Shown piece after piece: positions 1 to 64,000 of a stretch of 64,000 bases of DNA (position 1 is the first letter of the stretch; the number at the start of each line of letters is the position of its first letter). The stretch is from Serratia quinivorans (lineage in GTDB: Bacteria; Pseudomonadota; Gammaproteobacteria; Enterobacterales; Enterobacteriaceae), in contig UGYN01000002.1 in the NCBI GenBank assembly GCA_900457075.1, positions 4,960,001 to 5,024,000 on the forward strand. The letters are read 5' to 3'. The translations under genes and the position numbers were made by a program. The notes under the pieces are model-generated. The model worked only from the letters and a program-made list of their open reading frames with translations. It did not search any database and was not told where the DNA came from.

Positions 1-35
1 CCGACGCCTGTGAAGGCGACACTAGAGGTTGCTCA

Positions 36-947
36 ATGAGCGAGAAGTTACAGAAAGTTTTAGCGCGCGCCGGCCATGGCTCGCGTCGTGAAATCGAAAC
101 CATTATTGAAGCCGGCCGCGTCAGCGTCGACGGTAAAATCGCCAAATTGGGTGATCGCGTTGAAGTCACCGCTTCAATGAAAATCCGTTTGGATGGCCAC
201 GTTGTCTCAATTAAAGAATCCGAGGAAGAAGTTTGCCGTGTGCTGGCGTATTACAAGCCGGAAGGTGAACTCTGCACCCGTAGCGATCCTGAAGGCCGCC
301 CGACGGTGTTTGATCGCCTGCCTAAGCTGCGTGGCTCACGCTGGGTGGCGGTAGGGCGTCTGGACGTCAATACCTCAGGCTTGCTGCTGTTCACCACCGA
401 CGGTGAATTGGCGAACCGCCTGATGCACCCGAGCCGTGAAGTTGAACGTGAATATGCGGTGCGTGTATTTGGTCAGATTGATGACGAAAAAATCAAGCAA
501 CTGAGCAAGGGCGTTCAGCTGGAAGACGGCCCGGCCGCTTTCCGCACCATCAGCTTCCAGGGTGGCGAAGGCATCAACCAGTGGTACAACGTAACCCTGA
601 CCGAAGGGCGTAACCGTGAGGTTCGTCGTCTTTGGGAAGCGGTTGGCGTTCAGGTTAGTCGCCTGATCCGCGTACGCTACGGCGATATCGATCTGCCTAA
701 GGGCCTGCCGCGTGGCGGTTGGACTGAACTGGATTTACCGGCGATTAACTATCTGCGTGAACTGGTTGAATTGAAGCCGGAAACCGTTAGCAAGATGCCG
801 ATTGAGCGCGAACGTCGCCGCGTGAAAGCCAATCAGATCCGCCGTGCCGTCAAGCGCCATACCCAGGTTGCCGGCAGTGGTCGCCGCAGCACTGCGGGCA
901 GCAAGCCTGGCAGTAAGCCTGGCAACAAACCCAGCAAGCGCAGCTAA
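36..947 (+). CDS. rluB: 23S rRNA pseudouridine(2605) synthase RluB
   Basis: Isomerises a uridine of 23S rRNA helix 80 (U2605 in E. coli) to pseudouridine. The N-terminus (about residues 1-60) is an S4 RNA-binding domain. The RsuA/RluB-type catalytic core follows, with the GRLDVNTSG motif near residue 105 whose Asp is the catalytic residue, and a later [10 protein letters not shown] motif. The last 40 residues are a basic Ser/Gly/Lys/Arg tail typical of RluB. The 303-residue length is close to E. coli RluB. It is convergent with btuR and separated from it by a terminator hairpin, the same neighbour as in E. coli. Confidence 0.95.
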
Positions 948-953
948 TCATCA

Positions 954-986
954 CGCCGCAACCCTCTTAGGGCTGCGGCGTTTTCT
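954..986. terminator. Bidirectional terminator between rluB and btuR
   Basis: A GC-rich inverted repeat (CGCCGCA...TGCGGCG with an inner CCCT/AGGG stem) is followed by TTTTCTTT. It lies between two convergent genes, just after the rluB stop. Confidence 0.75.
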
Positions 987-991
987 TTCTG

Positions 992-1582
992 TTACCAGTC
1001 AATTCCCTGTTGCGCCTTGATGCCCGCGTCGAACGCGTGTTTCACCGGCCGCATCTCCGTGACCGTATCCGCCAGTTCCAACAGATCGCGATGGCATCCC
1101 CGCCCGGTGATAATCACCGTTTGGTGCGCAGGGCGCTGTCGTAACGCCTCCAGCAGTTCCTCCAGCTCAAGATAGCCGTAGCTGACCATATAGGTCAGTT
1201 CGTCCAGCAGCACCAGATCCAGGCTGCTGTCGGCCAGCATGCGCTTGCCGTGTTGCCATACGGCCTGACAGGCTGCGGTATCGCTGGCTTTATCCTGGGT
1301 TTCCCAGGTAAAACCGGTAGCCATCACCTGAAATTCAACGCCATGTTGCTGCAACAGATTTTTTTCCCCGTTCGGCCATTCACCCTTAATGAACTGTATA
1401 ACGGCGGCTTTCATGCCGTGGCCGACGGCGCGGGTAACGGTGCCAAACGCCGCGGTGGTCTTGCCCTTGCCGTTACCGGTGAATACCAGCAGCAAACCCC
1501 GTGCGTCCTGAGCCGCAGCGATACGGGCATCGACCTGTTCTTTCAGGCGTTGCTGACGTTGTTGGTGGCGATCTTCAGCCAT
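992..1582 (-). CDS. btuR: Cob(I)yrinic acid a,c-diamide adenosyltransferase (CobO/BtuR type)
   Basis: Transfers the adenosyl group of ATP to cob(I)alamin or cob(I)yrinate diamide, for coenzyme B12 synthesis or salvage in the cytosol. The P-loop GNGKGKTTAA lies around residues 36-45. It is followed by the family features VIQFIKGEW and a Walker-B-like LVLLDELTY. At 196 residues it equals E. coli BtuR. The stop lies 13 bp before the yciK start side, so yciK and btuR probably share a transcript running leftwards, as in E. coli. Confidence 0.95.
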   Translation of the reverse strand: MAEDRHQQRQQRLKEQVDARIAAAQDARGLLLVFTGNGKGKTTAAFGTVTRAVGHGMKAAVIQFIKGEWPNGEKNLLQQHGVEFQVMATGFTWETQDKASDTAACQAVWQHGKRMLADSSLDLVLLDELTYMVSYGYLELEELLEALRQRPAHQTVIITGRGCHRDLLELADTVTEMRPVKHAFDAGIKAQQGIDW

Positions 1583-1595
1583 GGTAAAGCCCCTT

Positions 1596-2357
1596 TTATT
1601 CGGCGGCGCCGGGTTTACGGTTTGGCTGGGCGTCGAAGCTCATGCCGGTTTTACGGCGGCTGTCGTCACCCATCAGATAGAGGTAAAGCGGCATAATATC
1701 AGCCGGAGTTTTCAGCTTGCTTTTGTCTTCATGCGGGAAAGCCGTTGCGCGCATTTGAGTGCGCGTTCCACCAGGATTGATGCAATTTACCCGAAGATTG
1801 CGACTTTTATATTCATCGGCCAACACCTGCATCATGCCTTCGGTGGCAAACTTGGACACCGCATAGGCACCCCAGTTAGCCCGCCCGCTACGGCCGACGC
1901 TGGAGCTGGTAAAGACCAGCGATCCGGCATTGGATTTCAATAGCAGCGGCAATAGCGCCTGGGTGAGCATAAAGGTCGCGTTGACATTCACCTGCATCAC
2001 CTCGTTCCACATCTCCATCGACAGCTCGGCCATCGGGGCGATATCGCCGAGTAGCCCGGCATTATGCAGCACGCCGTCGAGGCGCGGGACATGAGTAGCC
2101 AATTCTTCGGCCACCTGTTGGCATTGTTCCTGAGTGGTATGCAGCAGATCCAGGGTGATGATGTAGGTTGGCGCACTGCTGAGCCTGGCGATTTCGGCTT
2201 GCACCGCCTGCAGTTTGCTTTCGGTACGGCCTAACAGCACCAGTTGCGCACCAAATTTTGCGTAAGTGAGTGCCGCTTCGCGACCGATACCATCACCGGC
2301 GCCGGTGACCAAAATAATACGTTTTTCCAGCAAATCTTGTTTAGGTTGGTAATGCAC
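1596..2357 (-). CDS. yciK: YciK family short-chain dehydrogenase/reductase
   Basis: Classical SDR oxidoreductase of unknown substrate. The Rossmann motif TGAGDGIG is near the N-terminus, HNAG follows mid-protein, and the catalytic Ser...YxxxK set appears as SSSVGRSGRANWGAYAVSK. The start chosen is the GTG at 2357, preceded by GAGGAAT at proper spacing. This gives 253 residues beginning VHYQPKQDLL, matching E. coli YciK (252). An upstream in-frame ATG at 2426 would add a non-homologous 23-residue extension that runs through a repeat. The gene lies directly upstream of btuR. Confidence 0.93.
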   Translation of the reverse strand: MHYQPKQDLLEKRIILVTGAGDGIGREAALTYAKFGAQLVLLGRTESKLQAVQAEIARLSSAPTYIITLDLLHTTQEQCQQVAEELATHVPRLDGVLHNAGLLGDIAPMAELSMEMWNEVMQVNVNATFMLTQALLPLLLKSNAGSLVFTSSSVGRSGRANWGAYAVSKFATEGMMQVLADEYKSRNLRVNCINPGGTRTQMRATAFPHEDKSKLKTPADIMPLYLYLMGDDSRRKTGMSFDAQPNRKPGAAE

Positions 2358-2386
2358 AATAATTCCTCGCGCCTTGGCGGCTGGTC

Positions 2387-2424
2387 TCCCGCTTGCATCG
2401 GGGAGAGGGGTGGGTTGAGAGGCC
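2387..2424. repeat. Degenerate GGGAGAGGG-type palindromic intergenic repeat
   Basis: Two short opposed arms (TCTCCCG and CGGGGAGA) are followed by GGGGTGGGTTGAGAGG. The layout resembles the better-preserved element at 37314-37346. It sits upstream of the yciK GTG start. Confidence 0.35.
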
Positions 2425-2717
2425 ATGACAGGAGCTAAGGCTCGACCGCATGCAAGGCCCCGCAGCGAATTTGAGTCATCATGTTGATGAATAATCCGTG
2501 TTATATGCCTTAAATGGATCGTATTTTCAATGATTAGGCAGCAGAATCGGCATTCTTTTGTAACAAAAACGGAATGGCAGCGGCTTGGTTAAGCCAAAAT
2601 GCGCCCACATAGTAAAGAGGTAGCACAAGGAATTTTTATTTAGCCGCGACAGCCACTGCGTCGGTTGGCTAGAATGAATGAGATAGTACTAACAACCTGT
2701 TAATAAAGGCGGAATCT

Positions 2718-3764
2718 GTGGAGTTTATATCTGTTTACGGCCTGTTTTTGGCCAAAGTCGCGACGGTAGTGATTGCCATCGCCGCGCTGGCGTTGCTGGC
2801 GGTCAGCCTGGGGCAACGTAAGAACCGCCAGAAAGGGGAACTGCAGCTGACTGACCTCGGTGAACAATATCGCGACATGCAGCGTGATATGCGCCTGGCG
2901 CGCATGGGTGATGCGGAACAAAAGGCCTGGAACAAGCAGTTTAAAAAACAGACCAAGGCCGATGACAAACTGAAGAAACAACGCGCTAAAGCCGGTGCGG
3001 TTGAAGCCACCAAGCCTTGTCTGTACGTGCTGGATTTCAAAGGCAGCATGGATGCCCATGAGGTGACCTCACTGCGTGAAGAAATCTCGGCGGTGCTGGC
3101 GGTGGCGACGCCGCAAGACGAAGTGTTGCTGCGGTTGGAAAGCCCGGGTGGGGTGGTACACGGTTACGGCCTGGCGTCATCGCAACTGACACGTTTGCGC
3201 ACCGGCGGTATTCGCCTGACGGTAGCGGTAGACAAGGTGGCGGCCAGTGGGGGCTATATGATGGCCTGCGTGGCGGATCGCATTGTTGCGGCTCCCTTTG
3301 CCATCATCGGTTCAATTGGTGTTGTGGCGCAAATCCCCAACTTCCACCGCCTGCTGAAAAAGAATGATATTGATGTAGAGCTGCACACCGCCGGCGAGTT
3401 CAAACGCACGCTGACGCTGTTTGGTGAAAATACCGAGCAGGGGCGTGAGAAATTCCGTGAAGATCTGAACGACACCCATGAGCTGTTTAAACAGTTTGTG
3501 CATCAGCAACGTCCATCGCTGGATATCGACAGCGTGGCGACCGGTGAACACTGGTTCGGCACTCAGGCGAAAGAGAAAGGGCTGATTGACGCTATTGGCA
3601 CCAGTGACGATTTACTGATCGCTGAAATGGAGAATCACGAGGTGGTCGGGGTGCGCTATGCACGTCGCAAACGCATGATGGACCGTTTTACCGGCAGTGC
3701 GGCTGAAAGTGTCGATCGTCTGCTGTTACGCTGGTGGCAGCGTGGTGAAAAGCCACTGCTTTAA
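2718..3764 (+). CDS. sohB: Inner-membrane S49 family protease SohB
   Basis: Membrane-anchored serine protease of the SppA/SohB family, active on the periplasmic face; in E. coli it suppresses htrA defects in multicopy. One N-terminal membrane segment (about residues 8-31) is followed by a charged linker and the protease domain. ASGGYMMA (around residue 175) carries the catalytic Ser and FKRTLTLFGENT the catalytic-Lys region. The start is GTG, preceded by AAGGCGGAA. Length is 348 residues against 349 in E. coli, with the conserved C-terminus RLLLRWWQRG. Confidence 0.95.
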   Translation: MEFISVYGLFLAKVATVVIAIAALALLAVSLGQRKNRQKGELQLTDLGEQYRDMQRDMRLARMGDAEQKAWNKQFKKQTKADDKLKKQRAKAGAVEATKPCLYVLDFKGSMDAHEVTSLREEISAVLAVATPQDEVLLRLESPGGVVHGYGLASSQLTRLRTGGIRLTVAVDKVAASGGYMMACVADRIVAAPFAIIGSIGVVAQIPNFHRLLKKNDIDVELHTAGEFKRTLTLFGENTEQGREKFREDLNDTHELFKQFVHQQRPSLDIDSVATGEHWFGTQAKEKGLIDAIGTSDDLLIAEMENHEVVGVRYARRKRMMDRFTGSAAESVDRLLLRWWQRGEKPLL

Positions 3765-3784
3765 ACCGCAGAATTAAACATCAA

Positions 3785-3804
3785 AGGGGCCAAGGCCCCT
3801 TTTT
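3785..3804. terminator. Terminator between sohB and yciN
   Basis: Perfect stem AGGGGCC-AA-GGCCCCT with a T run on the plus strand and an A run on the left side. It can serve both convergent genes. Confidence 0.85.
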
Positions 3805-3809
3805 AATGC

Positions 3810-4061
3810 TTAGTCGACTAAATGATATTTATCAGAAAACACGTGGGCCAAGTGTTTAAACATATTAAATACTGCGGTAGTTTTTATTGTTGGCAGTCCG
3901 TCCGGATCCAAAAAGAATTCGCCGCGGAAAACTAAAACGCTGCCTTTTTGTTCAACATCGGTGGCAACCATACCTTGCAGATAATCATCATGCTGACGAA
4001 TTAGATTATTTGCTTCTTCCAGCAGGGCTTCACGGGCAATAGGTGAGGTTTCAGCGCGCAT
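3810..4061 (-). CDS. yciN: Conserved small protein YciN
   Basis: An 83-residue cytosolic protein of unknown function, the same length as E. coli YciN. Recognisable features are the N-terminal [17 protein letters not shown] helix and a [14 protein letters not shown] segment. No catalytic motif is visible. It is divergent from topA across a 426-bp spacer and convergent with sohB, exactly as in E. coli. Orthology rests on recalled sequence similarity and synteny. Confidence 0.9.
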
Positions 4062-4487
4062 TTATTACACTCCAATGAAAAATTCTGCACATATTCTAAC
4101 GCCAGTTCGCATTTATCCGCAAACAGACTAAGGTTTATTTGCCGTCTGGATGGCCAGCACTATCTGCCGATTGGCGAAATCTGCCTTTCCGTGCTAATTA
4201 GGTTGCGTGACGCTTTTTATCAGGTACAGTGTGGGATTTTGCGGCGTCGGGTGGAAGGTTTTGTTTACGCCATAAATGAGTTTCACACAGCCATACCTCT
4301 GGGGCATGGGTGAATAGCGGCCAGGATCAACAACTTGCGTTCAGGTTGAGCAGTTAAGCAGCCAATAGAAAAAAACATGTTGATCTCTTGCCAGACTGCC
4401 GCAATATAAAAAAGAGATACGAATCGCTGCGGCAAGGCGAGATAAAAGACTTCTTTTTAGAAGAAATAAAATTAGGTAAAGGTAAAT
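4062..4487. promoter_or_regulatory. Intergenic region with candidate topA promoter
   Basis: This 426-bp spacer separates the divergent yciN and topA genes and contains no convincing ORF. One plausible sigma70 promoter for topA is TTGATC (4380-4385), a 17-base spacer and AATATA (4403-4408). The topA ribosome-binding site is AAAGGT just before the ATG. E. coli topA has several promoters responsive to supercoiling and heat; equivalents cannot be assigned by eye here. Confidence 0.4.
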
Positions 4488-7085
4488 ATGGGTAAAGCTC
4501 TCGTAATAGTTGAGTCCCCGGCAAAAGCCAAAACTATTAATAAATATTTAGGTAATGACTACGTGGTGAAGTCCAGCGTCGGTCATATCCGTGATTTGCC
4601 GACCAGTGGCTCAGCCAGCAAAAAGAGCGCTGACTCAACCGAAGACAAAGCCAAGAAGAAAGTTAAAAAAGATCCAACGACGGCGCTGGTAAATCGTATG
4701 GGCGTCGATCCTTACCATGGCTGGAAAGCGCATTACGAAATCCTGCCGGGTAAAGAAAAAGTTGTTGCCGAGTTAAAGTCGTTAGCGGAAAACGCCGACC
4801 ACATTTATCTCGCAACCGACCTTGACCGCGAAGGGGAAGCCATTGCCTGGCACCTGCGGGAAGTTATCGGTGGTGACGACAAACGCTTTAGCCGCGTGGT
4901 GTTTAACGAAATTACCAAGAACGCGATCCAAAACGCGTTCAAACAGCCCGGCGAGCTGAATATCGACCGTGTCAACGCACAGCAGGCGCGTCGCTTTATG
5001 GACCGCGTGGTGGGTTACATGGTCTCGCCACTGCTATGGAAAAAAATTGCCCGTGGCTTGTCCGCTGGGCGAGTGCAATCCGTTGCGGTTCGACTGGTGG
5101 TGGAGCGTGAGCGCGACATCAAAGCCTTCGTGCCGGAAGAATACTGGGAGTTGCACGCCGATCTGTTGGCGAAGGGTGATACCGCGCTGCAGATGGAAGT
5201 GACCCATGCCCACGACAAACCCTTCAAACCGGTTAACCGTGAGCAGACTCACGCCGCACTCAACGTGCTGGAAAAAGCCCGTTATACGGTACTGGATCGC
5301 GAAGACAAGCCGACCAGCAGCAAGCCGGGTGCACCTTATATTACTTCTACGTTGCAGCAGGCGGCCAGTACCCGTCTGAGCTTTGGCGTGAAGAAAACCA
5401 TGATGATGGCTCAGCGCCTGTATGAAGCCGGTCACATCACCTATATGCGTACCGACTCCACCAACCTGAGCCAGGATGCGCTCGAGATGGTGCGGGGCTA
5501 CATCGGTGACAATTTCGGCGACAAGTACCTGCCGAAAGCGCCGAACCAGTACAGCAGCAAAGAAAACTCGCAGGAAGCACACGAAGCCATCCGTCCGTCG
5601 GATGTCAACGTGCTGGCCGAGCAGTTGAAAGATATGGAAGCGGATGCGCAAAAACTGTATCAGCTGATTTGGCGCCAGTTTGTGGCCTGTCAGATGACAC
5701 CGGCGCAGTACGACTCCACCACGCTGTCGGTGAAGGCCGCTGATTACCAGTTGCGCGCCAAAGGCCGTACGCTGCGTTTCGATGGCTGGACCAAAGTAAT
5801 GCCTGCTCTGCGTAAGGGTGATGAAGACCGCACCTTGCCGTATGTTGAAGTAGGCAGCGATCTGGAACTGCAGAAACTGATCCCAAGCCAGCACTTTACC
5901 AAACCGCCAGCGCGTTATAGCGAAGCGTCATTGGTAAAAGAGTTGGAAAAACGGGGTATTGGGCGTCCTTCAACCTACGCTTCGATCATTTCCACCATTC
6001 AGGATCGTGGTTATGTGCGAGTCGAAAGCCGCCGTTTCTACGCTGAGAAAATGGGTGAGATCGTTACCGACCGTCTGGAAGAAAATTTCCGCGAGCTGAT
6101 GAACTATGACTTCACCGCACGCATGGAAAACGGTCTTGACCAGGTAGCCAACAACCAGGCCGAGTGGAAAGCGGTGCTGGATGAGTTCTTTGCCGAGTTC
6201 AGCGAACAGCTGGAAACGGCGGAGAAAGAGCCGGAAGAAGGCGGTATGCGCCCGAATCAGATGGTGATGACCAGTATCGATTGCCCAACCTGCGGTCGCA
6301 AGATGGGTATCCGTACTGCCAGCACCGGCGTTTTCCTGGGTTGCTCCGGCTATGCATTGCCGCCGAAGGAACGTTGTAAAACCACCATTAACCTGGTGCC
6401 GGAAACGGAAGTGCTCAACATTCTCGAAGGGGATGACGCGGAAACCAACGCGTTGCGTGCCCGCCGTCGCTGCCAGAAATGCGGCACGGCGATGGACAGC
6501 TACCTGATCGATAACCAGCGCAAGCTGCACGTGTGCGGTAACAACCCGGCGTGTGACGGCTATGAGATCGAAGAGGGTGAGTTCCGCCTGAAAGGGTACG
6601 ACGGCCCTGTGGTTGAGTGCGATAAGTGTGGTTCTGAAATGCACCTGAAAATGGGGCGCTTCGGTAAGTACATGGGTTGCACCAACGAGAGCTGCAAAAA
6701 TACCCGTAAGATCCTGCGTAATGGTGATGTTGCACCGCCGAAGGAAGATCCGGTTCCATTGCCGGAACTGCCATGCGAAAAGTCGGACGCTTACTTTGTT
6801 CTGCGTGACGGCGCTGCCGGTGTGTTCCTGGCGGCCAATACCTTCCCTAAATCGCGCGAAACCCGTGCGCCGTTGGTGGAAGAGTTGGCCCGCTTCAAGG
6901 ACCGTCTGCCTGAAAAACTGCGCTATCTGGCGGATGCGCCGGTGGCCGATGCGGAAGGCAACAAAACGCTGGTGCGTTTCAGCCGCAAGACCAAGCAGCA
7001 GTATGTCTCGGCAGAGAAAGACGGCAAAGCCACTGGTTGGTCTGCTTTCTACATCGATGGCAAATGGGTTGAAGGCAAAAAATAA
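4488..7085 (+). CDS. topA: DNA topoisomerase I
   Basis: Type IA topoisomerase that relaxes negatively supercoiled DNA through a 5'-phosphotyrosine intermediate. The TOPRIM domain is at residues 1-150, with catalytic Glu in [11 protein letters not shown] and the acidic DLDREGEA motif. The active-site Tyr is in [12 protein letters not shown] near residue 319. The C-terminal part holds Cys4 zinc-ribbon motifs ([27 protein letters not shown]) and ends with the usual TopA C-terminal DNA-binding repeats. The length of 865 residues equals E. coli TopA. It is followed by its own terminator and then cysB. Confidence 0.98.
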
Positions 7086-7109
7086 ATTTGCAGCCTAAAT
7101 GCAACATTA

Positions 7110-7137
7110 AAAACCAGCCCATGTGGCTGGTTTTTTT
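7110..7137 (+). terminator. topA terminator
   Basis: Stem AAACCAGCC-CATGT-GGCTGGTTT followed by seven T residues, 25 bp after the topA stop. Confidence 0.88.
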
Positions 7138-8419
<1,282 letters not shown>

Positions 8420-8442
8420 GCCGTCAGGTTAATGGCTGATAG

Positions 8443-8475
8443 CAGGAGGGGAACCCACCCCTCCCTGTTTTATCT
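8443..8475 (+). terminator. cysB terminator
   Basis: Inverted repeat CAGGAGGGG-AACCCA-CCCCTCCCTG followed by TTTTAT, 23 bp after the cysB stop. Confidence 0.8.
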
Positions 8476-8546
8476 TTTCAGGTTTGTTCACCTCTGATAT
8501 CCCCTTTGTACTCCCACAGAACGCTGCCAGTACCGGCATCCATTCG

Positions 8547-9152
8547 TCAGCTGTTTCTCATTGCCAGTTTCTGCTGCACGGCAAGCAGGGTGCGGCGCCT
8601 TATCCAACCGCTGGCCGGGCGAATGGCTCCCCAATAGCAGGCAAAACGCGCTTTTACCTGGGGCGTAGGGCACCAGACGAAGGTTTCCGTAATCAGTATT
8701 GCCCATCCGGCATTGTCATGTGTGACGTTGAAGCGCAACACCAGCTTAGCCGCAGCGGGATCGTTGTAATGGGCAAACTCTTCTGCATTGGCCAGACTGG
8801 CCACCCCCATGGTTGGGCGCCAGAAACGACCGGCCAATCCAAGAGAAATTTCATTAGTGTTCTGATGCAGCAGGGTAAAAGTGTCGAAACCAAATGCAGC
8901 GGCCGGCGTAGTGTTTTTGGTGTTGGTGAACCATTGGCGCAGCTTCGTGGGTAACTGACGCAGCATCAGTAACCGGCTTATGATTGGGTCCTCGGCCATA
9001 TCCAGCGCAAGCACCGCCTGAATAATGGCTTCAGGTGTGGCATTAATGGGGGCTGACTGATGTTTTTCATGAAAGCTGAAGGCGGGAATAAAGGGCGGAG
9101 CGCCTTGCCAGCGCTGACACTCACGTTCACTGACGAATCCCAAAAATGCCAC
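8547..9152 (-). CDS. SRPBCC-like (polyketide cyclase/lipid-transport fold) family protein
   Basis: A 201-residue protein without a signal peptide. Its second half carries a pattern recognised from a family of uncharacterised START/SRPBCC-like proteins: EISLGLAGRFWRP, then AEEFAHY, a strand ending ITETFVW, and FACYWGAIRPASGWIRR near the C-terminus. This suggests a hydrophobic-ligand-binding fold. The ligand is unknown and the family call rests on memory. The start is GTG with AGGAGCGAGCA upstream. It is not part of the E. coli synteny and lies between cysB and an orphan tailspike-like gene. Confidence 0.6.
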   Translation of the reverse strand: MAFLGFVSERECQRWQGAPPFIPAFSFHEKHQSAPINATPEAIIQAVLALDMAEDPIISRLLMLRQLPTKLRQWFTNTKNTTPAAAFGFDTFTLLHQNTNEISLGLAGRFWRPTMGVASLANAEEFAHYNDPAAAKLVLRFNVTHDNAGWAILITETFVWCPTPQVKARFACYWGAIRPASGWIRRRTLLAVQQKLAMRNS

Positions 9153-9416
9153 TGCTCGCTCCTGAGTTAAAATATTATTCCGTCATCATCAACAAATATC
9201 TGCCGATAGTAGCTTAAATTGTCCAAACATCGGCACTATCGATATAGTAGCTCCATATGCCTGCCATAGATGAATTAATCTCAATCTGGAAATGTGTTGC
9301 CCAAGCTGGTTTGGCTGACTTGATGTTCTGTATTGTCACCCCGACTCAATAAGTTGCGTTTGCCAGACTGATAATGCGGCTTACACCGATACATCTCCAT
9401 ACTCCCCCGGACATAT

Positions 9417-9446
9417 AGGCCGCCCTACGGATAGTGAAGGCGGCCT
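9417..9446 (-). terminator. Hairpin after the tailspike-like gene
   Basis: Inverted repeat AGGCCGCC / GGGCGGCCT just downstream (leftwards) of the 9452-11164 gene. It lacks a clear T run, so intrinsic termination is only possible. The rest of the 299-bp gap 9153-9451 shows nothing recognisable. Confidence 0.45.
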
Positions 9447-9451
9447 GCATA

Positions 9452-11164
9452 TCAAACTTCTTTACCCAGAGCGGCTAATTCCGCCACTTTCAATCCTGAG
9501 CCGTTAGCACCACTGAATGTACACATCCATCCTGGTGACTGGTTTGCTAACGCCTCTCGTTTTAGAATCATAGTGCCCCTCTGAATGATGCCGCTGACTT
9601 CGGCATAGCTGTTATCAACATAAATAATGGCCGGAGACGTTTTGCCGATGCTGATGTTATTGCCAGTGGCCGCAATGGATTCTTGCCCGATCACCACGTT
9701 ATGCACTGCGCTGCAGTTGGCGCCTGGTAGCGTTAGATCGCCAAAAATATGGCACCCGGCAACGCTGACTCGCTGCGCTGTCGCTCCTGCGATCAAGCTA
9801 CCGGTAATCTGACTATTGCTAATCTTAAGCCCGCCGGCAGACCCCAATGGCGCGCCAGCCGCAGCTGCGACCGTGACATCACCATTAATCCTGCTATTGG
9901 TGACCAAAGTTGAACCCGACATTACCACCGTTCTCAGGTAATTCAGTACGCTGTTGCTGATCTGATAATCCCCCTGAATATTACCTGATATATACAGGCC
10001 ACTGCAGATGGTGTTATCGAGTTTGATACGGCCATTACCCATGGTGGTGGTATCGTAAGGGTAAATATCGCCTGAAAGTCGGTTACAGCCGTTGATCACC
10101 ATTTGGGCGTATGGGCCATATGAAATCGCCCGCGTGAAATTGCTAATGCCGCATTCGGTTAACCACACTTCCCCCCCGACCTTGATAAAAGTCCCTAGGG
10201 GCCAATGACCTTCGGCCAGACTGCCACCAGGGCGTTCAGCATGGATCCGCGTAAAGTGCATTTGAATGCCGCCACGAACCTCAACGAATGGCGTAACATT
10301 GTTCAGTTCGAAAGAACCGTCAAAAAAACGATTAAAATTGCTTTGGTCGCCAGGGCGGGTGCTCATGATCAGTAGCGGTGGGTAAGCGGTCGCATCCGGG
10401 TTAGCGATATCTTCAAGGTTGGTGTAGCTATAACCGTCTTTCAATCGACCAGAGGCAAAGACGGAAACGCGATTGAAGTTGTTATCGAAGGCATTGTCGA
10501 GATACAACGCTGAACCTCGGAAGTTTTGTATAGCGACATCCTCCCACAGGGTGGCAGTGGTGCGGCAATAAACGCCGTGGCAATATGCCCCTTTTTCGTC
10601 TTGGGTGGGGTCAACAATACTGGTGCCAATCCCTTGCACCATCAGGCTGCGTAGAGTGAGTTGCTGGAATCCGAAGTTTTCGCCCCAACAATGAATTGCG
10701 CCATAGTTGCCGTAGCCGGCGCTTCGCGGAATATTAAAATCGAGTACGGTACCCGAAGCGCCATGTCCGCCTTGTCCTTCCAAAAACCAGTCTTTGCTGT
10801 AATCCAGCACTATCGGTTTTTTAAAGTTTAATGTTCCACGTGGGAACACAATTTTGGCTACGTTCCCACTCATAGTCGAAGCATGGCTGAGTAATGCATC
10901 CATTGCATTGTCCCAGTTATTATTGGTGGTCTTAAACCAGGCAAGTTGCAGCGTATTGCCGTCTCTAATCAGGCGCCAACGTTTGCCAGCAGTGGTGACA
11001 ACTACTAATGTGCCGTCATCAGGTGTGTTGTCATCTGCTTTGTAAACATAAAAAAGTACGCGATCGCCAGTGCCGCGTAACAGAATTACCTGCCCCTCTG
11101 ATTCTGGTTCTGTAACCCTTAATGCCTCCACGTTGGCAAGGGTGTTGATCTTGGTATCGGCCAT
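9452..11164 (-). CDS. Orphan phage tailspike-like right-handed beta-helix protein
   Basis: A 570-residue protein. Its N-terminal 65 residues (NTLANVEALRVTEPESEGQ through DDGTLVVVTTAGKRWRLI) resemble the particle-binding adaptor of phage tailspikes. The rest looks like a pectate-lyase-superfamily parallel beta-helix: a FPRGTLNFKKPIVLDYSK entry segment, IHCWGENFGFQQLTLRSLMVQG, and many short repeats rich in Asn, Gly and small residues. No signal peptide, catalytic triad or endosialidase motif is visible. The start chosen is the ATG at 11164 with GGGAAGAA upstream, not the ATG 12 codons earlier. No other phage genes adjoin it. It may be a remnant tail gene, a tailocin accessory or a repurposed polysaccharide-binding protein. 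Confidence 0.7.
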   Translation of the reverse strand: MADTKINTLANVEALRVTEPESEGQVILLRGTGDRVLFYVYKADDNTPDDGTLVVVTTAGKRWRLIRDGNTLQLAWFKTTNNNWDNAMDALLSHASTMSGNVAKIVFPRGTLNFKKPIVLDYSKDWFLEGQGGHGASGTVLDFNIPRSAGYGNYGAIHCWGENFGFQQLTLRSLMVQGIGTSIVDPTQDEKGAYCHGVYCRTTATLWEDVAIQNFRGSALYLDNAFDNNFNRVSVFASGRLKDGYSYTNLEDIANPDATAYPPLLIMSTRPGDQSNFNRFFDGSFELNNVTPFVEVRGGIQMHFTRIHAERPGGSLAEGHWPLGTFIKVGGEVWLTECGISNFTRAISYGPYAQMVINGCNRLSGDIYPYDTTTMGNGRIKLDNTICSGLYISGNIQGDYQISNSVLNYLRTVVMSGSTLVTNSRINGDVTVAAAAGAPLGSAGGLKISNSQITGSLIAGATAQRVSVAGCHIFGDLTLPGANCSAVHNVVIGQESIAATGNNISIGKTSPAIIYVDNSYAEVSGIIQRGTMILKREALANQSPGWMCTFSGANGSGLKVAELAALGKEV

Positions 11165-11476
11165 ATTTTTCTTCCCAGGTTGTGAGATATCGATATGCAA
11201 GACAGGGCATCCCCATGGTTTGCACCGGTTGCATGACTTTGCCTGGAAAGAGTATCTCCGGAGGAACGGCGTTACATTTTGTACACGTCCTGTCAGGACT
11301 CACTAAACACTCACGGTTAACTTGTTGAGCTAACAGCAGTTCTTTAAGTTGATTACTTCTGCCTATCGTTATGATCAAAACGTGTTGTTATCAAAACGTT
11401 ACATCATCTTTGTGTTATCTTTAAGTAAGACCTCAATGATTACCCTGTTTTAAGCATAATAAGAAATGGAGGAGCT
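11165..11476 (+). promoter_or_regulatory. acnA upstream region with a tandem 10-mer
   Basis: A 312-bp gap with no convincing ORF. ATCAAAACGT occurs twice, at 11374-11383 and 11390-11399, a 16-bp period. The acnA ribosome-binding site is a strong GGAGGAGCT just before the ATG. E. coli acnA is controlled by CRP, SoxRS, FruR, ArcA and sigmaS; none of those sites can be assigned confidently by eye here. Confidence 0.35.
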
Positions 11477-14149
11477 ATGTCGTCCGATCTTCGTGAAACG
11501 AGTATGGATAAGCTGGTTGCACTGAATAACGAGTATCGTTATTACAGTCTGCCACTGGCCGCGAGACAGCTGGGTGATATCGACCGGTTGCCAAAATCAA
11601 TGAAAGTGCTGTTGGAAAACCTGCTACGCCATGTGGATGGCGACACCGTGCAGGTTGACGACCTTAAAGCTATCGTCGGCTGGTTACAGACCGGTCATGC
11701 CGACCGCGAGATTGCCTACCGACCGGCTCGCGTACTGATGCAGGACTTTACCGGCGTGCCCGCGGTGGTGGATTTGGCCGCTATGCGTGAAGCGGTGCAG
11801 CGATTGGGCGGCAATGTTGACCAGGTCAATCCGTTGTCACCGGTCGATCTGGTGATTGACCACTCGGTCACCGTTGATGAGTTCGGCGATGACGAAGCGT
11901 TTGAAGAAAACGTGCGTATCGAAATGGAGCGCAACCACGAGCGCTATACCTTCCTGCGTTGGGGGCAGAAAGCCTTCAACCGCTTCCGCGTAGTGCCGCC
12001 GGGTACCGGTATCTGTCACCAGGTTAACCTGGAATATCTTGGCCAAACGGTGTGGCACACCGACGAAAGCGGTCAGCGTATTGCCTACCCGGACACGCTG
12101 GTGGGCACCGACTCCCATACCACCATGATCAACGGTCTGGGCATTCTTGGTTGGGGTGTGGGCGGTATTGAAGCCGAAGCGGCGATGCTTGGTCAGCCGG
12201 TATCGATGCTGATCCCGGACGTGGTGGGCTTTAAACTCACCGGTAAGCTCAGCGAGGGCATTACCGCTACCGACCTGGTGTTGACCGTCACCCAGATGCT
12301 GCGTAAACACGGCGTGGTGGGCAAGTTTGTTGAGTTCTACGGTGACGGCCTGGCGGATCTACCGCTGGCTGACCGAGCGACCATTGCCAACATGTCACCG
12401 GAGTTTGGTGCGACCTGTGGCTTCTTCCCGGTGGACGAAGTGACGCTGGGGTATATGAAGCTGAGTGGCCGCAGCGATGAGCAAATCGCGCTGGTGGAAG
12501 CCTATGCCAAAGTGCAGGGCATGTGGCGCAATCCTGGCGACGAACCGGTGTTCACCAGTACCCTGGCTCTGGATATGTCGACGGTGGTAGCCAGCCTGGC
12601 TGGGCCGAAGCGCCCGCAGGATCGCGTGGCGCTGCCAGAGGTGCCCAAGGCTTTCAATGCCGCAACCGAGCTGGAGATCGGCAACCAGCAACGCAAATCC
12701 GAATTCAAGCCCTTCACCCTTAATGGGCAGCAGCACGATCTGCATAACGGCGCGGTGGTGATCGCCGCCATTACCTCCTGTACCAACACTTCCAACCCCA
12801 GCGTAATGATGGCCGCCGGCTTGCTGGCAAAAAATGCGGTGAAAAAGGGGTTGCGAACCAAACCCTGGGTGAAAACCTCATTGGCGCCGGGATCCAAAGT
12901 GGTGACCGACTATTTTGACAGCGCCAAGCTGACGTCCTACCTGGAAGAACTTGGGTTTAACCTGGTGGGTTACGGCTGTACTACCTGTATCGGTAACTCC
13001 GGGCCGTTACCTGAGCCTATTGAGCAGGCGATTAAAGAGGGCGATCTGACCGTTGGTGCGGTGTTGTCAGGTAACCGTAACTTCGAAGGCCGTATTCATC
13101 CGCTGGTGAAGACCAACTGGCTGGCCTCGCCACCCTTGGTGGTTGCCTATGCACTGGCCGGCAGTATGAAGATTGATCTGACCAACGAGCCGCTGGGTGA
13201 AGGCCGTGACGGCCAGCCGGTTTATCTGAAGGATATCTGGCCGAGCAGCCAGGACATTGCCCTGGCAGTCGAGGAAGTGCGTACCGAGATGTTCCATAAG
13301 GAATACGGTGCGGTATTTGACGGTGACGCCAACTGGCAGTCGATTCAGGTTGCCGGTTCGGCGACCTATCCATGGCAGGCGGACTCCACCTATATTCGTC
13401 ATCCGCCGTTCTTCAGCAGCATGAAAGCGCAGCCGGATCCGGTGCAGGACATCAGGGACGCCCGCATTCTGGCGATCCTGGCCGACTCGGTGACTACCGA
13501 CCATATCTCACCGGCAGGGAACATCAAACGCGACAGCCCGGCAGGCCGCTATCTGAGCGATCACGGCGTTGCGGCGCTGGATTTCAACTCTTACGGCTCG
13601 CGCCGTGGTAACCATGAAGTCATGATGCGTGGCACATTTGCCAACATCCGCATCCGTAACGAAATGGTACCGGGGGTTGAAGGGGGTTATACCCGCCATA
13701 TCCCGTCACAGAATCAGTTATCAATCTACGATGCTGCGATGCAGTATCAGCAGGAGCAGGTACCGCTGGCGGTGATCGCCGGTAAAGAATACGGTTCCGG
13801 TTCCAGCCGTGACTGGGCTGCGAAGGGGCCACGACTGTTGGGGGTTCGCGTGGTTATTGCCGAGTCCTTTGAGCGTATTCACCGTTCCAACCTGATTGGT
13901 ATGGGCATTCTGCCACTGGAGTTCCCGGCAGGTGTGACGCGCAAAACGCTGGGACTGAGTGGTGATGAGCAGATCAGCGTCAGCGGGTTACAAACGCTTA
14001 AACCAGGGCAAGTGGTACCGGTGCTGATCGCTTATGCCGATGGGCGCAAGGAAGTGGTCAATACCCGTTGCCGAATCGATACCGGCAATGAGCTGACCTA
14101 CTATGAAAATGACGGCATCCTGCACTACGTGATCAGGAAAATGCTGTAA
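11477..14149 (+). CDS. acnA: Aconitate hydratase A
   Basis: Interconverts citrate and isocitrate in the TCA and glyoxylate cycles. This is the stress- and stationary-phase-associated isoenzyme of the IRP1/AcnA class. Iron-sulfur ligands are in ITSCTNTSNPSVM (about residue 435) and GYGCTTCIGNSGP (about residue 500). The swivel domain with GKEYGSGSSRDWAAKG is near residue 770. At 890 residues it matches E. coli AcnA (891). It is followed by a strong terminator and is convergent with ribA, as in E. coli. Confidence 0.97.
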   Translation: MSSDLRETSMDKLVALNNEYRYYSLPLAARQLGDIDRLPKSMKVLLENLLRHVDGDTVQVDDLKAIVGWLQTGHADREIAYRPARVLMQDFTGVPAVVDLAAMREAVQRLGGNVDQVNPLSPVDLVIDHSVTVDEFGDDEAFEENVRIEMERNHERYTFLRWGQKAFNRFRVVPPGTGICHQVNLEYLGQTVWHTDESGQRIAYPDTLVGTDSHTTMINGLGILGWGVGGIEAEAAMLGQPVSMLIPDVVGFKLTGKLSEGITATDLVLTVTQMLRKHGVVGKFVEFYGDGLADLPLADRATIANMSPEFGATCGFFPVDEVTLGYMKLSGRSDEQIALVEAYAKVQGMWRNPGDEPVFTSTLALDMSTVVASLAGPKRPQDRVALPEVPKAFNAATELEIGNQQRKSEFKPFTLNGQQHDLHNGAVVIAAITSCTNTSNPSVMMAAGLLAKNAVKKGLRTKPWVKTSLAPGSKVVTDYFDSAKLTSYLEELGFNLVGYGCTTCIGNSGPLPEPIEQAIKEGDLTVGAVLSGNRNFEGRIHPLVKTNWLASPPLVVAYALAGSMKIDLTNEPLGEGRDGQPVYLKDIWPSSQDIALAVEEVRTEMFHKEYGAVFDGDANWQSIQVAGSATYPWQADSTYIRHPPFFSSMKAQPDPVQDIRDARILAILADSVTTDHISPAGNIKRDSPAGRYLSDHGVAALDFNSYGSRRGNHEVMMRGTFANIRIRNEMVPGVEGGYTRHIPSQNQLSIYDAAMQYQQEQVPLAVIAGKEYGSGSSRDWAAKGPRLLGVRVVIAESFERIHRSNLIGMGILPLEFPAGVTRKTLGLSGDEQISVSGLQTLKPGQVVPVLIAYADGRKEVVNTRCRIDTGNELTYYENDGILHYVIRKML

Positions 14150-14154
14150 TAAAA

Positions 14155-14182
14155 AGGGCGCCTTTCATGGCGCCCTGATTTT
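14155..14182. terminator. acnA/ribA terminator
   Basis: Perfect stem AGGGCGCC-TTTCAT-GGCGCCCT with A-rich and T-rich flanks, between convergent genes. Confidence 0.85.
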
Positions 14183-14194
14183 TCCTGCGGGAAA

Positions 14195-14788
14195 TTACTC
14201 TTGGTCCAGTAAATGGCCCATTTTTGCGGCCTTGGTGGCCAGGTAACGCTCGTTCTTCGGGTTGCGACCGACGATCAGTGGCACACGTTCGGTAATGTTG
14301 ATACCGGCTTCGGTCAGGATCTCGACCTTTTTCGGGTTGTTGGTCAGTAAACGCACCGCATCCACGCCCAGCAGTTTGAACATGTCCGCACACAGGGTGA
14401 AATCACGTTCATCCGCAGCAAAACCCAACTGGTGGTTGGCTTCTACCGTATCAGCGCCCTTGTCCTGCAGGGCATAAGCGCGGATCTTGTTCAGCAAACC
14501 GATATTACGACCTTCCTGACGATGGTAGAGCAGAATACCGCGACCTTCTTCCGCGATATGCTCCAGTGCGGCTTCCAGCTGAAAACCACAGTCGCAGCGC
14601 AGGCTGAATAAGGCATCACCGGTCAGACACTCAGAATGTACACGTGAGAGTACCGGTGTTGCGCCAGAAATATCCCCGAACACCAGTGCCAGATGATCGT
14701 GCCCGGTCGCCAGTTCTTCGAATCCTACCATCAGGAAATCGCCCCAAGGTGTTGGCAATTTGGCCTCTGCCACCCGTTTAAGCTGCAT
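14195..14788 (-). CDS. ribA: GTP cyclohydrolase II
   Basis: First committed step of riboflavin synthesis: opens GTP to 2,5-diamino-6-ribosylamino-pyrimidinone phosphate, formate and pyrophosphate. The zinc-binding set is visible as [19 protein letters not shown] (three Cys). [14 protein letters not shown] and LLTNNPKKV follow. The start is the ATG at 14788 with GGAGAG at good spacing, giving 197 residues (E. coli 196). An earlier ATG at 14821 would only add an 11-residue non-homologous stretch. Confidence 0.96.
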
Positions 14789-15065
14789 GTTGCTCTCCAC
14801 AAATACTTCCGATTCAATCATGGTTGCGCATCCTACTTCCGGGTCAGTTGGCTGACCAGTATTAAATGCACAACGACGATCGGCATTTCGTTAATTATCG
14901 GCTATTTTGCCATAACTTCTTGCCCTGAGGTGCTCAGCAAATCAGCATCCGACGCTTTCAGCCAACTATTATTGCGATAGTCCGTTTATCTGTTTAATTT
15001 TTCGAGTGTTATCAATATTGCAAGATTGTTACACTGCAAATTGGCTTATGCAAAGGACGATGGGA

Positions 15066-15839
15066 ATGTTTGAGATTGCAAAACGTACGGCAGCAGGTGC
15101 AATAGTGCTGTTGCTGATGCCGCTGGCGGTATGGATTTCCGGCTGGCAATGGCAACCGGGTGGCGACGGCAGGCTGCTGAAAGGCCTGTACTGGCTGACT
15201 GAAACTGTCACTTCGCCCTGGGGTATCCTTACCAGTATTATTCTTGGCGCCTGGTTTCTGTGGTGCCTGCGTTTTCGTATCAGACCGGCCATTGGGTTGT
15301 TGGTGTTGCTCAGCGCGTCGATTCTGATCGGACAGGGCGTGAAGTCTTTTATTAAGGATCGCGTGCAGGAGCCTCGGCCATTCGTGTTGTGGCTGGAGTC
15401 GGCCCACCAGATTGATGAAAAGCACTTTTACTCGCTCAAGCGCAAAGAGCGGGGCGCGTTGGTGAAAGAGCAACTGCAGGAGCAAACGCTGGTACCGGTA
15501 TGGCTACGTGAGCACTGGCAGTTTGAGACCGGCTTTGCGTTCCCTTCAGGCCACACGATGTTTGCCGCCAGTTGGGCGCTACTGGGCGTAGGGTTGTTGT
15601 GGCCACGACGTCACTACAAGACCGTCGCGGTCTTGATGGTGTGGGCAATAGGTGTCATGGGCAGCCGTTTACTGCTGGGCATGCACTGGCCACGGGATCT
15701 GGCAGTGGCGACCTTGATCAGCTGGCTGTTGGTGACGATAGCTTGCTGGTTGGCTCAACGCTGGTTTGGCCCTTTGACGCCACCGCCGCAAGAGCAGCAG
15801 GAAATTGCGGAAAGAACCTCGGAAGAGAAAATCAGGTGA
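15066..15839 (+). CDS. pgpB: Phosphatidylglycerophosphatase B (PAP2 family)
   Basis: Integral inner-membrane PAP2 phosphatase acting on phosphatidylglycerophosphate, phosphatidate and undecaprenyl pyrophosphate. The three phosphatase motifs are present: KDRVQEPRP (about residue 97), PSGHTMF (about residue 162) and GSRLLLGMHWPRD (about residue 200). Several membrane segments surround them. The start at 15066 (MFEIAKRTAAG) aligns with the E. coli start and has AGGA 8 bases upstream; the ATG at 15060 is too close to that site. It lies upstream of lapAB, as in E. coli. Confidence 0.94.
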   Translation: MFEIAKRTAAGAIVLLLMPLAVWISGWQWQPGGDGRLLKGLYWLTETVTSPWGILTSIILGAWFLWCLRFRIRPAIGLLVLLSASILIGQGVKSFIKDRVQEPRPFVLWLESAHQIDEKHFYSLKRKERGALVKEQLQEQTLVPVWLREHWQFETGFAFPSGHTMFAASWALLGVGLLWPRRHYKTVAVLMVWAIGVMGSRLLLGMHWPRDLAVATLISWLLVTIACWLAQRWFGPLTPPPQEQQEIAERTSEEKIR

Positions 15840-15850
15840 CGCTGTCACTT

Positions 15851-15877
15851 AATGCGGTGTCGCCATGGCACCGCATT
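15851..15877 (+). terminator. Hairpin after pgpB
   Basis: Perfect 9-bp stem AATGCGGTG / CACCGCATT, 11 bp after the pgpB stop, without a T run. It is probably an RNA-stabilising or weak termination structure. Confidence 0.4.
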
Positions 15878-16088
15878 AACCGCTTACATTTCCCGTCATT
15901 GTAATTCTTATTAATGCCCCCACATCCTTATTAATCTATTATTTTGAGAAGCTTTCTCATTAATTTGTTCGGGAGCGTCGTTTACTGTCGAATATGCCAG
16001 CAGATATGTGGTTTTATCGTGCCGCAGGGTTTCCCTGCCACGATGGGAAATGCTAACTTAAAGGTTAGGGAAGCCACGTATTGGCATA

Positions 16089-16263
16089 TACCCGTCATCT
16101 TTCAAGTCGCAGCGTTGTTATCTGCACTAGCTCACCCCAGTTACTTACTTGAGTAAGCGCCTGGGGATGAGCGAGCTGGCCGCCTAGCTGTGCTGTACAG
16201 GGATGTACAAATGCCGCGAGCGCATGGACGCGCTAGAGCGGCCAACTTGAAAGCTATAGGGTA
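16089..16263. repeat. MITE-like palindromic intergenic repeat (about 175 bp)
   Basis: Bounded by imperfect inverted ends: TACCC...CTTTCAAGT on the left and ACTTGAAAG...GGGTA on the right. Inside is a stem around TTACTTACTTGAGTAAG flanked by CTCACCCCAG / CTGGGGATGAG-like arms. This matches the style of palindromic repeats scattered between genes in Serratia and Yersinia. It fills most of the 461-bp pgpB-lapA gap (15840-16300). The right part carries an extra stretch (CTGTACAGGGATGTACA and onward) that I do not recognise as part of the core element. Confidence 0.6.
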
Positions 16264-16300
16264 GAATTCATCCGATTAACTCGGCATTGCGGGAAAGAAT

Positions 16301-16604
16301 GTGAAATATTTGCTGATTTTTTTGTTGGTTCTGGTGATTTTCGTGATTTCTGTCACGTTGGGCGCGCATAACGATCAGGTTGTGAGTTTTAACTATCTGG
16401 TTGCGCAGGGCGACTACCGCGTATCGACCCTGTTGGCGGCGTTGTTTGGCGCAGGTTTTGTTCTTGGCTGGGTCATTTGTGGCCTGTTTTATCTGCGTAC
16501 CCGCATTGCGTTGGGGGCGAGCCGAACGCAAAATCAAAAGGCTGGAACTGCAGCTTGAACAACCTGCTGAATCGGCAGCTCCGTCCGTTGTCAGCAAGGA
16601 ATAA
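16301..16604 (+). CDS. lapA: Lipopolysaccharide assembly protein LapA, frameshifted near the C-terminus
   Basis: Small inner-membrane partner of LapB. Two N-terminal membrane segments are clear (MKYLLIFLLVLVIFVISVTLG and STLLAALFGAGFVLGWVICGLF). In the first frame the protein ends at 16558 after 85 residues with an unrelated tail. One base fewer in the G5 run at 16513-16517 restores the family's coiled tail (RAERKIKRLELQL...) and a 100-residue protein ending SKE, close to E. coli LapA (102), seven bases before lapB. An assembly error is likelier than a true lesion. Confidence 0.88.
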
Positions 16605-16610
16605 CCTTCT

Positions 16611-17780
16611 ATGTTAGAGCTGCTGTTTCTGTTGTTGCCCGTGGCTGCCGCGTACGGCTGGTACATGGGGCGCAGAAGTGCTCAACAGGACAAACAACAG
16701 GAAGCCAACCGTCTGTCGCGTGAGTATGTGGCCGGGGTTAACTTCCTGCTTTCCAACCAGCAGGATAAAGCGGTCGATCTGTTCCTTGATATGTTGAAAG
16801 AGGACAGCAACACCGTTGAGGCCCACCTGACGCTGGGTAACCTGTTCCGTTCGCGTGGCGAAGTAGACCGCGCAATCCGCATCCATCAGGCGCTGATGGA
16901 AAGCGCTTCCCTGACCTTCGAACAACGCCTTTTGGCCGTGCAACAGCTGGGGCGTGATTATATGGCCGCCGGCATGTACGATCGCGCCGAAGATATGTTT
17001 GGCCAGTTAATCGGCGAAGAAGATTTCCGCATTTCCGCGTTGCAGCAACTGTTGGTGATCCACCAGGCAACCAGCGATTGGCAAAAAGCCATCGACGTGG
17101 CGGAAAAACTGGTCAAGTTGGGTAAAGATAAACAACGTATCGAGATCGCCCATTTCTACTGCGAACTGGCTTTGCAGGCGATGGGCAGTGACGATCTTGA
17201 TAAGGCGATGGGCTTGCTGAAAAGAGCGGCCTCGGCAGATAAACAGTGCGCCCGAGTTTCTATAATGGTAGGGCGCATTTATATGGCGCAGGGTGAATAC
17301 GCCAAGGCGGTTGAATCGCTCACGCGAGTGTTGAACCAGGATAAAGAGCTGGTGAGCGAAACCTTGCCGATGCTGCATGAGTGTTACCAGCATCTGGAAC
17401 AGCAACAGGATTGGGCGGACTTCCTCAAGCGCTGTGTTGAAGAAAATACCGGTGCCACCGCTGAGCTGATGCTGGCGGAAATTATTGAGCAGAATGAAGG
17501 CCGTGACGTGGTGCAGGTGTATATCAACCGCCAGCTCCAGCGTCACCCGACGATGCGGGTATTCTATCGCCTGATGGATTATCACCTGGCAGATGCGGAA
17601 GATGGCCGTGCGAAAGAAAGCCTGTTGCTGCTGCGTGATATGGTCGGCGAACAAATACGTACCAAGCCGCGTTATCGCTGCCATAAATGCGGGTTTACCG
17701 CGCACTCGCTGTATTGGCATTGTCCTTCATGCCGGGCCTGGTCATCGGTTAAACCGATTCGTGGGCTGGATGGGCAATAA
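16611..17780 (+). CDS. lapB: Lipopolysaccharide assembly protein LapB (TPR, rubredoxin-type)
   Basis: Essential regulator of LPS synthesis that presents LpxC to FtsH for degradation, with YejM as antagonist. An N-terminal membrane anchor (LLFLLLPVAAAYGWYMG) is followed by about nine TPR repeats (for example NTVEAHLTLGNLFRSRGEVDRA). A C-terminal rubredoxin-like zinc knot has CHKCGFTAHSLYWHCPSC. The 389-residue length equals the E. coli protein (formerly YciM). It is translated directly after lapA. Confidence 0.96.
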   Translation: MLELLFLLLPVAAAYGWYMGRRSAQQDKQQEANRLSREYVAGVNFLLSNQQDKAVDLFLDMLKEDSNTVEAHLTLGNLFRSRGEVDRAIRIHQALMESASLTFEQRLLAVQQLGRDYMAAGMYDRAEDMFGQLIGEEDFRISALQQLLVIHQATSDWQKAIDVAEKLVKLGKDKQRIEIAHFYCELALQAMGSDDLDKAMGLLKRAASADKQCARVSIMVGRIYMAQGEYAKAVESLTRVLNQDKELVSETLPMLHECYQHLEQQQDWADFLKRCVEENTGATAELMLAEIIEQNEGRDVVQVYINRQLQRHPTMRVFYRLMDYHLADAEDGRAKESLLLLRDMVGEQIRTKPRYRCHKCGFTAHSLYWHCPSCRAWSSVKPIRGLDGQ

Positions 17781-17790
17781 GCTGCAATAA

Positions 17791-17820
17791 AAAACGGGGC
17801 TAAAATAGCCCGTTTTTTAT
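17791..17820 (+). terminator. lapAB terminator
   Basis: Stem ACGGGGCTA / TAGCCCGT followed by a T6 run, 12 bp after the lapB stop. The A run on its left may also serve the convergent gene at 17833. Confidence 0.82.
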
Positions 17821-17832
17821 GATGTTAGCGAT

Positions 17833-18130
17833 TTATTTTTTCTTGCCGGCTTTGACGCCGCCTTTCAGCAGTTGACGCAACTTCTTCAATTCTTTCTGGT
17901 TCAGCGGTTGCTCGATTTCCTCTTCAATCCCCTGATTGTCCAATTTCACCGTGATGTAACTCCGCCGATTTTTTAGCGGTTTTGTCCGCCTTGGCCGGTA
18001 ACTCGAAGCTATTTTCAAGACGTTGACAGACCTCGGCGCTCAGAGAAAGTTGGTTATCGGCAGCAATGGCACGAATTTTTTCTTTGAGTTCCAGAGGGAT
18101 TTTAATCGTTAGTGTAGATATCTCGCTCAT
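17833..18130 (-). CDS. Small ribbon-helix-helix (Arc/CopG-like) DNA-binding protein, frameshifted
   Basis: The N-terminal 45 residues (MSEISTLTIKIPLELKEKIRA..., LSLSAEVCQRLENSFE) fit an Arc/CopG-type ribbon-helix-helix. In frame, the protein stops at 17924 with an odd tail. Shortening the A6 run (minus strand, T6 at 17969-17974) by one joins it to a basic helical tail, LNQKELKKLRQLLKGG...KKK, giving 98 residues. The start is the ATG at 18130 with AAGG upstream. Whether the target is its own promoter or elsewhere is unknown. No toxin gene is adjacent. Confidence 0.65.
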
Positions 18131-18264
18131 TTTGAAGCCTTTCTGCGGGAAGATTGCCTTCAAGCTAAGCCAGTCGGGAGTGAGAGTCTAGTGTGTAATA
18201 AAAATTTAATATTTCTGTAACATTGAGCGGGGAATAATGAACGATAAGGCGGGAGTATTGAGGT

Positions 18265-18286
18265 AGAGCCCGGCGTGCCGGGCTCT
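18265..18286 (-). terminator. Hairpin after the DUF1471 gene
   Basis: Perfect 10-bp stem AGAGCCCGGC-GT-GCCGGGCTCT, 13 bp past the stop of the leftward gene at 18299. No strong T run. Confidence 0.5.
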
Positions 18287-18298
18287 ATACCAGAGTGC

Positions 18299-18559
18299 TT
18301 ATTTGTAGATGACGGCGGTGCCACTTAGCATGTTATTACCACCGGCAGAGATAATGCGGTAGCTGCTGGCGCCCTGGGCTTCGGCTTTGGCGGCCAGTTT
18401 GGCTTCCAGGCTGCTCAGCGTCGTGGCATGGCCTGCAGAGACGACGCCGGATGCGCTCAGGCTGGTGGCCTGCTGCAGGTCTACCGGCTCAGCGGCGAAG
18501 GTAGCGAAAGAGGTCATGGCGATAGCGGCGGCTGCTGCAAAATATTTGATGCTTTTCAT
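18299..18559 (-). CDS. YdgH/BhsA/McbA-like (DUF1471) periplasmic protein
   Basis: An 86-residue protein. An N-terminal signal peptide (MKSIKYFAAAAAIAMTSFATFA, cut before AEPVD) precedes the family domain: VDLQQATSLSASGVVSAGHATTLSSLEAKLAAKAEAQGASSYRI... ending GTAVIYK. DUF1471 proteins of enterobacteria are small periplasmic or outer-membrane stress proteins (BhsA, McbA, YhcN, YdgH) induced by acid, peroxide or metals. Which paralogue this is cannot be decided here. Confidence 0.85.
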   Translation of the reverse strand: MKSIKYFAAAAAIAMTSFATFAAEPVDLQQATSLSASGVVSAGHATTLSSLEAKLAAKAEAQGASSYRIISAGGNNMLSGTAVIYK

Positions 18560-18887
18560 AAGAAACTCCAGTCTGTTTGTTTGGGTTGGAAGCCGTTCGC
18601 TTCCGATGTGTTGAATAATAAAGCATCCGGGAAGATTTAAAATCTGATAATGCTGAGCATCTTGTTCAAACTATTTGATTTATAATTTACGCATCTTTAC
18701 GGCGCTTTACGCAGCCTGGGTTAATGGCAGCGGGGTTATATTGACGCTTGATGACGAACCTGGGCCTAACATTACTTAACCGCAGGGTGCGCTGCGGCTG
18801 GGATTTCTGTCGGCTGGCATGTAGAATGCGGCGGTCAGTTTGGCGGGTTGTTACCTGGTTATGTCCATTTTACAGAAGGTAGAAGAA
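18560..18887 (+). promoter_or_regulatory. Upstream region of the DUF1471 gene and pyrF
   Basis: A 328-bp divergent spacer. A small hairpin CCGCAG-GGTGCG-CTGCGG lies about 90 bp before pyrF. No ORF and no assignable regulator site (for example PurR) were seen. Confidence 0.3.
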
Positions 18888-19616
18888 ATGAAGTCTGAAA
18901 ATAACATTAATAACAACGACTTAAAATCATCTCCGATCATTGTTGCGCTTGATTACGCAGATATTGGCGCAGCATTGGCATTTGCCGATCGTATCAGTCC
19001 GCAGGACTGCCGGCTAAAAGTGGGCAAGGAAATGTTCACCCTGTTTGGACCACAACTGGTGCGCGACTTGCACGCCCGCGGTTTCGATGTATTCCTGGAT
19101 TTGAAATTTCACGATATTCCCAACACCACCGCCCGTGCGGTAGCGGCGGCGGCTGAGCTGGGCGTGTGGATGGTTAACGTCCACGCCAGCGGCGGTGCGC
19201 GGATGATGACCGCAGCCAAAAGAGGCGTTGCTGCCTTATGGCGCGCAGGCGCCGTTGTTGATTGCCGTGACCGTGCTTACCAGCATGGAGGCGGAGGATT
19301 GCAGGCTATCGGTATCGACCTCTCTCCGGCCGAGCAGGCGGAACGACTGGCGCGTCTGAGCCGCGATTGTGGACTGGACGGCGTAGTCTGTTCTGCACAT
19401 GAGGCCGAACGCCTGAAAGCGGCCTGTGGCCAGCAGTTCCAGTTGGTGACACCAGGTATCCGTCCGGAAGGTAGCGATGCCGGCGATCAGCGCCGTATTA
19501 TGACGCCGGTGCAGGCACAGGCGGCTGGTGTTGACTATATGGTGATTGGGCGCCCGATCACCCAATCTGCCGATCCTGCCGCTACACTGAGCGCCATTCG
19601 CGCTTCACTGGCCTGA
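18888..19616 (+). CDS. pyrF: Orotidine 5'-phosphate decarboxylase, with a locally shifted reading frame
   Basis: Last step of UMP synthesis: OMP to UMP plus CO2. The catalytic Lys/Asp network is visible as [10 protein letters not shown] (about residue 70), followed by [11 protein letters not shown] and the phosphate loop VTPGIRPEG...GDQRRI. Residues from about 112 to 138 read as unrelated sequence. The alternative frame across 19222-19300 encodes the expected strand ([19 protein letters not shown], then TSMEAED). One extra A at 19218-19221 and one missing T at 19299-19300 explain this. The start at 18888 suits the family length of about 242. Confidence 0.9.
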
Positions 19617-19626
19617 GGAGTTACTG

Positions 19627-19953
19627 ATGAAGGACGATAATAGCCGTCTGGTTTACTCCACCGACAGCGGACGCATCAAGCCGGAAGAGGTTAAGCCACA
19701 GCGTGACAAGGGTGACGGCATCGTGCGCATTCAACGCCAGACCAGCGGGCGTAAGGGGAAGGGCGTTTGCCTGATCTCGGGCGTCGATCTGGATGATGCG
19801 GCACTGGAAAAACTGGCGGCTGAACTGAAGAAGAAGTGTGGTTGTGGTGGCTCGCTCAAGGATGGTGTGATTGAGATCCAGGGTGATAAGCGCGATTTGC
19901 TAAAACAGCTGCTGGAAGCCAAAGGGATGAAGGTCAAACTGGCGGGCGGTTAA
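19627..19953 (+). CDS. yciH: SUI1/eIF1-like translation factor YciH
   Basis: A 108-residue bacterial homologue of eukaryotic eIF1, reported in E. coli to discriminate against non-canonical initiation complexes. The SUI1 core is complete: RIQRQTSGRKGKGVCLISGVDLDD and KKKCGCGGSLKDGVIEIQGDKRD, then LLEAKGMKVKLAGG. It starts 10 bp after pyrF and is probably co-transcribed with it, as in E. coli. Confidence 0.95.
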   Translation: MKDDNSRLVYSTDSGRIKPEEVKPQRDKGDGIVRIQRQTSGRKGKGVCLISGVDLDDAALEKLAAELKKKCGCGGSLKDGVIEIQGDKRDLLKQLLEAKGMKVKLAGG

Positions 19954-19967
19954 TCGCCTGGGGGAAT

Positions 19968-20000
19968 TGCCATGCCGCGGTGCAATGCTGCGGCATGGCA
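19968..20000 (+). terminator. Hairpin after yciH
   Basis: 11-bp stem TGCCATGCCGC / GCGGCATGGCA with an 11-base loop, 14 bp after the stop. There is no T run, so it may be a weak or Rho-assisted terminator. Confidence 0.45.
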
Positions 20001-20144
20001 GTGGGTGATGCTGCCGGGCGTTAACCCGTTAATGGCAATGATGCCATTGACTAAAAGTAAAACAGACCTGAAATAATCTTTATTATGGTTAATACGTCAA
20101 AGCGTAAACGCTTTTGCCAGCCTGTCGGCTAGTGATCGGACAGG

Positions 20145-20363
20145 TTACTTGCCTACCTGATGACCAATGATGCCCCCAACGGCGGCCCCGCCGAGCGTAC
20201 CCAGTGCGCTACCATCGGTCAACACCGCGCCGCCTACAGCCCCCGCACCGGCACCAATAGCGGTGTTACGGTCACGTTTGGACATGTTGGAACAAGCGCT
20301 GAGTGAAAACGCCAGCGTAAGCGCCAGAGCGGCGGTGGCGAAACGTTTATTGATAATCATCAT
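20145..20363 (-). CDS. osmB: Osmotically inducible lipoprotein OsmB
   Basis: A 72-residue outer-membrane lipoprotein. A signal peptide with lipobox LSAC (Cys about residue 24) is followed by SKRDRNTAIGAGAGAVGGAVLTDGS and a Gly/Ala-rich Gly-zipper (LGTLGGAAVGGIIGHQVGK). It is almost identical to E. coli OsmB. Translation starts at one of two adjacent ATGs. Position and orientation are as in E. coli, but an epimerase gene now lies between osmB and yciT. Confidence 0.95.
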   Translation of the reverse strand: MMIINKRFATAALALTLAFSLSACSNMSKRDRNTAIGAGAGAVGGAVLTDGSALGTLGGAAVGGIIGHQVGK

Positions 20364-20403
20364 AGTGACTTCTCCTTAGCATTGGCTTATGGGAGTGCCC
20401 TAT

Positions 20404-20411
20404 AAGTATAG
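20404..20411 (-). promoter_or_regulatory. Candidate sigmaS -10 element of osmB
   Basis: On the minus strand this reads CTATACTT (followed by AT), close to the extended sigmaS -10 consensus and about 40 bases before the osmB ATG. E. coli osmB is transcribed by sigmaS. The rest of the 363-bp gap 20364-20726 shows no ORF or recognised site. Confidence 0.5.
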
Positions 20412-20726
20412 GCATGAACCCTAAATTCGGCCTGCTATTGGCTCCCAAAGCGTATCGATATAAAAAATGGCATTTTTTGTTAAAGGCAGAACAATTGAAA
20501 AGCTAAAAGCGCTCTCTCTGCCAATATCCACTATAAGCCTCTGCCTGACGATAAACAGGTAAATAGTCCTAAAGTCCATTTACCCGCTTTTGGCCGGCCA
20601 TTTCCTCTGTGCTCCACAGTTCTCGGTTTCCAGCAGAAGGCTACGCGGTCTTTAGCGATTTACGCCATACCCTCTCAGGAGCCGCCTGCCGACAATATTC
20701 CCTACAGGCTTAACCGGGAAAGACAC

Positions 20727-21422
20727 ATGCTTAACGATCTCAAGCAGCAGGTATTAGAGGCCAACCTGGCCTTGCCACGCCATCATCTGGTGACGTTCAC
20801 CTGGGGTAACGTCAGTGCTGTCGATCGCCGTGAGGGGCTGATGGTGATCAAGCCGTCGGGGGTAGAGTATGCATTGATGACCCGTGACGATATGGTGGTG
20901 GTGGAACTGGAAAGCGGCAAAGTGGTGGAAGGGAGTAAAAAGCCGTCATCGGACAGCGATACCCATCGCGTGTTGTACCTGGAGTTTGCCGCTGCCGGGG
21001 GGATTGTTCATACTCATTCGCGGCATGCCACCATCTGGGCGCAGGCGGGGCTGGATATTCCTGCCTGGGGCACCACCCACGCCGATTATTTTTATGGTGA
21101 TATCCCCTGTACCCGCCAGATGCACAATGAGGAAATCAATGGCCGCTACGAGTGGGAAACCGGCCGGGTGATCGTCGAAACCTTTGCAGAACGCCAGTTG
21201 GATCCGGCGGCGATACCGGCGGTGCTGGTGCATTCACACGGCCCCTTTACCTGGGGAAAGGATGCGGAAAACGCGGTGCACAATGCGGTGGTACTGGAAG
21301 AGATTGCCTACATGGGGATTTTTTCGAGCCAACTGACACCGGGGCTGACGAACATGCAGCAGACGCTATTGGACAAACATTACCTGCGTAAGCACGGTAA
21401 AAATGCCTATTACGGTCAGTAA
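20727..21422 (+). CDS. L-ribulose-5-phosphate 4-epimerase-like protein (AraD/SgbE/UlaF family)
   Basis: Class II aldolase-fold epimerase expected to interconvert L-ribulose 5-phosphate and D-xylulose 5-phosphate. The metal ligands are visible in VHTHSRHAT (about residues 94-102) and VHSHGPF (about residue 170). TWGNVSAVD and KPSGVEY near the N-terminus and KPSSDSDTH before the metal site bind the phosphate. It ends [15 protein letters not shown] like AraD. At 231 residues it is a standard length. No araBA, ula or sgb genes adjoin it; it sits alone between osmB and yciT, so the pathway is undecided. Confidence 0.85.
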
Positions 21423-21432
21423 CCCTCAGGTA

Positions 21433-21450
21433 GGCCGTCGTGTGACGGCC
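21433..21450. terminator. Hairpin between convergent araD-like gene and yciT
   Basis: Stem GGCCGTC-GTGT-GACGGCC, 10 bp after the epimerase stop; no marked T run. Confidence 0.45.
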
Positions 21451-21470
21451 ACCATTTCCCCGCCTGGAGC

Positions 21471-22217
21471 CTAGTCGTTTACTATATCCAACTGTATTCC
21501 CTGGCGTTTTAACTGGTGCTGATAGTCCAGCGACAGCCGGGAATCGGTGATCACCCGATGTACCTTTCCCTGCTGAGTCAGTGGGTTGGGCTGTATTTGA
21601 CCAAACTTGGACGAGTCGGTCAGGACAATATTCTCTACGCCCTTGGCCAGCACGGCATTAACCACATCGGCGCGCATCATATCGCGACCGGTAAAGCCGG
21701 TGTCCGCATGGTAGCCATCAATGCCGATAAACGCCTTGCTGAAATGCACCTGCTGAATACATTGTCGCGTTAGCGGCCCGACCACGGTTTCGCTTTTTTT
21801 CTGATACAGGCCGCCCAGCACGATCACCTCGCAGTCGGTCTCTTTCAGCAGGTTGGCGATATAGTGGCTGACGGTGATCAGCGTGATGCGCTTGCGTTCG
21901 GCAATGTAGCGAGCCAACAGCGCGTTGGCACTGCCGCTTTCGATAAAGATGGTTTCATCGTCGTTAACCAGCGACGCGGCATATTGCGCCAGCTTTTGCT
22001 TGAGGGTGAAGTTGGACATCATGCGTGCATCGACGTCGTCACTTTCCAGCGCCAGCGCGGAACCATGCACCCGTTTCAAATAGCTGCGTTTCTCCAGCAG
22101 GTTCAAATCCTGACGGATTGTCACCTCAGAAACACCGGTAGCGGCAGCTAAATCGCTGACGCTGATGCGCCGACGATCGTTAACCAATTGCAATATTGTC
22201 TGTTGTCTTGAATTCAT
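21471..22217 (-). CDS. yciT: DeoR-family transcriptional regulator YciT
   Basis: The N-terminal DeoR helix-turn-helix begins [24 protein letters not shown] and includes [15 protein letters not shown]. The C-terminal sugar-phosphate sensor domain has [31 protein letters not shown] and [23 protein letters not shown]. It is highly like E. coli YciT, which neighbours osmB; there its link to osmotic stress is suggested but its ligand is unknown. The start at 22217 has AGGTTG upstream. Here it follows ybiW by 48 bp in the same direction, so it may be the operon's own regulator. Confidence 0.9.
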
Positions 22218-22265
22218 ATCAACCTGATGTGCGGCCACCAAGGTGCGGCCGCTAATATTTGTTGT

Positions 22266-24698
22266 TTAAATAGTATGTTCTGTTCGCGCAATAATATCAT
22301 CCTGCGCGTCAGGGGATAATGCGGTAAAGAACGCGGAATATCCAGCAACGCGAACCACTAAATCACGATACTGGTCAGGATGTTGCTTCGCTTCCAGCAG
22401 GGTTTCCCGCGACACAATGTTGTACTGTACGTGCCAGCCCAGGTAGGTCTCAAAGAAGGTGCGCAGCATCAACATCAGCTTTTCACGGTCGACCGGGTTT
22501 TCCAGCGTGGCCGGGTTGAGTTTCTGGTTCAGCAGCACGCCACCGAGGATTGAAGCGGTAGGCAACTTGGACAGTGAATTGAACACGGCAGTCGGCCCGA
22601 GATGGTCGGTACCTGATGCCGGGCTGGCACCTTCCGCCAGCGGCGTATGCGCTTTGCGCCCATCAGGGGTTGCCAGGGTAGCGGCACCAAAGGGGACGTT
22701 AGCCGAAATGGACGAAGTGCCTGCGTAGTAAGTGCCGCCAATCGGGCCACGACCAAAGCGGGTATTGTGGTACTGCGCGAGTTCGTCAATGTAGCTTTGA
22801 TAAGCGCGTACCAGCAATTGGTCGACCTCATCCACGTCATTGCCGTATTTTGGCGCGGCGTTGAGCAACCGCTGACGTAACTGCTCGCCGCTCAGCCCGT
22901 CAAAGTCATTGGCCAGCGCTGCCGCCAACTGCTGCTGGCCGATCGCACCCTGTTCGAACACCAGTTTACGCACTGCCGCCAGGCTGTTGCCCAGGTTGGC
23001 GATACCGACCTGCAGGCCCGAAACCCAGTCGTATTTTGCACCGCCTTGCTTAATGCTTTTACCGCGTTCGATGCAGTCGTCCACCAGCGCTGAACACAGG
23101 ATGTCATGAGCATTTTCTTCCAGCACGCTATCGACCACGCACTCAATTTCAATCGACTTACGGGTGTAGTAGCGGATCTGGCTGTCCCAGGCACCCAGCA
23201 CCTGGTCGAAATGGCTGAAGTTGCCCCGCGACAACGCCAACTCCTGGGGCAGAAAGACTTTGCCGGAGGTGGCATCACGCCCTTGCTCCAGTGCTGCCAG
23301 CAATACTCGGGCGAAGTTGATAAAGCTCATGCCGGTGCAGCGATAACCCCATTTTCCGCCGACGGCGGTTTCGATGCAGCCGATCGCCGCATAATCATAG
23401 GCATCCTGAGGTTCCACGCCCAGCTTGATAAACTCCGGAATCACTATCTCATCGTTGTTGAAGGCCGGCATGCCAAACCCACAGCGGATCACCTGCACGC
23501 AGGCATCGAGAAAGTCGCTGCTCATCCCGGCATGGTAACGAACGCTGAGGTTGGGTTGGGTCGAACGCAGGCGACCGCAGGACTCCAGAATGGTATAGGA
23601 CAAAGGGTTCACCGCGTCGCGGGGTGAGCCATCGACCAGCTGTTGTCCGCCGATAGTGACGTTCTGATACAGCGGGCTGCCTGCCGAGGCTTTGGAGTGC
23701 GAGCCGGAACGGATCTTGTTGATCTCCAAAAGTTTCAGCCAGCAGCTGTGCAGCATTTCAATCGCACGCTCACGTGGCAGAGTCTGCTCCAGCTCGACAT
23801 CGCGGCGATACCAGGGGTACAGATATTGGTCGAGACGGCCAAAGGACACCGAATGGCCGTTGGATTCAATTTGTAGCGTTAACTGAATGAAGTAACACAG
23901 TTGCAGCGCCTGCCAGAAGGTCTGCGGTGGGCGGTGGGCGATCAACTCGCAGTTTTCCGCGATGGCCTGCAGCTCTTCACTCCGCCAGTGGCGGCTTTCC
24001 GCCTGTGCCATGCTGCGGGCCAGTTCGGCAAAGCGCAGGATATGGGCGCTCAGTGCCTCCAGGGTCAGGTCGATAGCCTTCAGGAATTGTTCCTGCTGTA
24101 ACTCTTGCCAGTCGGTGAGGTGAATGCGGCTGCGGCGCTCGTCCACCTTGTCGCGTAGTCCGTCGAGGCCTTTTTCCAACAGCAGTGGGAAATTCACCGC
24201 CAGGTGGGCATCTCCCGAAGTCATATTGCCTTCGGCCTTGATGATGCCGGTGGCCAGCAGCGCCCGTTGTTCATCGGTGAACATGCCGTAGCAGCGGTCT
24301 TGTACCGTCTGTCCGCGCCACCACGGGCATATCCGGTGCAGAATGGCCTTATTCTCTTCGCTGATGGAAAAACCGGCACCCGGACGGTCGGCCAACTGGT
24401 CAATCTCGTCTTCGATCCAACTGACGGTATATTCCGGGAAGATCGGCGCGGCGCGCAATTCGCTGGCCTGGTTGCCGATAATCAGCTCATCGTTGTCGAT
24501 TCTCAGGGTACGTTTGGCCAGATGATTAGCTAATGCCAGCGCCCGACGCACCGGCAAGGGTTTGTCCAGGTGTTGCTGATAGGCTTCGGTATAGTGTTGC
24601 GCGCGTTCGGTGCAAACCGGCGGTTTGACGATATGGATCAACGCGTTCTTGTGGGCCAGGGTGCGTGCGGTCAGGGTGGTCAGGTCCAGCGTGGTCAT
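22266..24698 (-). CDS. ybiW: Glycyl radical enzyme YbiW (PflF), dehydratase-type
   Basis: An 810-residue glycyl radical enzyme, the same length as E. coli YbiW. The active-site Cys lies in [21 protein letters not shown] (about residue 440). The C-terminal glycyl-radical motif is RVAGYSAFF (about residue 785). YbiW of E. coli has been reported to open 1,5-anhydroglucitol 6-phosphate to 1-deoxyfructose 6-phosphate, which fructose-6-phosphate aldolase then cleaves; the fsa gene here is divergent and close by. It is O2-sensitive once activated. It lies 4 bp after the activase gene in the same transcript, downstream of a perfect FNR site. Confidence 0.9.
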
Positions 24699-24702
24699 GA
24701 TG

Positions 24703-25604
24703 TTATCCTCGCAAAATAGCGGTCAGCCCTTTGGTGTTGGCGTACTGCTCGGCATAGGCCAGCAGTTCGGGCGCATCCAGTGGGGTACGGGCAGCGTGAT
24801 AGGGTTCGCCGAGCAGGTGGTATTTGTTGATGCCCAGTGTGTGGTATGGCAAAAAAATGAATCTCTTTGGCACCGGCTTCATCGGCGGCGAAATCGACAA
24901 TCGCACGGACAGAGTGGCGATCGGCGTTAAATTCCGGGATCAGTGGTACGCGCACAATAGTTTGGGTACCGCGCTCGGCCAGCCGACGAAAATTGTCCAT
25001 CACTCGTTTGGCGGAGCCGCCGGTCCACTGTTTGAAGCGCCGTTCATCGACGTGTTTCAGATCCGCCAGCATCAGGTCAAGCCAGGGCAGTGACGGGGCG
25101 ATGTATGACCAGGGGGGTATGCAGACAAGACTCCACCGCGGTATGAATACCGGCCTCACGACTGCGGCGCAGCAGTTCAGCCGCCACGGTCGGTTGCATA
25201 AAGGGTTCACCGCCGGACAGCGTCAGCCCACCGCCGGTGCGCAAATAAAAGGGTCTGTCGCGCAGAACCTCGGCCATGATATCGTCGATATTTATCGCGC
25301 TGCCGCACAGGCTGAGTGCGCCGGTTGGGCAACGGGCAGCCAATGCGGCATAATCTTCGTGGCTGAGTAAATCGCGCTGGATCACCAGGCTATCGTCTAT
25401 CCGCCGGACAGCCTGCGGATCCACTTCGGTACACAGCGTGCAGCCGCCAAGACACAGGCGTGGGTCGAACAACAGGTCTGCCTTTCGCGCCCGGCTTTCC
25501 GGGTTCTGGCACCAGAGGCAGCCAAGCGAGCACCCCTTTAGAAACACTACGCTGCGAATGCCTGGGCCATCATGGGTGGAATAACGCTGCAGATTGAAAA
25601 TCAC
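24703..25604 (-). CDS. ybiY: Radical SAM glycyl-radical activating enzyme YbiY, two frameshifts
   Basis: Generates the glycyl radical on YbiW using S-adenosylmethionine and a [4Fe-4S] cluster. The radical SAM motif is CSLGCLWC (about residues 26-33), followed by a Cys-rich ferredoxin-like insert (CLGGCTLC), [12 protein letters not shown], and later [12 protein letters not shown] and [13 protein letters not shown]. The frame breaks at a run of six C (plus strand G6 at 25112-25117) and of seven T (plus strand A7 at 24851-24857). One base fewer at each gives 299 residues ending LTAILRG, matching E. coli YbiY throughout. It is the first gene of ybiY-ybiW-yciT. Confidence 0.88.
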
Positions 25605-25634
25605 GAGTCACCTGTCATTCGGTTGCTTTGCTGC

Positions 25635-25660
25635 TTTCATTAAAGTTGTTTCGAATGAAA
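25635..25660. promoter_or_regulatory. Inverted repeat, candidate DeoR-family (YciT) operator
   Basis: TTTCATT (25635-25641) and AATGAAA (25654-25660) form a perfect 7-bp inverted repeat with a 12-bp spacer, next to the FNR site in the divergent ybiY/fsa region. Assignment to YciT is inferred from the regulator gene's presence in the operon. Confidence 0.35.
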
Positions 25661-25666
25661 GTTGAT

Positions 25667-25680
25667 TTGATTTCGATCAA
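25667..25680. promoter_or_regulatory. FNR-binding site in the ybiY/fsa divergent region
   Basis: TTGATTTCGATCAA is an exact match to the FNR consensus TTGAT-N4-ATCAA. It lies 63 bp before the ybiY start and 71 bp before the fsa start. This is consistent with anaerobic expression of a glycyl radical enzyme. Confidence 0.75.
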
Positions 25681-25750
25681 ATATAAACCTATTGCATGTC
25701 CTACTATGTTCAGAGTTTGAATTCGCCCACAGAAGATTCAGGAGTCCGTA

Positions 25751-26416
25751 ATGGAGCTTTATCTCGATACCGCTGATGTGAACGCCGTGAAACGCCTGGC
25801 GCGCATCCTTCCGTTGCATGGTGTGACCACTAATCCAAGTATTGTGGCCAAAGAGGGGAAACCGATTTGGGAGGTGCTTCCGGCGCTGCGCGATGCGCTG
25901 GGAGGCACCGGTAAGCTGTTTGCTCAGGTGATGGCCAACGATGCCGAACTTATGGTGGCAGAAGCGGCGCTGCTTCATCAGCGGGTACCAGGGCTGGTGG
26001 TGAAAGTGCCGGCGACCGCTGAAGGGCTGGCAGCAATCAAGAAACTCAAAGCGATGTCGATCCCTACGCTGGGGACGGCGGTCTACGGCGCGGGTCAGGG
26101 ATTGCTGGCGGCGCTGGCCGGGGCAGAGTATGTTGCCCCTTACATTAACCGGGTGGATGCGCAGGGCGGTGACGGCATTAAGATGGTGCAGGAGCTACAG
26201 CAGTTGCTGACGCTGCATGCACCAGGAGCCAGAGTGCTGGCCGCCAGTTTTAAAACGCCGCGTCAGGCACTGGAATGTTTACTGGCAGGTTGCCAGGCCA
26301 TCACCTTGCCGGTCGACGTTGCCGAACAGTTTCTTGCCGCACCTGCGGTACAGGCGGCGGTAGAGAAATTCGAACAGGATTGGCAGGGGGCCTTTGGGAC
26401 TAATTTATTGAACTGA
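25751..26416 (+). CDS. fsa: Fructose-6-phosphate aldolase
   Basis: Transaldolase-family Schiff-base aldolase that cleaves fructose 6-phosphate (and 1-deoxyfructose 6-phosphate) to glyceraldehyde 3-phosphate and a ketone. [10 protein letters not shown] opens the protein. GVTTNPS, VVKVPAT (catalytic Lys about residue 85) and [16 protein letters not shown] follow. It is 221 residues against 220 in E. coli FsaA and closest to it by eye. In E. coli fsaA is also beside ybiW-ybiY. Here it is divergent from them, sharing the FNR site, which supports a joint anaerobic anhydrosugar pathway. Confidence 0.93.
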
Positions 26417-26432
26417 GTTGTAAACAAAGAAA

Positions 26433-26455
26433 GGGCACTGACCAAGTGCCCGGTT
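26433..26455. terminator. Terminator between fsa and cstA
   Basis: Stem GGGCACT-GACCA-AGTGCCC followed by GGTTGTTT, between convergent genes. Confidence 0.7.
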
Positions 26456-26497
26456 GTTTAGACGTAGGGGCGCTGCATGCCGCGCCCAATCGCAGGT

Positions 26498-28555
26498 TTA
26501 CCCATTCTCACGCAGGACGATCGGTGACTCCTGAGCGGTAGGTTGGCTGGAGTTCAACGCACGGCGGATCACAAAGAAGGCGGAGACCAGCATGGTTACC
26601 GCCACCAGCATAAAGAAAGCACAGAGCGCGGCGTTAATCTGGTTGCTGAACACGATGGTTTCCATATCCTTTAACGTCTTGGCCGGTGCGATTAACGTCC
26701 CTTGCTCAATACCGGTAGAGAATTTCTTCGCCTGTGCCAGAAAGCCGATACTCGGTTTTTCATGGAAGATCTTCTGCCAGCCGGCGGTCATTGAGGTGAT
26801 AAACAACCAGACGGTGGGCAGGATAGTCACCCAGGCGTAGCGCTGTTTTTTCATTTTGAACAGCACCACGGTACCGAGGATCAGCGCCATCGACGCCAGC
26901 ATCTGGTTACCGATACCGAACAGCGGCCACAGGGTATTGATGCCACCGAGCGGATCGACCACCCCCTGATAGACAAAGAACCCCCAGCCTGCGACTGCCA
27001 CCGTAGTCCCCGCCAGATTACCGAACCACGAACGGTTGTTGGCCAGCCGTGGGATCGCCACGCCCACCAAATCCTGTACCATAAAGCGACAGGCGCGGGT
27101 GCCGGCATCGACGGCGGTCAGAATAAACAGGGCCTCGAACAAAATGGCGAAGTGATACCAAAACGCCATCATCGCGCGGCTGTTAAATACCTCGGTAATG
27201 ATGTGCGCCATACCTACCGCAAAGGTCGGTGCGCCACCGGCACGGGACAGAATCGAGTGCTCCCCGACGTCTTTGGCAATCATCGTCAGGGTTTCCGGGG
27301 TGATCATAAAGCCCCAGCTGTTAATCACCTGCGAGGCATTTTCCACCGTGGTGCCGATCAGCGCCGCCGGTGAGTTCATGGCGAAGTAAACGCCCGGATC
27401 GATGACCGAGGCGCAGATCAGCGCCATGATGGCCACGAAGGACTCCATCAACATGGCACCGTAGCCGATAAAGCGGATATGGCTTTCACGCTCCACCAGT
27501 TTCGGTGTCGTGCCGCTGGACACCAGCGCATGGAAACCGGAAATCGAGCCGCAGGCGATGGTAATAAACAGGAACGGGAACAGCGATCCGGCGAACACCG
27601 GGCCGCTACCGTCGATAAAGCGCGATACCGCCGGCATTTTCATTTCCGGCATGGCGAAGACAATGCCAACCGCCAGCCCGATAATGACGCCAATCTTCAT
27701 AAAGGTGGACAGATAGTCACGCGGTGCCAACAGCAACCACACCGGCAGCACCGAGGCGACAAAGCCGTAGACGACCAGTACCCAGGTCAGCGTAGTGCCG
27801 TGCAGCGTGAAGAACGGGCCCCAGTAGGGGTCTTGCGCCACATTACCGCCGTAAATAATCGCCAGCAGCATCAGGGCAAAACCCACCACCGAAATTTCGG
27901 CGATTTTACCCGGCCGGATAAAGCGCATATACACGCCCATAAACAGTGCGATAGGAATGGTGGCGGCGATAGTGAACAGGCCCCATGGGCTGTCGGCCAG
28001 CGCTTTTACCACCACCAGCGCCAGCGCAGACAGAATGATAATCATCACCCCCAGCGCACCCAGCATGGTGATCACCCCGGCGAAAGCCCCCAGTTCCTGC
28101 TTGGCCATTTCACCCAGCGAACGGCCATCGCGGCGAGTGGAGATAAACAGGATCAGGAAGTCCTGCACGGCACCGGCCAACATCACCCCAACCAGGATCC
28201 AGATGGTGCCGGGCAGAAAGCCCATTTGTGCTGCCAGGATCGGGCCAACCAACGGCCCGGCACCGGCGATGGCGGCAAAATGGTGACCAAACAACACCCA
28301 TTTGTTGGTGGGCACATAGTCCAGCCCGTCGTTGCGACGTTCTGCCGGCGTCTTGCGGCGATCGTCAAGCTCAAATACTTTCTTGGCAATAAACAGGCTG
28401 TAGAAGCGGTAAGCGATGCTGTAGCAGGCGACCGCCGCGACGACTAGCCAAACCGCATTGACATGCTCCCCACGGCTTAGCGCCAGCATGGCGAAGGCAA
28501 ATGCGCCCACCAACGCCACCGCCAGCCAGATGATCCCGGACTTGACGTTTTTCAT
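26498..28555 (-). CDS. cstA: CstA-family carbon starvation/peptide-pyruvate transporter
   Basis: Large inner-membrane protein with about 18 hydrophobic segments. CstA and BtsT of E. coli import peptides and pyruvate. Family hallmarks present are LDYVPTNKWVLFGHHFAAIAGAGPLVGP, GAVQDFLILFISTRRDGRSLGE, ITIACGSISGFHALVSSGTTPK, FWYHFAILFEALFILTAVDAGTR and GVVDPLGGINTLWPLFGIGNQM. The protein is 685 residues from the ATG at 28555 with AAGGAG upstream. The loop lengths are closer to CstA (701) than BtsT (716), but the paralogue call is not firm. Confidence 0.85.
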   Translation of the reverse strand: MKNVKSGIIWLAVALVGAFAFAMLALSRGEHVNAVWLVVAAVACYSIAYRFYSLFIAKKVFELDDRRKTPAERRNDGLDYVPTNKWVLFGHHFAAIAGAGPLVGPILAAQMGFLPGTIWILVGVMLAGAVQDFLILFISTRRDGRSLGEMAKQELGAFAGVITMLGALGVMIIILSALALVVVKALADSPWGLFTIAATIPIALFMGVYMRFIRPGKIAEISVVGFALMLLAIIYGGNVAQDPYWGPFFTLHGTTLTWVLVVYGFVASVLPVWLLLAPRDYLSTFMKIGVIIGLAVGIVFAMPEMKMPAVSRFIDGSGPVFAGSLFPFLFITIACGSISGFHALVSSGTTPKLVERESHIRFIGYGAMLMESFVAIMALICASVIDPGVYFAMNSPAALIGTTVENASQVINSWGFMITPETLTMIAKDVGEHSILSRAGGAPTFAVGMAHIITEVFNSRAMMAFWYHFAILFEALFILTAVDAGTRACRFMVQDLVGVAIPRLANNRSWFGNLAGTTVAVAGWGFFVYQGVVDPLGGINTLWPLFGIGNQMLASMALILGTVVLFKMKKQRYAWVTILPTVWLFITSMTAGWQKIFHEKPSIGFLAQAKKFSTGIEQGTLIAPAKTLKDMETIVFSNQINAALCAFFMLVAVTMLVSAFFVIRRALNSSQPTAQESPIVLRENG

Positions 28556-28766
28556 GATCAACAACTCCTTGGTGCGCAGAAATAAAAAAAGAAGCTCTTA
28601 TTGGAGAATGGATACAAATTAAAAGTAGGAGTTTTGTGCGTGAAGAACAGCAAGTCGGATGAGAAATGTGAAGCAGGTTGAGTAATGACGTAAAAACAAT
28701 GTGATGGGTGTGCGGCTGGCTTACCTGGCTGTGGCGCAATAGCGGGGACGCTGCTGCTTGAGTGAC

Positions 28767-28802
28767 GAAAAAAAACACCGGAGGTTGACCCGTCCGGTGT
28801 TT
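28767..28802 (-). terminator. rnb terminator
   Basis: On the minus strand ACACCGGA / TCCGGTGT is followed by a T8 run, just after the rnb stop. The remaining cstA-rnb spacer (28556-28766) carries the cstA promoter region, with no site I can name. Confidence 0.85.
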
Positions 28803-28829
28803 GTCTGGCGTGCGATTAATCTCGCGAGG

Positions 28830-30764
28830 TTAGGCCGCCGGTCTGGCGATCACGCTGCGGGTTTCCATACGCACTTCGGCGATGGTGACCTGCAGGTTAT
28901 CCCCCTGGCGATAGACGACTTCGCCTTTGATCTGAACCGTGCCGGTCTCCTGGCTGCAGACCATTTCATCACGCACCGCGTGAATAAATGGAGCCGGGAT
29001 AAAGGCCACTGCGCCGTTGTCCTGCAGGCGTACACGCAGGCCGCCGCGGGTCACGTCGATGATCTCGGCATTGAAGCGCTCATCGGTGCCGGCTTTATCT
29101 TTCAGGTAGCGAGCGTACAACCAGTCACCCACGTCGCGCTCCGCCATGCGGTTCAGACGACGGCGCTCTGCCAGTTGGACGGTGACTTCATCCTGAGGTT
29201 TTTCGGCGGGCTGCTCGGCGATAATGGCTTTCAGCAGACGGTGGTTAACCATATCGCCGTATTTACGGATCGGTGAGGTCCAGGTGGCGTAGGCTTCCAG
29301 CCCCAGGCCATAATGCGGGCCCGGTGTGGTGCTGATCTCGGCATAAGTTTGGGAACGACGGATGCGGCTGTCGAGGAACTGGGTCGGCTGTGAATCCAGG
29401 TGACGACGCAGTTCGCAGAACCCTTCCAGCGTCAGCAATTTCTCGGCATCGGCTTCCACGCCGTTGGCCTGCAGCACGGTAACCGCCTGCTCAACCAGCA
29501 GCGGATCGAAACCGGTATGCACGTTGTAAATGCCAAAGCCGAGGCGGTCGCGCAGCACGATAGCGGCGCAAACGTTGGAAGCAATCATGCACTCTTCAAC
29601 GATACGGTTGGCCGTGCGGCGCTGCTCGGTGACGATCTCCAGCACTTCGCCTTTTTCGCCCAGAACAAAGCGGTAGTCAGGGCGATCTTTAAATACCAGA
29701 GCGTGCTGGTGGCGCCAGGAATTACGCACGTCACACACGCGCTTGAGCAGGGTGATTTGCTGTGCAATGTCGTCACTTGGCGGTTGCCAGCCGGCAATGC
29801 CTTCCAGCCAGTCGGACACTTCGTCATAAACCAGTTTGGCTTTTGACTCGATCTCGGCGGCGAAGAAGCGAATGTCGTCAGCCAGGGCACCGTCGGCACC
29901 GATGGTCACGCGGCAGGCCAATACCGGACGGCGTTGGTTCGGGCGCAGTGAACACAGGTTGTCTGACAGATCGCGTGGCAACATAGGGATGTTGAAGCCC
30001 GGCAGGTAGTTGGTGAAGGCGCGCTTGCGGGCGATTTCATCCAATGGGCTACCTTGCTCGACGTAGGCGGTCGGATCGGCAATGGCGATGGTCAATTGCA
30101 GTGAGCCGTCACCGTTGTCCTGTACGAACAACGCATCGTCCATATCTTCGGTGCTGGCACTGTCGATGGTGACAAAATTCAGCGCAGTCAGGTCTTCACG
30201 CGGCAGTGAAGCATCCGGCTCGCTGATGGCGATCATCTCCGGAGCTTCTTTTTCCAGATTATGACGGGCCAGCGTGACCCACCATGGCGCCAGGTGGTCT
30301 TCACCATCGGTAATGAATTGGGTCAGATCGGCATTGAAACCGCGGTCGCCTTTCAGCGGGTGGCGACACATCTCTGCCACTGCCCAGTCACCGGCCTGGA
30401 AATTGTGGTTCAGGCCACGCACGGGACGACACTGAATCGCGTCTTTCAGCAACGGATGGTCGGGCACGATTGACAAGCGGTCATCGCGCTTTTGCACTCG
30501 GCCAACAAAGCGCGACAGGAATGGCTCGATCAGAGTTTCCGGCTCGGCGATTTCGCGCTCTTTCTCGGTGTGCAGAGTCGCGCTCACCCGGTCGCCGTGC
30601 ATGACTTTCTTCATGTACGGTGGCGGAATGAAATAGCTTTTTTGACCGTCTACTTCAAGAAAGCCAAAGCCTTTCTCAGTCCCTTTTACTACGCCTTCAA
30701 CGCGCGGGGTCTGAGAGTGAAGTTGCTGTTTAAGCTGCGCCAGCAGCGGGTTATCTTGAAACAT
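28830..30764 (-). CDS. rnb: Exoribonuclease II
   Basis: Processive 3'-5' hydrolytic exoribonuclease that degrades single-stranded RNA. N-terminal cold-shock domains ([22 protein letters not shown]) precede the RNB domain, whose metal-binding acidic cluster reads [37 protein letters not shown] and a C-terminal S1 domain ([21 protein letters not shown]) follow. From the ATG at 30764 ([11 protein letters not shown]) it is 644 residues, identical in length to E. coli Rnb. Starting at 30851 would add 29 unrelated residues. Confidence 0.97.
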
Positions 30765-30945
30765 ATCGTCCAGTGAATGGGTTTGTGAGTGGCAAGATTT
30801 GCGGCTGACAGTTTTACGCGAATCACCCGCTGCGGGCAAGCCTAACGTCACGGTTTTACCGCGTTAGCGCGTGATTATAGAGAATATCCAGTCATCAAAA
30901 GTCGCCGGAGAGAAAAGCGGGCCCGTTGGCGATCGAGATATTAGC

Positions 30946-30967
30946 GCGCCCGGCGTAAACCGGGCGC
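30946..30967 (-). terminator. Hairpin after ydeP
   Basis: Stem GCGCCCGG-TTTAC-GCCGGGCGC on the minus strand, 7 bp past the ydeP stop, without a T run. Confidence 0.5.
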
Positions 30968-30973
30968 TGCAGG

Positions 30974-33280
30974 TCAGGCGATACGCAGCGTCGGCTGCGC
31001 GGCGCAACGGCGTATTTCCACCGGTATCGACTTGGAGGTCGGCGTGCCGGTGCCGTCACCAAAGCTGGCCAGTGGCACCAGCGGGTTGGTCTCGGGATAA
31101 TAAGCCGCCAGATTGCCGCGCGGGATATCGTAGCTCACCAGTTTGAAACCGCTTACCTTGCGGGTGATGCCGTCATTCCACAGGGTTTCGATCTCCACTA
31201 ATTCGCCATCCTGCATATCCAGAACGGCCAGATCTTCCGGGTTAATAAACAGCACTTCTCGTTGACCATACACGCCACGATAGCGGTCATCCAGCCCGTA
31301 GATAGTGGTGTTGTACTGATCGTGTGAACGCAGGGTCTGCAGTGTGAAGGGCGCCTGGCGACCATCCAACTGCGGGAACAGGCTGTCCGGCAACGGGGCA
31401 GCCCCGAATTCCGCCTTGCCGCTCGGGGTATTGAAGCGCAGTTCGGCGGCGGCATTGCCCAGATAAAAACCACCCGGTTGATCGCAGCGATGGTTAAAAT
31501 CTTCGAAGCCCGGAATGGTGGCGGCGATATGGTTGCGGATCAATGAATAGTCATCCGCCAACTCCAGCCAGTCGAGCTGTTGGTTGCCCAGCACCGCATC
31601 AGCGATACCGCAGACAATGGCGGTTTCCGAGCGTTGGGTTTCCGCCAGCGGCTTGCCGACGCCTTCGGACGCATGCACCATGCTGAAGGAGTCTTCTACC
31701 GTGATGTACTGCGGGCCGCTGGCCTGCAAGTCCTGCTCGGTTCGGCCCAACGTCGGCAGGATCAGTGCGTCCTTGCCGGTGACCAGATGGCTACGGTTAA
31801 GCTTGGTACTGATATGCACCGTCAGGTCGCAGCAGCGCAGGGCGCGGGCTGTGCGTTCGGTGTCCGGCGCGGCGGCGGCCAGGTTACCGCCCAGCGCCAG
31901 CAAAACCTTCACTTCACCACGCAGCATGGCCTCAATCGCCTCTACGGTGTTATGGCCCGGTTCGCGTCGCGGCGAGAAGTTAAAATGTTGTTCCAGGCTG
32001 TCTAGCAGCGCCTTGGGCGACTTCTCGTCGATCCCCATGGTACGGTTGCCCTGCACGTTGCTGTGGCCGCGTACCGGGCACAGACCGGCGCCCGGTTTGC
32101 CTAACTGACCGAACAGCAGTTGCAGATTGGTGATTTCACGTACCGTCGGCACCGAGTGTTTATGCTGGGTCACACCCATTGCCCAGGTGCAGATCACGCG
32201 CTCGGCACCCTGATAAATGGCCGCCGCCTGGCGTAGTTGTGCTTCGCTGAGGCCGGACTGCAGGGTGATTTGCTCCCATGAGGTGGCATCCACCTGGGCC
32301 AGATAGCTCTCCACACCGACGCTGTGCTGCTCAATAAAGGCCAGGTCGAATAGGCCCGGCTCACCGGCTGCCAAGCGCTGACGGTGGCCTTCAAGCAAAG
32401 CTTTCACCATGCCGCGTACCGCGGCCATATCTCCGCCGAGGTTGGGTTGGAAATAGGACGAACTGATCGGTGATGACTTGGGCGTCAGCATTTGAATCGG
32501 GCTTTGCGGATCGGCAAAGCGCTCCAGCCCACGTTCGCGCAGGGTGTTAAAACTGACGATACGTGCGCCACGACTGGCCGCATTTTTCAGGCTGTGCAGC
32601 ATGCGCGGGTGGTTGGTGCCGGGGTTCTGACCAAATACGAAGATGGCGTCGGCCTTTTCAAAGTCATCCATACGGATGGTGCCTTTACCCACGCCGATAC
32701 TTTGTTTCAGCCCGACGCCGCTGGCTTCGTGGCACATGTTGGAGCAGTCAGGAAAGTTACTGGTACCGAGCATGCGACCAAACAGTTGATACAGGTAGGA
32801 GGCTTCGTTACTGGCGCGCCCCGAGGTATACAGCTCGATCTGGTTCGGATTATCCATTTGCCTGATGTGCCGGGCAATCAACGCCAGCGCGTCTGGCCAA
32901 CCGATCGGCTCATAGTGGTCGGTTTCGGCGTTATAGCGCATTGGGTGGGTGAGGCGACCCTGATACTCAAGAAAGTAATCGCTTTGTTGCTGCAGAGTGC
33001 TGACGCTGTGAGCGGCAAAGAATTCCGGTTCGACCGCGTTACGCGTGGCTTCCCAACTGACCGCCTTGGCGCCGTTTTCGCAGAAGCTGAAGGTGCTGTG
33101 ATTATCATCGCCCCAGGCGCAGCCCGGGCAGTCGAAGCCGCGGGCCTTATTTACGCGCATCAGGTTACGCAGGTTTTTCAGCGTCTGTTTGCTGTCGAGC
33201 ACATAGCGAGTGGTGGCTTCGAGTGAACCCCAGCCGCCCGCCGCGCCGGTATAAGGCTTTATTGACGGTTTAAATTTCAT
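30974..33280 (-). CDS. ydeP: YdeP-type molybdopterin oxidoreductase (FdhF-like alpha subunit)
   Basis: A 768-residue cytoplasmic bis-MGD enzyme of the formate-dehydrogenase-alpha-like family. E. coli YdeP (759) contributes to acid resistance, and its substrate is not established. The N-terminus has GAAGGWGSLEATTRY and a Cys pair FDCPGCAWGD, short of the full four-Cys cluster motif of FdhF. Other landmarks are CENGAKAVSWEATR, FPDCSNMCHEASGVGL, GHNP-like FGQNPGTNHPRML, GKPGAGLCPVRGHSNVQG and RSHDQYNTTIYGLDDRYRG. No partner subunits or fdhD adjoin it. It is divergent from dacD. Confidence 0.85.
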   Translation of the reverse strand: MKFKPSIKPYTGAAGGWGSLEATTRYVLDSKQTLKNLRNLMRVNKARGFDCPGCAWGDDNHSTFSFCENGAKAVSWEATRNAVEPEFFAAHSVSTLQQQSDYFLEYQGRLTHPMRYNAETDHYEPIGWPDALALIARHIRQMDNPNQIELYTSGRASNEASYLYQLFGRMLGTSNFPDCSNMCHEASGVGLKQSIGVGKGTIRMDDFEKADAIFVFGQNPGTNHPRMLHSLKNAASRGARIVSFNTLRERGLERFADPQSPIQMLTPKSSPISSSYFQPNLGGDMAAVRGMVKALLEGHRQRLAAGEPGLFDLAFIEQHSVGVESYLAQVDATSWEQITLQSGLSEAQLRQAAAIYQGAERVICTWAMGVTQHKHSVPTVREITNLQLLFGQLGKPGAGLCPVRGHSNVQGNRTMGIDEKSPKALLDSLEQHFNFSPRREPGHNTVEAIEAMLRGEVKVLLALGGNLAAAAPDTERTARALRCCDLTVHISTKLNRSHLVTGKDALILPTLGRTEQDLQASGPQYITVEDSFSMVHASEGVGKPLAETQRSETAIVCGIADAVLGNQQLDWLELADDYSLIRNHIAATIPGFEDFNHRCDQPGGFYLGNAAAELRFNTPSGKAEFGAAPLPDSLFPQLDGRQAPFTLQTLRSHDQYNTTIYGLDDRYRGVYGQREVLFINPEDLAVLDMQDGELVEIETLWNDGITRKVSGFKLVSYDIPRGNLAAYYPETNPLVPLASFGDGTGTPTSKSIPVEIRRCAAQPTLRIA

Positions 33281-33561
33281 TTTGGTCTTCGCAGGTGGTT
33301 GTAGCTAAAAAGTGAACGCTTTTTTAAGCGCTTTCAGTGTTTATGTCACAAGTTTAGGAGGGCGCGGCTTCAGCGTCTAATCGAATGGGGCTATGGCGGC
33401 ATAGAGCCGGTTTATCGCATGCTCGGCCCGGGCAAACAAATGGTTGCATAATGACATGTGCTGAAAAAGAGTAATGATTCCGCTTTCGCCACAATTAATG
33501 CAGTCTATGCCTCGGATTATATTGGTATTTTATTTTGCCCGCAGGGCCTGAGGAACAGCAA

Positions 33562-34731
33562 TTGAAGCGTTCAGTATTGGCGGTGATCACCGGAATTTTG
33601 CTGCCGTTGGCGGTACAGGCGGCAGATGCGCCACTCAACTTTCCCCTTAATACCCCGCCGGCGATAGACGCCGCCTCTTACGTGCTGATGGATTACACCA
33701 CTGGCCAGGTACTGGCACAGGAAAATGCCGATCAGAGGCGTAATCCGGCCAGCCTGACCAAACTGATGACCGGGTTGGTGATTGATCACGCGCTCGATCA
33801 ACACAAGATTGGTCTGGATGACGTGGTAACGGTGGGTAAAGATGCTTGGGCGCAGGGCAATCCGGTGTTCAAAGGCTCTTCGTTGATGTTCCTGAAGCCC
33901 GGTGACAGGGTCACGGTTCGCGATCTCAGCCGCGGCATTATCATTGACTCCGGCAACGACGCCTGCGTAGCCATGGCGGACTACGTGGCGGGCAGTCAGG
34001 CCGCATTCGTCAAACTGATGAATGAGAAGAGCGCCCAGCTCGGTCTGCAAAACACCCATTTTGAAACCGTCCACGGTCTGGATGCACCGGGGCAATTCAC
34101 CACGGCGGGCGATCTGGCGGTGATCTCCCGCGCCATTATTATGAGCGAACCGGCGGAATACCATATGTACAGCGAGAAATCGCTGACCTGGAACGGTATC
34201 ACCCAGCAGAACCGCAACGGGCTGTTGTGGGACAAAAACCTGCGGGTGGACGGCCTGAAAACCGGCCATACCGAATCCGCCGGTTTTAACATTATTGCGT
34301 CTGCCACCGAAGGCGACCGTCGGCTGATTGCCGTAGTGATGGGCGGTAAAAGTCCAAAAGGGCGCGAAGAACAGGCGCGTAAACTGCTGACCTGGGGGCT
34401 GCGTGATTTCGTTACCCTACATTTGTTTAGCGCTGGGCAAAGCCTGGGGCAGGAGAAAGTGTGGTACGGCGATCGCCATGAGGTTGCGGTGGGCAGCCGA
34501 CAGGATCAATATCTCAGCCTGCCGAAAAGCGAGGCGGATAAGCTGAAGGCGCAATATGTGATCAATACGCCGCGTCTTGATGCTCCGCTGACTCAGGGGC
34601 AGTCGGTCGGCGAAATTCGTATCAGTGACAATGGCAAAGTACTGAAAACCTTGCCGCTGGTGGTGTTGCAGCCGGTCAATCAGGGCGGCATGTTCTCGCG
34701 CCTGATGGACTATGTGAAGTTGAAAATCTGA
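33562..34731 (+). CDS. dacD: D-alanyl-D-alanine carboxypeptidase DacD (PBP6b)
   Basis: Low-molecular-weight penicillin-binding protein that trims the terminal D-Ala of peptidoglycan pentapeptides in the periplasm. A signal peptide (LKRSVLAVITGILLPLAVQA|ADA) is followed by the three active-site motifs: SLTK (NPASLTKLM), SGN (IDSGNDA) and KTG (GLKTGHT). A C-terminal beta domain and amphipathic anchor (FSRLMDYVKLKI) complete it. The start is a TTG at 33562 with GAGG eight bases upstream, giving 389 residues (E. coli 388). The alternative upstream start at 33535 would spoil the signal peptide. Confidence 0.92.
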   Translation: MKRSVLAVITGILLPLAVQAADAPLNFPLNTPPAIDAASYVLMDYTTGQVLAQENADQRRNPASLTKLMTGLVIDHALDQHKIGLDDVVTVGKDAWAQGNPVFKGSSLMFLKPGDRVTVRDLSRGIIIDSGNDACVAMADYVAGSQAAFVKLMNEKSAQLGLQNTHFETVHGLDAPGQFTTAGDLAVISRAIIMSEPAEYHMYSEKSLTWNGITQQNRNGLLWDKNLRVDGLKTGHTESAGFNIIASATEGDRRLIAVVMGGKSPKGREEQARKLLTWGLRDFVTLHLFSAGQSLGQEKVWYGDRHEVAVGSRQDQYLSLPKSEADKLKAQYVINTPRLDAPLTQGQSVGEIRISDNGKVLKTLPLVVLQPVNQGGMFSRLMDYVKLKI

Positions 34732-34811
34732 CTCTCGGGGCGCAGCGCTCCGCGCCCGAAATCCAGCAGCGATGATATACTCAGGTTAGTTATGACTTGT
34801 TGAGCCGTTTT

Positions 34812-35708
34812 ATGGATATTAAGCAACTGATCTACCTGTGTAATCTCGAACGTGAACGCCACTTTGGCCGTGCGGCGCAAGTCAGCTTCGTCAGCCAGCC
34901 GACGTTATCCATGCGGCTGAAAAATCTGGAAAAAGAGCTGGGCGTTTCGTTGATCAATCGCGGCAACAATTTCGAAGGCTTTACCGCTGAGGGTGAACGG
35001 GTGCTGTCGTGGGCGCGTGAGATTGTCTCGGTTTATCAGGGGCTGAAGCTGGAGGTCGAGTCGCTTAAGCACGGCCTTAGCGGCACGCTGCGCATCGGTG
35101 CCGTTCCTCAATGCAGCATTTCGCTGGCACAAATGTTAAAGGCGGTCAGCGAGCGCTTCCCGCAGTTGGACTACCGGGTGTCCGTGTTGAGCGCCGATCA
35201 GTTGCTGGAGGCGTTGACGGCGCATACCGTGGATATCGGCATCGGCTTCTTTGAACTTTCCACGTTGCAGGAGCTGCATTTCCAGTCGCAGCCATTGGCG
35301 GACGCCGGCGTTGAATTGGTGTTCCATCCTGAGTACTTCCCCGAACTGACAGGGGATACGCCAATGACGTTGGAGGAGGTGGCGGCACTGCCGCTGTGTC
35401 TGGCGGAACCGACGCGTTATTTCCGCCGCTACCTTGATCAAAACTTCCGTGAAGCCGGCTTGACGCTGCATGTACGTATGGAAACCACCTCGATATTCCA
35501 ATTGCTGCAGGGCATTTTTGTTGGCCTGGGCTGCGGATTGTTTCCGCCAGGCAACCTGTTGCCGACCATGATGCCGGAGCTACAACGCAGGCCGGTGACC
35601 ATCGCAGCCATGTCACGTCACGCCGCAGTGGTCACCGCCGAGCCAGGGCGCGCATCGCCATTGGCGCAGCACTTTTTTGATGCCGCGCGCGGTTGGCTGC
35701 TGCGGTAA
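34812..35708 (+). CDS. LysR-family transcriptional regulator
   Basis: A 298-residue regulator. The N-terminal winged helix (MDIKQLIYLCNLERERHFGRAAQ, SQPTLSMRLKNLEKELG) is LysR type. The effector domain starts about residue 90 (LSGTLRIGAVP) and contains EPTRYFRRYLDQNF and GIFVGLGCGLFPPG. Target and ligand are unknown. Its stop abuts that of yciW on the other strand with no spacer, so the two are convergent. Confidence 0.88.
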   Translation: MDIKQLIYLCNLERERHFGRAAQVSFVSQPTLSMRLKNLEKELGVSLINRGNNFEGFTAEGERVLSWAREIVSVYQGLKLEVESLKHGLSGTLRIGAVPQCSISLAQMLKAVSERFPQLDYRVSVLSADQLLEALTAHTVDIGIGFFELSTLQELHFQSQPLADAGVELVFHPEYFPELTGDTPMTLEEVAALPLCLAEPTRYFRRYLDQNFREAGLTLHVRMETTSIFQLLQGIFVGLGCGLFPPGNLLPTMMPELQRRPVTIAAMSRHAAVVTAEPGRASPLAQHFFDAARGWLLR

Positions 35709-36899
35709 CTATTCCGCCTGACTTTCGTTGAAGTACTGTGTGTCACCCAGGGTTTGACGTAAACGGTTCTCCCAGGCGTAGAGTGCCCCGGTCAGGATCA
35801 CGTCCAGCGCCTGGGCCTGATTCATCCCACTGTTAAACAACGGCTGCACGCTACGTGGAGTGAACTTTTCCGGCGTGCGGGTCAGGTCTGCTGCCACGCG
35901 GATCACCGCCTGATAAACCGGGTTATCGGTGCTCTCCAGCCCATGATCAATATTCTCGAACAGAGCACTGACCAATAAGTCATGCTCAATATCCTGCGCC
36001 ACGGTGGAGGCACAATAGCGACTGCCGTTAATGCGCGAAACTGCCAGCGTCGCCAGTGCCTTCAGCCGCGCCGACAGGCCATAGCCGTCGGCATTAATGC
36101 TGTTAAATACGCCGTTGCGCTCACGTAGCGCGGGGGCATCGTGGGCCAGCAGCAGATAATAAGACTCGCTGCGGGCGTCGGGGTGGCTTTGATCCAACAC
36201 GTCAAGTTGTTCAGCGCATGCCTCCTCCAGCACCACCGATGGCAGCCGTGCTTGCCATGCCAATTCTTCCGTCGTGAAAAGCACACTTTCAGCATCCGCT
36301 ATGTTCGGGAAACCGGGCACCACGCCAGTTGGTCGCCCGGCTAAGGCGGCCACGCCGGCCACCACCCGCGCCTGATAGCTGACAAAGCCGATGATCTGCG
36401 AAAACGCCACAATATCTGCCGGGCTGAGCCCGACGTCGCTGAGCTGTTGTAAGGCTTTAGGGCAAATCAGGGTCGGCTGACTGGCGAGCTGACGGGCATA
36501 TTGGGTGATTTGTGCCAGGCGGATGTTACTTTCTCGGGAGGCGTCAGGGCTGTACAGCGGGGCGAGGCGGGCAGCGTAATGGCTACAGAGGGATTGCACG
36601 CCGGTCACCTGTGCCACCGTCAGCGCAGTACTGAGACGGTCGTAAGGTGACAATGTCACTGTTCGCGTTAATTCGACCCGATCCGGGAACAGTACGTGGT
36701 AACTGGCCAGCGAGGCGTTAAATACCCCCGCGCGTGCGGTCAGTGCCGTATTCAGCGCTTCGTCGGCAAAAGCGCCCAGCCCCAGCAGGAAGCGATCGCG
36801 GATACCGGCCGCCTGGGGTTCCAGCGGCTGGTCACCGCGCACGCTGCTTTGGGTTTCGTGATACCACTGGGCATTATGTTGTCGACGTAGTAGTTCCAT
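35709..36899 (-). CDS. yciW: YciW, AhpD/CMD-like protein linked to cysteine metabolism
   Basis: A 396-residue protein placed before the sap genes like E. coli yciW (about 375 residues), which has been reported as CysB-dependent and involved in cysteine and methionine metabolism. It looks like two fused carboxymuconolactone-decarboxylase/AhpD-like halves: DIVAFSQIIGFVSYQARVVAG (about residue 165) and RLKALATLAVSRINGSRYCAST (about residue 290). The redox CxxC expected in AhpD reads GSRYC here, with Ser at the first Cys position, so AhpD-type peroxidase chemistry is doubtful. AAGGA lies 10 bases before the ATG. An unusual Cys-codon leader precedes it. Confidence 0.82.
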   Translation of the reverse strand: MELLRRQHNAQWYHETQSSVRGDQPLEPQAAGIRDRFLLGLGAFADEALNTALTARAGVFNASLASYHVLFPDRVELTRTVTLSPYDRLSTALTVAQVTGVQSLCSHYAARLAPLYSPDASRESNIRLAQITQYARQLASQPTLICPKALQQLSDVGLSPADIVAFSQIIGFVSYQARVVAGVAALAGRPTGVVPGFPNIADAESVLFTTEELAWQARLPSVVLEEACAEQLDVLDQSHPDARSESYYLLLAHDAPALRERNGVFNSINADGYGLSARLKALATLAVSRINGSRYCASTVAQDIEHDLLVSALFENIDHGLESTDNPVYQAVIRVAADLTRTPEKFTPRSVQPLFNSGMNQAQALDVILTGALYAWENRLRQTLGDTQYFNESQAE

Positions 36900-36959
36900 A
36901 GGGGATAGTCCTTAATCAAGCACAACGGCCACCGCTGCAAGAGGCAACGGCGGCAAGAT

Positions 36960-36999
36960 AAAAAGGCAACCTGCCCACACAGGGGCACGGAATGGCAGG
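36960..36999 (-). terminator. Putative attenuator hairpin in the yciW leader
   Basis: On the minus strand CCTGCC (36994-36999) pairs with GGCAGG (36970-36975), while an inner TGCCC can pair with the same GGGCA arm. The sequence TTGCCTTTTT follows. The stem begins right after the stop codon of the Cys-ending leader ORF and 60 bp before the yciW ATG. Confidence 0.5.
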
Positions 37000-37000
37000 A

Positions 37001-37102
37001 TCAGCGCTGACTGTCGCAACACAGTGCGTGGCCATAAACAGAGAAACCTGCGGCTAAAGCGAGCAAAAACTGCGCGAGTTGGCGATGGCGTGGGCTGTTC
37101 AT
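37001..37102 (-). CDS. Putative yciW leader peptide (33 residues, ends with tandem Cys)
   Basis: ATG at 37102 with AGGA ten bases upstream. It has a basic N-terminus (MNSPRHRQ), a hydrophobic core (LAQFLLALAAGFSVYGHA) and then LCCDSQR and a TGA. The two Cys codons (TGT TGC) lie eight codons or fewer before the hairpin at 36960-36999. The peptide is too short for standard gene calling. Its position, Cys content and hairpin suggest a regulatory role. The hydrophobic core also resembles a signal sequence, so a small secreted or membrane peptide is an alternative. Confidence 0.5.
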   Translation of the reverse strand: MNSPRHRQLAQFLLALAAGFSVYGHALCCDSQR

Positions 37103-37313
37103 CAGTGCGATATCCTGTCGTTTAAGAAGCTCAACGTAGGGGATATCCTCACCGATTCGATTGACGAGATAAAATAATGTTAAGTGCTAATCAATAACTG
37201 AATGGAATAAAATATAATGAGATATAACAAAAATGTAATTTGTATTTGAGGATATTGGCTAAGCCAGTGCCGGGTAGATCAACAAGTCTGTCCGGCATGG
37301 CTTAAGCGGACGT

Positions 37314-37346
37314 CACCCTCTCCAGGGGGAGAGGGCTGGGGTGAGG
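37314..37346. repeat. CCCTCTCC/GGAGAGGG palindromic repeat
   Basis: ACCCTCTCC-AGGG-GGAGAGGG followed by CTGGGGTGAGGGG, a common bacterial interspersed palindrome. It lies between the yciW leader and the sapF stop. The rest of the 37103-37372 spacer is AT-rich (yciW promoter side), with no ORF seen. Confidence 0.6.
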
Positions 37347-37372
37347 GGCTCATGCATCTCAGGACCGAAGGA

Positions 37373-38185
37373 TCAGAACCTGCCGCCGTCGCGCCGCCAG
37401 GCGTCCGCGGTCAGGGCTTCACCGAAGTGGCTGGCGATCAGGCGTTTGGTCAGTTCGTGAAGAGGAGAAGCCAGTACCTCTGCGGTACTCCCGCGTTCGA
37501 CGATTTCCCCTTCGTGCATCACCATCACCTGATCGCTGATATGCTTCATCATTCCCAAATGCTGGGTCACGTAGATATAGGAGATGCCGTGTTTCTCCTG
37601 CAGCTCCAGCATCAGGTTGATGATCTGCGAGCGCATCGACATATCCAGCGAGGCCAGTGCCTCATCAGCAACGATCACCTTGGGTTGCAGGATCAGCGCC
37701 CGGGCCAGCGCCACCCGCTGTTTCTGGCCTGAGGCCAGCATGTGCGGGTAATAATTGGCGTGGTCCGGCAACATGCCTACCTGGCGTAGCGTCTGGTTGA
37801 TGTGCTGCTCGCGCTCCGGGGCGGCCATTTCGGTATTCAGCCGCAGCGGGGCATCCAGCAGTTGGCCAATACGCTGGCGAGGGTTGAGCGAAGTGCTCGG
37901 GTCCTGAAATATCATGCGAATGCGCTGGCTACGATAGCGATAGTCACCATAGTCAAGCCGATGATCGTCGATCAGCAGCTCGCCGGATGAAGGCTCCACC
38001 ATGCCGGACAGCATCTTGGCCAGCGTCGACTTACCGGATCCGTTCTCGCCGATGATGGCCAGCGTTTGCCGTTCGCGCAGGGTGAAACTGACCGATTTCA
38101 CCGCCTCAACGTGCTGGCGGCGAAACAGCCCGGTACGGTAGCGGTAGGTTTTGCTCAGATTGCGCACTTCCAACAGCGTTTCCAT
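37373..38185 (-). CDS. sapF: Peptide/polyamine ABC transporter ATP-binding protein SapF
   Basis: One of two ATPases of the Sap transporter. Walker A is GENGSGKST (about residue 47), the signature is LASGQKQRVALARAL, and Walker B is VIVADEALASLD. It is 270 residues against 268 in E. coli. Last gene of the leftward sapABCDF operon, starting one base after sapD ends. Sap in Salmonella protects against antimicrobial peptides; in E. coli SapBCDF has been reported to export putrescine. Confidence 0.95.
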   Translation of the reverse strand: METLLEVRNLSKTYRYRTGLFRRQHVEAVKSVSFTLRERQTLAIIGENGSGKSTLAKMLSGMVEPSSGELLIDDHRLDYGDYRYRSQRIRMIFQDPSTSLNPRQRIGQLLDAPLRLNTEMAAPEREQHINQTLRQVGMLPDHANYYPHMLASGQKQRVALARALILQPKVIVADEALASLDMSMRSQIINLMLELQEKHGISYIYVTQHLGMMKHISDQVMVMHEGEIVERGSTAEVLASPLHELTKRLIASHFGEALTADAWRRDGGRF

Positions 38186-38186
38186 G

Positions 38187-39179
38187 TTATTGCTCCTCCA
38201 TGTTCAGCGGGAAGTGGCAGGCGAACAGGTGGTTTTTCACCGGGCGCAGGCGGGGTGTCTCAATGCATTTTTTTTGTGCGTATGGGCAACGCGGCCCCAG
38301 GCGGCAACCGATAGGTAAATGCTCCAGCGACGGAATGGCTCCCGGCAGGGTGTTGAGCCGGCTTTTATGCGGCAAGGCGCGGCCGAAGTCAGGCATTGAG
38401 CGGATCAGCGCCTGGGTGTAAGGATGGTGCGGTGCAGCCAGCAGATCTTCGCACTGGGCGCTTTCCACCGTTTGGCCGCAGTACAGCACGTTGACCCGAT
38501 CCGCCCATTTACTCATCATTTGCAAATCGTGGCTGATCAGCAAAATGGTGGTGTTGTTGTTTTGGTTCAGGCGCGCCAGCAGGCGGAAAATTTGCGCCTG
38601 GGTGGTCGGTTCCATGGCGTTGGTCGGTTCATCGGCAATCAGCAGGCGTGGCTGATTGGCCAGGGCGATGGCGATCATCACTTTCTGGCACTCGCCGTCG
38701 GTCAGCTCATAGGGGAAGCTGCCCATAATGTCCTTGTGATCCTTGATGCCCACGCGGTGCAGTAGCTCAATCGCGCGGCGCTTGCGCCAGTTAAAACGTT
38801 GCCACCAACGGCCCTTATAGGTCCAGCCAGGGATCGCCTGCGCCAACTGGCGGCCAATGCTTTCGGACGGATCCAGACAAGACTGTGGCTCCTGGAAGAT
38901 CATCGAGACGTTATGCCCGACCAGTTTGCGCCGTTCACGCGGGGTCAGTTGCAGCAGATCGATATCGTCAAAACGGAAACGGTCGGCGGTAACGCGCCAG
39001 TTGTCTTTGGTGACGCCGCAAATTGCCTTGGCAATCAGGCTCTTGCCTGAGCCGGATTCACCCACCAGGCCACGGACTTCACCTTCGCTCAACGTCATGC
39101 TGACGCGGTCAACCGCCTTGACCGGCCCTTCGGCCGTCATAAATTCAATCGTCAGGTTGCGGATATCAAGTAATGGCAT
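38187..39179 (-). CDS. sapD: Peptide/polyamine ABC transporter ATP-binding protein SapD
   Basis: Second ATPase of the Sap transporter; E. coli SapD also supports Trk potassium uptake. Walker A is GESGSGKSL, the atypical family signature is [15 protein letters not shown] in place of LSGGQ, and Walker B is [12 protein letters not shown]. The C-terminal oligopeptide-transporter extension with Cys residues ([14 protein letters not shown]) is present. At 330 residues it equals the E. coli length. Its start codon shares a base with the sapC stop. Confidence 0.95.
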
Positions 39180-40069
39180 TATTCCACCCCCGTATTGATT
39201 GCGCGGCGCATACCGTCGCCCAACAGGTTAACCAGCAGCACGCTGATCAGGATCGCGGCACCGGGCAGCATCACCGTCCAGGGGGCGACATACACCAGTT
39301 CCAGTGAGTCGCCGAGCATGGCTCCCCATTCCGGAGACGGGAGTTGTGCACCGAGATCGAGGAAGCCGAGCGCGGCAATATCCAGGATCGCCATCGACAG
39401 CGCTCGGGTGAATTCAGTCACCAGCACCGCCACAATATTGGGCATCACGGCATACCACAGGATCTGCAGCGTAGAGGCACCGTCGAGACGCACCGCGACT
39501 ACGTATTCTTTTTCCAGTTCGTCATGTACTGCGCTGTAGATAGTGCGCACCATGCGTGGCAACAACGCCAGCCAAACGGCCAGCATGGCGTGTTCGAGCT
39601 TGGGCCCGAGGAACGCCACCACCACAATCGCCAGCAGCAGCGAAGGGATGGAGAGCAGGGTGTCGAGAATATGATTGAGCACCGCAGAGCGAAAACCACG
39701 GGTTACGCCGGCAAATACCCCGAGGATCACCCCGACAACGGATGCGGCCACGGTGACCAGCAGTGCGGCGCCGTAAGTAGCGGCGGTACCGGCCAGCAGA
39801 CGGCTGAGAATATCGCGGCCGAGGTCGTCAGTGCCCAGGAAGAAGGAAACGTTGCCGTAACGCGACCAGGAGGGTGGCAACAGTTGATAGCCCAGGAACT
39901 GTTGATCGAGCGCATAAGGCGCCAGCAGGCTGCCGAACAGGGAAAGCAGCAGCAGCGCTATCACGCCGTAGAAACCAATCATCGCCAGCGCATCACCGTA
40001 AAAAATCCGCCAGGTGTAGAGCAGCGGACTCGGCATTTTCTTTTCGCGGTATACGTTATCTAAGGGCAT
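39179..40069 (-). CDS. sapC: Sap ABC transporter permease SapC
   Basis: A 296-residue inner-membrane permease of the DppC/OppC class with about six membrane segments. It opens [10 protein letters not shown], has [17 protein letters not shown] after the first periplasmic loop, and the EAA-like loop [16 protein letters not shown] that contacts the ATPases. Length equals E. coli SapC. It overlaps the sapB 3' end by 14 bp, so translation is probably coupled. Confidence 0.95.
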
Positions 40070-41021
40070 ACCATTCCTTATGTTTCAGTGGGTTGGTGGC
40101 AGCGCCCAAGATATCGGCCAGCACGTTAATGGTGATCACCAGCGTGCCGACCACCATCACACCGGCGGAGATCGCCGCGTAATCCTGCTGACGGATGGCG
40201 TTAATCATCCAGCGCCCGAGGCCCGGCCAACTGAACACCACTTCGGTGATCATCGCCAGCGTCAGCATGGTGGAGAACTGCAGGCCCAGTTTGGGCACGA
40301 TCGGTGGCAGTGCATTGTGCAGCACGTGGCGACGGATAATGGTGAAACGGGAAAGCCCACGGGTCGCGGCGGCCTTAATGTAGTTCTGGTTGAGCACGTC
40401 GTCGGTGCTGATACGCATCAGTCGCACCACCTCGGTGGTAGGTGCCACTGCCAGCGCGGCAATCGGCAGGATCATATGGCGTAGCGCGCTGCCAATCATT
40501 TCGCTGCGATAGGGCGAATCGGACAGCCAGGCGTCAATCAGGGCAAAGCCGGTGATCGGTTTAACCTGATACAGCAGATCGAAACGGCCGGAAACCGGCA
40601 ACCAGCCGAGGTGCAGCGAGAAAAACAGCATCAGCAGCAGCGCCAGCCAGAACACCGGCATCGAGAAACCGAGCAGCGCAAAGGTACTGATGGCGGTGTC
40701 CTGCCATTTGCCGCGCATCACGCCGGCAATAATCCCCAGGGGAATGCCGATAAATAACGCCATGGTGAACGCCAGAATGCACAGCTCCATGGTCGCCGGG
40801 AACACTTCACGAAGTTGTTCGCTGATGGCCTGGCCGTTAATGCTGGAAACGCCAAAATCCCAGTGCAACAGGCTGACAAAGTAAAACTGGTAGGCATCCA
40901 GCAGGGCGGCACCGTTCAGCGGAGCGCGCGGTGTGAAATAGCTCAGGCTAAAGCTGACCAGCGTCAGGAAGAACAGCGTGATCAGCAGCAGCAGGCAACG
41001 GCGTAAGGTAAAGATAATCAC
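40056..41021 (-). CDS. sapB: Sap ABC transporter permease SapB
   Basis: A 321-residue DppB/OppB-type permease. It has an N-terminal membrane segment ([21 protein letters not shown]), a long periplasmic loop and further membrane spans. The EAA loop [30 protein letters not shown] precedes the last spans. It overlaps the sapA stop by four bases. Confidence 0.95.
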
Positions 41022-42670
41022 TTTTTCGGCCCCTGGGCAGATTCACGGAACACGCCGGCAAATGATGCATTGCCGAACGGGCTCAGAACCAGTCCCTTGA
41101 TGTCGTAACGATAGGCCTGCAGGCGCAATGAAGACGCCAGCGGCAACACCGGCAGTTGTTGTTCGAGAATTTTCTGCGCCTTCTGATAGTTTTCTATTCG
41201 CTGCGCCAACTGTTGTGACAGCAGGGCATTTTGCAGCACTTCGTCAAATCCCGGATCACACCAGTGAGCATAGTTGGTTTGTGAACGGATTGCCGCGCAG
41301 CTCAGCAGCGGCCGGAAGAAACTGTCCGGGTCGTTACTGTCGGTGGCCCAACCGGTCAGGGTCAGGTCGTGATTCATCTCCATCAGCCGGGCTTCCTGGA
41401 AGCGACCTTCAACCGGAACTATGGTGACTTTGATCCCCACCTGGGCCAAATCGGCCTGGATCAGCTCGGCGGTCTTCAGCGGGCTGGGGTTGTAGGATTG
41501 CGACGCGGTAGGCACCCACAAGCGCAGGTTTAGCGACTCAATGCCGGCCTGTTTCAGCATTTCGCGTGATTTGGCCGGGTCAAACTCGGTGACGTGCGCG
41601 TCATTGTCGTATGCCCACGAAGCGCGCGGCAATATGGATGCGGCGGTTTCCGCCGTGCCGTAGTAAATCGACTGCATCAGACGCTGGTTATTGATTGCCA
41701 GCGAAATTGCCTGACGGACCTTCAAATCGTCAAGCGGCGGTTTACGGGTATTAAAGGCCAGATAGGCGATATTCATCCCCGGGCGCAGTGTCAGGCGCAG
41801 ACGCGGATCATCACGCAGAATAGAAAGCTGGCTGGCGGCCGGATAGGCCAGCACATCACACTCGCCGGTCAGCAGCTTCGACAACCGACCGGTGCCGCCG
41901 GCACCCAGGTCGATCACTACCTGCGGCATGCGTGGTTTACCTTTCCAATACAGGTCGTTACGAGCCAGACGAATGTATTGCCCGGAGCGATATTCGTTCA
42001 ACAGGAAGGGCCCGCTACCGACAGGTTCACGGTCGATCATCTCCTGACGGCCTTCACGCGTCAGGTTGTCAGCATATTCCGCCGACAGCACTGGCGCATA
42101 GTGGGTCGCGATATGCCACAGGAAGGAGGCGTCCGGCGCTTGCAGACGGATCTCGACCGTGTACTCGTCGAGCTTTTTCACGCTTTGCACCGAGTCGCCA
42201 AACTGCAGGCTGTCGAAGTACGGATATTCGCCGCCGTTGACGTCATGGTATGGGTGCTTCTGGTTAAACACGCGCTCAAAGCTGAATACCACGTCGTCGG
42301 CGTTCAGTTTACGGGTCGGCTTGAACCAGGCGGTGGTCTGGAAGGGCACATCCTTACGCAGATGGAAACGGTAGGTTGCGCCGTTATCCAGCACCTCCCA
42401 GCTTTGTGCCAGTTCGGGGATCAACCGATAAGTATAGGGGTCAACATCCAGCAGACGATCGTACAGCTGTGCGGACAGGGTATCGACCGTCAGGCCGCTG
42501 CTGGCCATCTGCGGGTTAAAGGTGTTCAGTATGCCGCTGACACAATAGACAAAGCCGCTTTGGCGGATGTCCGGCAGCGGGGGGGCCGCGGCGGGCGCAG
42601 GAGGTGTTGAGGCCAGGGCGGTGCTCGCCAGGCAACTCAGCGACAAAATCCAAAGGGGTAAACCACGCAT
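41018..42670 (-). CDS. sapA: Periplasmic peptide-binding protein SapA
   Basis: A 550-residue solute-binding protein of the SBP_bac_5 (oligopeptide) family. A signal peptide ([20 protein letters not shown]) is followed by a Pro/Ala linker and the mature domain, with [23 protein letters not shown] and [21 protein letters not shown]. In pathogens SapA binds antimicrobial peptides or haem. First gene of the operon. In E. coli pspF is next to it; here a zinc operon and ryhB are inserted between them. Confidence 0.95.
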
Positions 42671-42806
42671 AGAGGCTTCATGGGTTAATAAGCAATAGCC
42701 TTAGTGTATCGCACTCTGACGAACAGCCCAATCCATTGAGCAAAATGGCTGAGTTTTCTGCTACTTGATTGAACAATTCGCCGTCATGAGCAAAAAAAGT
42801 TTAATT

Positions 42807-42825
42807 GATATGTTATAACATAACA
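42807..42825. promoter_or_regulatory. Zur box upstream of folE2
   Basis: GATATGTTATAACATAACA has the perfect core TGTTATAACA and closely matches the gammaproteobacterial Zur consensus (GAAATGTTATANTATAACATTTC). It lies 51 bp before the folE2 start. It implies derepression under zinc starvation. Confidence 0.85.
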
Positions 42826-42875
42826 AAATAATGTTACCTTTCTCTGGCAATGTATCAATAATCGCAAGGGGATGT

Positions 42876-43805
42876 ATGAACAAGGTTGCACTTCCACCAA
42901 CCCAGCCGCTGCCGGATGCACAGGCCTGGCAGGGGGCAATGAGTGATGTCGGACTCGATTGGGTAGGGATGCAAGGGATCGCACTGCCGCTGGAGTTGGC
43001 GGGCAAGCCGCTGATGGCAAAAGTTAATGCCGGGATCAATCTGCGTGCCAGTCGCCATGGCGCGCGTGGAATACATATGTCACGCCTGTACCTGACGCTG
43101 GATGAATTGACTCAGGGCGAACTGACGCCGCAACGTATTGCTGATTCGCTGCGGGCTTTTCTGGCATCACAGCCGGAACACAGCGACAGTGCCAGCCTGA
43201 GTATCAGTGGCGAACTGATGTTGTCGCGCCCGGCGCTGCTGTCGGCACATCGCGGCTGGAAAGCTTACCCAATGAAAATTGACGCTAGCCTAACCACCGG
43301 GTTAACCCTGTCGCTGACGGTGGGCGTGCCCTATTCCTCCACCTGTCCGAGTTCGGCAGCGCTAAGCCGCCAACTGGCACAACAGCAGTTTCAGTTTGAT
43401 TTCGAACAGTCGCCGGACAAAGTCAGTCAACAGCAGGTGATTGACTGGCTGGGTGAACAGGGCATGCCTGGCACCCCGCATAGCCAGCGTAGTTGGGCCT
43501 GGGTGACGGTCACGCTCAATGAAGGCGAAGCCGAATTGCCGGTGGTCAATTTAATCGATCGCATCGAGCATGCGCTGGGCACACCGCTGCAGACGCTGGT
43601 GAAACGTCAGGACGAGCAGGCATTTGCCCTGGCGAATGGCCAGAACCTGATGTTCTGTGAGGATGCCGCGCGCCGTTTGTATCGGATGTTGCGCAGTCAG
43701 TGCCACCACCGCGCTTTTTCATTGCGTGTGGAGCATCAGGAAAGTCTGCACGCCCACAATGCGGTGGCGGAATTAAGCTGGCAGGAGGCTGGAAATGCTG
43801 CGTAA
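42876..43805 (+). CDS. folE2: Zinc-independent GTP cyclohydrolase IB (FolE2)
   Basis: Backup for zinc enzyme FolE: converts GTP to dihydroneopterin triphosphate for folate when zinc is scarce. It opens with LPPTQPLPDAQAW and VGMQGIALPLEL. The active-site Cys is in VPYSSTCPSSAALS (about residue 165), and HNAVAELSWQEAG closes the protein. The start at 42876 has AAGGGGA upstream and gives 309 residues. It is the first gene of a three-gene operon under a Zur box and overlaps the next gene by 11 bp. Confidence 0.93.
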   Translation: MNKVALPPTQPLPDAQAWQGAMSDVGLDWVGMQGIALPLELAGKPLMAKVNAGINLRASRHGARGIHMSRLYLTLDELTQGELTPQRIADSLRAFLASQPEHSDSASLSISGELMLSRPALLSAHRGWKAYPMKIDASLTTGLTLSLTVGVPYSSTCPSSAALSRQLAQQQFQFDFEQSPDKVSQQQVIDWLGEQGMPGTPHSQRSWAWVTVTLNEGEAELPVVNLIDRIEHALGTPLQTLVKRQDEQAFALANGQNLMFCEDAARRLYRMLRSQCHHRAFSLRVEHQESLHAHNAVAELSWQEAGNAA

Positions 43806-44355
43806 GAACCCCAGTGGTCATCTGCCACAGGTTTCGCCGAAAGCCTACATCGATCCTACCGCCATTATTTGCGGCCGGGTGATTGTCGAAGATTTTGTCT
43901 ACGTTGGCCCCTATGCCGTGATCCGTGCGGACGAACTGAATGCGGTCGGGGACATGGAGCCGATCATTATCGGTTCCCATTCCAATATTCAGGACGGCGT
44001 GGTGATCCACTCTAAAAGCGGCGCAGCGGTCACCATCGGCAGCTTCAGCTCTATCGCCCATCGCGCGATTGTCCACGGCCCGTGCCGCATTGAAGATCGG
44101 GTGTTTATCGGTTTTAACAGCGTGCTGTTCAACTGCCATATCGGCTCCGGCTGCGTGGTGCGCTACAACGCGGTGGTGGACGGCGTGACGCTGCCGGAAA
44201 ACCTGTATATCCCGTCAACCGAGCGCGTAGGTGTGGACAGCGATCTGTCGCTTTACCCGCAGGTGGATCGCGGCGCGCTGCAATTTTCTGAAGAAGTGGC
44301 TGCCACCAACGTTGAACTGGTGCGCGGCTACCAGGCATTACGTAATGAGTTTTGA
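43795..44355 (+). CDS. Gamma-class carbonic anhydrase-like protein (YrdA-type paralogue)
   Basis: A 186-residue left-handed beta-helix protein. Hexapeptide repeats run through the first 130 residues (IDPTAIICGRVIVEDFVYVGPYAVIRADE, GSHSNIQDGVVIHSKSGAAVTIG, SIAHRAIVHGPCRIEDRVFIG). His residues suited to metal binding are in VVIHS and IAHRAIVHG. In a Zur operon it probably replaces a zinc carbonic anhydrase by using another metal, or has lower zinc demand. Enzyme activity is inferred. It is translationally coupled to folE2. Confidence 0.85.
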   Translation: MLRKNPSGHLPQVSPKAYIDPTAIICGRVIVEDFVYVGPYAVIRADELNAVGDMEPIIIGSHSNIQDGVVIHSKSGAAVTIGSFSSIAHRAIVHGPCRIEDRVFIGFNSVLFNCHIGSGCVVRYNAVVDGVTLPENLYIPSTERVGVDSDLSLYPQVDRGALQFSEEVAATNVELVRGYQALRNEF

Positions 44356-44367
44356 GTGAGGAACCCC

Positions 44368-45555
44368 ATGAATCCATTACCTGTAACCGTACTTTCCGGC
44401 TTTCTCGGCGCCGGTAAAACCACGGTGCTGAACCATATTCTGAATAATCGTCAGGGCATGCGTGTGGCGGTGATCGTTAACGACATGAGTGAAGTGAACA
44501 TCGATGCCGCGCTGGTCGAGAACGAAGTCCAGCTCGACCGCCAACAGGAAAAGCTGGTGGAGATGAGCAATGGCTGCATCTGCTGCACGCTGCGTGAAGA
44601 CCTGCTGATTTCGGTGCGCGAACTGGCGCAGGCCGGCCGCTTTGATTATCTGCTGATTGAGTCCAGCGGTATCTCCGAACCTTTACCGGTGGCAGAAACC
44701 TTCACCTTTGAAGACGAGCAGGGCGAAAGCCTGTCGCACTTCGCCCGCCTCGATACCCTGGTTACGGTGGTGGACGGAGTCAACTTCATCCAGCAGTACC
44801 AACAGGCGCAAACGCTGCAGGAAGCCGGTCAAAGCCTGGGCGAGGACGATCTGCGCAGCGTGGCCGATCTGCTGATCGAACAGATTGAGTTCTGCGACGT
44901 GATGCTGGTGAGTAAAACCGACTTGCTGACCGCGGAACAACAGGGCGAAGTGATGGCGCTGCTCGCCAGCCTGAACCCGGATGCCAAAATCATCGCTATC
45001 TCTCCCGGCAAATTGCCGCTGGAGGCGGTATTAAACACCGGCAGCTTCAGCTTTGACAAAGCGCAGCGGGCTCCCGGCTGGCTTAAGGAGCTGCGCGGTG
45101 AGCACCTGCCTGAAACGGAGAACTATGGCATCAGCAGTTTTGTTTATCGGGCGCGTCGACCTTTTGCACCGGATAAATTCTATCGGGTGATCAACGGCGA
45201 CTGGGGCGGTGGCAAACTGTTGCGTTCCAAAGGGTTCTACTGGTTGGCGACGCGTCCGCGTCAGGCTGGGCAGTGGAGCCAGGCCGGCGGCATCGCCCAT
45301 TATGGGTTGGCCGGGACTTTCTGGCGCGCTATCGCGCAGGATAACTGGCCGCAGGATGAAGAGACCCAGGCACAGATTATGGATAAGTGGGTGGAGCCTT
45401 TTGGCGATATGCGCCAGGAACTGGTGTTTATCGGGCAGAACCTACCGCAGGCTGAAATAACGCGTTTGCTGGATGCCTGCCTGCTAAGTGATGAGGAAAT
45501 GGCTGCCGGGGTAGACTACTGGCATGAGATGGCCGATCCCTTCCCTGAGTGGTAA
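44368..45555 (+). CDS. zigA: COG0523 zinc-starvation GTPase/metallochaperone (ZigA-like)
   Basis: A G3E-family GTPase of the CobW/YciC/ZigA class thought to deliver scarce zinc to client enzymes. Walker A is [12 protein letters not shown], the metal site is the Cys cluster [12 protein letters not shown] (about residue 70), then [15 protein letters not shown] and VSKTDLL. The C-terminal domain begins [16 protein letters not shown]. The start at 44368 has GTGAGGAA upstream and gives 395 residues. Last gene of the Zur operon. The symbol is by analogy with Acinetobacter ZigA. Confidence 0.82.
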
Positions 45556-45610
45556 TTGCACAATGACAGTGTGGTAATGAGAAAAATTCTCAACAAAGTG
45601 CTTTACAGGT

Positions 45611-45629
45611 GATACTGATAACTATTATC
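45611..45629 (+). promoter_or_regulatory. Fur box in the ryhB promoter
   Basis: GATACTGATAACTATTATC matches 16 of 19 positions of the Fur consensus GATAATGATAATCATTATC. It overlaps the expected -10 region of ryhB, with TTTACA at 45602-45607 as a possible -35. Confidence 0.8.
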
Positions 45630-45633
45630 ATCG

Positions 45634-45742
45634 CCTGGCAGTTCACGGAAGGCCACGGTTTGTGGCTCTGCTGTGAAAGGCACGACATTGCTCACATTGC
45701 TTCCAGTGTTTTTTAAGCCAGCTCGGGTGCTGGCTTTTTTTT
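45634..45742 (+). ncRNA. ryhB: Iron-starvation small RNA RyhB
   Basis: The stretch GCACGACATTGCTCACATTG, continuing to CTTCCAGTGTT, is the conserved RyhB core, the seed that pairs with mRNAs such as sodB. It is followed by the GCCAGC-TCGG-GTGCTGGC terminator stem and a T9 run (45717-45743), nearly identical to E. coli RyhB. A strong Fur box lies just upstream. Hfq-dependent RyhB represses iron-using proteins when iron is low. The 5' end is approximate. It lies between the zinc operon and the convergent pspF, whose stop begins about 6 bp past the T run. Confidence 0.92.
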
Positions 45743-45748
45743 TGCCTG

Positions 45749-46756
45749 TTATTCTTCTTCTGCCTCGCCATTTTGCAACAGCGCGTGCTTTTTCAACATG
45801 CCACGTAATTGGTGATAGGTCAGCCCCAGCAGCTCCGCCGCCTTACGCTGATTAAATCTTCCCTGTTGAAGTGCGGCTTCGATTAGCGATTTTTCCTGCG
45901 CCAACTGCCAGGCTTTCAAATCCAGCGGCAGGACTGGCCGCTCAGTTGGCGTTTCGCGCGCCATGGGCAGCGGCATAGTTTCCCGTTGGGCGAAGGGGTT
46001 GATGACTATCTGATCCAACGCGCTGTCACTGGTACCGTGCCGATACATCGAACGTTCCACCACGTTTTTAAGTTCACGCACGTTGCCCGGCCAGTGATAG
46101 CCGAGCAGGGTGTCTCTGGCACGTTCGGTAAAGCCGGGGAACAGTGTCAGCGACAGCTCACGGCACATCTGAATCGCAAAGTGCTCGGCCAGCAACATGA
46201 TGTCTTGCTGCCGCTGGCGCAGCGGCGGTAACTGCACTACGTCGAATGCCAGCCGATCCAGCAGGTCGGCGCGGAATTTACCCGCCGCCGCCAGTGCCGG
46301 CAGATCGTCGTTGGTGGCACACACCAACCGCACATCGACCTGCAACGGCTGGCTGCCGCCGACGCGCTCCAGATGGCCGTATTCAATCACCCGCAGCAAT
46401 TTTTCCTGCACCAGCATCGGGGCGGTGGCCAGTTCGTCGAGAAACAGCGTGCCGCCGTCGGCACGTTCAAAGCGGCCCAGATGGCGCTTTTGCGCGCCGG
46501 TAAAGGCCCCGGCCTCGTGACCGAACAGCTCGGAGTCCAGCAGGTTTTCATTCAGGGCCGCGCAGTTAAGCGAGATAAACGGCCCCTGCCAACGGTTGGA
46601 CAGGTAATGCAACCGGTGGGCAATCAGTTCTTTACCGGTGCCGCGCTCACCGATCACCAACACCGGTTTGTTCAACTTTGCCAGTTGCGAGACTTGCTCC
46701 AATACTTCGACAAAGGCATTCGCTTCGCCCAACAGGTTTTCTAACTGTTCGCTCAT
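45749..46756 (-). CDS. pspF: Phage-shock sigma54 enhancer-binding activator PspF
   Basis: AAA+ activator of the psp operon, held inactive by PspA; like E. coli PspF it lacks a receiver domain. Walker A is GERGTGKE (about residue 37), the sigma54-contact loop is GAFTGAQKRH, Walker B is GGTLFLDE, and the C-terminal Fis-type helix-turn-helix is NQRKAAELLGLTYHQLRGMLKKH. The ATG at 46756 is chosen over an in-frame TTG at 46771. It is 335 residues and divergent from pspA. Confidence 0.95.
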   Translation of the reverse strand: MSEQLENLLGEANAFVEVLEQVSQLAKLNKPVLVIGERGTGKELIAHRLHYLSNRWQGPFISLNCAALNENLLDSELFGHEAGAFTGAQKRHLGRFERADGGTLFLDELATAPMLVQEKLLRVIEYGHLERVGGSQPLQVDVRLVCATNDDLPALAAAGKFRADLLDRLAFDVVQLPPLRQRQQDIMLLAEHFAIQMCRELSLTLFPGFTERARDTLLGYHWPGNVRELKNVVERSMYRHGTSDSALDQIVINPFAQRETMPLPMARETPTERPVLPLDLKAWQLAQEKSLIEAALQQGRFNQRKAAELLGLTYHQLRGMLKKHALLQNGEAEEE

Positions 46757-46852
46757 GATGAAATTCGCCAATGTTTGGTGAAAATAATCACTCTACAGTA
46801 TGCTCACAGAGAGTCAAAAATATATAATCGTTATTATTCAATGAAATAAAAG

Positions 46853-46868
46853 TTGGCACGGGTTTTGA
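46853..46868 (+). promoter_or_regulatory. Sigma54 promoter of pspA
   Basis: TTGGCACGGGTTTTGA carries the -24 GG and the -12 TTGA at the required 12-base spacing and fits TGGCAC-N5-TTGC except for the last base. It lies about 75 bp before the pspA ATG, in the pspF-pspA divergent region. Confidence 0.85.
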
Positions 46869-46940
46869 TTAGGTATTAGGGAAATCTGTATGACCCAACG
46901 CGGCGCTTCAGACGCCATCAGAACCAAGAGGAAGTGAATT

Positions 46941-47606
46941 ATGGGTATTTTTTCTCGTTTTGCCGACATCGTGAACGCCAACATCAATACGCTGCTGGAT
47001 AAGGCGGAAGATCCGCAAAAGCTGGTGCGTTTGATGATCCAGGAAATGGAAGACACGCTGGTTGAAGTTCGCTCCACCTCAGCGCGTGCGCTGGCGGAGA
47101 AAAAACAGTTACTGCGTCGTATCGAGCAGGGTGAAAACCAGCTTAGCGATTGGCAGGACAAAGCCGAACTGGCACTGCGTAAAGAGAAAGAAGATCTGGC
47201 CCGTGCGGCACTGATCGAAAAACAGAAAGTGGCCGACCTGATCACCACGCTGACGCATGAAGTGTCCACCGTAGAAGAAACGCTGGCGCGTATGAAAAGC
47301 GAAATCGGCGAGCTGGAAAACAAGCTGACCGAAACCCGCGCTCGCCAGCAGGCGTTGACCTTGCGTCACCAGGCGGCGTCGTCTTCCCGTGACGTGCGTC
47401 GTCAGCTCGACAGCGGCAAACTGGACGAGGCGATGGCTCGTTTCGAGCAGTTCGAACGCCGTATCGACCATATGGAAGCCGAGGCGGAAAGCGTCATCAT
47501 CGGTAAAAAGAAGTCTCTGGATCAAGAGTTTGCCGAGCTGAAAGCCGACGACGCCATCAGTGAGCAATTGGCAGCGCTGAAAGCCAAAATGAACCGCTCT
47601 GAGTAA
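46941..47606 (+). CDS. pspA: Phage shock protein A
   Basis: A 221-residue IM30/PspA/ESCRT-III-like protein, largely coiled coil. An N-terminal amphipathic helix ([28 protein letters not shown]) is followed by long helices with [23 protein letters not shown]. It binds stressed inner membrane to limit proton leakage and inhibits PspF. First gene of pspABCD-ycjXF. Confidence 0.97.
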
Positions 47607-47613
47607 GGCAACA

Positions 47614-47634
47614 GCGGCCACGGTGTGTGGCCGC
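47614..47634 (+). terminator. Intra-operon hairpin between pspA and pspB
   Basis: Stem GCGGCCA / TGGCCGC right after the pspA stop, with no T run. It is likely to act as partial attenuation or 3' protection that keeps pspA expression above the distal genes. Confidence 0.5.
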
Positions 47635-47663
47635 CCACCAAGACGCATTAAGAAGGAAAAGAA

Positions 47664-47891
47664 ATGAGTGCTCTATTACTTGCCATTCCGTTGACAATCT
47701 TTGTGTTGTTTGTCGCACCGATTTGGCTTTGGCTGCATTACAGCAATCGGCAACAAAACGGCATTCAACTGAGCCATCAGGAGATGCAGCGACTGGCGCA
47801 GTTGGCTGAAGATGCCAAGCGTATGCGTGAACGCATTCAGGCGCTGGAAGAGATCCTTGATGCAGAACACCCGAACTGGAGACAGTCTTGA
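47664..47891 (+). CDS. pspB: Phage shock protein B
   Basis: A 75-residue inner-membrane protein with one N-terminal membrane segment (LLAIPLTIFVLFVAPIWLWLHY) and a cytoplasmic coiled coil (LAQLAEDAKRMRERIQALEEILD). It works with PspC to relay membrane stress to PspA/PspF. Its stop overlaps the pspC start as TGATG. Confidence 0.95.
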   Translation: MSALLLAIPLTIFVLFVAPIWLWLHYSNRQQNGIQLSHQEMQRLAQLAEDAKRMRERIQALEEILDAEHPNWRQS

Positions 47892-48250
47892 TGAACAACA
47901 CTCTGGGCAGTAAAAAGCTTTATCGCGTTCCTGAAGAAGGCATGCTGAAGGGCGTCTGCGCCGGTCTGGCCCATTATTTTGACGTGCCGGTACGCCTGAT
48001 CCGAGTGATCGTGGTGTTGTCGATGTTCTTCGGACTGTTCTTCTTCACCCTGATCGCTTATTTCGCGCTGGTATTCGTGCTGGACGAAGCACCGGCCAGC
48101 CGTTTTGAGGGCGAGCAGCAAAAAACACCGCGCCAGTTGCTCGACCAATTAGAGTACGAACTGGGCAGCGGCGAACAGCAACTGCGACAGGTTGAGCGTT
48201 ATGTCACGTCGGACACCTTCGGCGTACAGAGTCGCTTCCGCAAGTTATAA
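47891..48250 (+). CDS. pspC: Phage shock protein C
   Basis: A 119-residue inner-membrane sensor. The PspC domain (LYRVPEEGMLKGVCAGLAHYFDVPVRLIRVIVV) leads into a membrane segment (LFFFTLIAYFALVFVLDEAP) and a C-terminal coiled tail. It starts at the ATG overlapping the pspB stop. Confidence 0.95.
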   Translation: MNNTLGSKKLYRVPEEGMLKGVCAGLAHYFDVPVRLIRVIVVLSMFFGLFFFTLIAYFALVFVLDEAPASRFEGEQQKTPRQLLDQLEYELGSGEQQLRQVERYVTSDTFGVQSRFRKL

Positions 48251-48345
48251 CCCCGCCTTGCGCGCAATGGCCTGCGCACGGCGCAGGTCAGGCATCGCAC
48301 CTGACATCATCCTTTTGAACCAAACCGTGCCGGAGGGCATTGCTA

Positions 48346-48612
48346 ATGAAAAAAACCTATGCCGTAAACGCCGTTAAATCCGGTGGATTTAAACAAGGAG
48401 CAGGTGCAATGTTGAAGACATTGTCTAAAGTCATCATCATAGCGTTACTCAATTACGGCCCGGCAGGGGCGGCCGGCTGGCTGCTGCGCACCGTAGGCCG
48501 CAAACCGATTCGCTTTGTCCTGGCGCTGGTGCTGGAACCGCTGTTCCGCAAAGGGCTGAACAAGGTATTTGGGCGTTATGCCAAGGAGAACAATGAAACG
48601 ACTGAAAAATGA
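48346..48612 (+). CDS. pspD: Phage shock protein D
   Basis: A small membrane-associated protein. Its central YGPAGAAGWLLRTVGRKPIRFVLALVLEPLFRKGLNKV is recognisably like E. coli PspD (73 residues) after a longer N-terminal part. Starting at 48346, with GGAGGG upstream, it has 88 residues. Function is unknown. Its end overlaps the ycjX start by 20 bp. No pspE is present here. Confidence 0.85.
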   Translation: MKKTYAVNAVKSGGFKQGAGAMLKTLSKVIIIALLNYGPAGAAGWLLRTVGRKPIRFVLALVLEPLFRKGLNKVFGRYAKENNETTEK

Positions 48613-49991
48613 GTTAACGTCGCTGGTCAACCGCGGGATGGATCGCCACCTGCGTCTGGCAGTGACCGGCCTGAGCCGCAGCGGCAAAACCGCCTTTATC
48701 ACCGCTTTCGTCAATCAATTGCTGCATGTTCACAGCGGTGCCCGCATGCCGCTGTTCTCGCCGGTGCGCGAAGAACGCCTGCTGGGCGTGAAGCGCATTC
48801 CGCAACGCGACCTCGGTATTCAGCGTTTTACCTATGATGAAGGGCTGGCACAGCTTTATGGCACTCCGCCGAGCTGGCCGACCCCGACACGTGGCGTCAG
48901 TGAAATTCGCCTGGCGTTGCGTTATCGCTCCAACGATTCATTGCTGCGTCATTTCAAAGACACTTCAACGCTGTATCTGGAGATTGTCGATTATCCCGGC
49001 GAATGGTTGTTGGACTTGCCGATGCTGGAACAGGACTATCTGGCCTGGTCGCGGCAAATGGGCCGGCTTGCTGCAGGGCGATCGCGCCGAATGGGCCAGG
49101 CCCTGGCTGGAACTGTGCAAAAGCTGCGATCCGCTGGCACCCGCCGATGAAAACAAGCTGGCGGCCATCGCCCAGGCTTATACCGATTATCTGTTGCGCT
49201 GCAAAAGTGAAGGGCTGCATTTTATTCAGCCGGGCCGCTTTGTGTTGCCGGGCGATCTGGCCGGTGCGCCGGCATTGCAGTTTTTCCCGTGGCCAAACGT
49301 CGACAGCCTTGGCGAGTCAAAGCTGGCGCAGGCGGATAAACACAGCAACATCGGCATGCTGCGTGCGCGTTTCAACTATTACTGCCAGACCATCGTCAAA
49401 AACTTTTATAAAGAGCATTTTGTCCGTTTCGATCGCCAGATTGTGCTGGTGGATTGCCTGCAGCCACTCAATAGCGGCCCGCAGGCGTTCAATGACATGC
49501 GGCTGGCGCTGACCCAGTTGATGCAGAGTTTCCACTATGGCAAGCGCACGCTGTTCCGCCGTTTATTCTCACCGACCATCGATAAACTGATGTTTGCCGC
49601 TACCAAGGCCGATCACATCACCGCCGATCAGCACGCCAATTTGGTGTCGTTGTTGCAGCAATTGGTGCAGGAAGCCTGGCAGAACGCGGCGTTTGAGGGC
49701 ATCAGCATGGACTGCGTCGGGCTGGCCTCGGTGCAGGCGACCGAAAGCGGCATCGTTGACCATCAGGGGCAGCGCATCCCGGCGCTGAAGGGCAATCGTC
49801 TGAACGACGGTGCACCGTTGACGGTGTTCCCCGGCGAAGTGCCAGCACGTTTGCCTGGGCCAGCGTTCTGGCAGAATCAGGGCTTCCATTTTGATGAGTT
49901 CCGGCCACGAGCGATGAGTGTGGACAGTCCGTTGCCACATATCCGCCTGGACGCGGTGATGGAGTTTTTACTGGGAGATAAATTGCGATGA
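48593..49991 (+). CDS. ycjX: YcjX family P-loop protein, frameshifted
   Basis: Member of the phage-shock regulon with a GTPase-like P-loop, [13 protein letters not shown] (about residue 28), then [15 protein letters not shown] and, downstream, [13 protein letters not shown] and [10 protein letters not shown]. The reading frame changes at 49060-49062: GGG in place of GG after the SRQM stretch. One base fewer restores [11 protein letters not shown] and a 465-residue protein, equal to E. coli YcjX. AAGGAGAAC precedes the ATG at 48593. Cellular role is not established. Confidence 0.88.
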
Positions 49992-51050
49992 GCGAGCCGA
50001 TAAAACCGCGTATCGATTTCGAACAGCCGTTGGAGCCACCGCAGGAGCCGGTGCTGCGTGCCAACGTTGCTTTCGACGAACAGCAGGCTGAGCACTTTTT
50101 CCCGGCGGCGCCGGAGCTGCAGCAGGAAGAGGAAGAGGGGCGTGCCGAAGGCATTATCAACGCAGCCTTGAAACCCAAACGCAGCCTGTGGCGCAAAATG
50201 GTTACCGCCGGGCTGACGCTGTTCGGCGTCAGCGTGGTGGCGCAGGGCGTGCAGTGGGGTGCATACCGCCTGGGTGCAGCAGGATTGGATCGCCATGGGC
50301 GGAGGCGTGGCGGGTGGTTTGATTGTCTTCGCCGGGGTAGGTTCGGTGGTGACCGAATGGCGCAGACTATACCGTCTGCGCCAGCGTGCAGAAGAACGAG
50401 ATGTGGCACGTGAACTGTTGCACAGCCACGGATTGGGCAAAGGGCGTGAATTCTGCGAAAAACTGGCGCGTCAGGCCGGTCTCGATCAGGGGCATCCGGC
50501 GTTGCAACGCTGGCAGGCTTCACTGCATGAAACTCAGAACGATCGCGAAGTGGTAGCGCTGTACGCCAAACTGGTGCAGCCGGTGCTGGATAATCAGGCG
50601 CGGCGTGAAATCAGCCGTTCGGCAGCGGAGTCCACCTTAATGATCGCCGTCAGCCCGCTGGCGGTGGTGGATATGGCGTTTATCGCCTGGCGTAATATTC
50701 GGCTGATTAACCGTATCGCCGCGCTGTATGGCATCGAGCTGGGTTACTTCAGCCGTCTGCGCTTGTTCCGTCTGGTGCTGTTGAATATTGCCTTTGCCGG
50801 CGCGTCCGAGCTGGTACGCGAAGTGGGAATGGACTGGATGTCGCAAGACCTGGCTGCCCGATTGTCCGCCCGAGCGGCGCAGGGCATCGGTGCCGGTTTG
50901 CTGACGGCCAGGCTCGGTATCAAGGCGATGGAGCTTTGTCGTCCGTTGCCCTGGCTGGAAGGGGAAAAACCGAAGCTGGGTGATTTCCGCAGCCAACTGA
51001 TTGGCCAGTTGAAAGACACCATGAAAAAGAGCGACAACAAGGCCAAATAA
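49988..51050 (+). CDS. ycjF: YcjF (DUF697/UPF0283) inner-membrane protein, frameshifted
   Basis: An acidic N-terminal cytoplasmic part ([29 protein letters not shown]) precedes two membrane spans ([15 protein letters not shown] and [18 protein letters not shown]). A C-terminal region follows with [49 protein letters not shown]4 run at 50256-50259 breaks the frame. Reading it as G3 gives [13 protein letters not shown] and 353 residues, equal to E. coli YcjF. It overlaps the ycjX stop by four bases. Confidence 0.88.
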
Positions 51051-51055
51051 TCTGC

Positions 51056-51091
51056 CCACGGCGTCTATTCAGGCGCCGTGGTTATTTTTTC
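51056..51091 (+). terminator. psp-ycjXF operon terminator
   Basis: Stem CCACGGCG / GCGCCGTGG followed by TTATTTTTTCC, just after the ycjF stop. Confidence 0.82.
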
Positions 51092-51380
51092 CGCAATGAT
51101 TTTCCCCGCTAACGCCAATACGTAACCCGTGCTTGACGAAAGACGATCCCCCTGTAAATACATTATATTTATCTGCAAATTTACTGGCGGTTGTGATAAC
51201 TCTCTACTGATAAGCTAAAATGACGCCGATGGTGTTATTCACTTGCGTTTAAAATCATCAACAACAACGATAAATCAGAGTTCTGTCAACTTTTGCTGAC
51301 AGATTGCTTCTACCGCTCGGGGTGAGAGAGTATCATCATCTTCAGTCATCCCCGCACCTGCAGAGATAAGGCCAATACTG

Positions 51381-52953
51381 ATGCGTTTGGAAGTTTTTTG
51401 CGAAGACCGGATCGGTCTGACTCGAGAGTTACTCGATCTTTTGGTATTGCGCAGCATAGATTTACGTGGCATCGAAATCGATCCCATCGGCCGCATTTAC
51501 CTCAATTTTTCCCAACTGGATTTTGACACCTTCCGCGCGCTGATGGTGGAAATCCGTCGCATTGCCGGCGTGACCGATGTGCGCACCGTGAATTTCATGC
51601 CGTCTGAACGCGAACACCGCGCACTGCGTGCGTTGCTGGAGTCGATGCCTGAGCCGGTGTTCTCGATTGATATGAAAGGCAAAGTTGAACTGGCCAATCC
51701 GGCAGCGCAGGCGCTGTTCGGGCTTAGCGAAGACAAAATTCGCAACCAGACGGCCACCGCATTGATTGGCGGTTATAACTTCAACCGTTGGCTCGAGAGC
51801 GAACAGACGGCGCCCCAATCTGAGCGGGTGGTGATCCGCAGTCAGGACTTCCTGATGGATATCACGCCAATCTACCTGGAGGACGAAAACCAGCAGAATG
51901 CCGCCGTAGGCGCGGTCGTGATGCTGAAGTCCACGGCTCGTATGGGGCGTCAGTTACAGAATCTGTCGGTGAACGACGATACCGAGTTTGATCATATCGT
52001 TGCCGCCAGTCCGAAAATGCGCCAGGTGCTGGAGCAGGCGCGCAAGTTGGCGATGCTGGATGCGCCACTGTTGATTGTGGGCGATACCGGCACCGGCAAA
52101 GATATTCTGGCCCGGGCCTGCCATTTGCGCAGCCCGCGTGGCAAGCAGCCGTTCCTGGCGCTCAATTGCGCCGCACTGCCGGATGACGTAGCGGAAAGCG
52201 AGCTGTTCGGCCATGCGCCGGGGGCTTACCCGAATGCGCTGGAAGGCAAGAAGGGCTTCTTTGAACAGGCGCACGGTGGTTCGGTGCTGCTGGATGAAAT
52301 CGGTGAGATGTCGCCGCGCATGCAGACCAAACTGCTACGTTTCATTAACGATGGCACTTTCCGCCGCGTGGGTGAAGAACACGAAGTCCATGTAGATGTG
52401 CGGGTAATTTGCGCGACGCAGAAAAACCTGACCGAACTGGTGCAGCGTGGTGAGTTCCGTGAGGATCTCTATTATCGACTTAACGTGTTGACCATCACCA
52501 TTCCACCACTGCGTGAGCGTCCACAGGACATCATGCCGCTGACTGAACTGTTTGTGGCGCGTTTTGCCGATGAGCAGGGCGTGGCGCGGCCGAAACTGGC
52601 GGGCGATCTGGGCAGTTTCCTCAGCAAATATGGCTGGCCGGGCAACGTGCGACAGTTAAAAAAACGCCATTTACCGGGCGTTGACGCAAACCGAAGGTTT
52701 CGAACTTCGTCCGCAGGACATTGTACTGCCGGAGTTCGAGGTTGAAATGTCGCTGGGCGATGAGGTGATGGACGGCTCGCTTGATGATATCAGCAAGCGT
52801 TTCGAACGTTCGGTGCTGACCCGTTTGTACCGTACTTACCCGAGTACCAGAAAACTGGCGAAACGCCTGGGGGTTTCACATACCGCGATCGCCAATAAGT
52901 TGCGCGAATATGGGCTCAGCAGCCGTAAGCCTTCCGGGGAAAACGAAGAATAA
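51381..52953 (+). CDS. tyrR: Transcriptional regulator TyrR, frameshifted before the C-terminus
   Basis: Regulator of aromatic amino acid biosynthesis and transport that acts mainly at sigma70 promoters. It has an N-terminal ACT domain (MRLEVFCEDRIGLTRELLDLL), a PAS domain (MPEPVFSIDMKGKVELANPAA), and an AAA+ domain with Walker A GDTGTGKDI. The sigma54 loop is degenerate (GAYPNALEG), as known for TyrR. A C-terminal helix-turn-helix (TRKLAKRLGVSHTAIANKLREYG) completes it. An A7 run at 52658-52664 breaks the frame; A6 restores VRQLKNAIYRALTQTEGF and a 523-residue protein (E. coli 513). Confidence 0.92.
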
Positions 52954-52956
52954 AAA

Positions 52957-52982
52957 AACGGGCGCCATAAGCGCCCGTTTCA
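52957..52982. terminator. Terminator between tyrR and tpx
   Basis: Stem ACGGGCGC-CATAA-GCGCCCGT, flanked by A7 and TTTC, between convergent genes. Confidence 0.8.
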
Positions 52983-53017
52983 ACGTTTAGAGGCCGGCAA
53001 TCGTCGGCCTTCTGGCA

Positions 53018-53521
53018 TTACTTCAATGCAGCCAGCGCCGCATCGTAGTTCGGCTCGGTGGTAATTTCATTCACCAGCTCGCTGTACAGCACGTTGTCCT
53101 GGCCATCCAATACCACAACCGCACGTGCGGTCAGGCCTGCCAGCGGGCCTTCAGCGATTTCAACGCCGTAAGCCTGTTTGAATTCTGCGCCACGCAGCGT
53201 GGACAGGGTGACTACATTGTTCAGGCCTTCTGCACCGCAGAAACGTGACTGGGCGAACGGCAGGTCGGCCGAGATGCACAGCACCACGGTGTTATCCAGG
53301 CCGCTGGCCAACTGGTTGAATGTACGAACCGAAGTTGCGCAAACGCCGGTATCAATACTTGGGAAAATGTTCAGAACTTTGCGTTTACCCGCGAAGCTGC
53401 TCAGTGCCACGTCCGACAAGTCTTTGGCAACCAGTGAGAAGGTTTTGGCTTGTTCGCCGGTTTGTGGCAGGTGGCCTGCAACGCTAACCGGGTTGCCTTG
53501 AAAATGTACTGTCTGAGTCAT
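53018..53521 (-). CDS. tpx: Thiol peroxidase Tpx
   Basis: Atypical two-Cys peroxiredoxin that reduces lipid and other peroxides with thioredoxin. The peroxidatic Cys is in [13 protein letters not shown] (about residue 60) and the resolving Cys in [12 protein letters not shown] (about residue 94). It is 167 residues (E. coli 168). Its place between tyrR and ycjG is conserved. Confidence 0.96.
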
Positions 53522-53744
53522 TAGCTTGATTCCTTTTACAGGTGTTTATACAAAGGGCGTGAGCCTAATAAAATGGCTTTTTGGCCGCTTTTAACATTAG
53601 GTTCACACCCTGGCATCAGTTTATGTCAACAATTGTGGGTTGGATAGATAAAGTTTGCTAAATAGTTGTATATATTAGAGTGTGTCCAAAAAAGCACCCG
53701 CGCGTTCGCCCGATTTTATACGCAATTTCCGTTCAGGAGCCGTT

Positions 53745-54716
53745 ATGAGAAGCATGCGTTTTTACCCAGAAGCCTGGCCGTTGCATACCGCCTTTGTTAT
53801 TGCCCGTGGCAGCCGCACCGAAGCCAAAGTAGTGGTGGTCGAAATTGAGCAGCAGGGCGTGCGGGGGATTGGTGAATGCACTCCTTATCCGCGTTACGGT
53901 GAAAGTGAGGCTTCGGTGATGGAACGGCTGGCCGAAGTGGCTACGGCGGTCGAACGGGGCGTGACGCGCGAGCAACTGCAGCAGCTAATGCCGGCCGGCG
54001 CGGCGCGTAATGCGGTGGATTCCGCCTTGTGGGATTTGGAGTGTCAACTCAGTGGTCAGAGCTGCTGGCAGCGTAGCGCTGTTGCCGAGCCAGAACGCAT
54101 TCTGATGGCGCAAACCGTCAGCATAGGTTCGCCGGAAGCCATGGCCTTCGCCGCGCGTGAACTTGAACAGCAAGGGGCACGCTTGCTGAAAATCAAACTG
54201 GACAATCATCTGATCAGCGAACGGCTGGTGGCGATCCGTGCGGCGGTGCCGGATGCCACGTTGATTGTCGATGCCAATGAGTCCTGGCAGGCGGAAGGGC
54301 TGGCGGCGCGCTGCCAACTGTTAGCGGATCTGGGCGTGGCGATGCTGGAGCAACCCCTGCCGGCAACGGATGACAGCGCACTGGAAAACTTTATCCACCC
54401 GTTGCCAATTTGCGCCGATGAAAGCTGCCACACCCGCGGTGATTTACCCAAGCTGGTCGGTCGTTATCAAATGGTCAATATCAAGCTGGATAAAACCGGC
54501 GGCCTGACCGAAGGGCTGGCGCTGGCGCAGGAGGCGCGGCAACAAGGGTTCGCTATTATGCTCGGTTGCATGTTGTGCACTTCGCGGGCGATCAATGCCG
54601 CATTGCCGCTGGCACCGGGCGCGCGATTCGTCGATTTGGACGGCCCGACCTGGCTGGCTAATGACGTTGAACCGGGGTTGGATTTTGAATGTGGGGCGAT
54701 TAATCTCGCCCCATAG
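53745..54716 (+). CDS. ycjG: L-Ala-D/L-Glu epimerase YcjG
   Basis: Enolase-superfamily (muconate lactonizing subgroup) epimerase that converts L-Ala-D-Glu from murein recycling to L-Ala-L-Glu. The catalytic KxK is in LLKIKLDNHL (about residue 150), metal ligands are in IVDANESW, LEQPLP and CADESCH, and the second Lys is in NIKLDKTGG. The start at 53745 has CAGGAGC upstream and matches the E. coli start. It gives 323 residues and is convergent with mpaA, its pathway partner. Confidence 0.94.
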   Translation: MRSMRFYPEAWPLHTAFVIARGSRTEAKVVVVEIEQQGVRGIGECTPYPRYGESEASVMERLAEVATAVERGVTREQLQQLMPAGAARNAVDSALWDLECQLSGQSCWQRSAVAEPERILMAQTVSIGSPEAMAFAARELEQQGARLLKIKLDNHLISERLVAIRAAVPDATLIVDANESWQAEGLAARCQLLADLGVAMLEQPLPATDDSALENFIHPLPICADESCHTRGDLPKLVGRYQMVNIKLDKTGGLTEGLALAQEARQQGFAIMLGCMLCTSRAINAALPLAPGARFVDLDGPTWLANDVEPGLDFECGAINLAP

Positions 54717-54721
54717 CCGGT

Positions 54722-55431
54722 TTAGCCCCGGGTAAGTCAGCAATTCTACCATCGCGTTGAGGTAGTTTTCGCTGGCCGCATCGGCCGAGATCGGCGGGAA
54801 TTCTGCGGTAATGCAAGGCAGTGACAAATCGGCGCACCAGCTGCCGAACGATCCCGGCGTCTCGTAACCGACGCTGGTGACCAGCGGCAGGGCAAACTTA
54901 TGCGAAAGCCAGACGCCGAGCTGTGAACTGGCCGGATCTTCAATACAGGCCAATGGCTCGTGGAACGACACCACCCAGTGCGGCTTCAACCGATGGATCA
55001 GATGGCACAGCCCCTGGGTTTCCGGTTCGGAACCTGGGGCGGCCGCCGGTCGAGAGTTTTACATCCCGCGCTTCCGCCGCGCTGTTCCAACGATAAACCG
55101 TATCCCCGGATCGCCAGTTGGCCGCCGGGAAGTTACGGTTCAAATCAACCCCGTTAGCGTTGGCGCGCAGCCCGAGTTGGCAACCGTCGGGATTGACCGC
55201 CAGTACTACATGGTGACGCAACTGGTTTGGTGCAATGCTGCGTAATGCGCAGGACAGGGTAACGATAGCGGCGCTCTCATCACCGTGGGTACCGGCAATA
55301 ATCAGCCCGGTTTGCGGGCCACTGACGGCCGCCGGGAAATAGAGCAGTGGTGCACCCAACAACGAACTGCCGTAATTCTCTCCTGCAACGGCCAATTGGC
55401 CACGTTCACTGCGCGGTCGATGCTGGATCAT
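54722..55431 (-). CDS. mpaA: Murein tripeptide amidase MpaA, frameshifted
   Basis: Zinc M14-type carboxypeptidase that cleaves diaminopimelate from the murein tripeptide. The zinc motif is GTHGDE (about residue 50), then HHVVLAVNPDGCQLGLRANANGVDLNRNFPA, the third ligand in VVSFHEPLACIED, and the Glu in CITAEFPP. The frame breaks at a C4 run (plus strand G4 at 55036-55039); C3 restores GRPGSEPETQ. A second run (plus strand C4 at 54726-54729) removes the stop. Correcting both gives 235 residues ending at 54722 (E. coli 242), rather than an improbable 270-bp antisense read-through into ycjG. Confidence 0.85.
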
Positions 55432-55641
55432 GATGTAGTCCCTGATTTAAAGGTCGAGAGTGATTATCATTTTATTCAGTGTATTACGCTTTCGCTTAAC
55501 TTTCCCAGAGCAATTTCTCACCCAGTGACAAAATTGATTGTCATAAAATCCTGAACAGTGATTCCAATTATTGATGACTGGCAGACGATCTTGGGTTCGC
55601 TACACTGGCTCCTATTGTGAACAGATAAACTGGAGCTCTTC

Positions 55642-56593
55642 ATGAAAGCCATTGCAGTCAAACCAACTCGGTGCTACGCCAGAACAGGTAGAGATCGCCA
55701 AACCCTCACTACAACCCGGCCAGATCCTGGTTAAAATGGCCGCTGCCGGGCTAAACCCGGTTGACTGGCGGATAGCCGACGGCATGCTGCAGGGGAAATT
55801 GCCACACGTTTTCCCTTTGGTGATTGGTACCGACGGTGCGGGCGTGGTGGAGGCAGTCGCCGATGATGTCAGCGGATTCAGCGTCAATGAACGGGTGGCC
55901 GGCAAGTTTATGTTCGGCGTTGTCGGCGCCGGTAGCTACGCCCAGTATGCGGTGATTGACCAAAAAGCGGTACTGGCGCGAGTACCTGATGAGGTGAGTT
56001 TGACCACTGCGGCGGCCATGCCGATTGCGGCCGGTACCGCGCTGAAACTGGTTGAGAAACTGCAACTGAGCGCGGGTGCGACTCTGCTGGTGGTGGGCGC
56101 AACCGGCGGCGTTGGGCGTTTCGTTATCCAACTGGCCAAACGTCAGGGGCTGAAGGTAATTGCTACCGGCGGGGCTGATGCCGAGGCCGCATTGCGTGAG
56201 CTGGGGGCTGAGAAGGTGATTGATCATCACCGGGCACCCGTGCTGCAGCAGGTTCAACAACTATACCCGCAGGGCATTGACGGCATGATCGATCTGGTCA
56301 GCAATGCCGAAGCATTCAGCGCCTTACTGGTTATTCTGCGTAAGGGCGGCGTGGCGCTGAGCACCATTTGGTCGGCAGCTCCGGAGCAGATGCAGCAACA
56401 AGGCCTGCGTGGCGGCAATATTGAGGCGCAAATCAGTGCGGATGAGCTGGAGCAACTGTTACAGAGCGTCGCGCGCGGTGAGCTGCAGGTGCCGGTGGAA
56501 CGTCTGGTATCGATTAAACAGGCACCGGAAATGCTGGCGGAGAGCAAAGCCGGTGGCTCACGCGGCAAAACCGTGCTGAACATTGATTGGTGA
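55642..56593 (+). CDS. Zinc-independent medium-chain (quinone oxidoreductase-like) dehydrogenase, N-terminal frameshift
   Basis: MDR-superfamily NADPH-dependent oxidoreductase, about 316 residues. It has LKP-type catalytic-domain motifs (AAGLNPVDWRIADGM, GTDGAGVVEAVADDVSGF) and the Rossmann motif LVVGATGGVGRFVIQLAKRQGLKVIAT. It has no zinc-site Cys/His set. The ATG at 55642 with TGGAG upstream starts MKAIAV and then leaves frame because of AAA at 55660-55662. AA would give MKAIAVNQLGATPEQ and join the long frame. Substrate unknown. Confidence 0.82.
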
Positions 56594-56666
56594 AGCCAAT
56601 AAAACCACGCCATCTATTTCGCTGTTGTTATACTATCGGCAAAGCTAACCAAACAGGGGATTTAAC

Positions 56667-57017
56667 ATGCCAGTAGCCAGAATAGTTGCCAGCTATAGCG
56701 AAAATGATAAGGATACCATCACGCTGCTGTGCGGCGTGGACGAGGAAAACCAGATCCGTCAGGGTGAATGGTTTGGCGTGGTGAAGAACGACGACGGGCG
56801 TGGCGATGAGTCCAACTATCCGTTTACTCTGCACGTCGATTACCAGAAAAACAGCTTCTATCTCGACTATGGTTTTGACGATGCCGAGTCGCGCCAGATG
56901 CAGAAAACCGATATTCATGCCAATCCATTGGCAGAGAAAGGCTTCTTCACCATTTTTGATGAAGAAGAGGGTGAAGAATTCAGCTACCGCATCAATAGCA
57001 TTCACCTTTACGACTAA
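56667..57017 (+). CDS. Hypothetical protein, 116 residues
   Basis: Not recognised. It is acidic (EEEGEEF, DEENQ, DDAESR) with mixed beta-like segments, no signal peptide, no membrane segment and no Cys pair. AGGGGAT precedes the ATG and a strong terminator follows, so it looks like a real monocistronic gene. Its neighbours are an MDR oxidoreductase and mppA. Confidence 0.75.
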   Translation: MPVARIVASYSENDKDTITLLCGVDEENQIRQGEWFGVVKNDDGRGDESNYPFTLHVDYQKNSFYLDYGFDDAESRQMQKTDIHANPLAEKGFFTIFDEEEGEEFSYRINSIHLYD

Positions 57018-57033
57018 TAAAGCCGACTAACAG

Positions 57034-57072
57034 AAAATGCCCGTATCGACACCGTCGTGCGGGCATTTTTAT
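57034..57072 (+). terminator. Terminator after the 116-residue gene
   Basis: Stem AAATGCCCG / CGGGCATTT with a long loop, followed by TTTAT. Confidence 0.75.
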
Positions 57073-57177
57073 TGCCTGGCCCCCAGTTTTTACATCTTGT
57101 CCGCCGGGAACTCTAGGTGAGACTAATCTTGTGCTATAAGATAAAAAATTCAGATGGTTAACGGGGGATAAATCAGA

Positions 57178-58812
57178 ATGACGAGAAAAAAAATTCAACA
57201 GGGTTTTCGTTTGGCGCTGTGTGCCGTGGCGATTGGCGCAGGGTTGAGCAGCGCCATGGCGGCTCAGGTTCCCCCAGGTACTACGCTGGCGGAGAAACAG
57301 GAAATAGTTCGCCATATCAAAGATGAGCCGGCCTCACTCGATCCCATTAAAGCGGTTGGCCTGCCGGAAGCACAATTGGCGCGCGATCTGTTTGAAGGGC
57401 TGGTGAACCAGGATGTCAACGGCAAGGTGATCCCCGGCGTCGCAACCCGCTGGCAAACCACCGATAACCAAACCTATATTTTCACCCTGCGTAAAGATGC
57501 GCGCTGGTCTAACGGTGACCCTGTCACGGCGAAAGACTTCGTTTACAGTTGGCAGCGGCTGGTTGAGCCGAAGAACTTGTCACCTTTTGCCTGGTTTGCC
57601 CAGTTGGCCGGCATCCAAAACGCCGATGAGATCATTACCGGCAAGCTGCCTGCCGATAAGCTGGGCGTCACCGCGCTGGATGATTACACCTTCAAAGTGC
57701 AGTTGAACAAACCGGTGCCGTATTTTGTCAGCCTGACGGCCAACTTCAGCCTGTTCCCGGTCAACAAGGCGGTGGTAGAGAAATTTGGCAACGACTGGAC
57801 CAAGGTCGGCAACCTGGTCGGTAACGGCGCGTTTAAACTGCAGGAACGGGTAGTTAACGAGAAGCTGGTACTGACGCCAAACGATCACTATTGGGATCAT
57901 GCGCATACGGTGTTGACCAAAGTGACCTTTGTGCCGATTAATCAGGAATCCAATGCCACCAAGCGTTATCTGGCCGGCGATATCGACATCACCGAGTCCT
58001 TCCCGAAAAACATGTACCAAAAACTGCTGAAAGACATCCCGGACCAGGTCTATACCCCGGATCAACTCGGCACCTATTATTATGCTTTTAATACCCAACG
58101 CGCGCCGACTAACGATGTGCGGGTGCGCAAGGCATTGTCTTACGCTATCGATCGCAAGATTATCGCCGAAAAAGTGTTGGGGACCGGTGAAAAACCGGCT
58201 TACCACTTCACCCCGGATGTCACCGCCGGATTTAAACCGGAAGTGAGCCTGTTGCAACAGCAACCACAGGCCGAACTGGACGCCCAGGCCAAGGCGTTGA
58301 TGCAGGCGGCAGGTTATGGCCCGAACAATCCGCTGAAACTGACGCTGTTGTACAACACTTCGGAAAGCCATCAGAAAATTGCGATTGCCGTGGCTTCAAT
58401 GTGGAAGAAAACGCTCGGTATTGACGTCAAGCTGCAAAATCAGGAATGGAAAACCTATATCGATAGCCGTAACACCGGCAATTTCGACGTGGTGCGCGCT
58501 TCGTGGGTCGGCGATTACAATGAAGCCTCGACCTTCCTGTCGTTGTTAAGCTCAACCCACAGCGGAAATATCGCTAAATTCAAAAGTGCGGATTACGACA
58601 AACTGCTCGCGCAGGCCAGCCGAGAAACCAGTGCGGCAGCCTTGACCACTGACTACAACAAACTTGAGCAGATCATCGCCGAACAGGCACCGATCGCGCC
58701 AATTTATCAGTATACCAATGGCCGATTGATCAAACCCTGGGTGAAAGGCTACCCGATCACCAATCCGGAAGACGTGGCGTACAGCCAGACGATGTATATT
58801 TTGAAGCATTGA
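57178..58812 (+). CDS. mppA: Periplasmic murein tripeptide-binding protein MppA
   Basis: OppA-like solute-binding protein that feeds L-Ala-gamma-D-Glu-mDap to the OppBCDF permease for murein recycling. The signal peptide (about residues 1-28, ending SSAMA) is followed by EKQEIVRHIKDEPASLDPIKAVGLPE, FVYSWQRLVEPKNLSPFAWFAQL and YYYAFNTQRAP. It is 544 residues and closest by eye to E. coli MppA (537). Together with ycjG and mpaA this forms a murein-peptide recycling neighbourhood. Confidence 0.92.
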   Translation: MTRKKIQQGFRLALCAVAIGAGLSSAMAAQVPPGTTLAEKQEIVRHIKDEPASLDPIKAVGLPEAQLARDLFEGLVNQDVNGKVIPGVATRWQTTDNQTYIFTLRKDARWSNGDPVTAKDFVYSWQRLVEPKNLSPFAWFAQLAGIQNADEIITGKLPADKLGVTALDDYTFKVQLNKPVPYFVSLTANFSLFPVNKAVVEKFGNDWTKVGNLVGNGAFKLQERVVNEKLVLTPNDHYWDHAHTVLTKVTFVPINQESNATKRYLAGDIDITESFPKNMYQKLLKDIPDQVYTPDQLGTYYYAFNTQRAPTNDVRVRKALSYAIDRKIIAEKVLGTGEKPAYHFTPDVTAGFKPEVSLLQQQPQAELDAQAKALMQAAGYGPNNPLKLTLLYNTSESHQKIAIAVASMWKKTLGIDVKLQNQEWKTYIDSRNTGNFDVVRASWVGDYNEASTFLSLLSSTHSGNIAKFKSADYDKLLAQASRETSAAALTTDYNKLEQIIAEQAPIAPIYQYTNGRLIKPWVKGYPITNPEDVAYSQTMYILKH

Positions 58813-58842
58813 TATATTGCGATAGTCCCATGTGTTGCCATC

Positions 58843-58870
58843 AAACCCCGCGAGAGCGGGGTTTCTACTT
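58843..58870 (+). terminator. mppA terminator
   Basis: Perfect stem AAACCCCGC-GAGA-GCGGGGTTT, followed by CTACTT, 30 bp after the mppA stop. Confidence 0.75.
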
Positions 58871-58881
58871 AGGTGGCAGGA

Positions 58882-59958
58882 CTATGGGGCATCAAACAAT
58901 GCGCTACGGCCTGTCGTCGAAGGAAATACGCAGGCTACATCGTGGGCACAGTCGGGAACGATCAGCAAATCACGTTTGGCGTGCGGCGCAATAAACCGCC
59001 GGTCGTAAGCGGCATAGGCGATACCGCGCTGTAGTCGGTAGGGGCCTTGCGCCTGAGCTGCGCAGGATTTATCGAGTATTTTGTAGAAAGTGCCGGGTGA
59101 GCTGCCGGTATCCTTCTCGCCTTCAAGATAGGTGATATCCGCCGATGCATAGCGCTGGCGCACCGATGTGCTGTTTTGGTCGAGAAAGGCCGGAACCGCT
59201 TCAATGCCGTATTTCCAACGATCGACGTTCGGGCAGAGATCGTTCCTGTTCTCAACCCAATCAAAGCTACAGCCGCCTTGTTGGTTACAGTCGCGCCAGT
59301 CGGCAGGGCGATCATTTTTTACCGGCTGCGGCCGCCGGCTATCGAAATAGAGCCAACTGCCGGGGTCGGCGATGACGTAACGCAGCTTCACGCCGGCCGG
59401 CGGATGGGCGAACCCGACATAGTGCTGCACAAACTGTGCCCCGGCGGAGAAGCCGGCGATGGTCACCGACCGTACCGTTGGCCATTTTATTTTCAGCTCG
59501 CCAACCAGACTATCCAGTGCAGCAAATGAGCTGGTATTCCCCTGATTGTCCAGATCCCCTTCGATCCAGGAACTGCAACTCCAGAGTGCGTCATCTGCCT
59601 GTGCGGGTGGCACTCCGGGGGAGTGACAGTGTGCGGCCTGCGCATCGCTAACCGGAAACAGCGGGGCAACCAGCAGCCTGTCGTCGGTTTTGGCTGCCAG
59701 TTGAGCGGCTTTCAGCGCCGCAGCCAGGGTTTTCCCCGCATCTCTGGGGTGCCCGTGCAGTACGATTAACGCACTGTGTGGCGTGGGGCCATGATATTTC
59801 GCGACGAAGTAAGGCAGGTCACCCGCTGACTCACCCAATTTGACCCGATATGCGTCCGCGATAGCGTTGAGTGAGTTATCTGCGGCAAACAGCGGATGAA
59901 ACGGCGCCGGAGCAAACGCCAAAACTGAGGCTAACAAGAATGTCGAAGTGGATTTCAT
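58882..59958 (-). CDS. Exported alpha/beta-hydrolase-like protein
   Basis: A 358-residue protein with a signal peptide (MKSTSTFLLASVLAFAPAPFHPLFA|ADN). The hydrolase nucleophile elbow is TIAGFSAGAQ (about residue 165, GxSxG), after ALIVLHGHPRDAG, the likely oxyanion strand. A late ITYLEGEKDTGSS strand could carry the acid, and PDCAHDVACVF a His near the C-terminus. Several Cys pairs (CNQQGGC, CPNV, CAHDVAC) fit a periplasmic location. Start chosen for the signal peptide: ATG at 59958, not 60114. Substrate unknown. Confidence 0.75.
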   Translation of the reverse strand: MKSTSTFLLASVLAFAPAPFHPLFAADNSLNAIADAYRVKLGESAGDLPYFVAKYHGPTPHSALIVLHGHPRDAGKTLAAALKAAQLAAKTDDRLLVAPLFPVSDAQAAHCHSPGVPPAQADDALWSCSSWIEGDLDNQGNTSSFAALDSLVGELKIKWPTVRSVTIAGFSAGAQFVQHYVGFAHPPAGVKLRYVIADPGSWLYFDSRRPQPVKNDRPADWRDCNQQGGCSFDWVENRNDLCPNVDRWKYGIEAVPAFLDQNSTSVRQRYASADITYLEGEKDTGSSPGTFYKILDKSCAAQAQGPYRLQRGIAYAAYDRRFIAPHAKRDLLIVPDCAHDVACVFPSTTGRSALFDAP

Positions 59959-60103
59959 TAGGTGCCCGGCCGCGCGTTGTGCGTTATTTATCCATGTTAG
60001 CGCATAAGCTCCTCCCAGGTGCAGTATTCGCACGGCTTCATCTTTGATCCGCTTACCATTAACGCTAGACTCTGGAATAACTGAAAAGCAGAGGGGATGA
60101 GGA

Positions 60104-61087
60104 ATGGAAGTCATTGAGGGGCGCGAGTTACAGGTTCCTGACGCAGTGTATGCCTACCAGCTCGATGGCAAGGGCGGTGTAACATCGATTGATTACGATG
60201 ACAAAGTTACCTGCGATGAGCCTTGCTGGCTGCATCTCGATTATGCGCACCCTGCCAGCGCCGAATGGCTGGCCACCACGCCACTGCTGCCGGATGCGGT
60301 CAGAGAGGCGCTGTCAGGAGAGAGTTCGCGGCCACGCGTCAGTAAGGTGGGCGATGGCACCATGATTACACTGCGCAGCATTAACTTTAACGCCAATTCA
60401 CGGCCGGATCAGTTGGTGACCATTCGCGTCTACATGACGGATAAACTGATCGTTTCCACCCGCCATCGCAAGGTTTTTTCCATCGACCAGGTAGTGAACG
60501 ATCTGCAAAGCGGCATCGGGCCGACCAACAGCGGCAACTGGCTGGTGGAAATTTCGGATGCACTGACCGATCACGCCAGTGAGTTTATCGAGGATCTGCA
60601 TGACAAGATCATCGATCTGGAAGATTCGCTGTTGGAGCAACAGGTTCCCGAGCGCGGGCAACTGGCGCTGATCCGCAAACAGCTGATCGTACTGCGCCGC
60701 TATATGGCACCGCAACGTGATGTATTTTCCCGGCTGGCCAGCGATCGTCTGCCCTGGATGAATGATGACGACCGTCGTCGCATGCAGGATATTGCCGATC
60801 GATTAGGGCGCGGCCTGGATGATTTGGACGGCAGCATTGCCCGTACCGCGATCCTTTCTGACGAAATCACCACCGTGATGGCTGATGCCATGAACCGCCG
60901 AACCTACACCATGTCATTATTGGCGATGGTGTTTTTGCCGACGACCTTTTTGACCGGGTTGTTCGGCGTCAACCTGGGCGGCATTCCAGGCGGCGGCAAC
61001 CCTTTTGGTTTTGCTACGTTTTGCCTGACACTGACCGGATTGGTGTTCGGCCTGGGCTGGTGGCTGAAGCGACGCCGCTGGCTGTAG
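60104..61087 (+). CDS. zntB: Zinc transporter ZntB (CorA family)
   Basis: Inner-membrane pentameric CorA-type transporter; E. coli ZntB is reported to import zinc with protons. A large cytoplasmic N-terminal funnel is followed by two C-terminal membrane segments ([26 protein letters not shown] and [20 protein letters not shown]), with the signature GVN between them. At 327 residues it equals E. coli ZntB. FnrS follows it, as in E. coli. Confidence 0.95.
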
Positions 61088-61114
61088 CCAAAAAACGCTG
61101 ATAACCCGGTTAAC

Positions 61115-61128
61115 ATTGAGCGATATCA
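61115..61128 (+). promoter_or_regulatory. FNR site of fnrS
   Basis: TTGAGCGATATCAA matches the FNR consensus at 9 of 10 specified positions. It is centred 42.5 bp before the predicted fnrS start, a class II position. CATGAT at 61151-61156 is a plausible -10. Confidence 0.8.
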
Positions 61129-61163
61129 ACTTTTACCGGAGGGAAATGGGGCATGATCTATCT

Positions 61164-61287
61164 CGCAGGTGAATGCAACGTCAAGCGATGGGCGTTGTGC
61201 TCCATAATTGTCTTACTTTCTTATATTTAGAATTACTGCATAGCACATTGATTCATACGATGCCGGTTTAATCACCGGCATTTTTTT
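61164..61287 (+). ncRNA. fnrS: Anaerobically induced small RNA FnrS
   Basis: Begins GCAGGTGAATGCAACGTCAA and continues through the conserved GCGATGGGCGTTG, CTCCATAATTGTCTTAC and TGCATAGCAC segments of E. coli FnrS. It ends in the terminator ATGCCGGT-TTAATC-ACCGGCAT plus T7 (61260-61287). It is Hfq-dependent and represses genes for aerobic metabolism when FNR is active. It lies between zntB and ttcA as in E. coli, where dbpA intervenes. Confidence 0.93.
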
Positions 61288-61303
61288 GTCTGCAATTTGC
61301 CCG

Positions 61304-61702
61304 TCAGGCCGCACTCTCATCCCAGAAACTGGCCTCGATCTTATGTCCGTCCAGATCCCGAACAAAGCAGCCGTAATAGGCTTCGCCATAGTGTGGCCGT
61401 GAGCCGGGGGCGCCTTCATCTGTCGCACCGGCCTGCAGCGCCTGGCGGTAAAAATCATCGACCTGCTGTTTGCTGGTGGCGAAAAAACCCACGTGCAGGC
61501 CATTGCCGGTAGTGGCCGGTTTACCGTCGATCGGTACCTGCAACCAGAACTCCGGATAGTCACGCCCATAGCCAATGGCGCCAGGGTGTTCCAACACCCG
61601 CCGGCAACCTAGCGCGGCAAGAGTTCGATCGTAGAAGTCGGCTGCGGCGTCAAAATGATTGCTGCCGAGAGAAACGTGAGACAAGCAGGGGGTGATGTTC
61701 AT
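61304..61702 (-). CDS. VOC family (glyoxalase/bleomycin resistance-like) protein
   Basis: A 132-residue vicinal-oxygen-chelate protein. Its two beta-alpha-beta-beta-beta modules are visible: CLSHVSLGSNHFDAAADFYDRTLAALGCRRV and GLHVGFFATSKQQVDDFYRQALQAGATDEG...YYGCFVRDLDGHKIEASFWDE. Metal ligands may be His9 (SHVSLG), the His in GLHVGF and the Glu in KIEASFW. The substrate is unknown. It replaces dbpA of the E. coli order between fnrS and ttcA. Confidence 0.85.
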   Translation of the reverse strand: MNITPCLSHVSLGSNHFDAAADFYDRTLAALGCRRVLEHPGAIGYGRDYPEFWLQVPIDGKPATTGNGLHVGFFATSKQQVDDFYRQALQAGATDEGAPGSRPHYGEAYYGCFVRDLDGHKIEASFWDESAA

Positions 61703-61810
61703 CGGTAATCTCCAGGTGACTGTATAAAAACACAGTATAGGATAAAAACGGCACTGTCCGATGAATTCTGCTGAAATTGCGAGCGGGATCGAAAACTGAT
61801 GAAGGGAAAT

Positions 61811-61835
61811 TTCCGCCCACAGTATGCGGGCGGAA
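61811..61835 (-). terminator. ttcA terminator
   Basis: Stem TTCCGCCCGC / GTGGGCGGAA on the minus strand, 8 bp past the ttcA stop. The T-rich tail is weak (ATTTCCC). Confidence 0.6.
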
Positions 61836-61842
61836 TAACGAC

Positions 61843-62775
61843 TTACTTGATCTCGAGTACGTCTAAACGTACCGGGGCGGCTTCATCCGCATCTTCCGGT
61901 TGCCAGCCGATCGGCTGCATTGGAATATCTTCACGGTCAAAGGCCAGATCGCCACCGTCAACCACTTCGCTGCCGTGGTGAATCCCTTTGAAATCAAAAA
62001 GGTTGTAGTCACTCAGGTGCGAAGGCACTACGTTCTGCATCGCGCTGAACATGGTTTCCAGCCGGCCCGGATAACGTTTATCCCAGTCGCGCAGCATGTC
62101 GCCAATCACCTGGCGTTGCAGGTTGGGCTGCGAGCCGCACAGGTTGCACGGGATAATCGGGAAGCCTTTGGCGACCGAGAACCGCTCGATGTCTTTTTCA
62201 CGGCAGTAAGCCAGCGGGCGAATGACCACGTGTTTGCCATCGTCGCTCATCAGCTTGGGTGGCATGCCTTTCAGCTTGCCGCCGTAGAACATGTTGAGGA
62301 ACAGCGTCTGCAGAATATCGTCGCGGTGGTGGCCAAGGGCAATTTTGGTGGCCCCCAGCTCGGTAGCGGTGCGGTAAAGAATGCCGCGGCGCAGGCGTGA
62401 ACACAGTGAGCAGGTGGTTTTGCCCTCAGGGATCTTGTCCTTGACGATGCTGTAGGTGTTTTCCTCAACAATCTGGTATTCCACCCCCAGGCTTTCCAGA
62501 TAGGCCGGCAGAATATGCTCGGGGAAACCGGGTTGTTTCTGATCGAGGTTGACCGCAACCAGTGAGAAATTGACCGGGGCGCTTTGCTGCAGGTTGCGCA
62601 AAATCTCCAGCATGGTGTAGCTGTCTTTGCCGCCGGACAGGCAAACCATGATGCGGTCGCCTTCCTCAATCATGTTGAAATCGGCGATCGCCTGACCCAC
62701 GTTACGACGCAGGCGCTTTTGCAATTTGTTCAGATTGTACTGCTCTTTTTGACTAACTGTTTGTTGTTCTGACAT
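61843..62775 (-). CDS. ttcA: tRNA 2-thiocytidine biosynthesis protein TtcA
   Basis: Thiolates C32 of certain tRNAs using ATP and a [4Fe-4S] cluster. The PP-loop SGGKDSYTM is near residue 47. The cluster Cys are in [12 protein letters not shown] (about residue 122) and [15 protein letters not shown] (about residue 212), with [19 protein letters not shown] between. It is 310 residues (E. coli 311). Confidence 0.96.
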
Positions 62776-62902
62776 TTAAATCGTGCTCGTTCTCAATTGG
62801 GGGCACTATGGGCATAAAGTTTTAGGCAGCGAGTTTAGCATTCTATGGGCTGCTTGGGTATTTCATCCATCCGCTCCGGATAGCAAATGCGGTTTGCTTG
62901 CC

Positions 62903-64000
62903 TCAGTACACACGGGCACGCGGCAAATCTGCCACCCGCGTGGTGTAAGCGGGAGACAGAAACTCACGTTTCATCGACCATGTCTGTTGGTTTCCTTGCC
63001 CGGCAAACCAGATCCCGGCATGCCCGGACTGATTGATTTTATCCAACGCGGCCATTAAGCGTGCGCTGTTAGGCCGTGGCTGATACTCATCGAACAGGTC
63101 CAACTGAGCGACGCCTTGCGAGTAAAAGTCTTGTAGCATAACGCCGGCTTTTAGATAGCGGTAGCCGGGCTGCCATATCTTATCAAGGCATCGAATCGCA
63201 GCGGCGATGATGTCGCGCGTATCTTGCGTCGGCGTATTGAGCCTGATGCTCGCGGTGTTGCCGTAATACTTTTCATTGGCCGAGAAGGGGCTGGTTTTAA
63301 CCCATGCATTGATATTCCGGCAATACTGGTGTTCTGCACGCAGTTTTTCTGCCGCGCGGGAAGCGTGCATGCAGATCGCCTGATGCATATCCTGGTATTC
63401 AGTGACGCGTTCGCCAAATGATCTGCTGCAAATGATTTGCTGTTTGGTGGGGGCAAACTCCTCAAGTGACAAACAGGGTTCACCACGCAGTTCACGCACC
63501 GTGCGTTCAACCACCACGCTGAAATGCTTGCGGATCATCGTGGTGCTTGCATCCGCCAGCTGCAGTGCGCTTTCGATCCCCATATTTTGCAATTCTTTGG
63601 TTATGCGCCGCCCGATGCCCCAGACTTCTGCTACCGGTACTTTATCCATTAGTTTTCGCTGCCGCTCCTGGTTGGAAAGGTCAACCACGCCTTGGGTCTG
63701 ACTCCATTTTTTCGCCGCGTAGTTCGCCAACTTTGCCAGCGTCTTGGTCTGGGCAATACCGACGCCGACGGTGAGGCCGGTGCATCGCAAAACGCGGGCG
63801 CGAACCTGGTGCCCAAAGGTGGCCAAATCGACACAATTTTGTACCCCGGCAAGCTCCAGGAAGCTTTCGTCGATAGAGTACATTTCGGTCCGCGGTGCCA
63901 TTTCTTCGAGCACGGCCATCACTCGCATCGACATATCGGCGTACAGCTCGTAGTTGCTGCTGAATGCGATACCCCCGGCACGCTCAAAATCATGCTTTAT
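62903..64000 (-). CDS. umuC: DNA polymerase V catalytic subunit UmuC, N-terminus beyond the window
   Basis: Y-family translesion polymerase. The catalytic SxDE is in MYSIDESFLEL, followed by LTVGVGIAQTKTLAKLANYAAKKW, VWGIGRRITKEL, ERTVRELRGEPCLSLEEFAPTKQQIICSRSFGER and the C-terminal beta-clamp-type motif AQLDLFDE. The frame stays open to the window edge (FSSNYELYADM just before the first internal ATG), so about 55 N-terminal residues and any umuD lie outside. It matches chromosomal UmuC better than DinB. No LexA box can be seen, because the promoter is outside. Confidence 0.93.
   Translation of the reverse strand: MKHDFERAGGIAFSSNYELYADMSMRVMAVLEEMAPRTEMYSIDESFLELAGVQNCVDLATFGHQVRARVLRCTGLTVGVGIAQTKTLAKLANYAAKKWSQTQGVVDLSNQERQRKLMDKVPVAEVWGIGRRITKELQNMGIESALQLADASTTMIRKHFSVVVERTVRELRGEPCLSLEEFAPTKQQIICSRSFGERVTEYQDMHQAICMHASRAAEKLRAEHQYCRNINAWVKTSPFSANEKYYGNTASIRLNTPTQDTRDIIAAAIRCLDKIWQPGYRYLKAGVMLQDFYSQGVAQLDLFDEYQPRPNSARLMAALDKINQSGHAGIWFAGQGNQQTWSMKREFLSPAYTTRVADLPRARVY

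Follow-up and report, generated by a model that had tools for sequence, protein, structure and literature searches.

A Conserved Leader Reading Frame With Tandem Cysteine Codons Upstream of yciW in Serratia and Related Enterobacteria

Introduction

Leader reading frames for amino acids other than cysteine are well known in enterobacteria. The locus of Serratia quinivorans described here raises the question whether a leader of this kind, carrying cysteine codons, controls the gene yciW, and by which mechanism it would do so. In the window, that is, the whole stretch of 64,000 nucleotides that was analyzed, yciW is preceded by a short ORF ending close to two adjacent Cys codons. The sequence-only reading had proposed a cysteine-responsive attenuator, in which ribosomes stalled at the Cys codons upon cysteine limitation would prevent the formation of a terminator. 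Comparison with related genomes supports the Cys-codon leader well, whereas the transcription terminator part of the proposal is not sustained.

The regulated gene, yciW (35709..36899), encodes a protein of 396 aa that is 37% identical to E. coli K-12 YciW and has a weak Pfam CMD match. Like the leader ORF, the hairpins, the SD sequences, the promoter block and the 5' UTR arms described below, it is carried by the (-) strand. Its ATG is located at 36897-36899 and its Shine-Dalgarno (SD) sequence, AAGGA (36909..36913), stands 9 nt before the ATG; ATTAAGGA is present in the 26 Serratia rows of the alignment. In E. coli, the gene order is sapF-ycjD-fabI-yciW. The tie of yciW to cysteine and CysB, given in the sequence-only reading, agrees with a review, where a CysB motif is reported to precede yciW in E. 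coli and the mutant is described as hypersensitive to cysteine. The same source states that disruption of yciW raises cysteine production in E. coli and that YciW protects this bacterium from excess cysteine.

Two observations concern the surroundings of the gene. A LysR-family regulator gene (34797-35708, + strand) is convergent with yciW, and their reading frames meet end to end at 35708/35709. Elsewhere in the genome (G000:C2:4374609-4375673, locus L040), there is a second yciW-like gene, with 32% identity; among the matches listed, such a second match occurs in 15 of 30 same-genus genomes.

Conservation and Selection of the Leader ORF

The leader ORF (37001..37102) has 33 codons, MNSPRHRQLAQFLLALAAGFSVYGHALCCDSQR-TGA, and its product ends with GHALCCDSQR. 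An SD sequence, AGGA (37113..37116), also seen in the aligned 5' UTR rows, is located 10 nt 5' of the leader ATG. The tandem Cys codons, TGT TGC, are codons 28 and 29 (37016..37021). Hence, the ORF, its ribosome-binding site and its LCCDSQR-stop ending had been described accurately from the letters alone. The leader stop is separated from the yciW ATG by 101 nt. In the direction of yciW, this interval comprises a small hairpin at 36972-36987, then a T-rich tail at 36960-36969, a stronger hairpin at 36928-36954 and finally the SD sequence of yciW.

A scan of species genomes finds the leader in all 14 distinct named-Serratia loci. More broadly, the ORF and its start context are present in 31 of 33 distinct upstream regions of Serratia and of the genus g166, a set that combines named and further species genomes after removal of duplicates (L108-L112 having been set aside beforehand) and in which one g166 species is counted twice, as L104 and L014, in both the 33 and the 31 rows. 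As in all comparisons presented here, these counts refer to related genomes and not to independent events. The two regions without an anchored leader, L098 and L100, both come from smaller genomes and show by eye a decayed version of it; in L100 (G583:C3, a same-genus genome of 2.5 Mb), yciW itself is broken by several stops. A leader profile search of 295 genomes of the family gives strong matches (E 4e-19 or better) in five of them, four Serratia and G361; with at most 26 candidates scored per genome, the remaining matches (E 0.0066 or worse) look like chance.

The substitution pattern indicates that the reading frame of the leader and its Cys codons are under selection. Indeed, in 23 distinct Serratia ORFs representing 26 rows, pS is 0.358 and pN 0.093 in the leader frame (dN/dS 0.20), as compared with dN/dS values of 1.09 and 1.27 in the other two frames. 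Moreover, the leader frame is open over the leader length in all 31 Serratia and g166 leaders, and the other frames in 0/31 and 6/31. A chance ORF is rejected, since selection is frame-specific, and the leader is presumably translated in cells, as judged from this coding signature. Codon 28 is TGT in 12, TGC in 8 and TAC in 3 of the 23 distinct ORFs, and codon 29 is TGC in 17, TGT in 5 and GGC in 1; because TGT and TGC are exchanged synonymously at both positions, cysteine rather than the bases appears to be kept. Cys-Cys is found in 22 of the 26 Serratia rows (mean chance in mononucleotide shuffles 0.046, a figure that is not a P value, the rows being related), and thus in 22 of the 31 Serratia and g166 rows. 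Tandem Cys codons are not universal, since the other nine have a single Cys: this applies to the five g166 rows, to three rows with Tyr-Cys and to one with Cys-Gly. Nevertheless, codon 28 or codon 29 encodes Cys in each of the 31 rows.

Selection is not uniform along the leader. The dN/dS ratio is 0.80 for codons 2-10, 0.056 for codons 11-27 and 0.13 for codons 28-33, with variable residues after D30. The constraint on codons 11-27 exceeds what a sensor of tRNA charging needs, which points to a role of the nascent chain in control in Serratia. Taken further, the same contrast would fit an arrest peptide, in which residues 11-30 (QFLLALAAGFSVYGHALCCD) stall the ribosome on a small molecule, cysteine or other, in the manner of TnaC and instead of tRNA-Cys sensing. 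The g166 leaders, which keep LAAGF.xYG..LC though the tandem Cys is absent, point in this direction. Nevertheless, likeness to such peptides is by layout only, and the nearly neutral leader body of the genus g15 (see below), with Cys codons as the common element, argues against it. We regard this explanation as a minor possibility for Serratia.

Strong conservation at the protein level, together with a basic N-terminus and a hydrophobic middle, could also be expected of a small membrane or secreted protein with a function of its own, encoded next to yciW without acting on it. However, every leader examined adjoins yciW and begins at the start site that the unrelated g15 leaders also use, a search of the same genome found no second copy of the leader peptide, and the N-terminal codons are nearly unconstrained. 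A small protein of this kind is therefore very improbable.

Other annotations of the region were considered. A comparison of 36500-37600 with Rfam gives a single match, unrelated and under its gathering score, and a known RNA family was rejected on this basis. Coding between the leader and yciW was rejected as well, with pN/pS of about 0.7-0.9 in all three frames (8 of 31 rows excluded from this calculation). Finally, an overlapping ORF starting with MATHCVA was discarded as a gene, its ATG missing in 11 of the 12 marcescens-type rows.

Hairpins Between the Leader and yciW

The classical attenuation model predicts that a ribosome stalled at the Cys codons blocks a terminator and that yciW expression rises. 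Two structures could provide this terminator. Hairpin 1, TGCCCC-...-GGGCA (36972..36987), is the terminator stem of the sequence-only reading and is seen by eye in 23 of the 26 Serratia rows; it is followed by an interrupted T-rich tail, TTGCCTTTTT (36960..36969), 60 nt before the yciW ATG. Hairpin 2 (36928..36954) has an 11-bp stem, GCCGCCGTTGC/GCAGCGGTGGC, without a T-run.

Sequence comparison does not favor hairpin 1 as a terminator. By eye, it is lost in L081 and L085, altered in L084 and absent from the four g166 species; it is thus missing in some species whose leader is intact. Its tail (TTGCC..) is interrupted. The CCTGCC ... GGGCAGG arrangement, from which a terminator and an alternative pairing had been proposed, does stand 3' of the leader in the window, but the two motifs are complementary in only 2 of the 26 Serratia rows, the window and L073. 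When the best hairpin-plus-T site of each of 31 rows is considered, the T-tail score exceeds 3 only in these same two rows, where the stem amounts to -4.5 kcal/mol. In many rows, including L087, L094 and L104, the best site is hairpin 2, whose stem is strong but whose tail (TGTTG..) scores poorly, at about 2 and, in L101, at most 2.97. In one row there is no site. L101 and L104, both from g166, contain stretches of six or seven T that no hairpin 1 precedes.

The window's best site outscores 96 of 100 dinucleotide shuffles. In the six rows tested in this way, the number of shuffles, out of 100, that reach the best site is 4 for the window, 0 for L075, 0 for L080, 8 for L087, 0 for L094 and 0 for L104. 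Therefore, stem-plus-T-like sites appear to exceed chance, without being strong terminators. These sites, and the strong hairpin 2 stem in L087, L094 and L104, are points in favor of attenuation.

Hairpin 2 itself is well kept. In 25 distinct rows, 93.1% of the cells of its stem are paired, as compared with 25-34% when the stem is slid by one or two columns; sliding by three columns, along a GCC/GGC repeat, gives 63.4% and 88.5%. Its covariation is modest, the score being reached by 11 of 500 shuffles, and neither the pairs changed on both sides (1) nor the further pair types (10) are in excess, since 377 and 455 of 500 shuffles, respectively, reach these numbers.

Consensus folds differ between groups of species. 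The 11 liquefaciens-type rows fold as a stem around the Cys codons followed by hairpin 1, with a mean pairing probability of at least 0.95 for each, an arrangement reminiscent of the uORFC-8-2 leader of cysS as described in PMC8632094, which also speaks for attenuation. In contrast, the 12 marcescens-type rows combine the Cys-codon stem with hairpin 2, and a four-pair GGCA/TGCC stem replaces hairpin 1. L081, L084 and L085 were left outside both fold groups. Hairpin 2 and the short stem around the Cys codons are the helices that both main groups share. Neither the alignment nor the consensus folds revealed a mutually exclusive antiterminator fold conserved across Serratia, so that the RNA folding called for by the sequence-only reading does not uphold the terminator/antiterminator pair. 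That reading had also named the loss of the ORF, of its Cys codons or of the hairpin among close relatives as evidence against itself: the ORF and the Cys codons are kept, whereas the hairpin is lost in some species. In addition, there is no room for a terminator in g15, because the leader stop is located 11-13 nt before the yciW ATG. Overall, from these comparisons, an intrinsic terminator of normal strength is no conserved part of the system, and we consider classical attenuation through hairpin 1 and TTGCCTTTTT, or through hairpin 2, unlikely.

A pairing of the leader-stop region (UGAUCCU) with the SD sequence of yciW was also envisaged. It is not claimed, being broken by eye in L088, L097 and g166.

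The Leader in Genus g15 and Other Genera

Among 25 species genomes of the genus g15, 22 have yciW. In this genus, an ORF upstream of yciW starts in the CAGGATAT..ATG context seen in Serratia, behind the same promoter block. At 19 of the 22 yciW loci, this ORF has 38-46 codons and ends with [R/C]-Cys-Cys-[P/L/R]-stop, in a Cys-Cys-X-stop arrangement directly followed by TAAC(TT)GGAGGT..ATG of yciW. The distance from the leader stop to the yciW ATG is 11 nt, or 13 nt in L168, where a TT insertion is located 3' of the leader stop; the SD sequence of yciW thus begins 1-3 nt past this stop. The distance from the leader ATG to its TAA takes six values (117-141 nt), in frame in all 19 rows, and the other frames are open in 0/19 and 3/19. 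Frame openness alone is weak evidence here, because 20-48% of shuffled bodies are open and the genomes are also related. The three exceptions, out of frame at that stop, were excluded from the g15 statistics: L157 has lost the Cys-Cys ending, and in L158 and L163 another ORF, with Cys located midway along it, extends beyond the yciW start.

The g15 leader body is close to neutral (pN 0.386, pS 0.455), and its last nine codons are constrained (pN 0.142, pS 0.393). Because the body is nearly neutral, the Cys codons are the element shared with Serratia. GTTGCTG is invariant as DNA in g15, so that a constraint at the RNA level is possible at this place. In single-sequence folds, made without a control, the SD sequence of yciW is mostly paired, with mean unpaired values of 0.00-0.40 in 18 rows; for the 19th, L168, the window used to assess SD pairing was placed beside the SD sequence.

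In the single g175 genome, an ORF of 56 codons contains two Cys-Cys pairs and stops 11 nt before the yciW ATG. It is the only SD-preceded ATG ORF of 10-70 codons with Cys-Cys found in 50 regions outside Serratia, g166 and g15 (32 plus 17 loci and E. coli K-12, a sample that covers some of the 196 genomes giving a match); none was detected in the other 49, including the fabI-yciW gap of E. coli K-12. The anatomy varies between genera. In the alignments, the leader start site is common to Serratia (g1), g166, g175 and g15. In g112 and g123 (L108 of G318, L109 of G306 and L110 of G440), the conserved UTR and the ATG that open the leader in Serratia open yciW itself, without a leader. There, yciW begins with MTSPRLRE... 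or MSNPSP-MEALRR..., similar to the leader N-termini MNSP, MSNP and MLxP. From this resemblance, a single insertion or fusion event seems to have produced both the leader and the N-terminus of yciW.

Promoter and 5' UTR

Upstream of the leader, a conserved block, TTATTCCATTCAGTTATTGATTAGCACTTAACATTATTTTATCTCG (37165..37211), nearly invariant in 15 rows, is presumed to be the CysB-activated promoter of yciW. A part of it, TTAGCACGTAACATTATTTTATCTCGC, recurs upstream of yciW in 14 of 29 more distant loci when up to 5 of its 27 positions may differ. That the promoter is CysB-driven is presumed from the E. coli link given in the review, and PMC11329422 describes the CysB consensus as very weak. 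The length from the promoter block to the leader is the same in 38 of 40 distinct rows. No second copy of the promoter/UTR element was found in the genome.

The 5' UTR carries an inverted repeat. Its 5' arm, GATATCC (37141..37147), is present in all 40 distinct anchor-matching UTR rows; L098 and L100, without an anchor match, do not have it. Its 3' arm, GGATATC (37109..37115), overlaps the leader SD sequence, and its last base differs in 6 of the 40 rows, all from g15. Pairing of the two arms would hide the leader SD sequence; the 5' arm being invariant, these 40 rows are uninformative on covariation. In other genera, a different pair, GGGTC...GGACCC, is seen by eye over the SD sequence of yciW, and E. 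coli-type UTRs have GGATCCG...CGGATC-like arms. Between sapF and the leader promoter, the window also contains a repeat-like element, CCCTCTCC...GGGGTGAGGGG (37310-37350), and a similar stretch is located before yciW in L103.

Relationships With Known Leaders

The yciW leader has the usual marks of an amino-acid leader peptide: a short ORF, with translation deduced from selection, located upstream of a gene linked to cysteine metabolism, and repeated Cys codons near its stop (22/26 in Serratia, 19/22 in g15). The conserved intrinsic terminator and the conserved mutually exclusive antiterminator fold that define trp/his-type attenuators were both lacking in the rows compared. TnaC of tnaCAB is a constrained leader peptide followed by a long spacer without an intrinsic terminator. 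The Serratia leader resembles it by its constrained peptide and its long spacer, and differs from it by the ligand, the residues and the downstream gene. The selection pattern in Serratia would be compatible with a TnaC-type arrest, and that in g15 would not.

Cysteine leaders have been described in other bacteria. For mycobacterial polycysteine short ORFs, cysteine-dependent attenuation through elongation speed is reported (Canestrari et al., 2020, as cited in later papers). These ORFs share with the yciW leader contiguous Cys codons in a short ORF upstream of the regulated gene. However, they are found on leaderless mRNAs of Actinobacteria, whereas an SD sequence, a presumed CysB-type promoter and yciW are involved here, and Serratia further differs by its constrained peptide and its 101-nt gap. 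Other actinobacterial leaders (PMC1262725) also have runs of Cys codons near the stop without a conserved terminator hairpin; the authors suggested Rho-dependent control and made a comparison with tna. The likeness is one of layout, these leaders preceding cys operons and cbs and not yciW. Finally, in uORFC-8-2, upstream of cysS in Rhodobacterales, tandem Cys codons of a uORF are held in a first stem (PMC8632094). Nevertheless, this alphaproteobacterial leader has in all cases a terminal stem with a U-run, and its Cys codons are usually codons 14-15, as compared with 28-29 in Serratia. The yciW leader was not assigned to uORFC-8-2, which is defined by its position upstream of cysS and a two-stem RNA ending in a U-run.

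In the open-licence literature, as far as accessible and including PMC9231021, no description of a Cys-codon leader for yciW was found; likewise, no Cys-codon leader was met for enterobacteria in that literature, mostly covered at the level of listings. Hence, Cys-codon leaders are already known as a kind, the yciW case may be new and the Serratia branch may be a variant.

Proposed Mechanism

From conservation and selection taken together, the ORF is very probably a selected regulatory leader, and cysteine is probably its signal. Most likely, the leader is a ribosome-progress switch that matches yciW to the cysteine supply. The CysB-type promoter would produce an mRNA with a short 5' UTR, from which the leader would be translated. 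How fast ribosomes pass the Cys codons before the leader stop would reflect the charging of tRNA-Cys and set the yciW output, acting on translation or on Rho access. We lean, by a modest preference, toward this mechanism.

In g15, a ribosome finishing the leader would open the yciW start or be handed over to it, and a ribosome stuck at the Cys codons would sit on this start. This geometry favors control at translation in g15: most predicted folds sequester the SD sequence of yciW, which directly adjoins the leader stop. Since a stalled ribosome would cover the yciW start, cysteine limitation should lower YciW. We infer from these arrangements both the sign of the response and the controlled step, translation or Rho. 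The sign would be opposite to that of the sequence-only reading, which expected more yciW on cysteine limitation. Because YciW is reported to guard E. coli against excess cysteine, making it only with charged tRNA-Cys would make sense.

In Serratia, a direct hand-over is unlikely because of the 101-nt gap with its hairpins. As in the tna leader, the position of the ribosome could instead determine how the mRNA folds or whether Rho gains access to it, and the constrained nascent peptide just behind the Cys codons would assist. Rho access, as suggested for the actinobacterial Cys leaders (PMC1262725), would fit the absence of a strong terminator in Serratia.

Two ways of sensing may also have arisen at the same start site. 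The g15 leader would read tRNA-Cys at two or three codons set against the yciW start, and the Serratia leader would be a nascent-chain sensor, the 17 residues behind the Cys codons stalling on a thiol or cysteine. We hold this dual scheme to be rather doubtful; if true, it would provide a natural example of interconversion between a codon-counting leader and an arrest peptide.

Concluding Remarks

Beyond CysB, a Cys-codon leader would add a second layer, based on tRNA charging, to the control of yciW in enterobacteria. With a free body and a fixed Cys-stop ending in g15 vs. a fixed body in Serratia, the two branches would form a natural experiment on the evolution of leader peptides.
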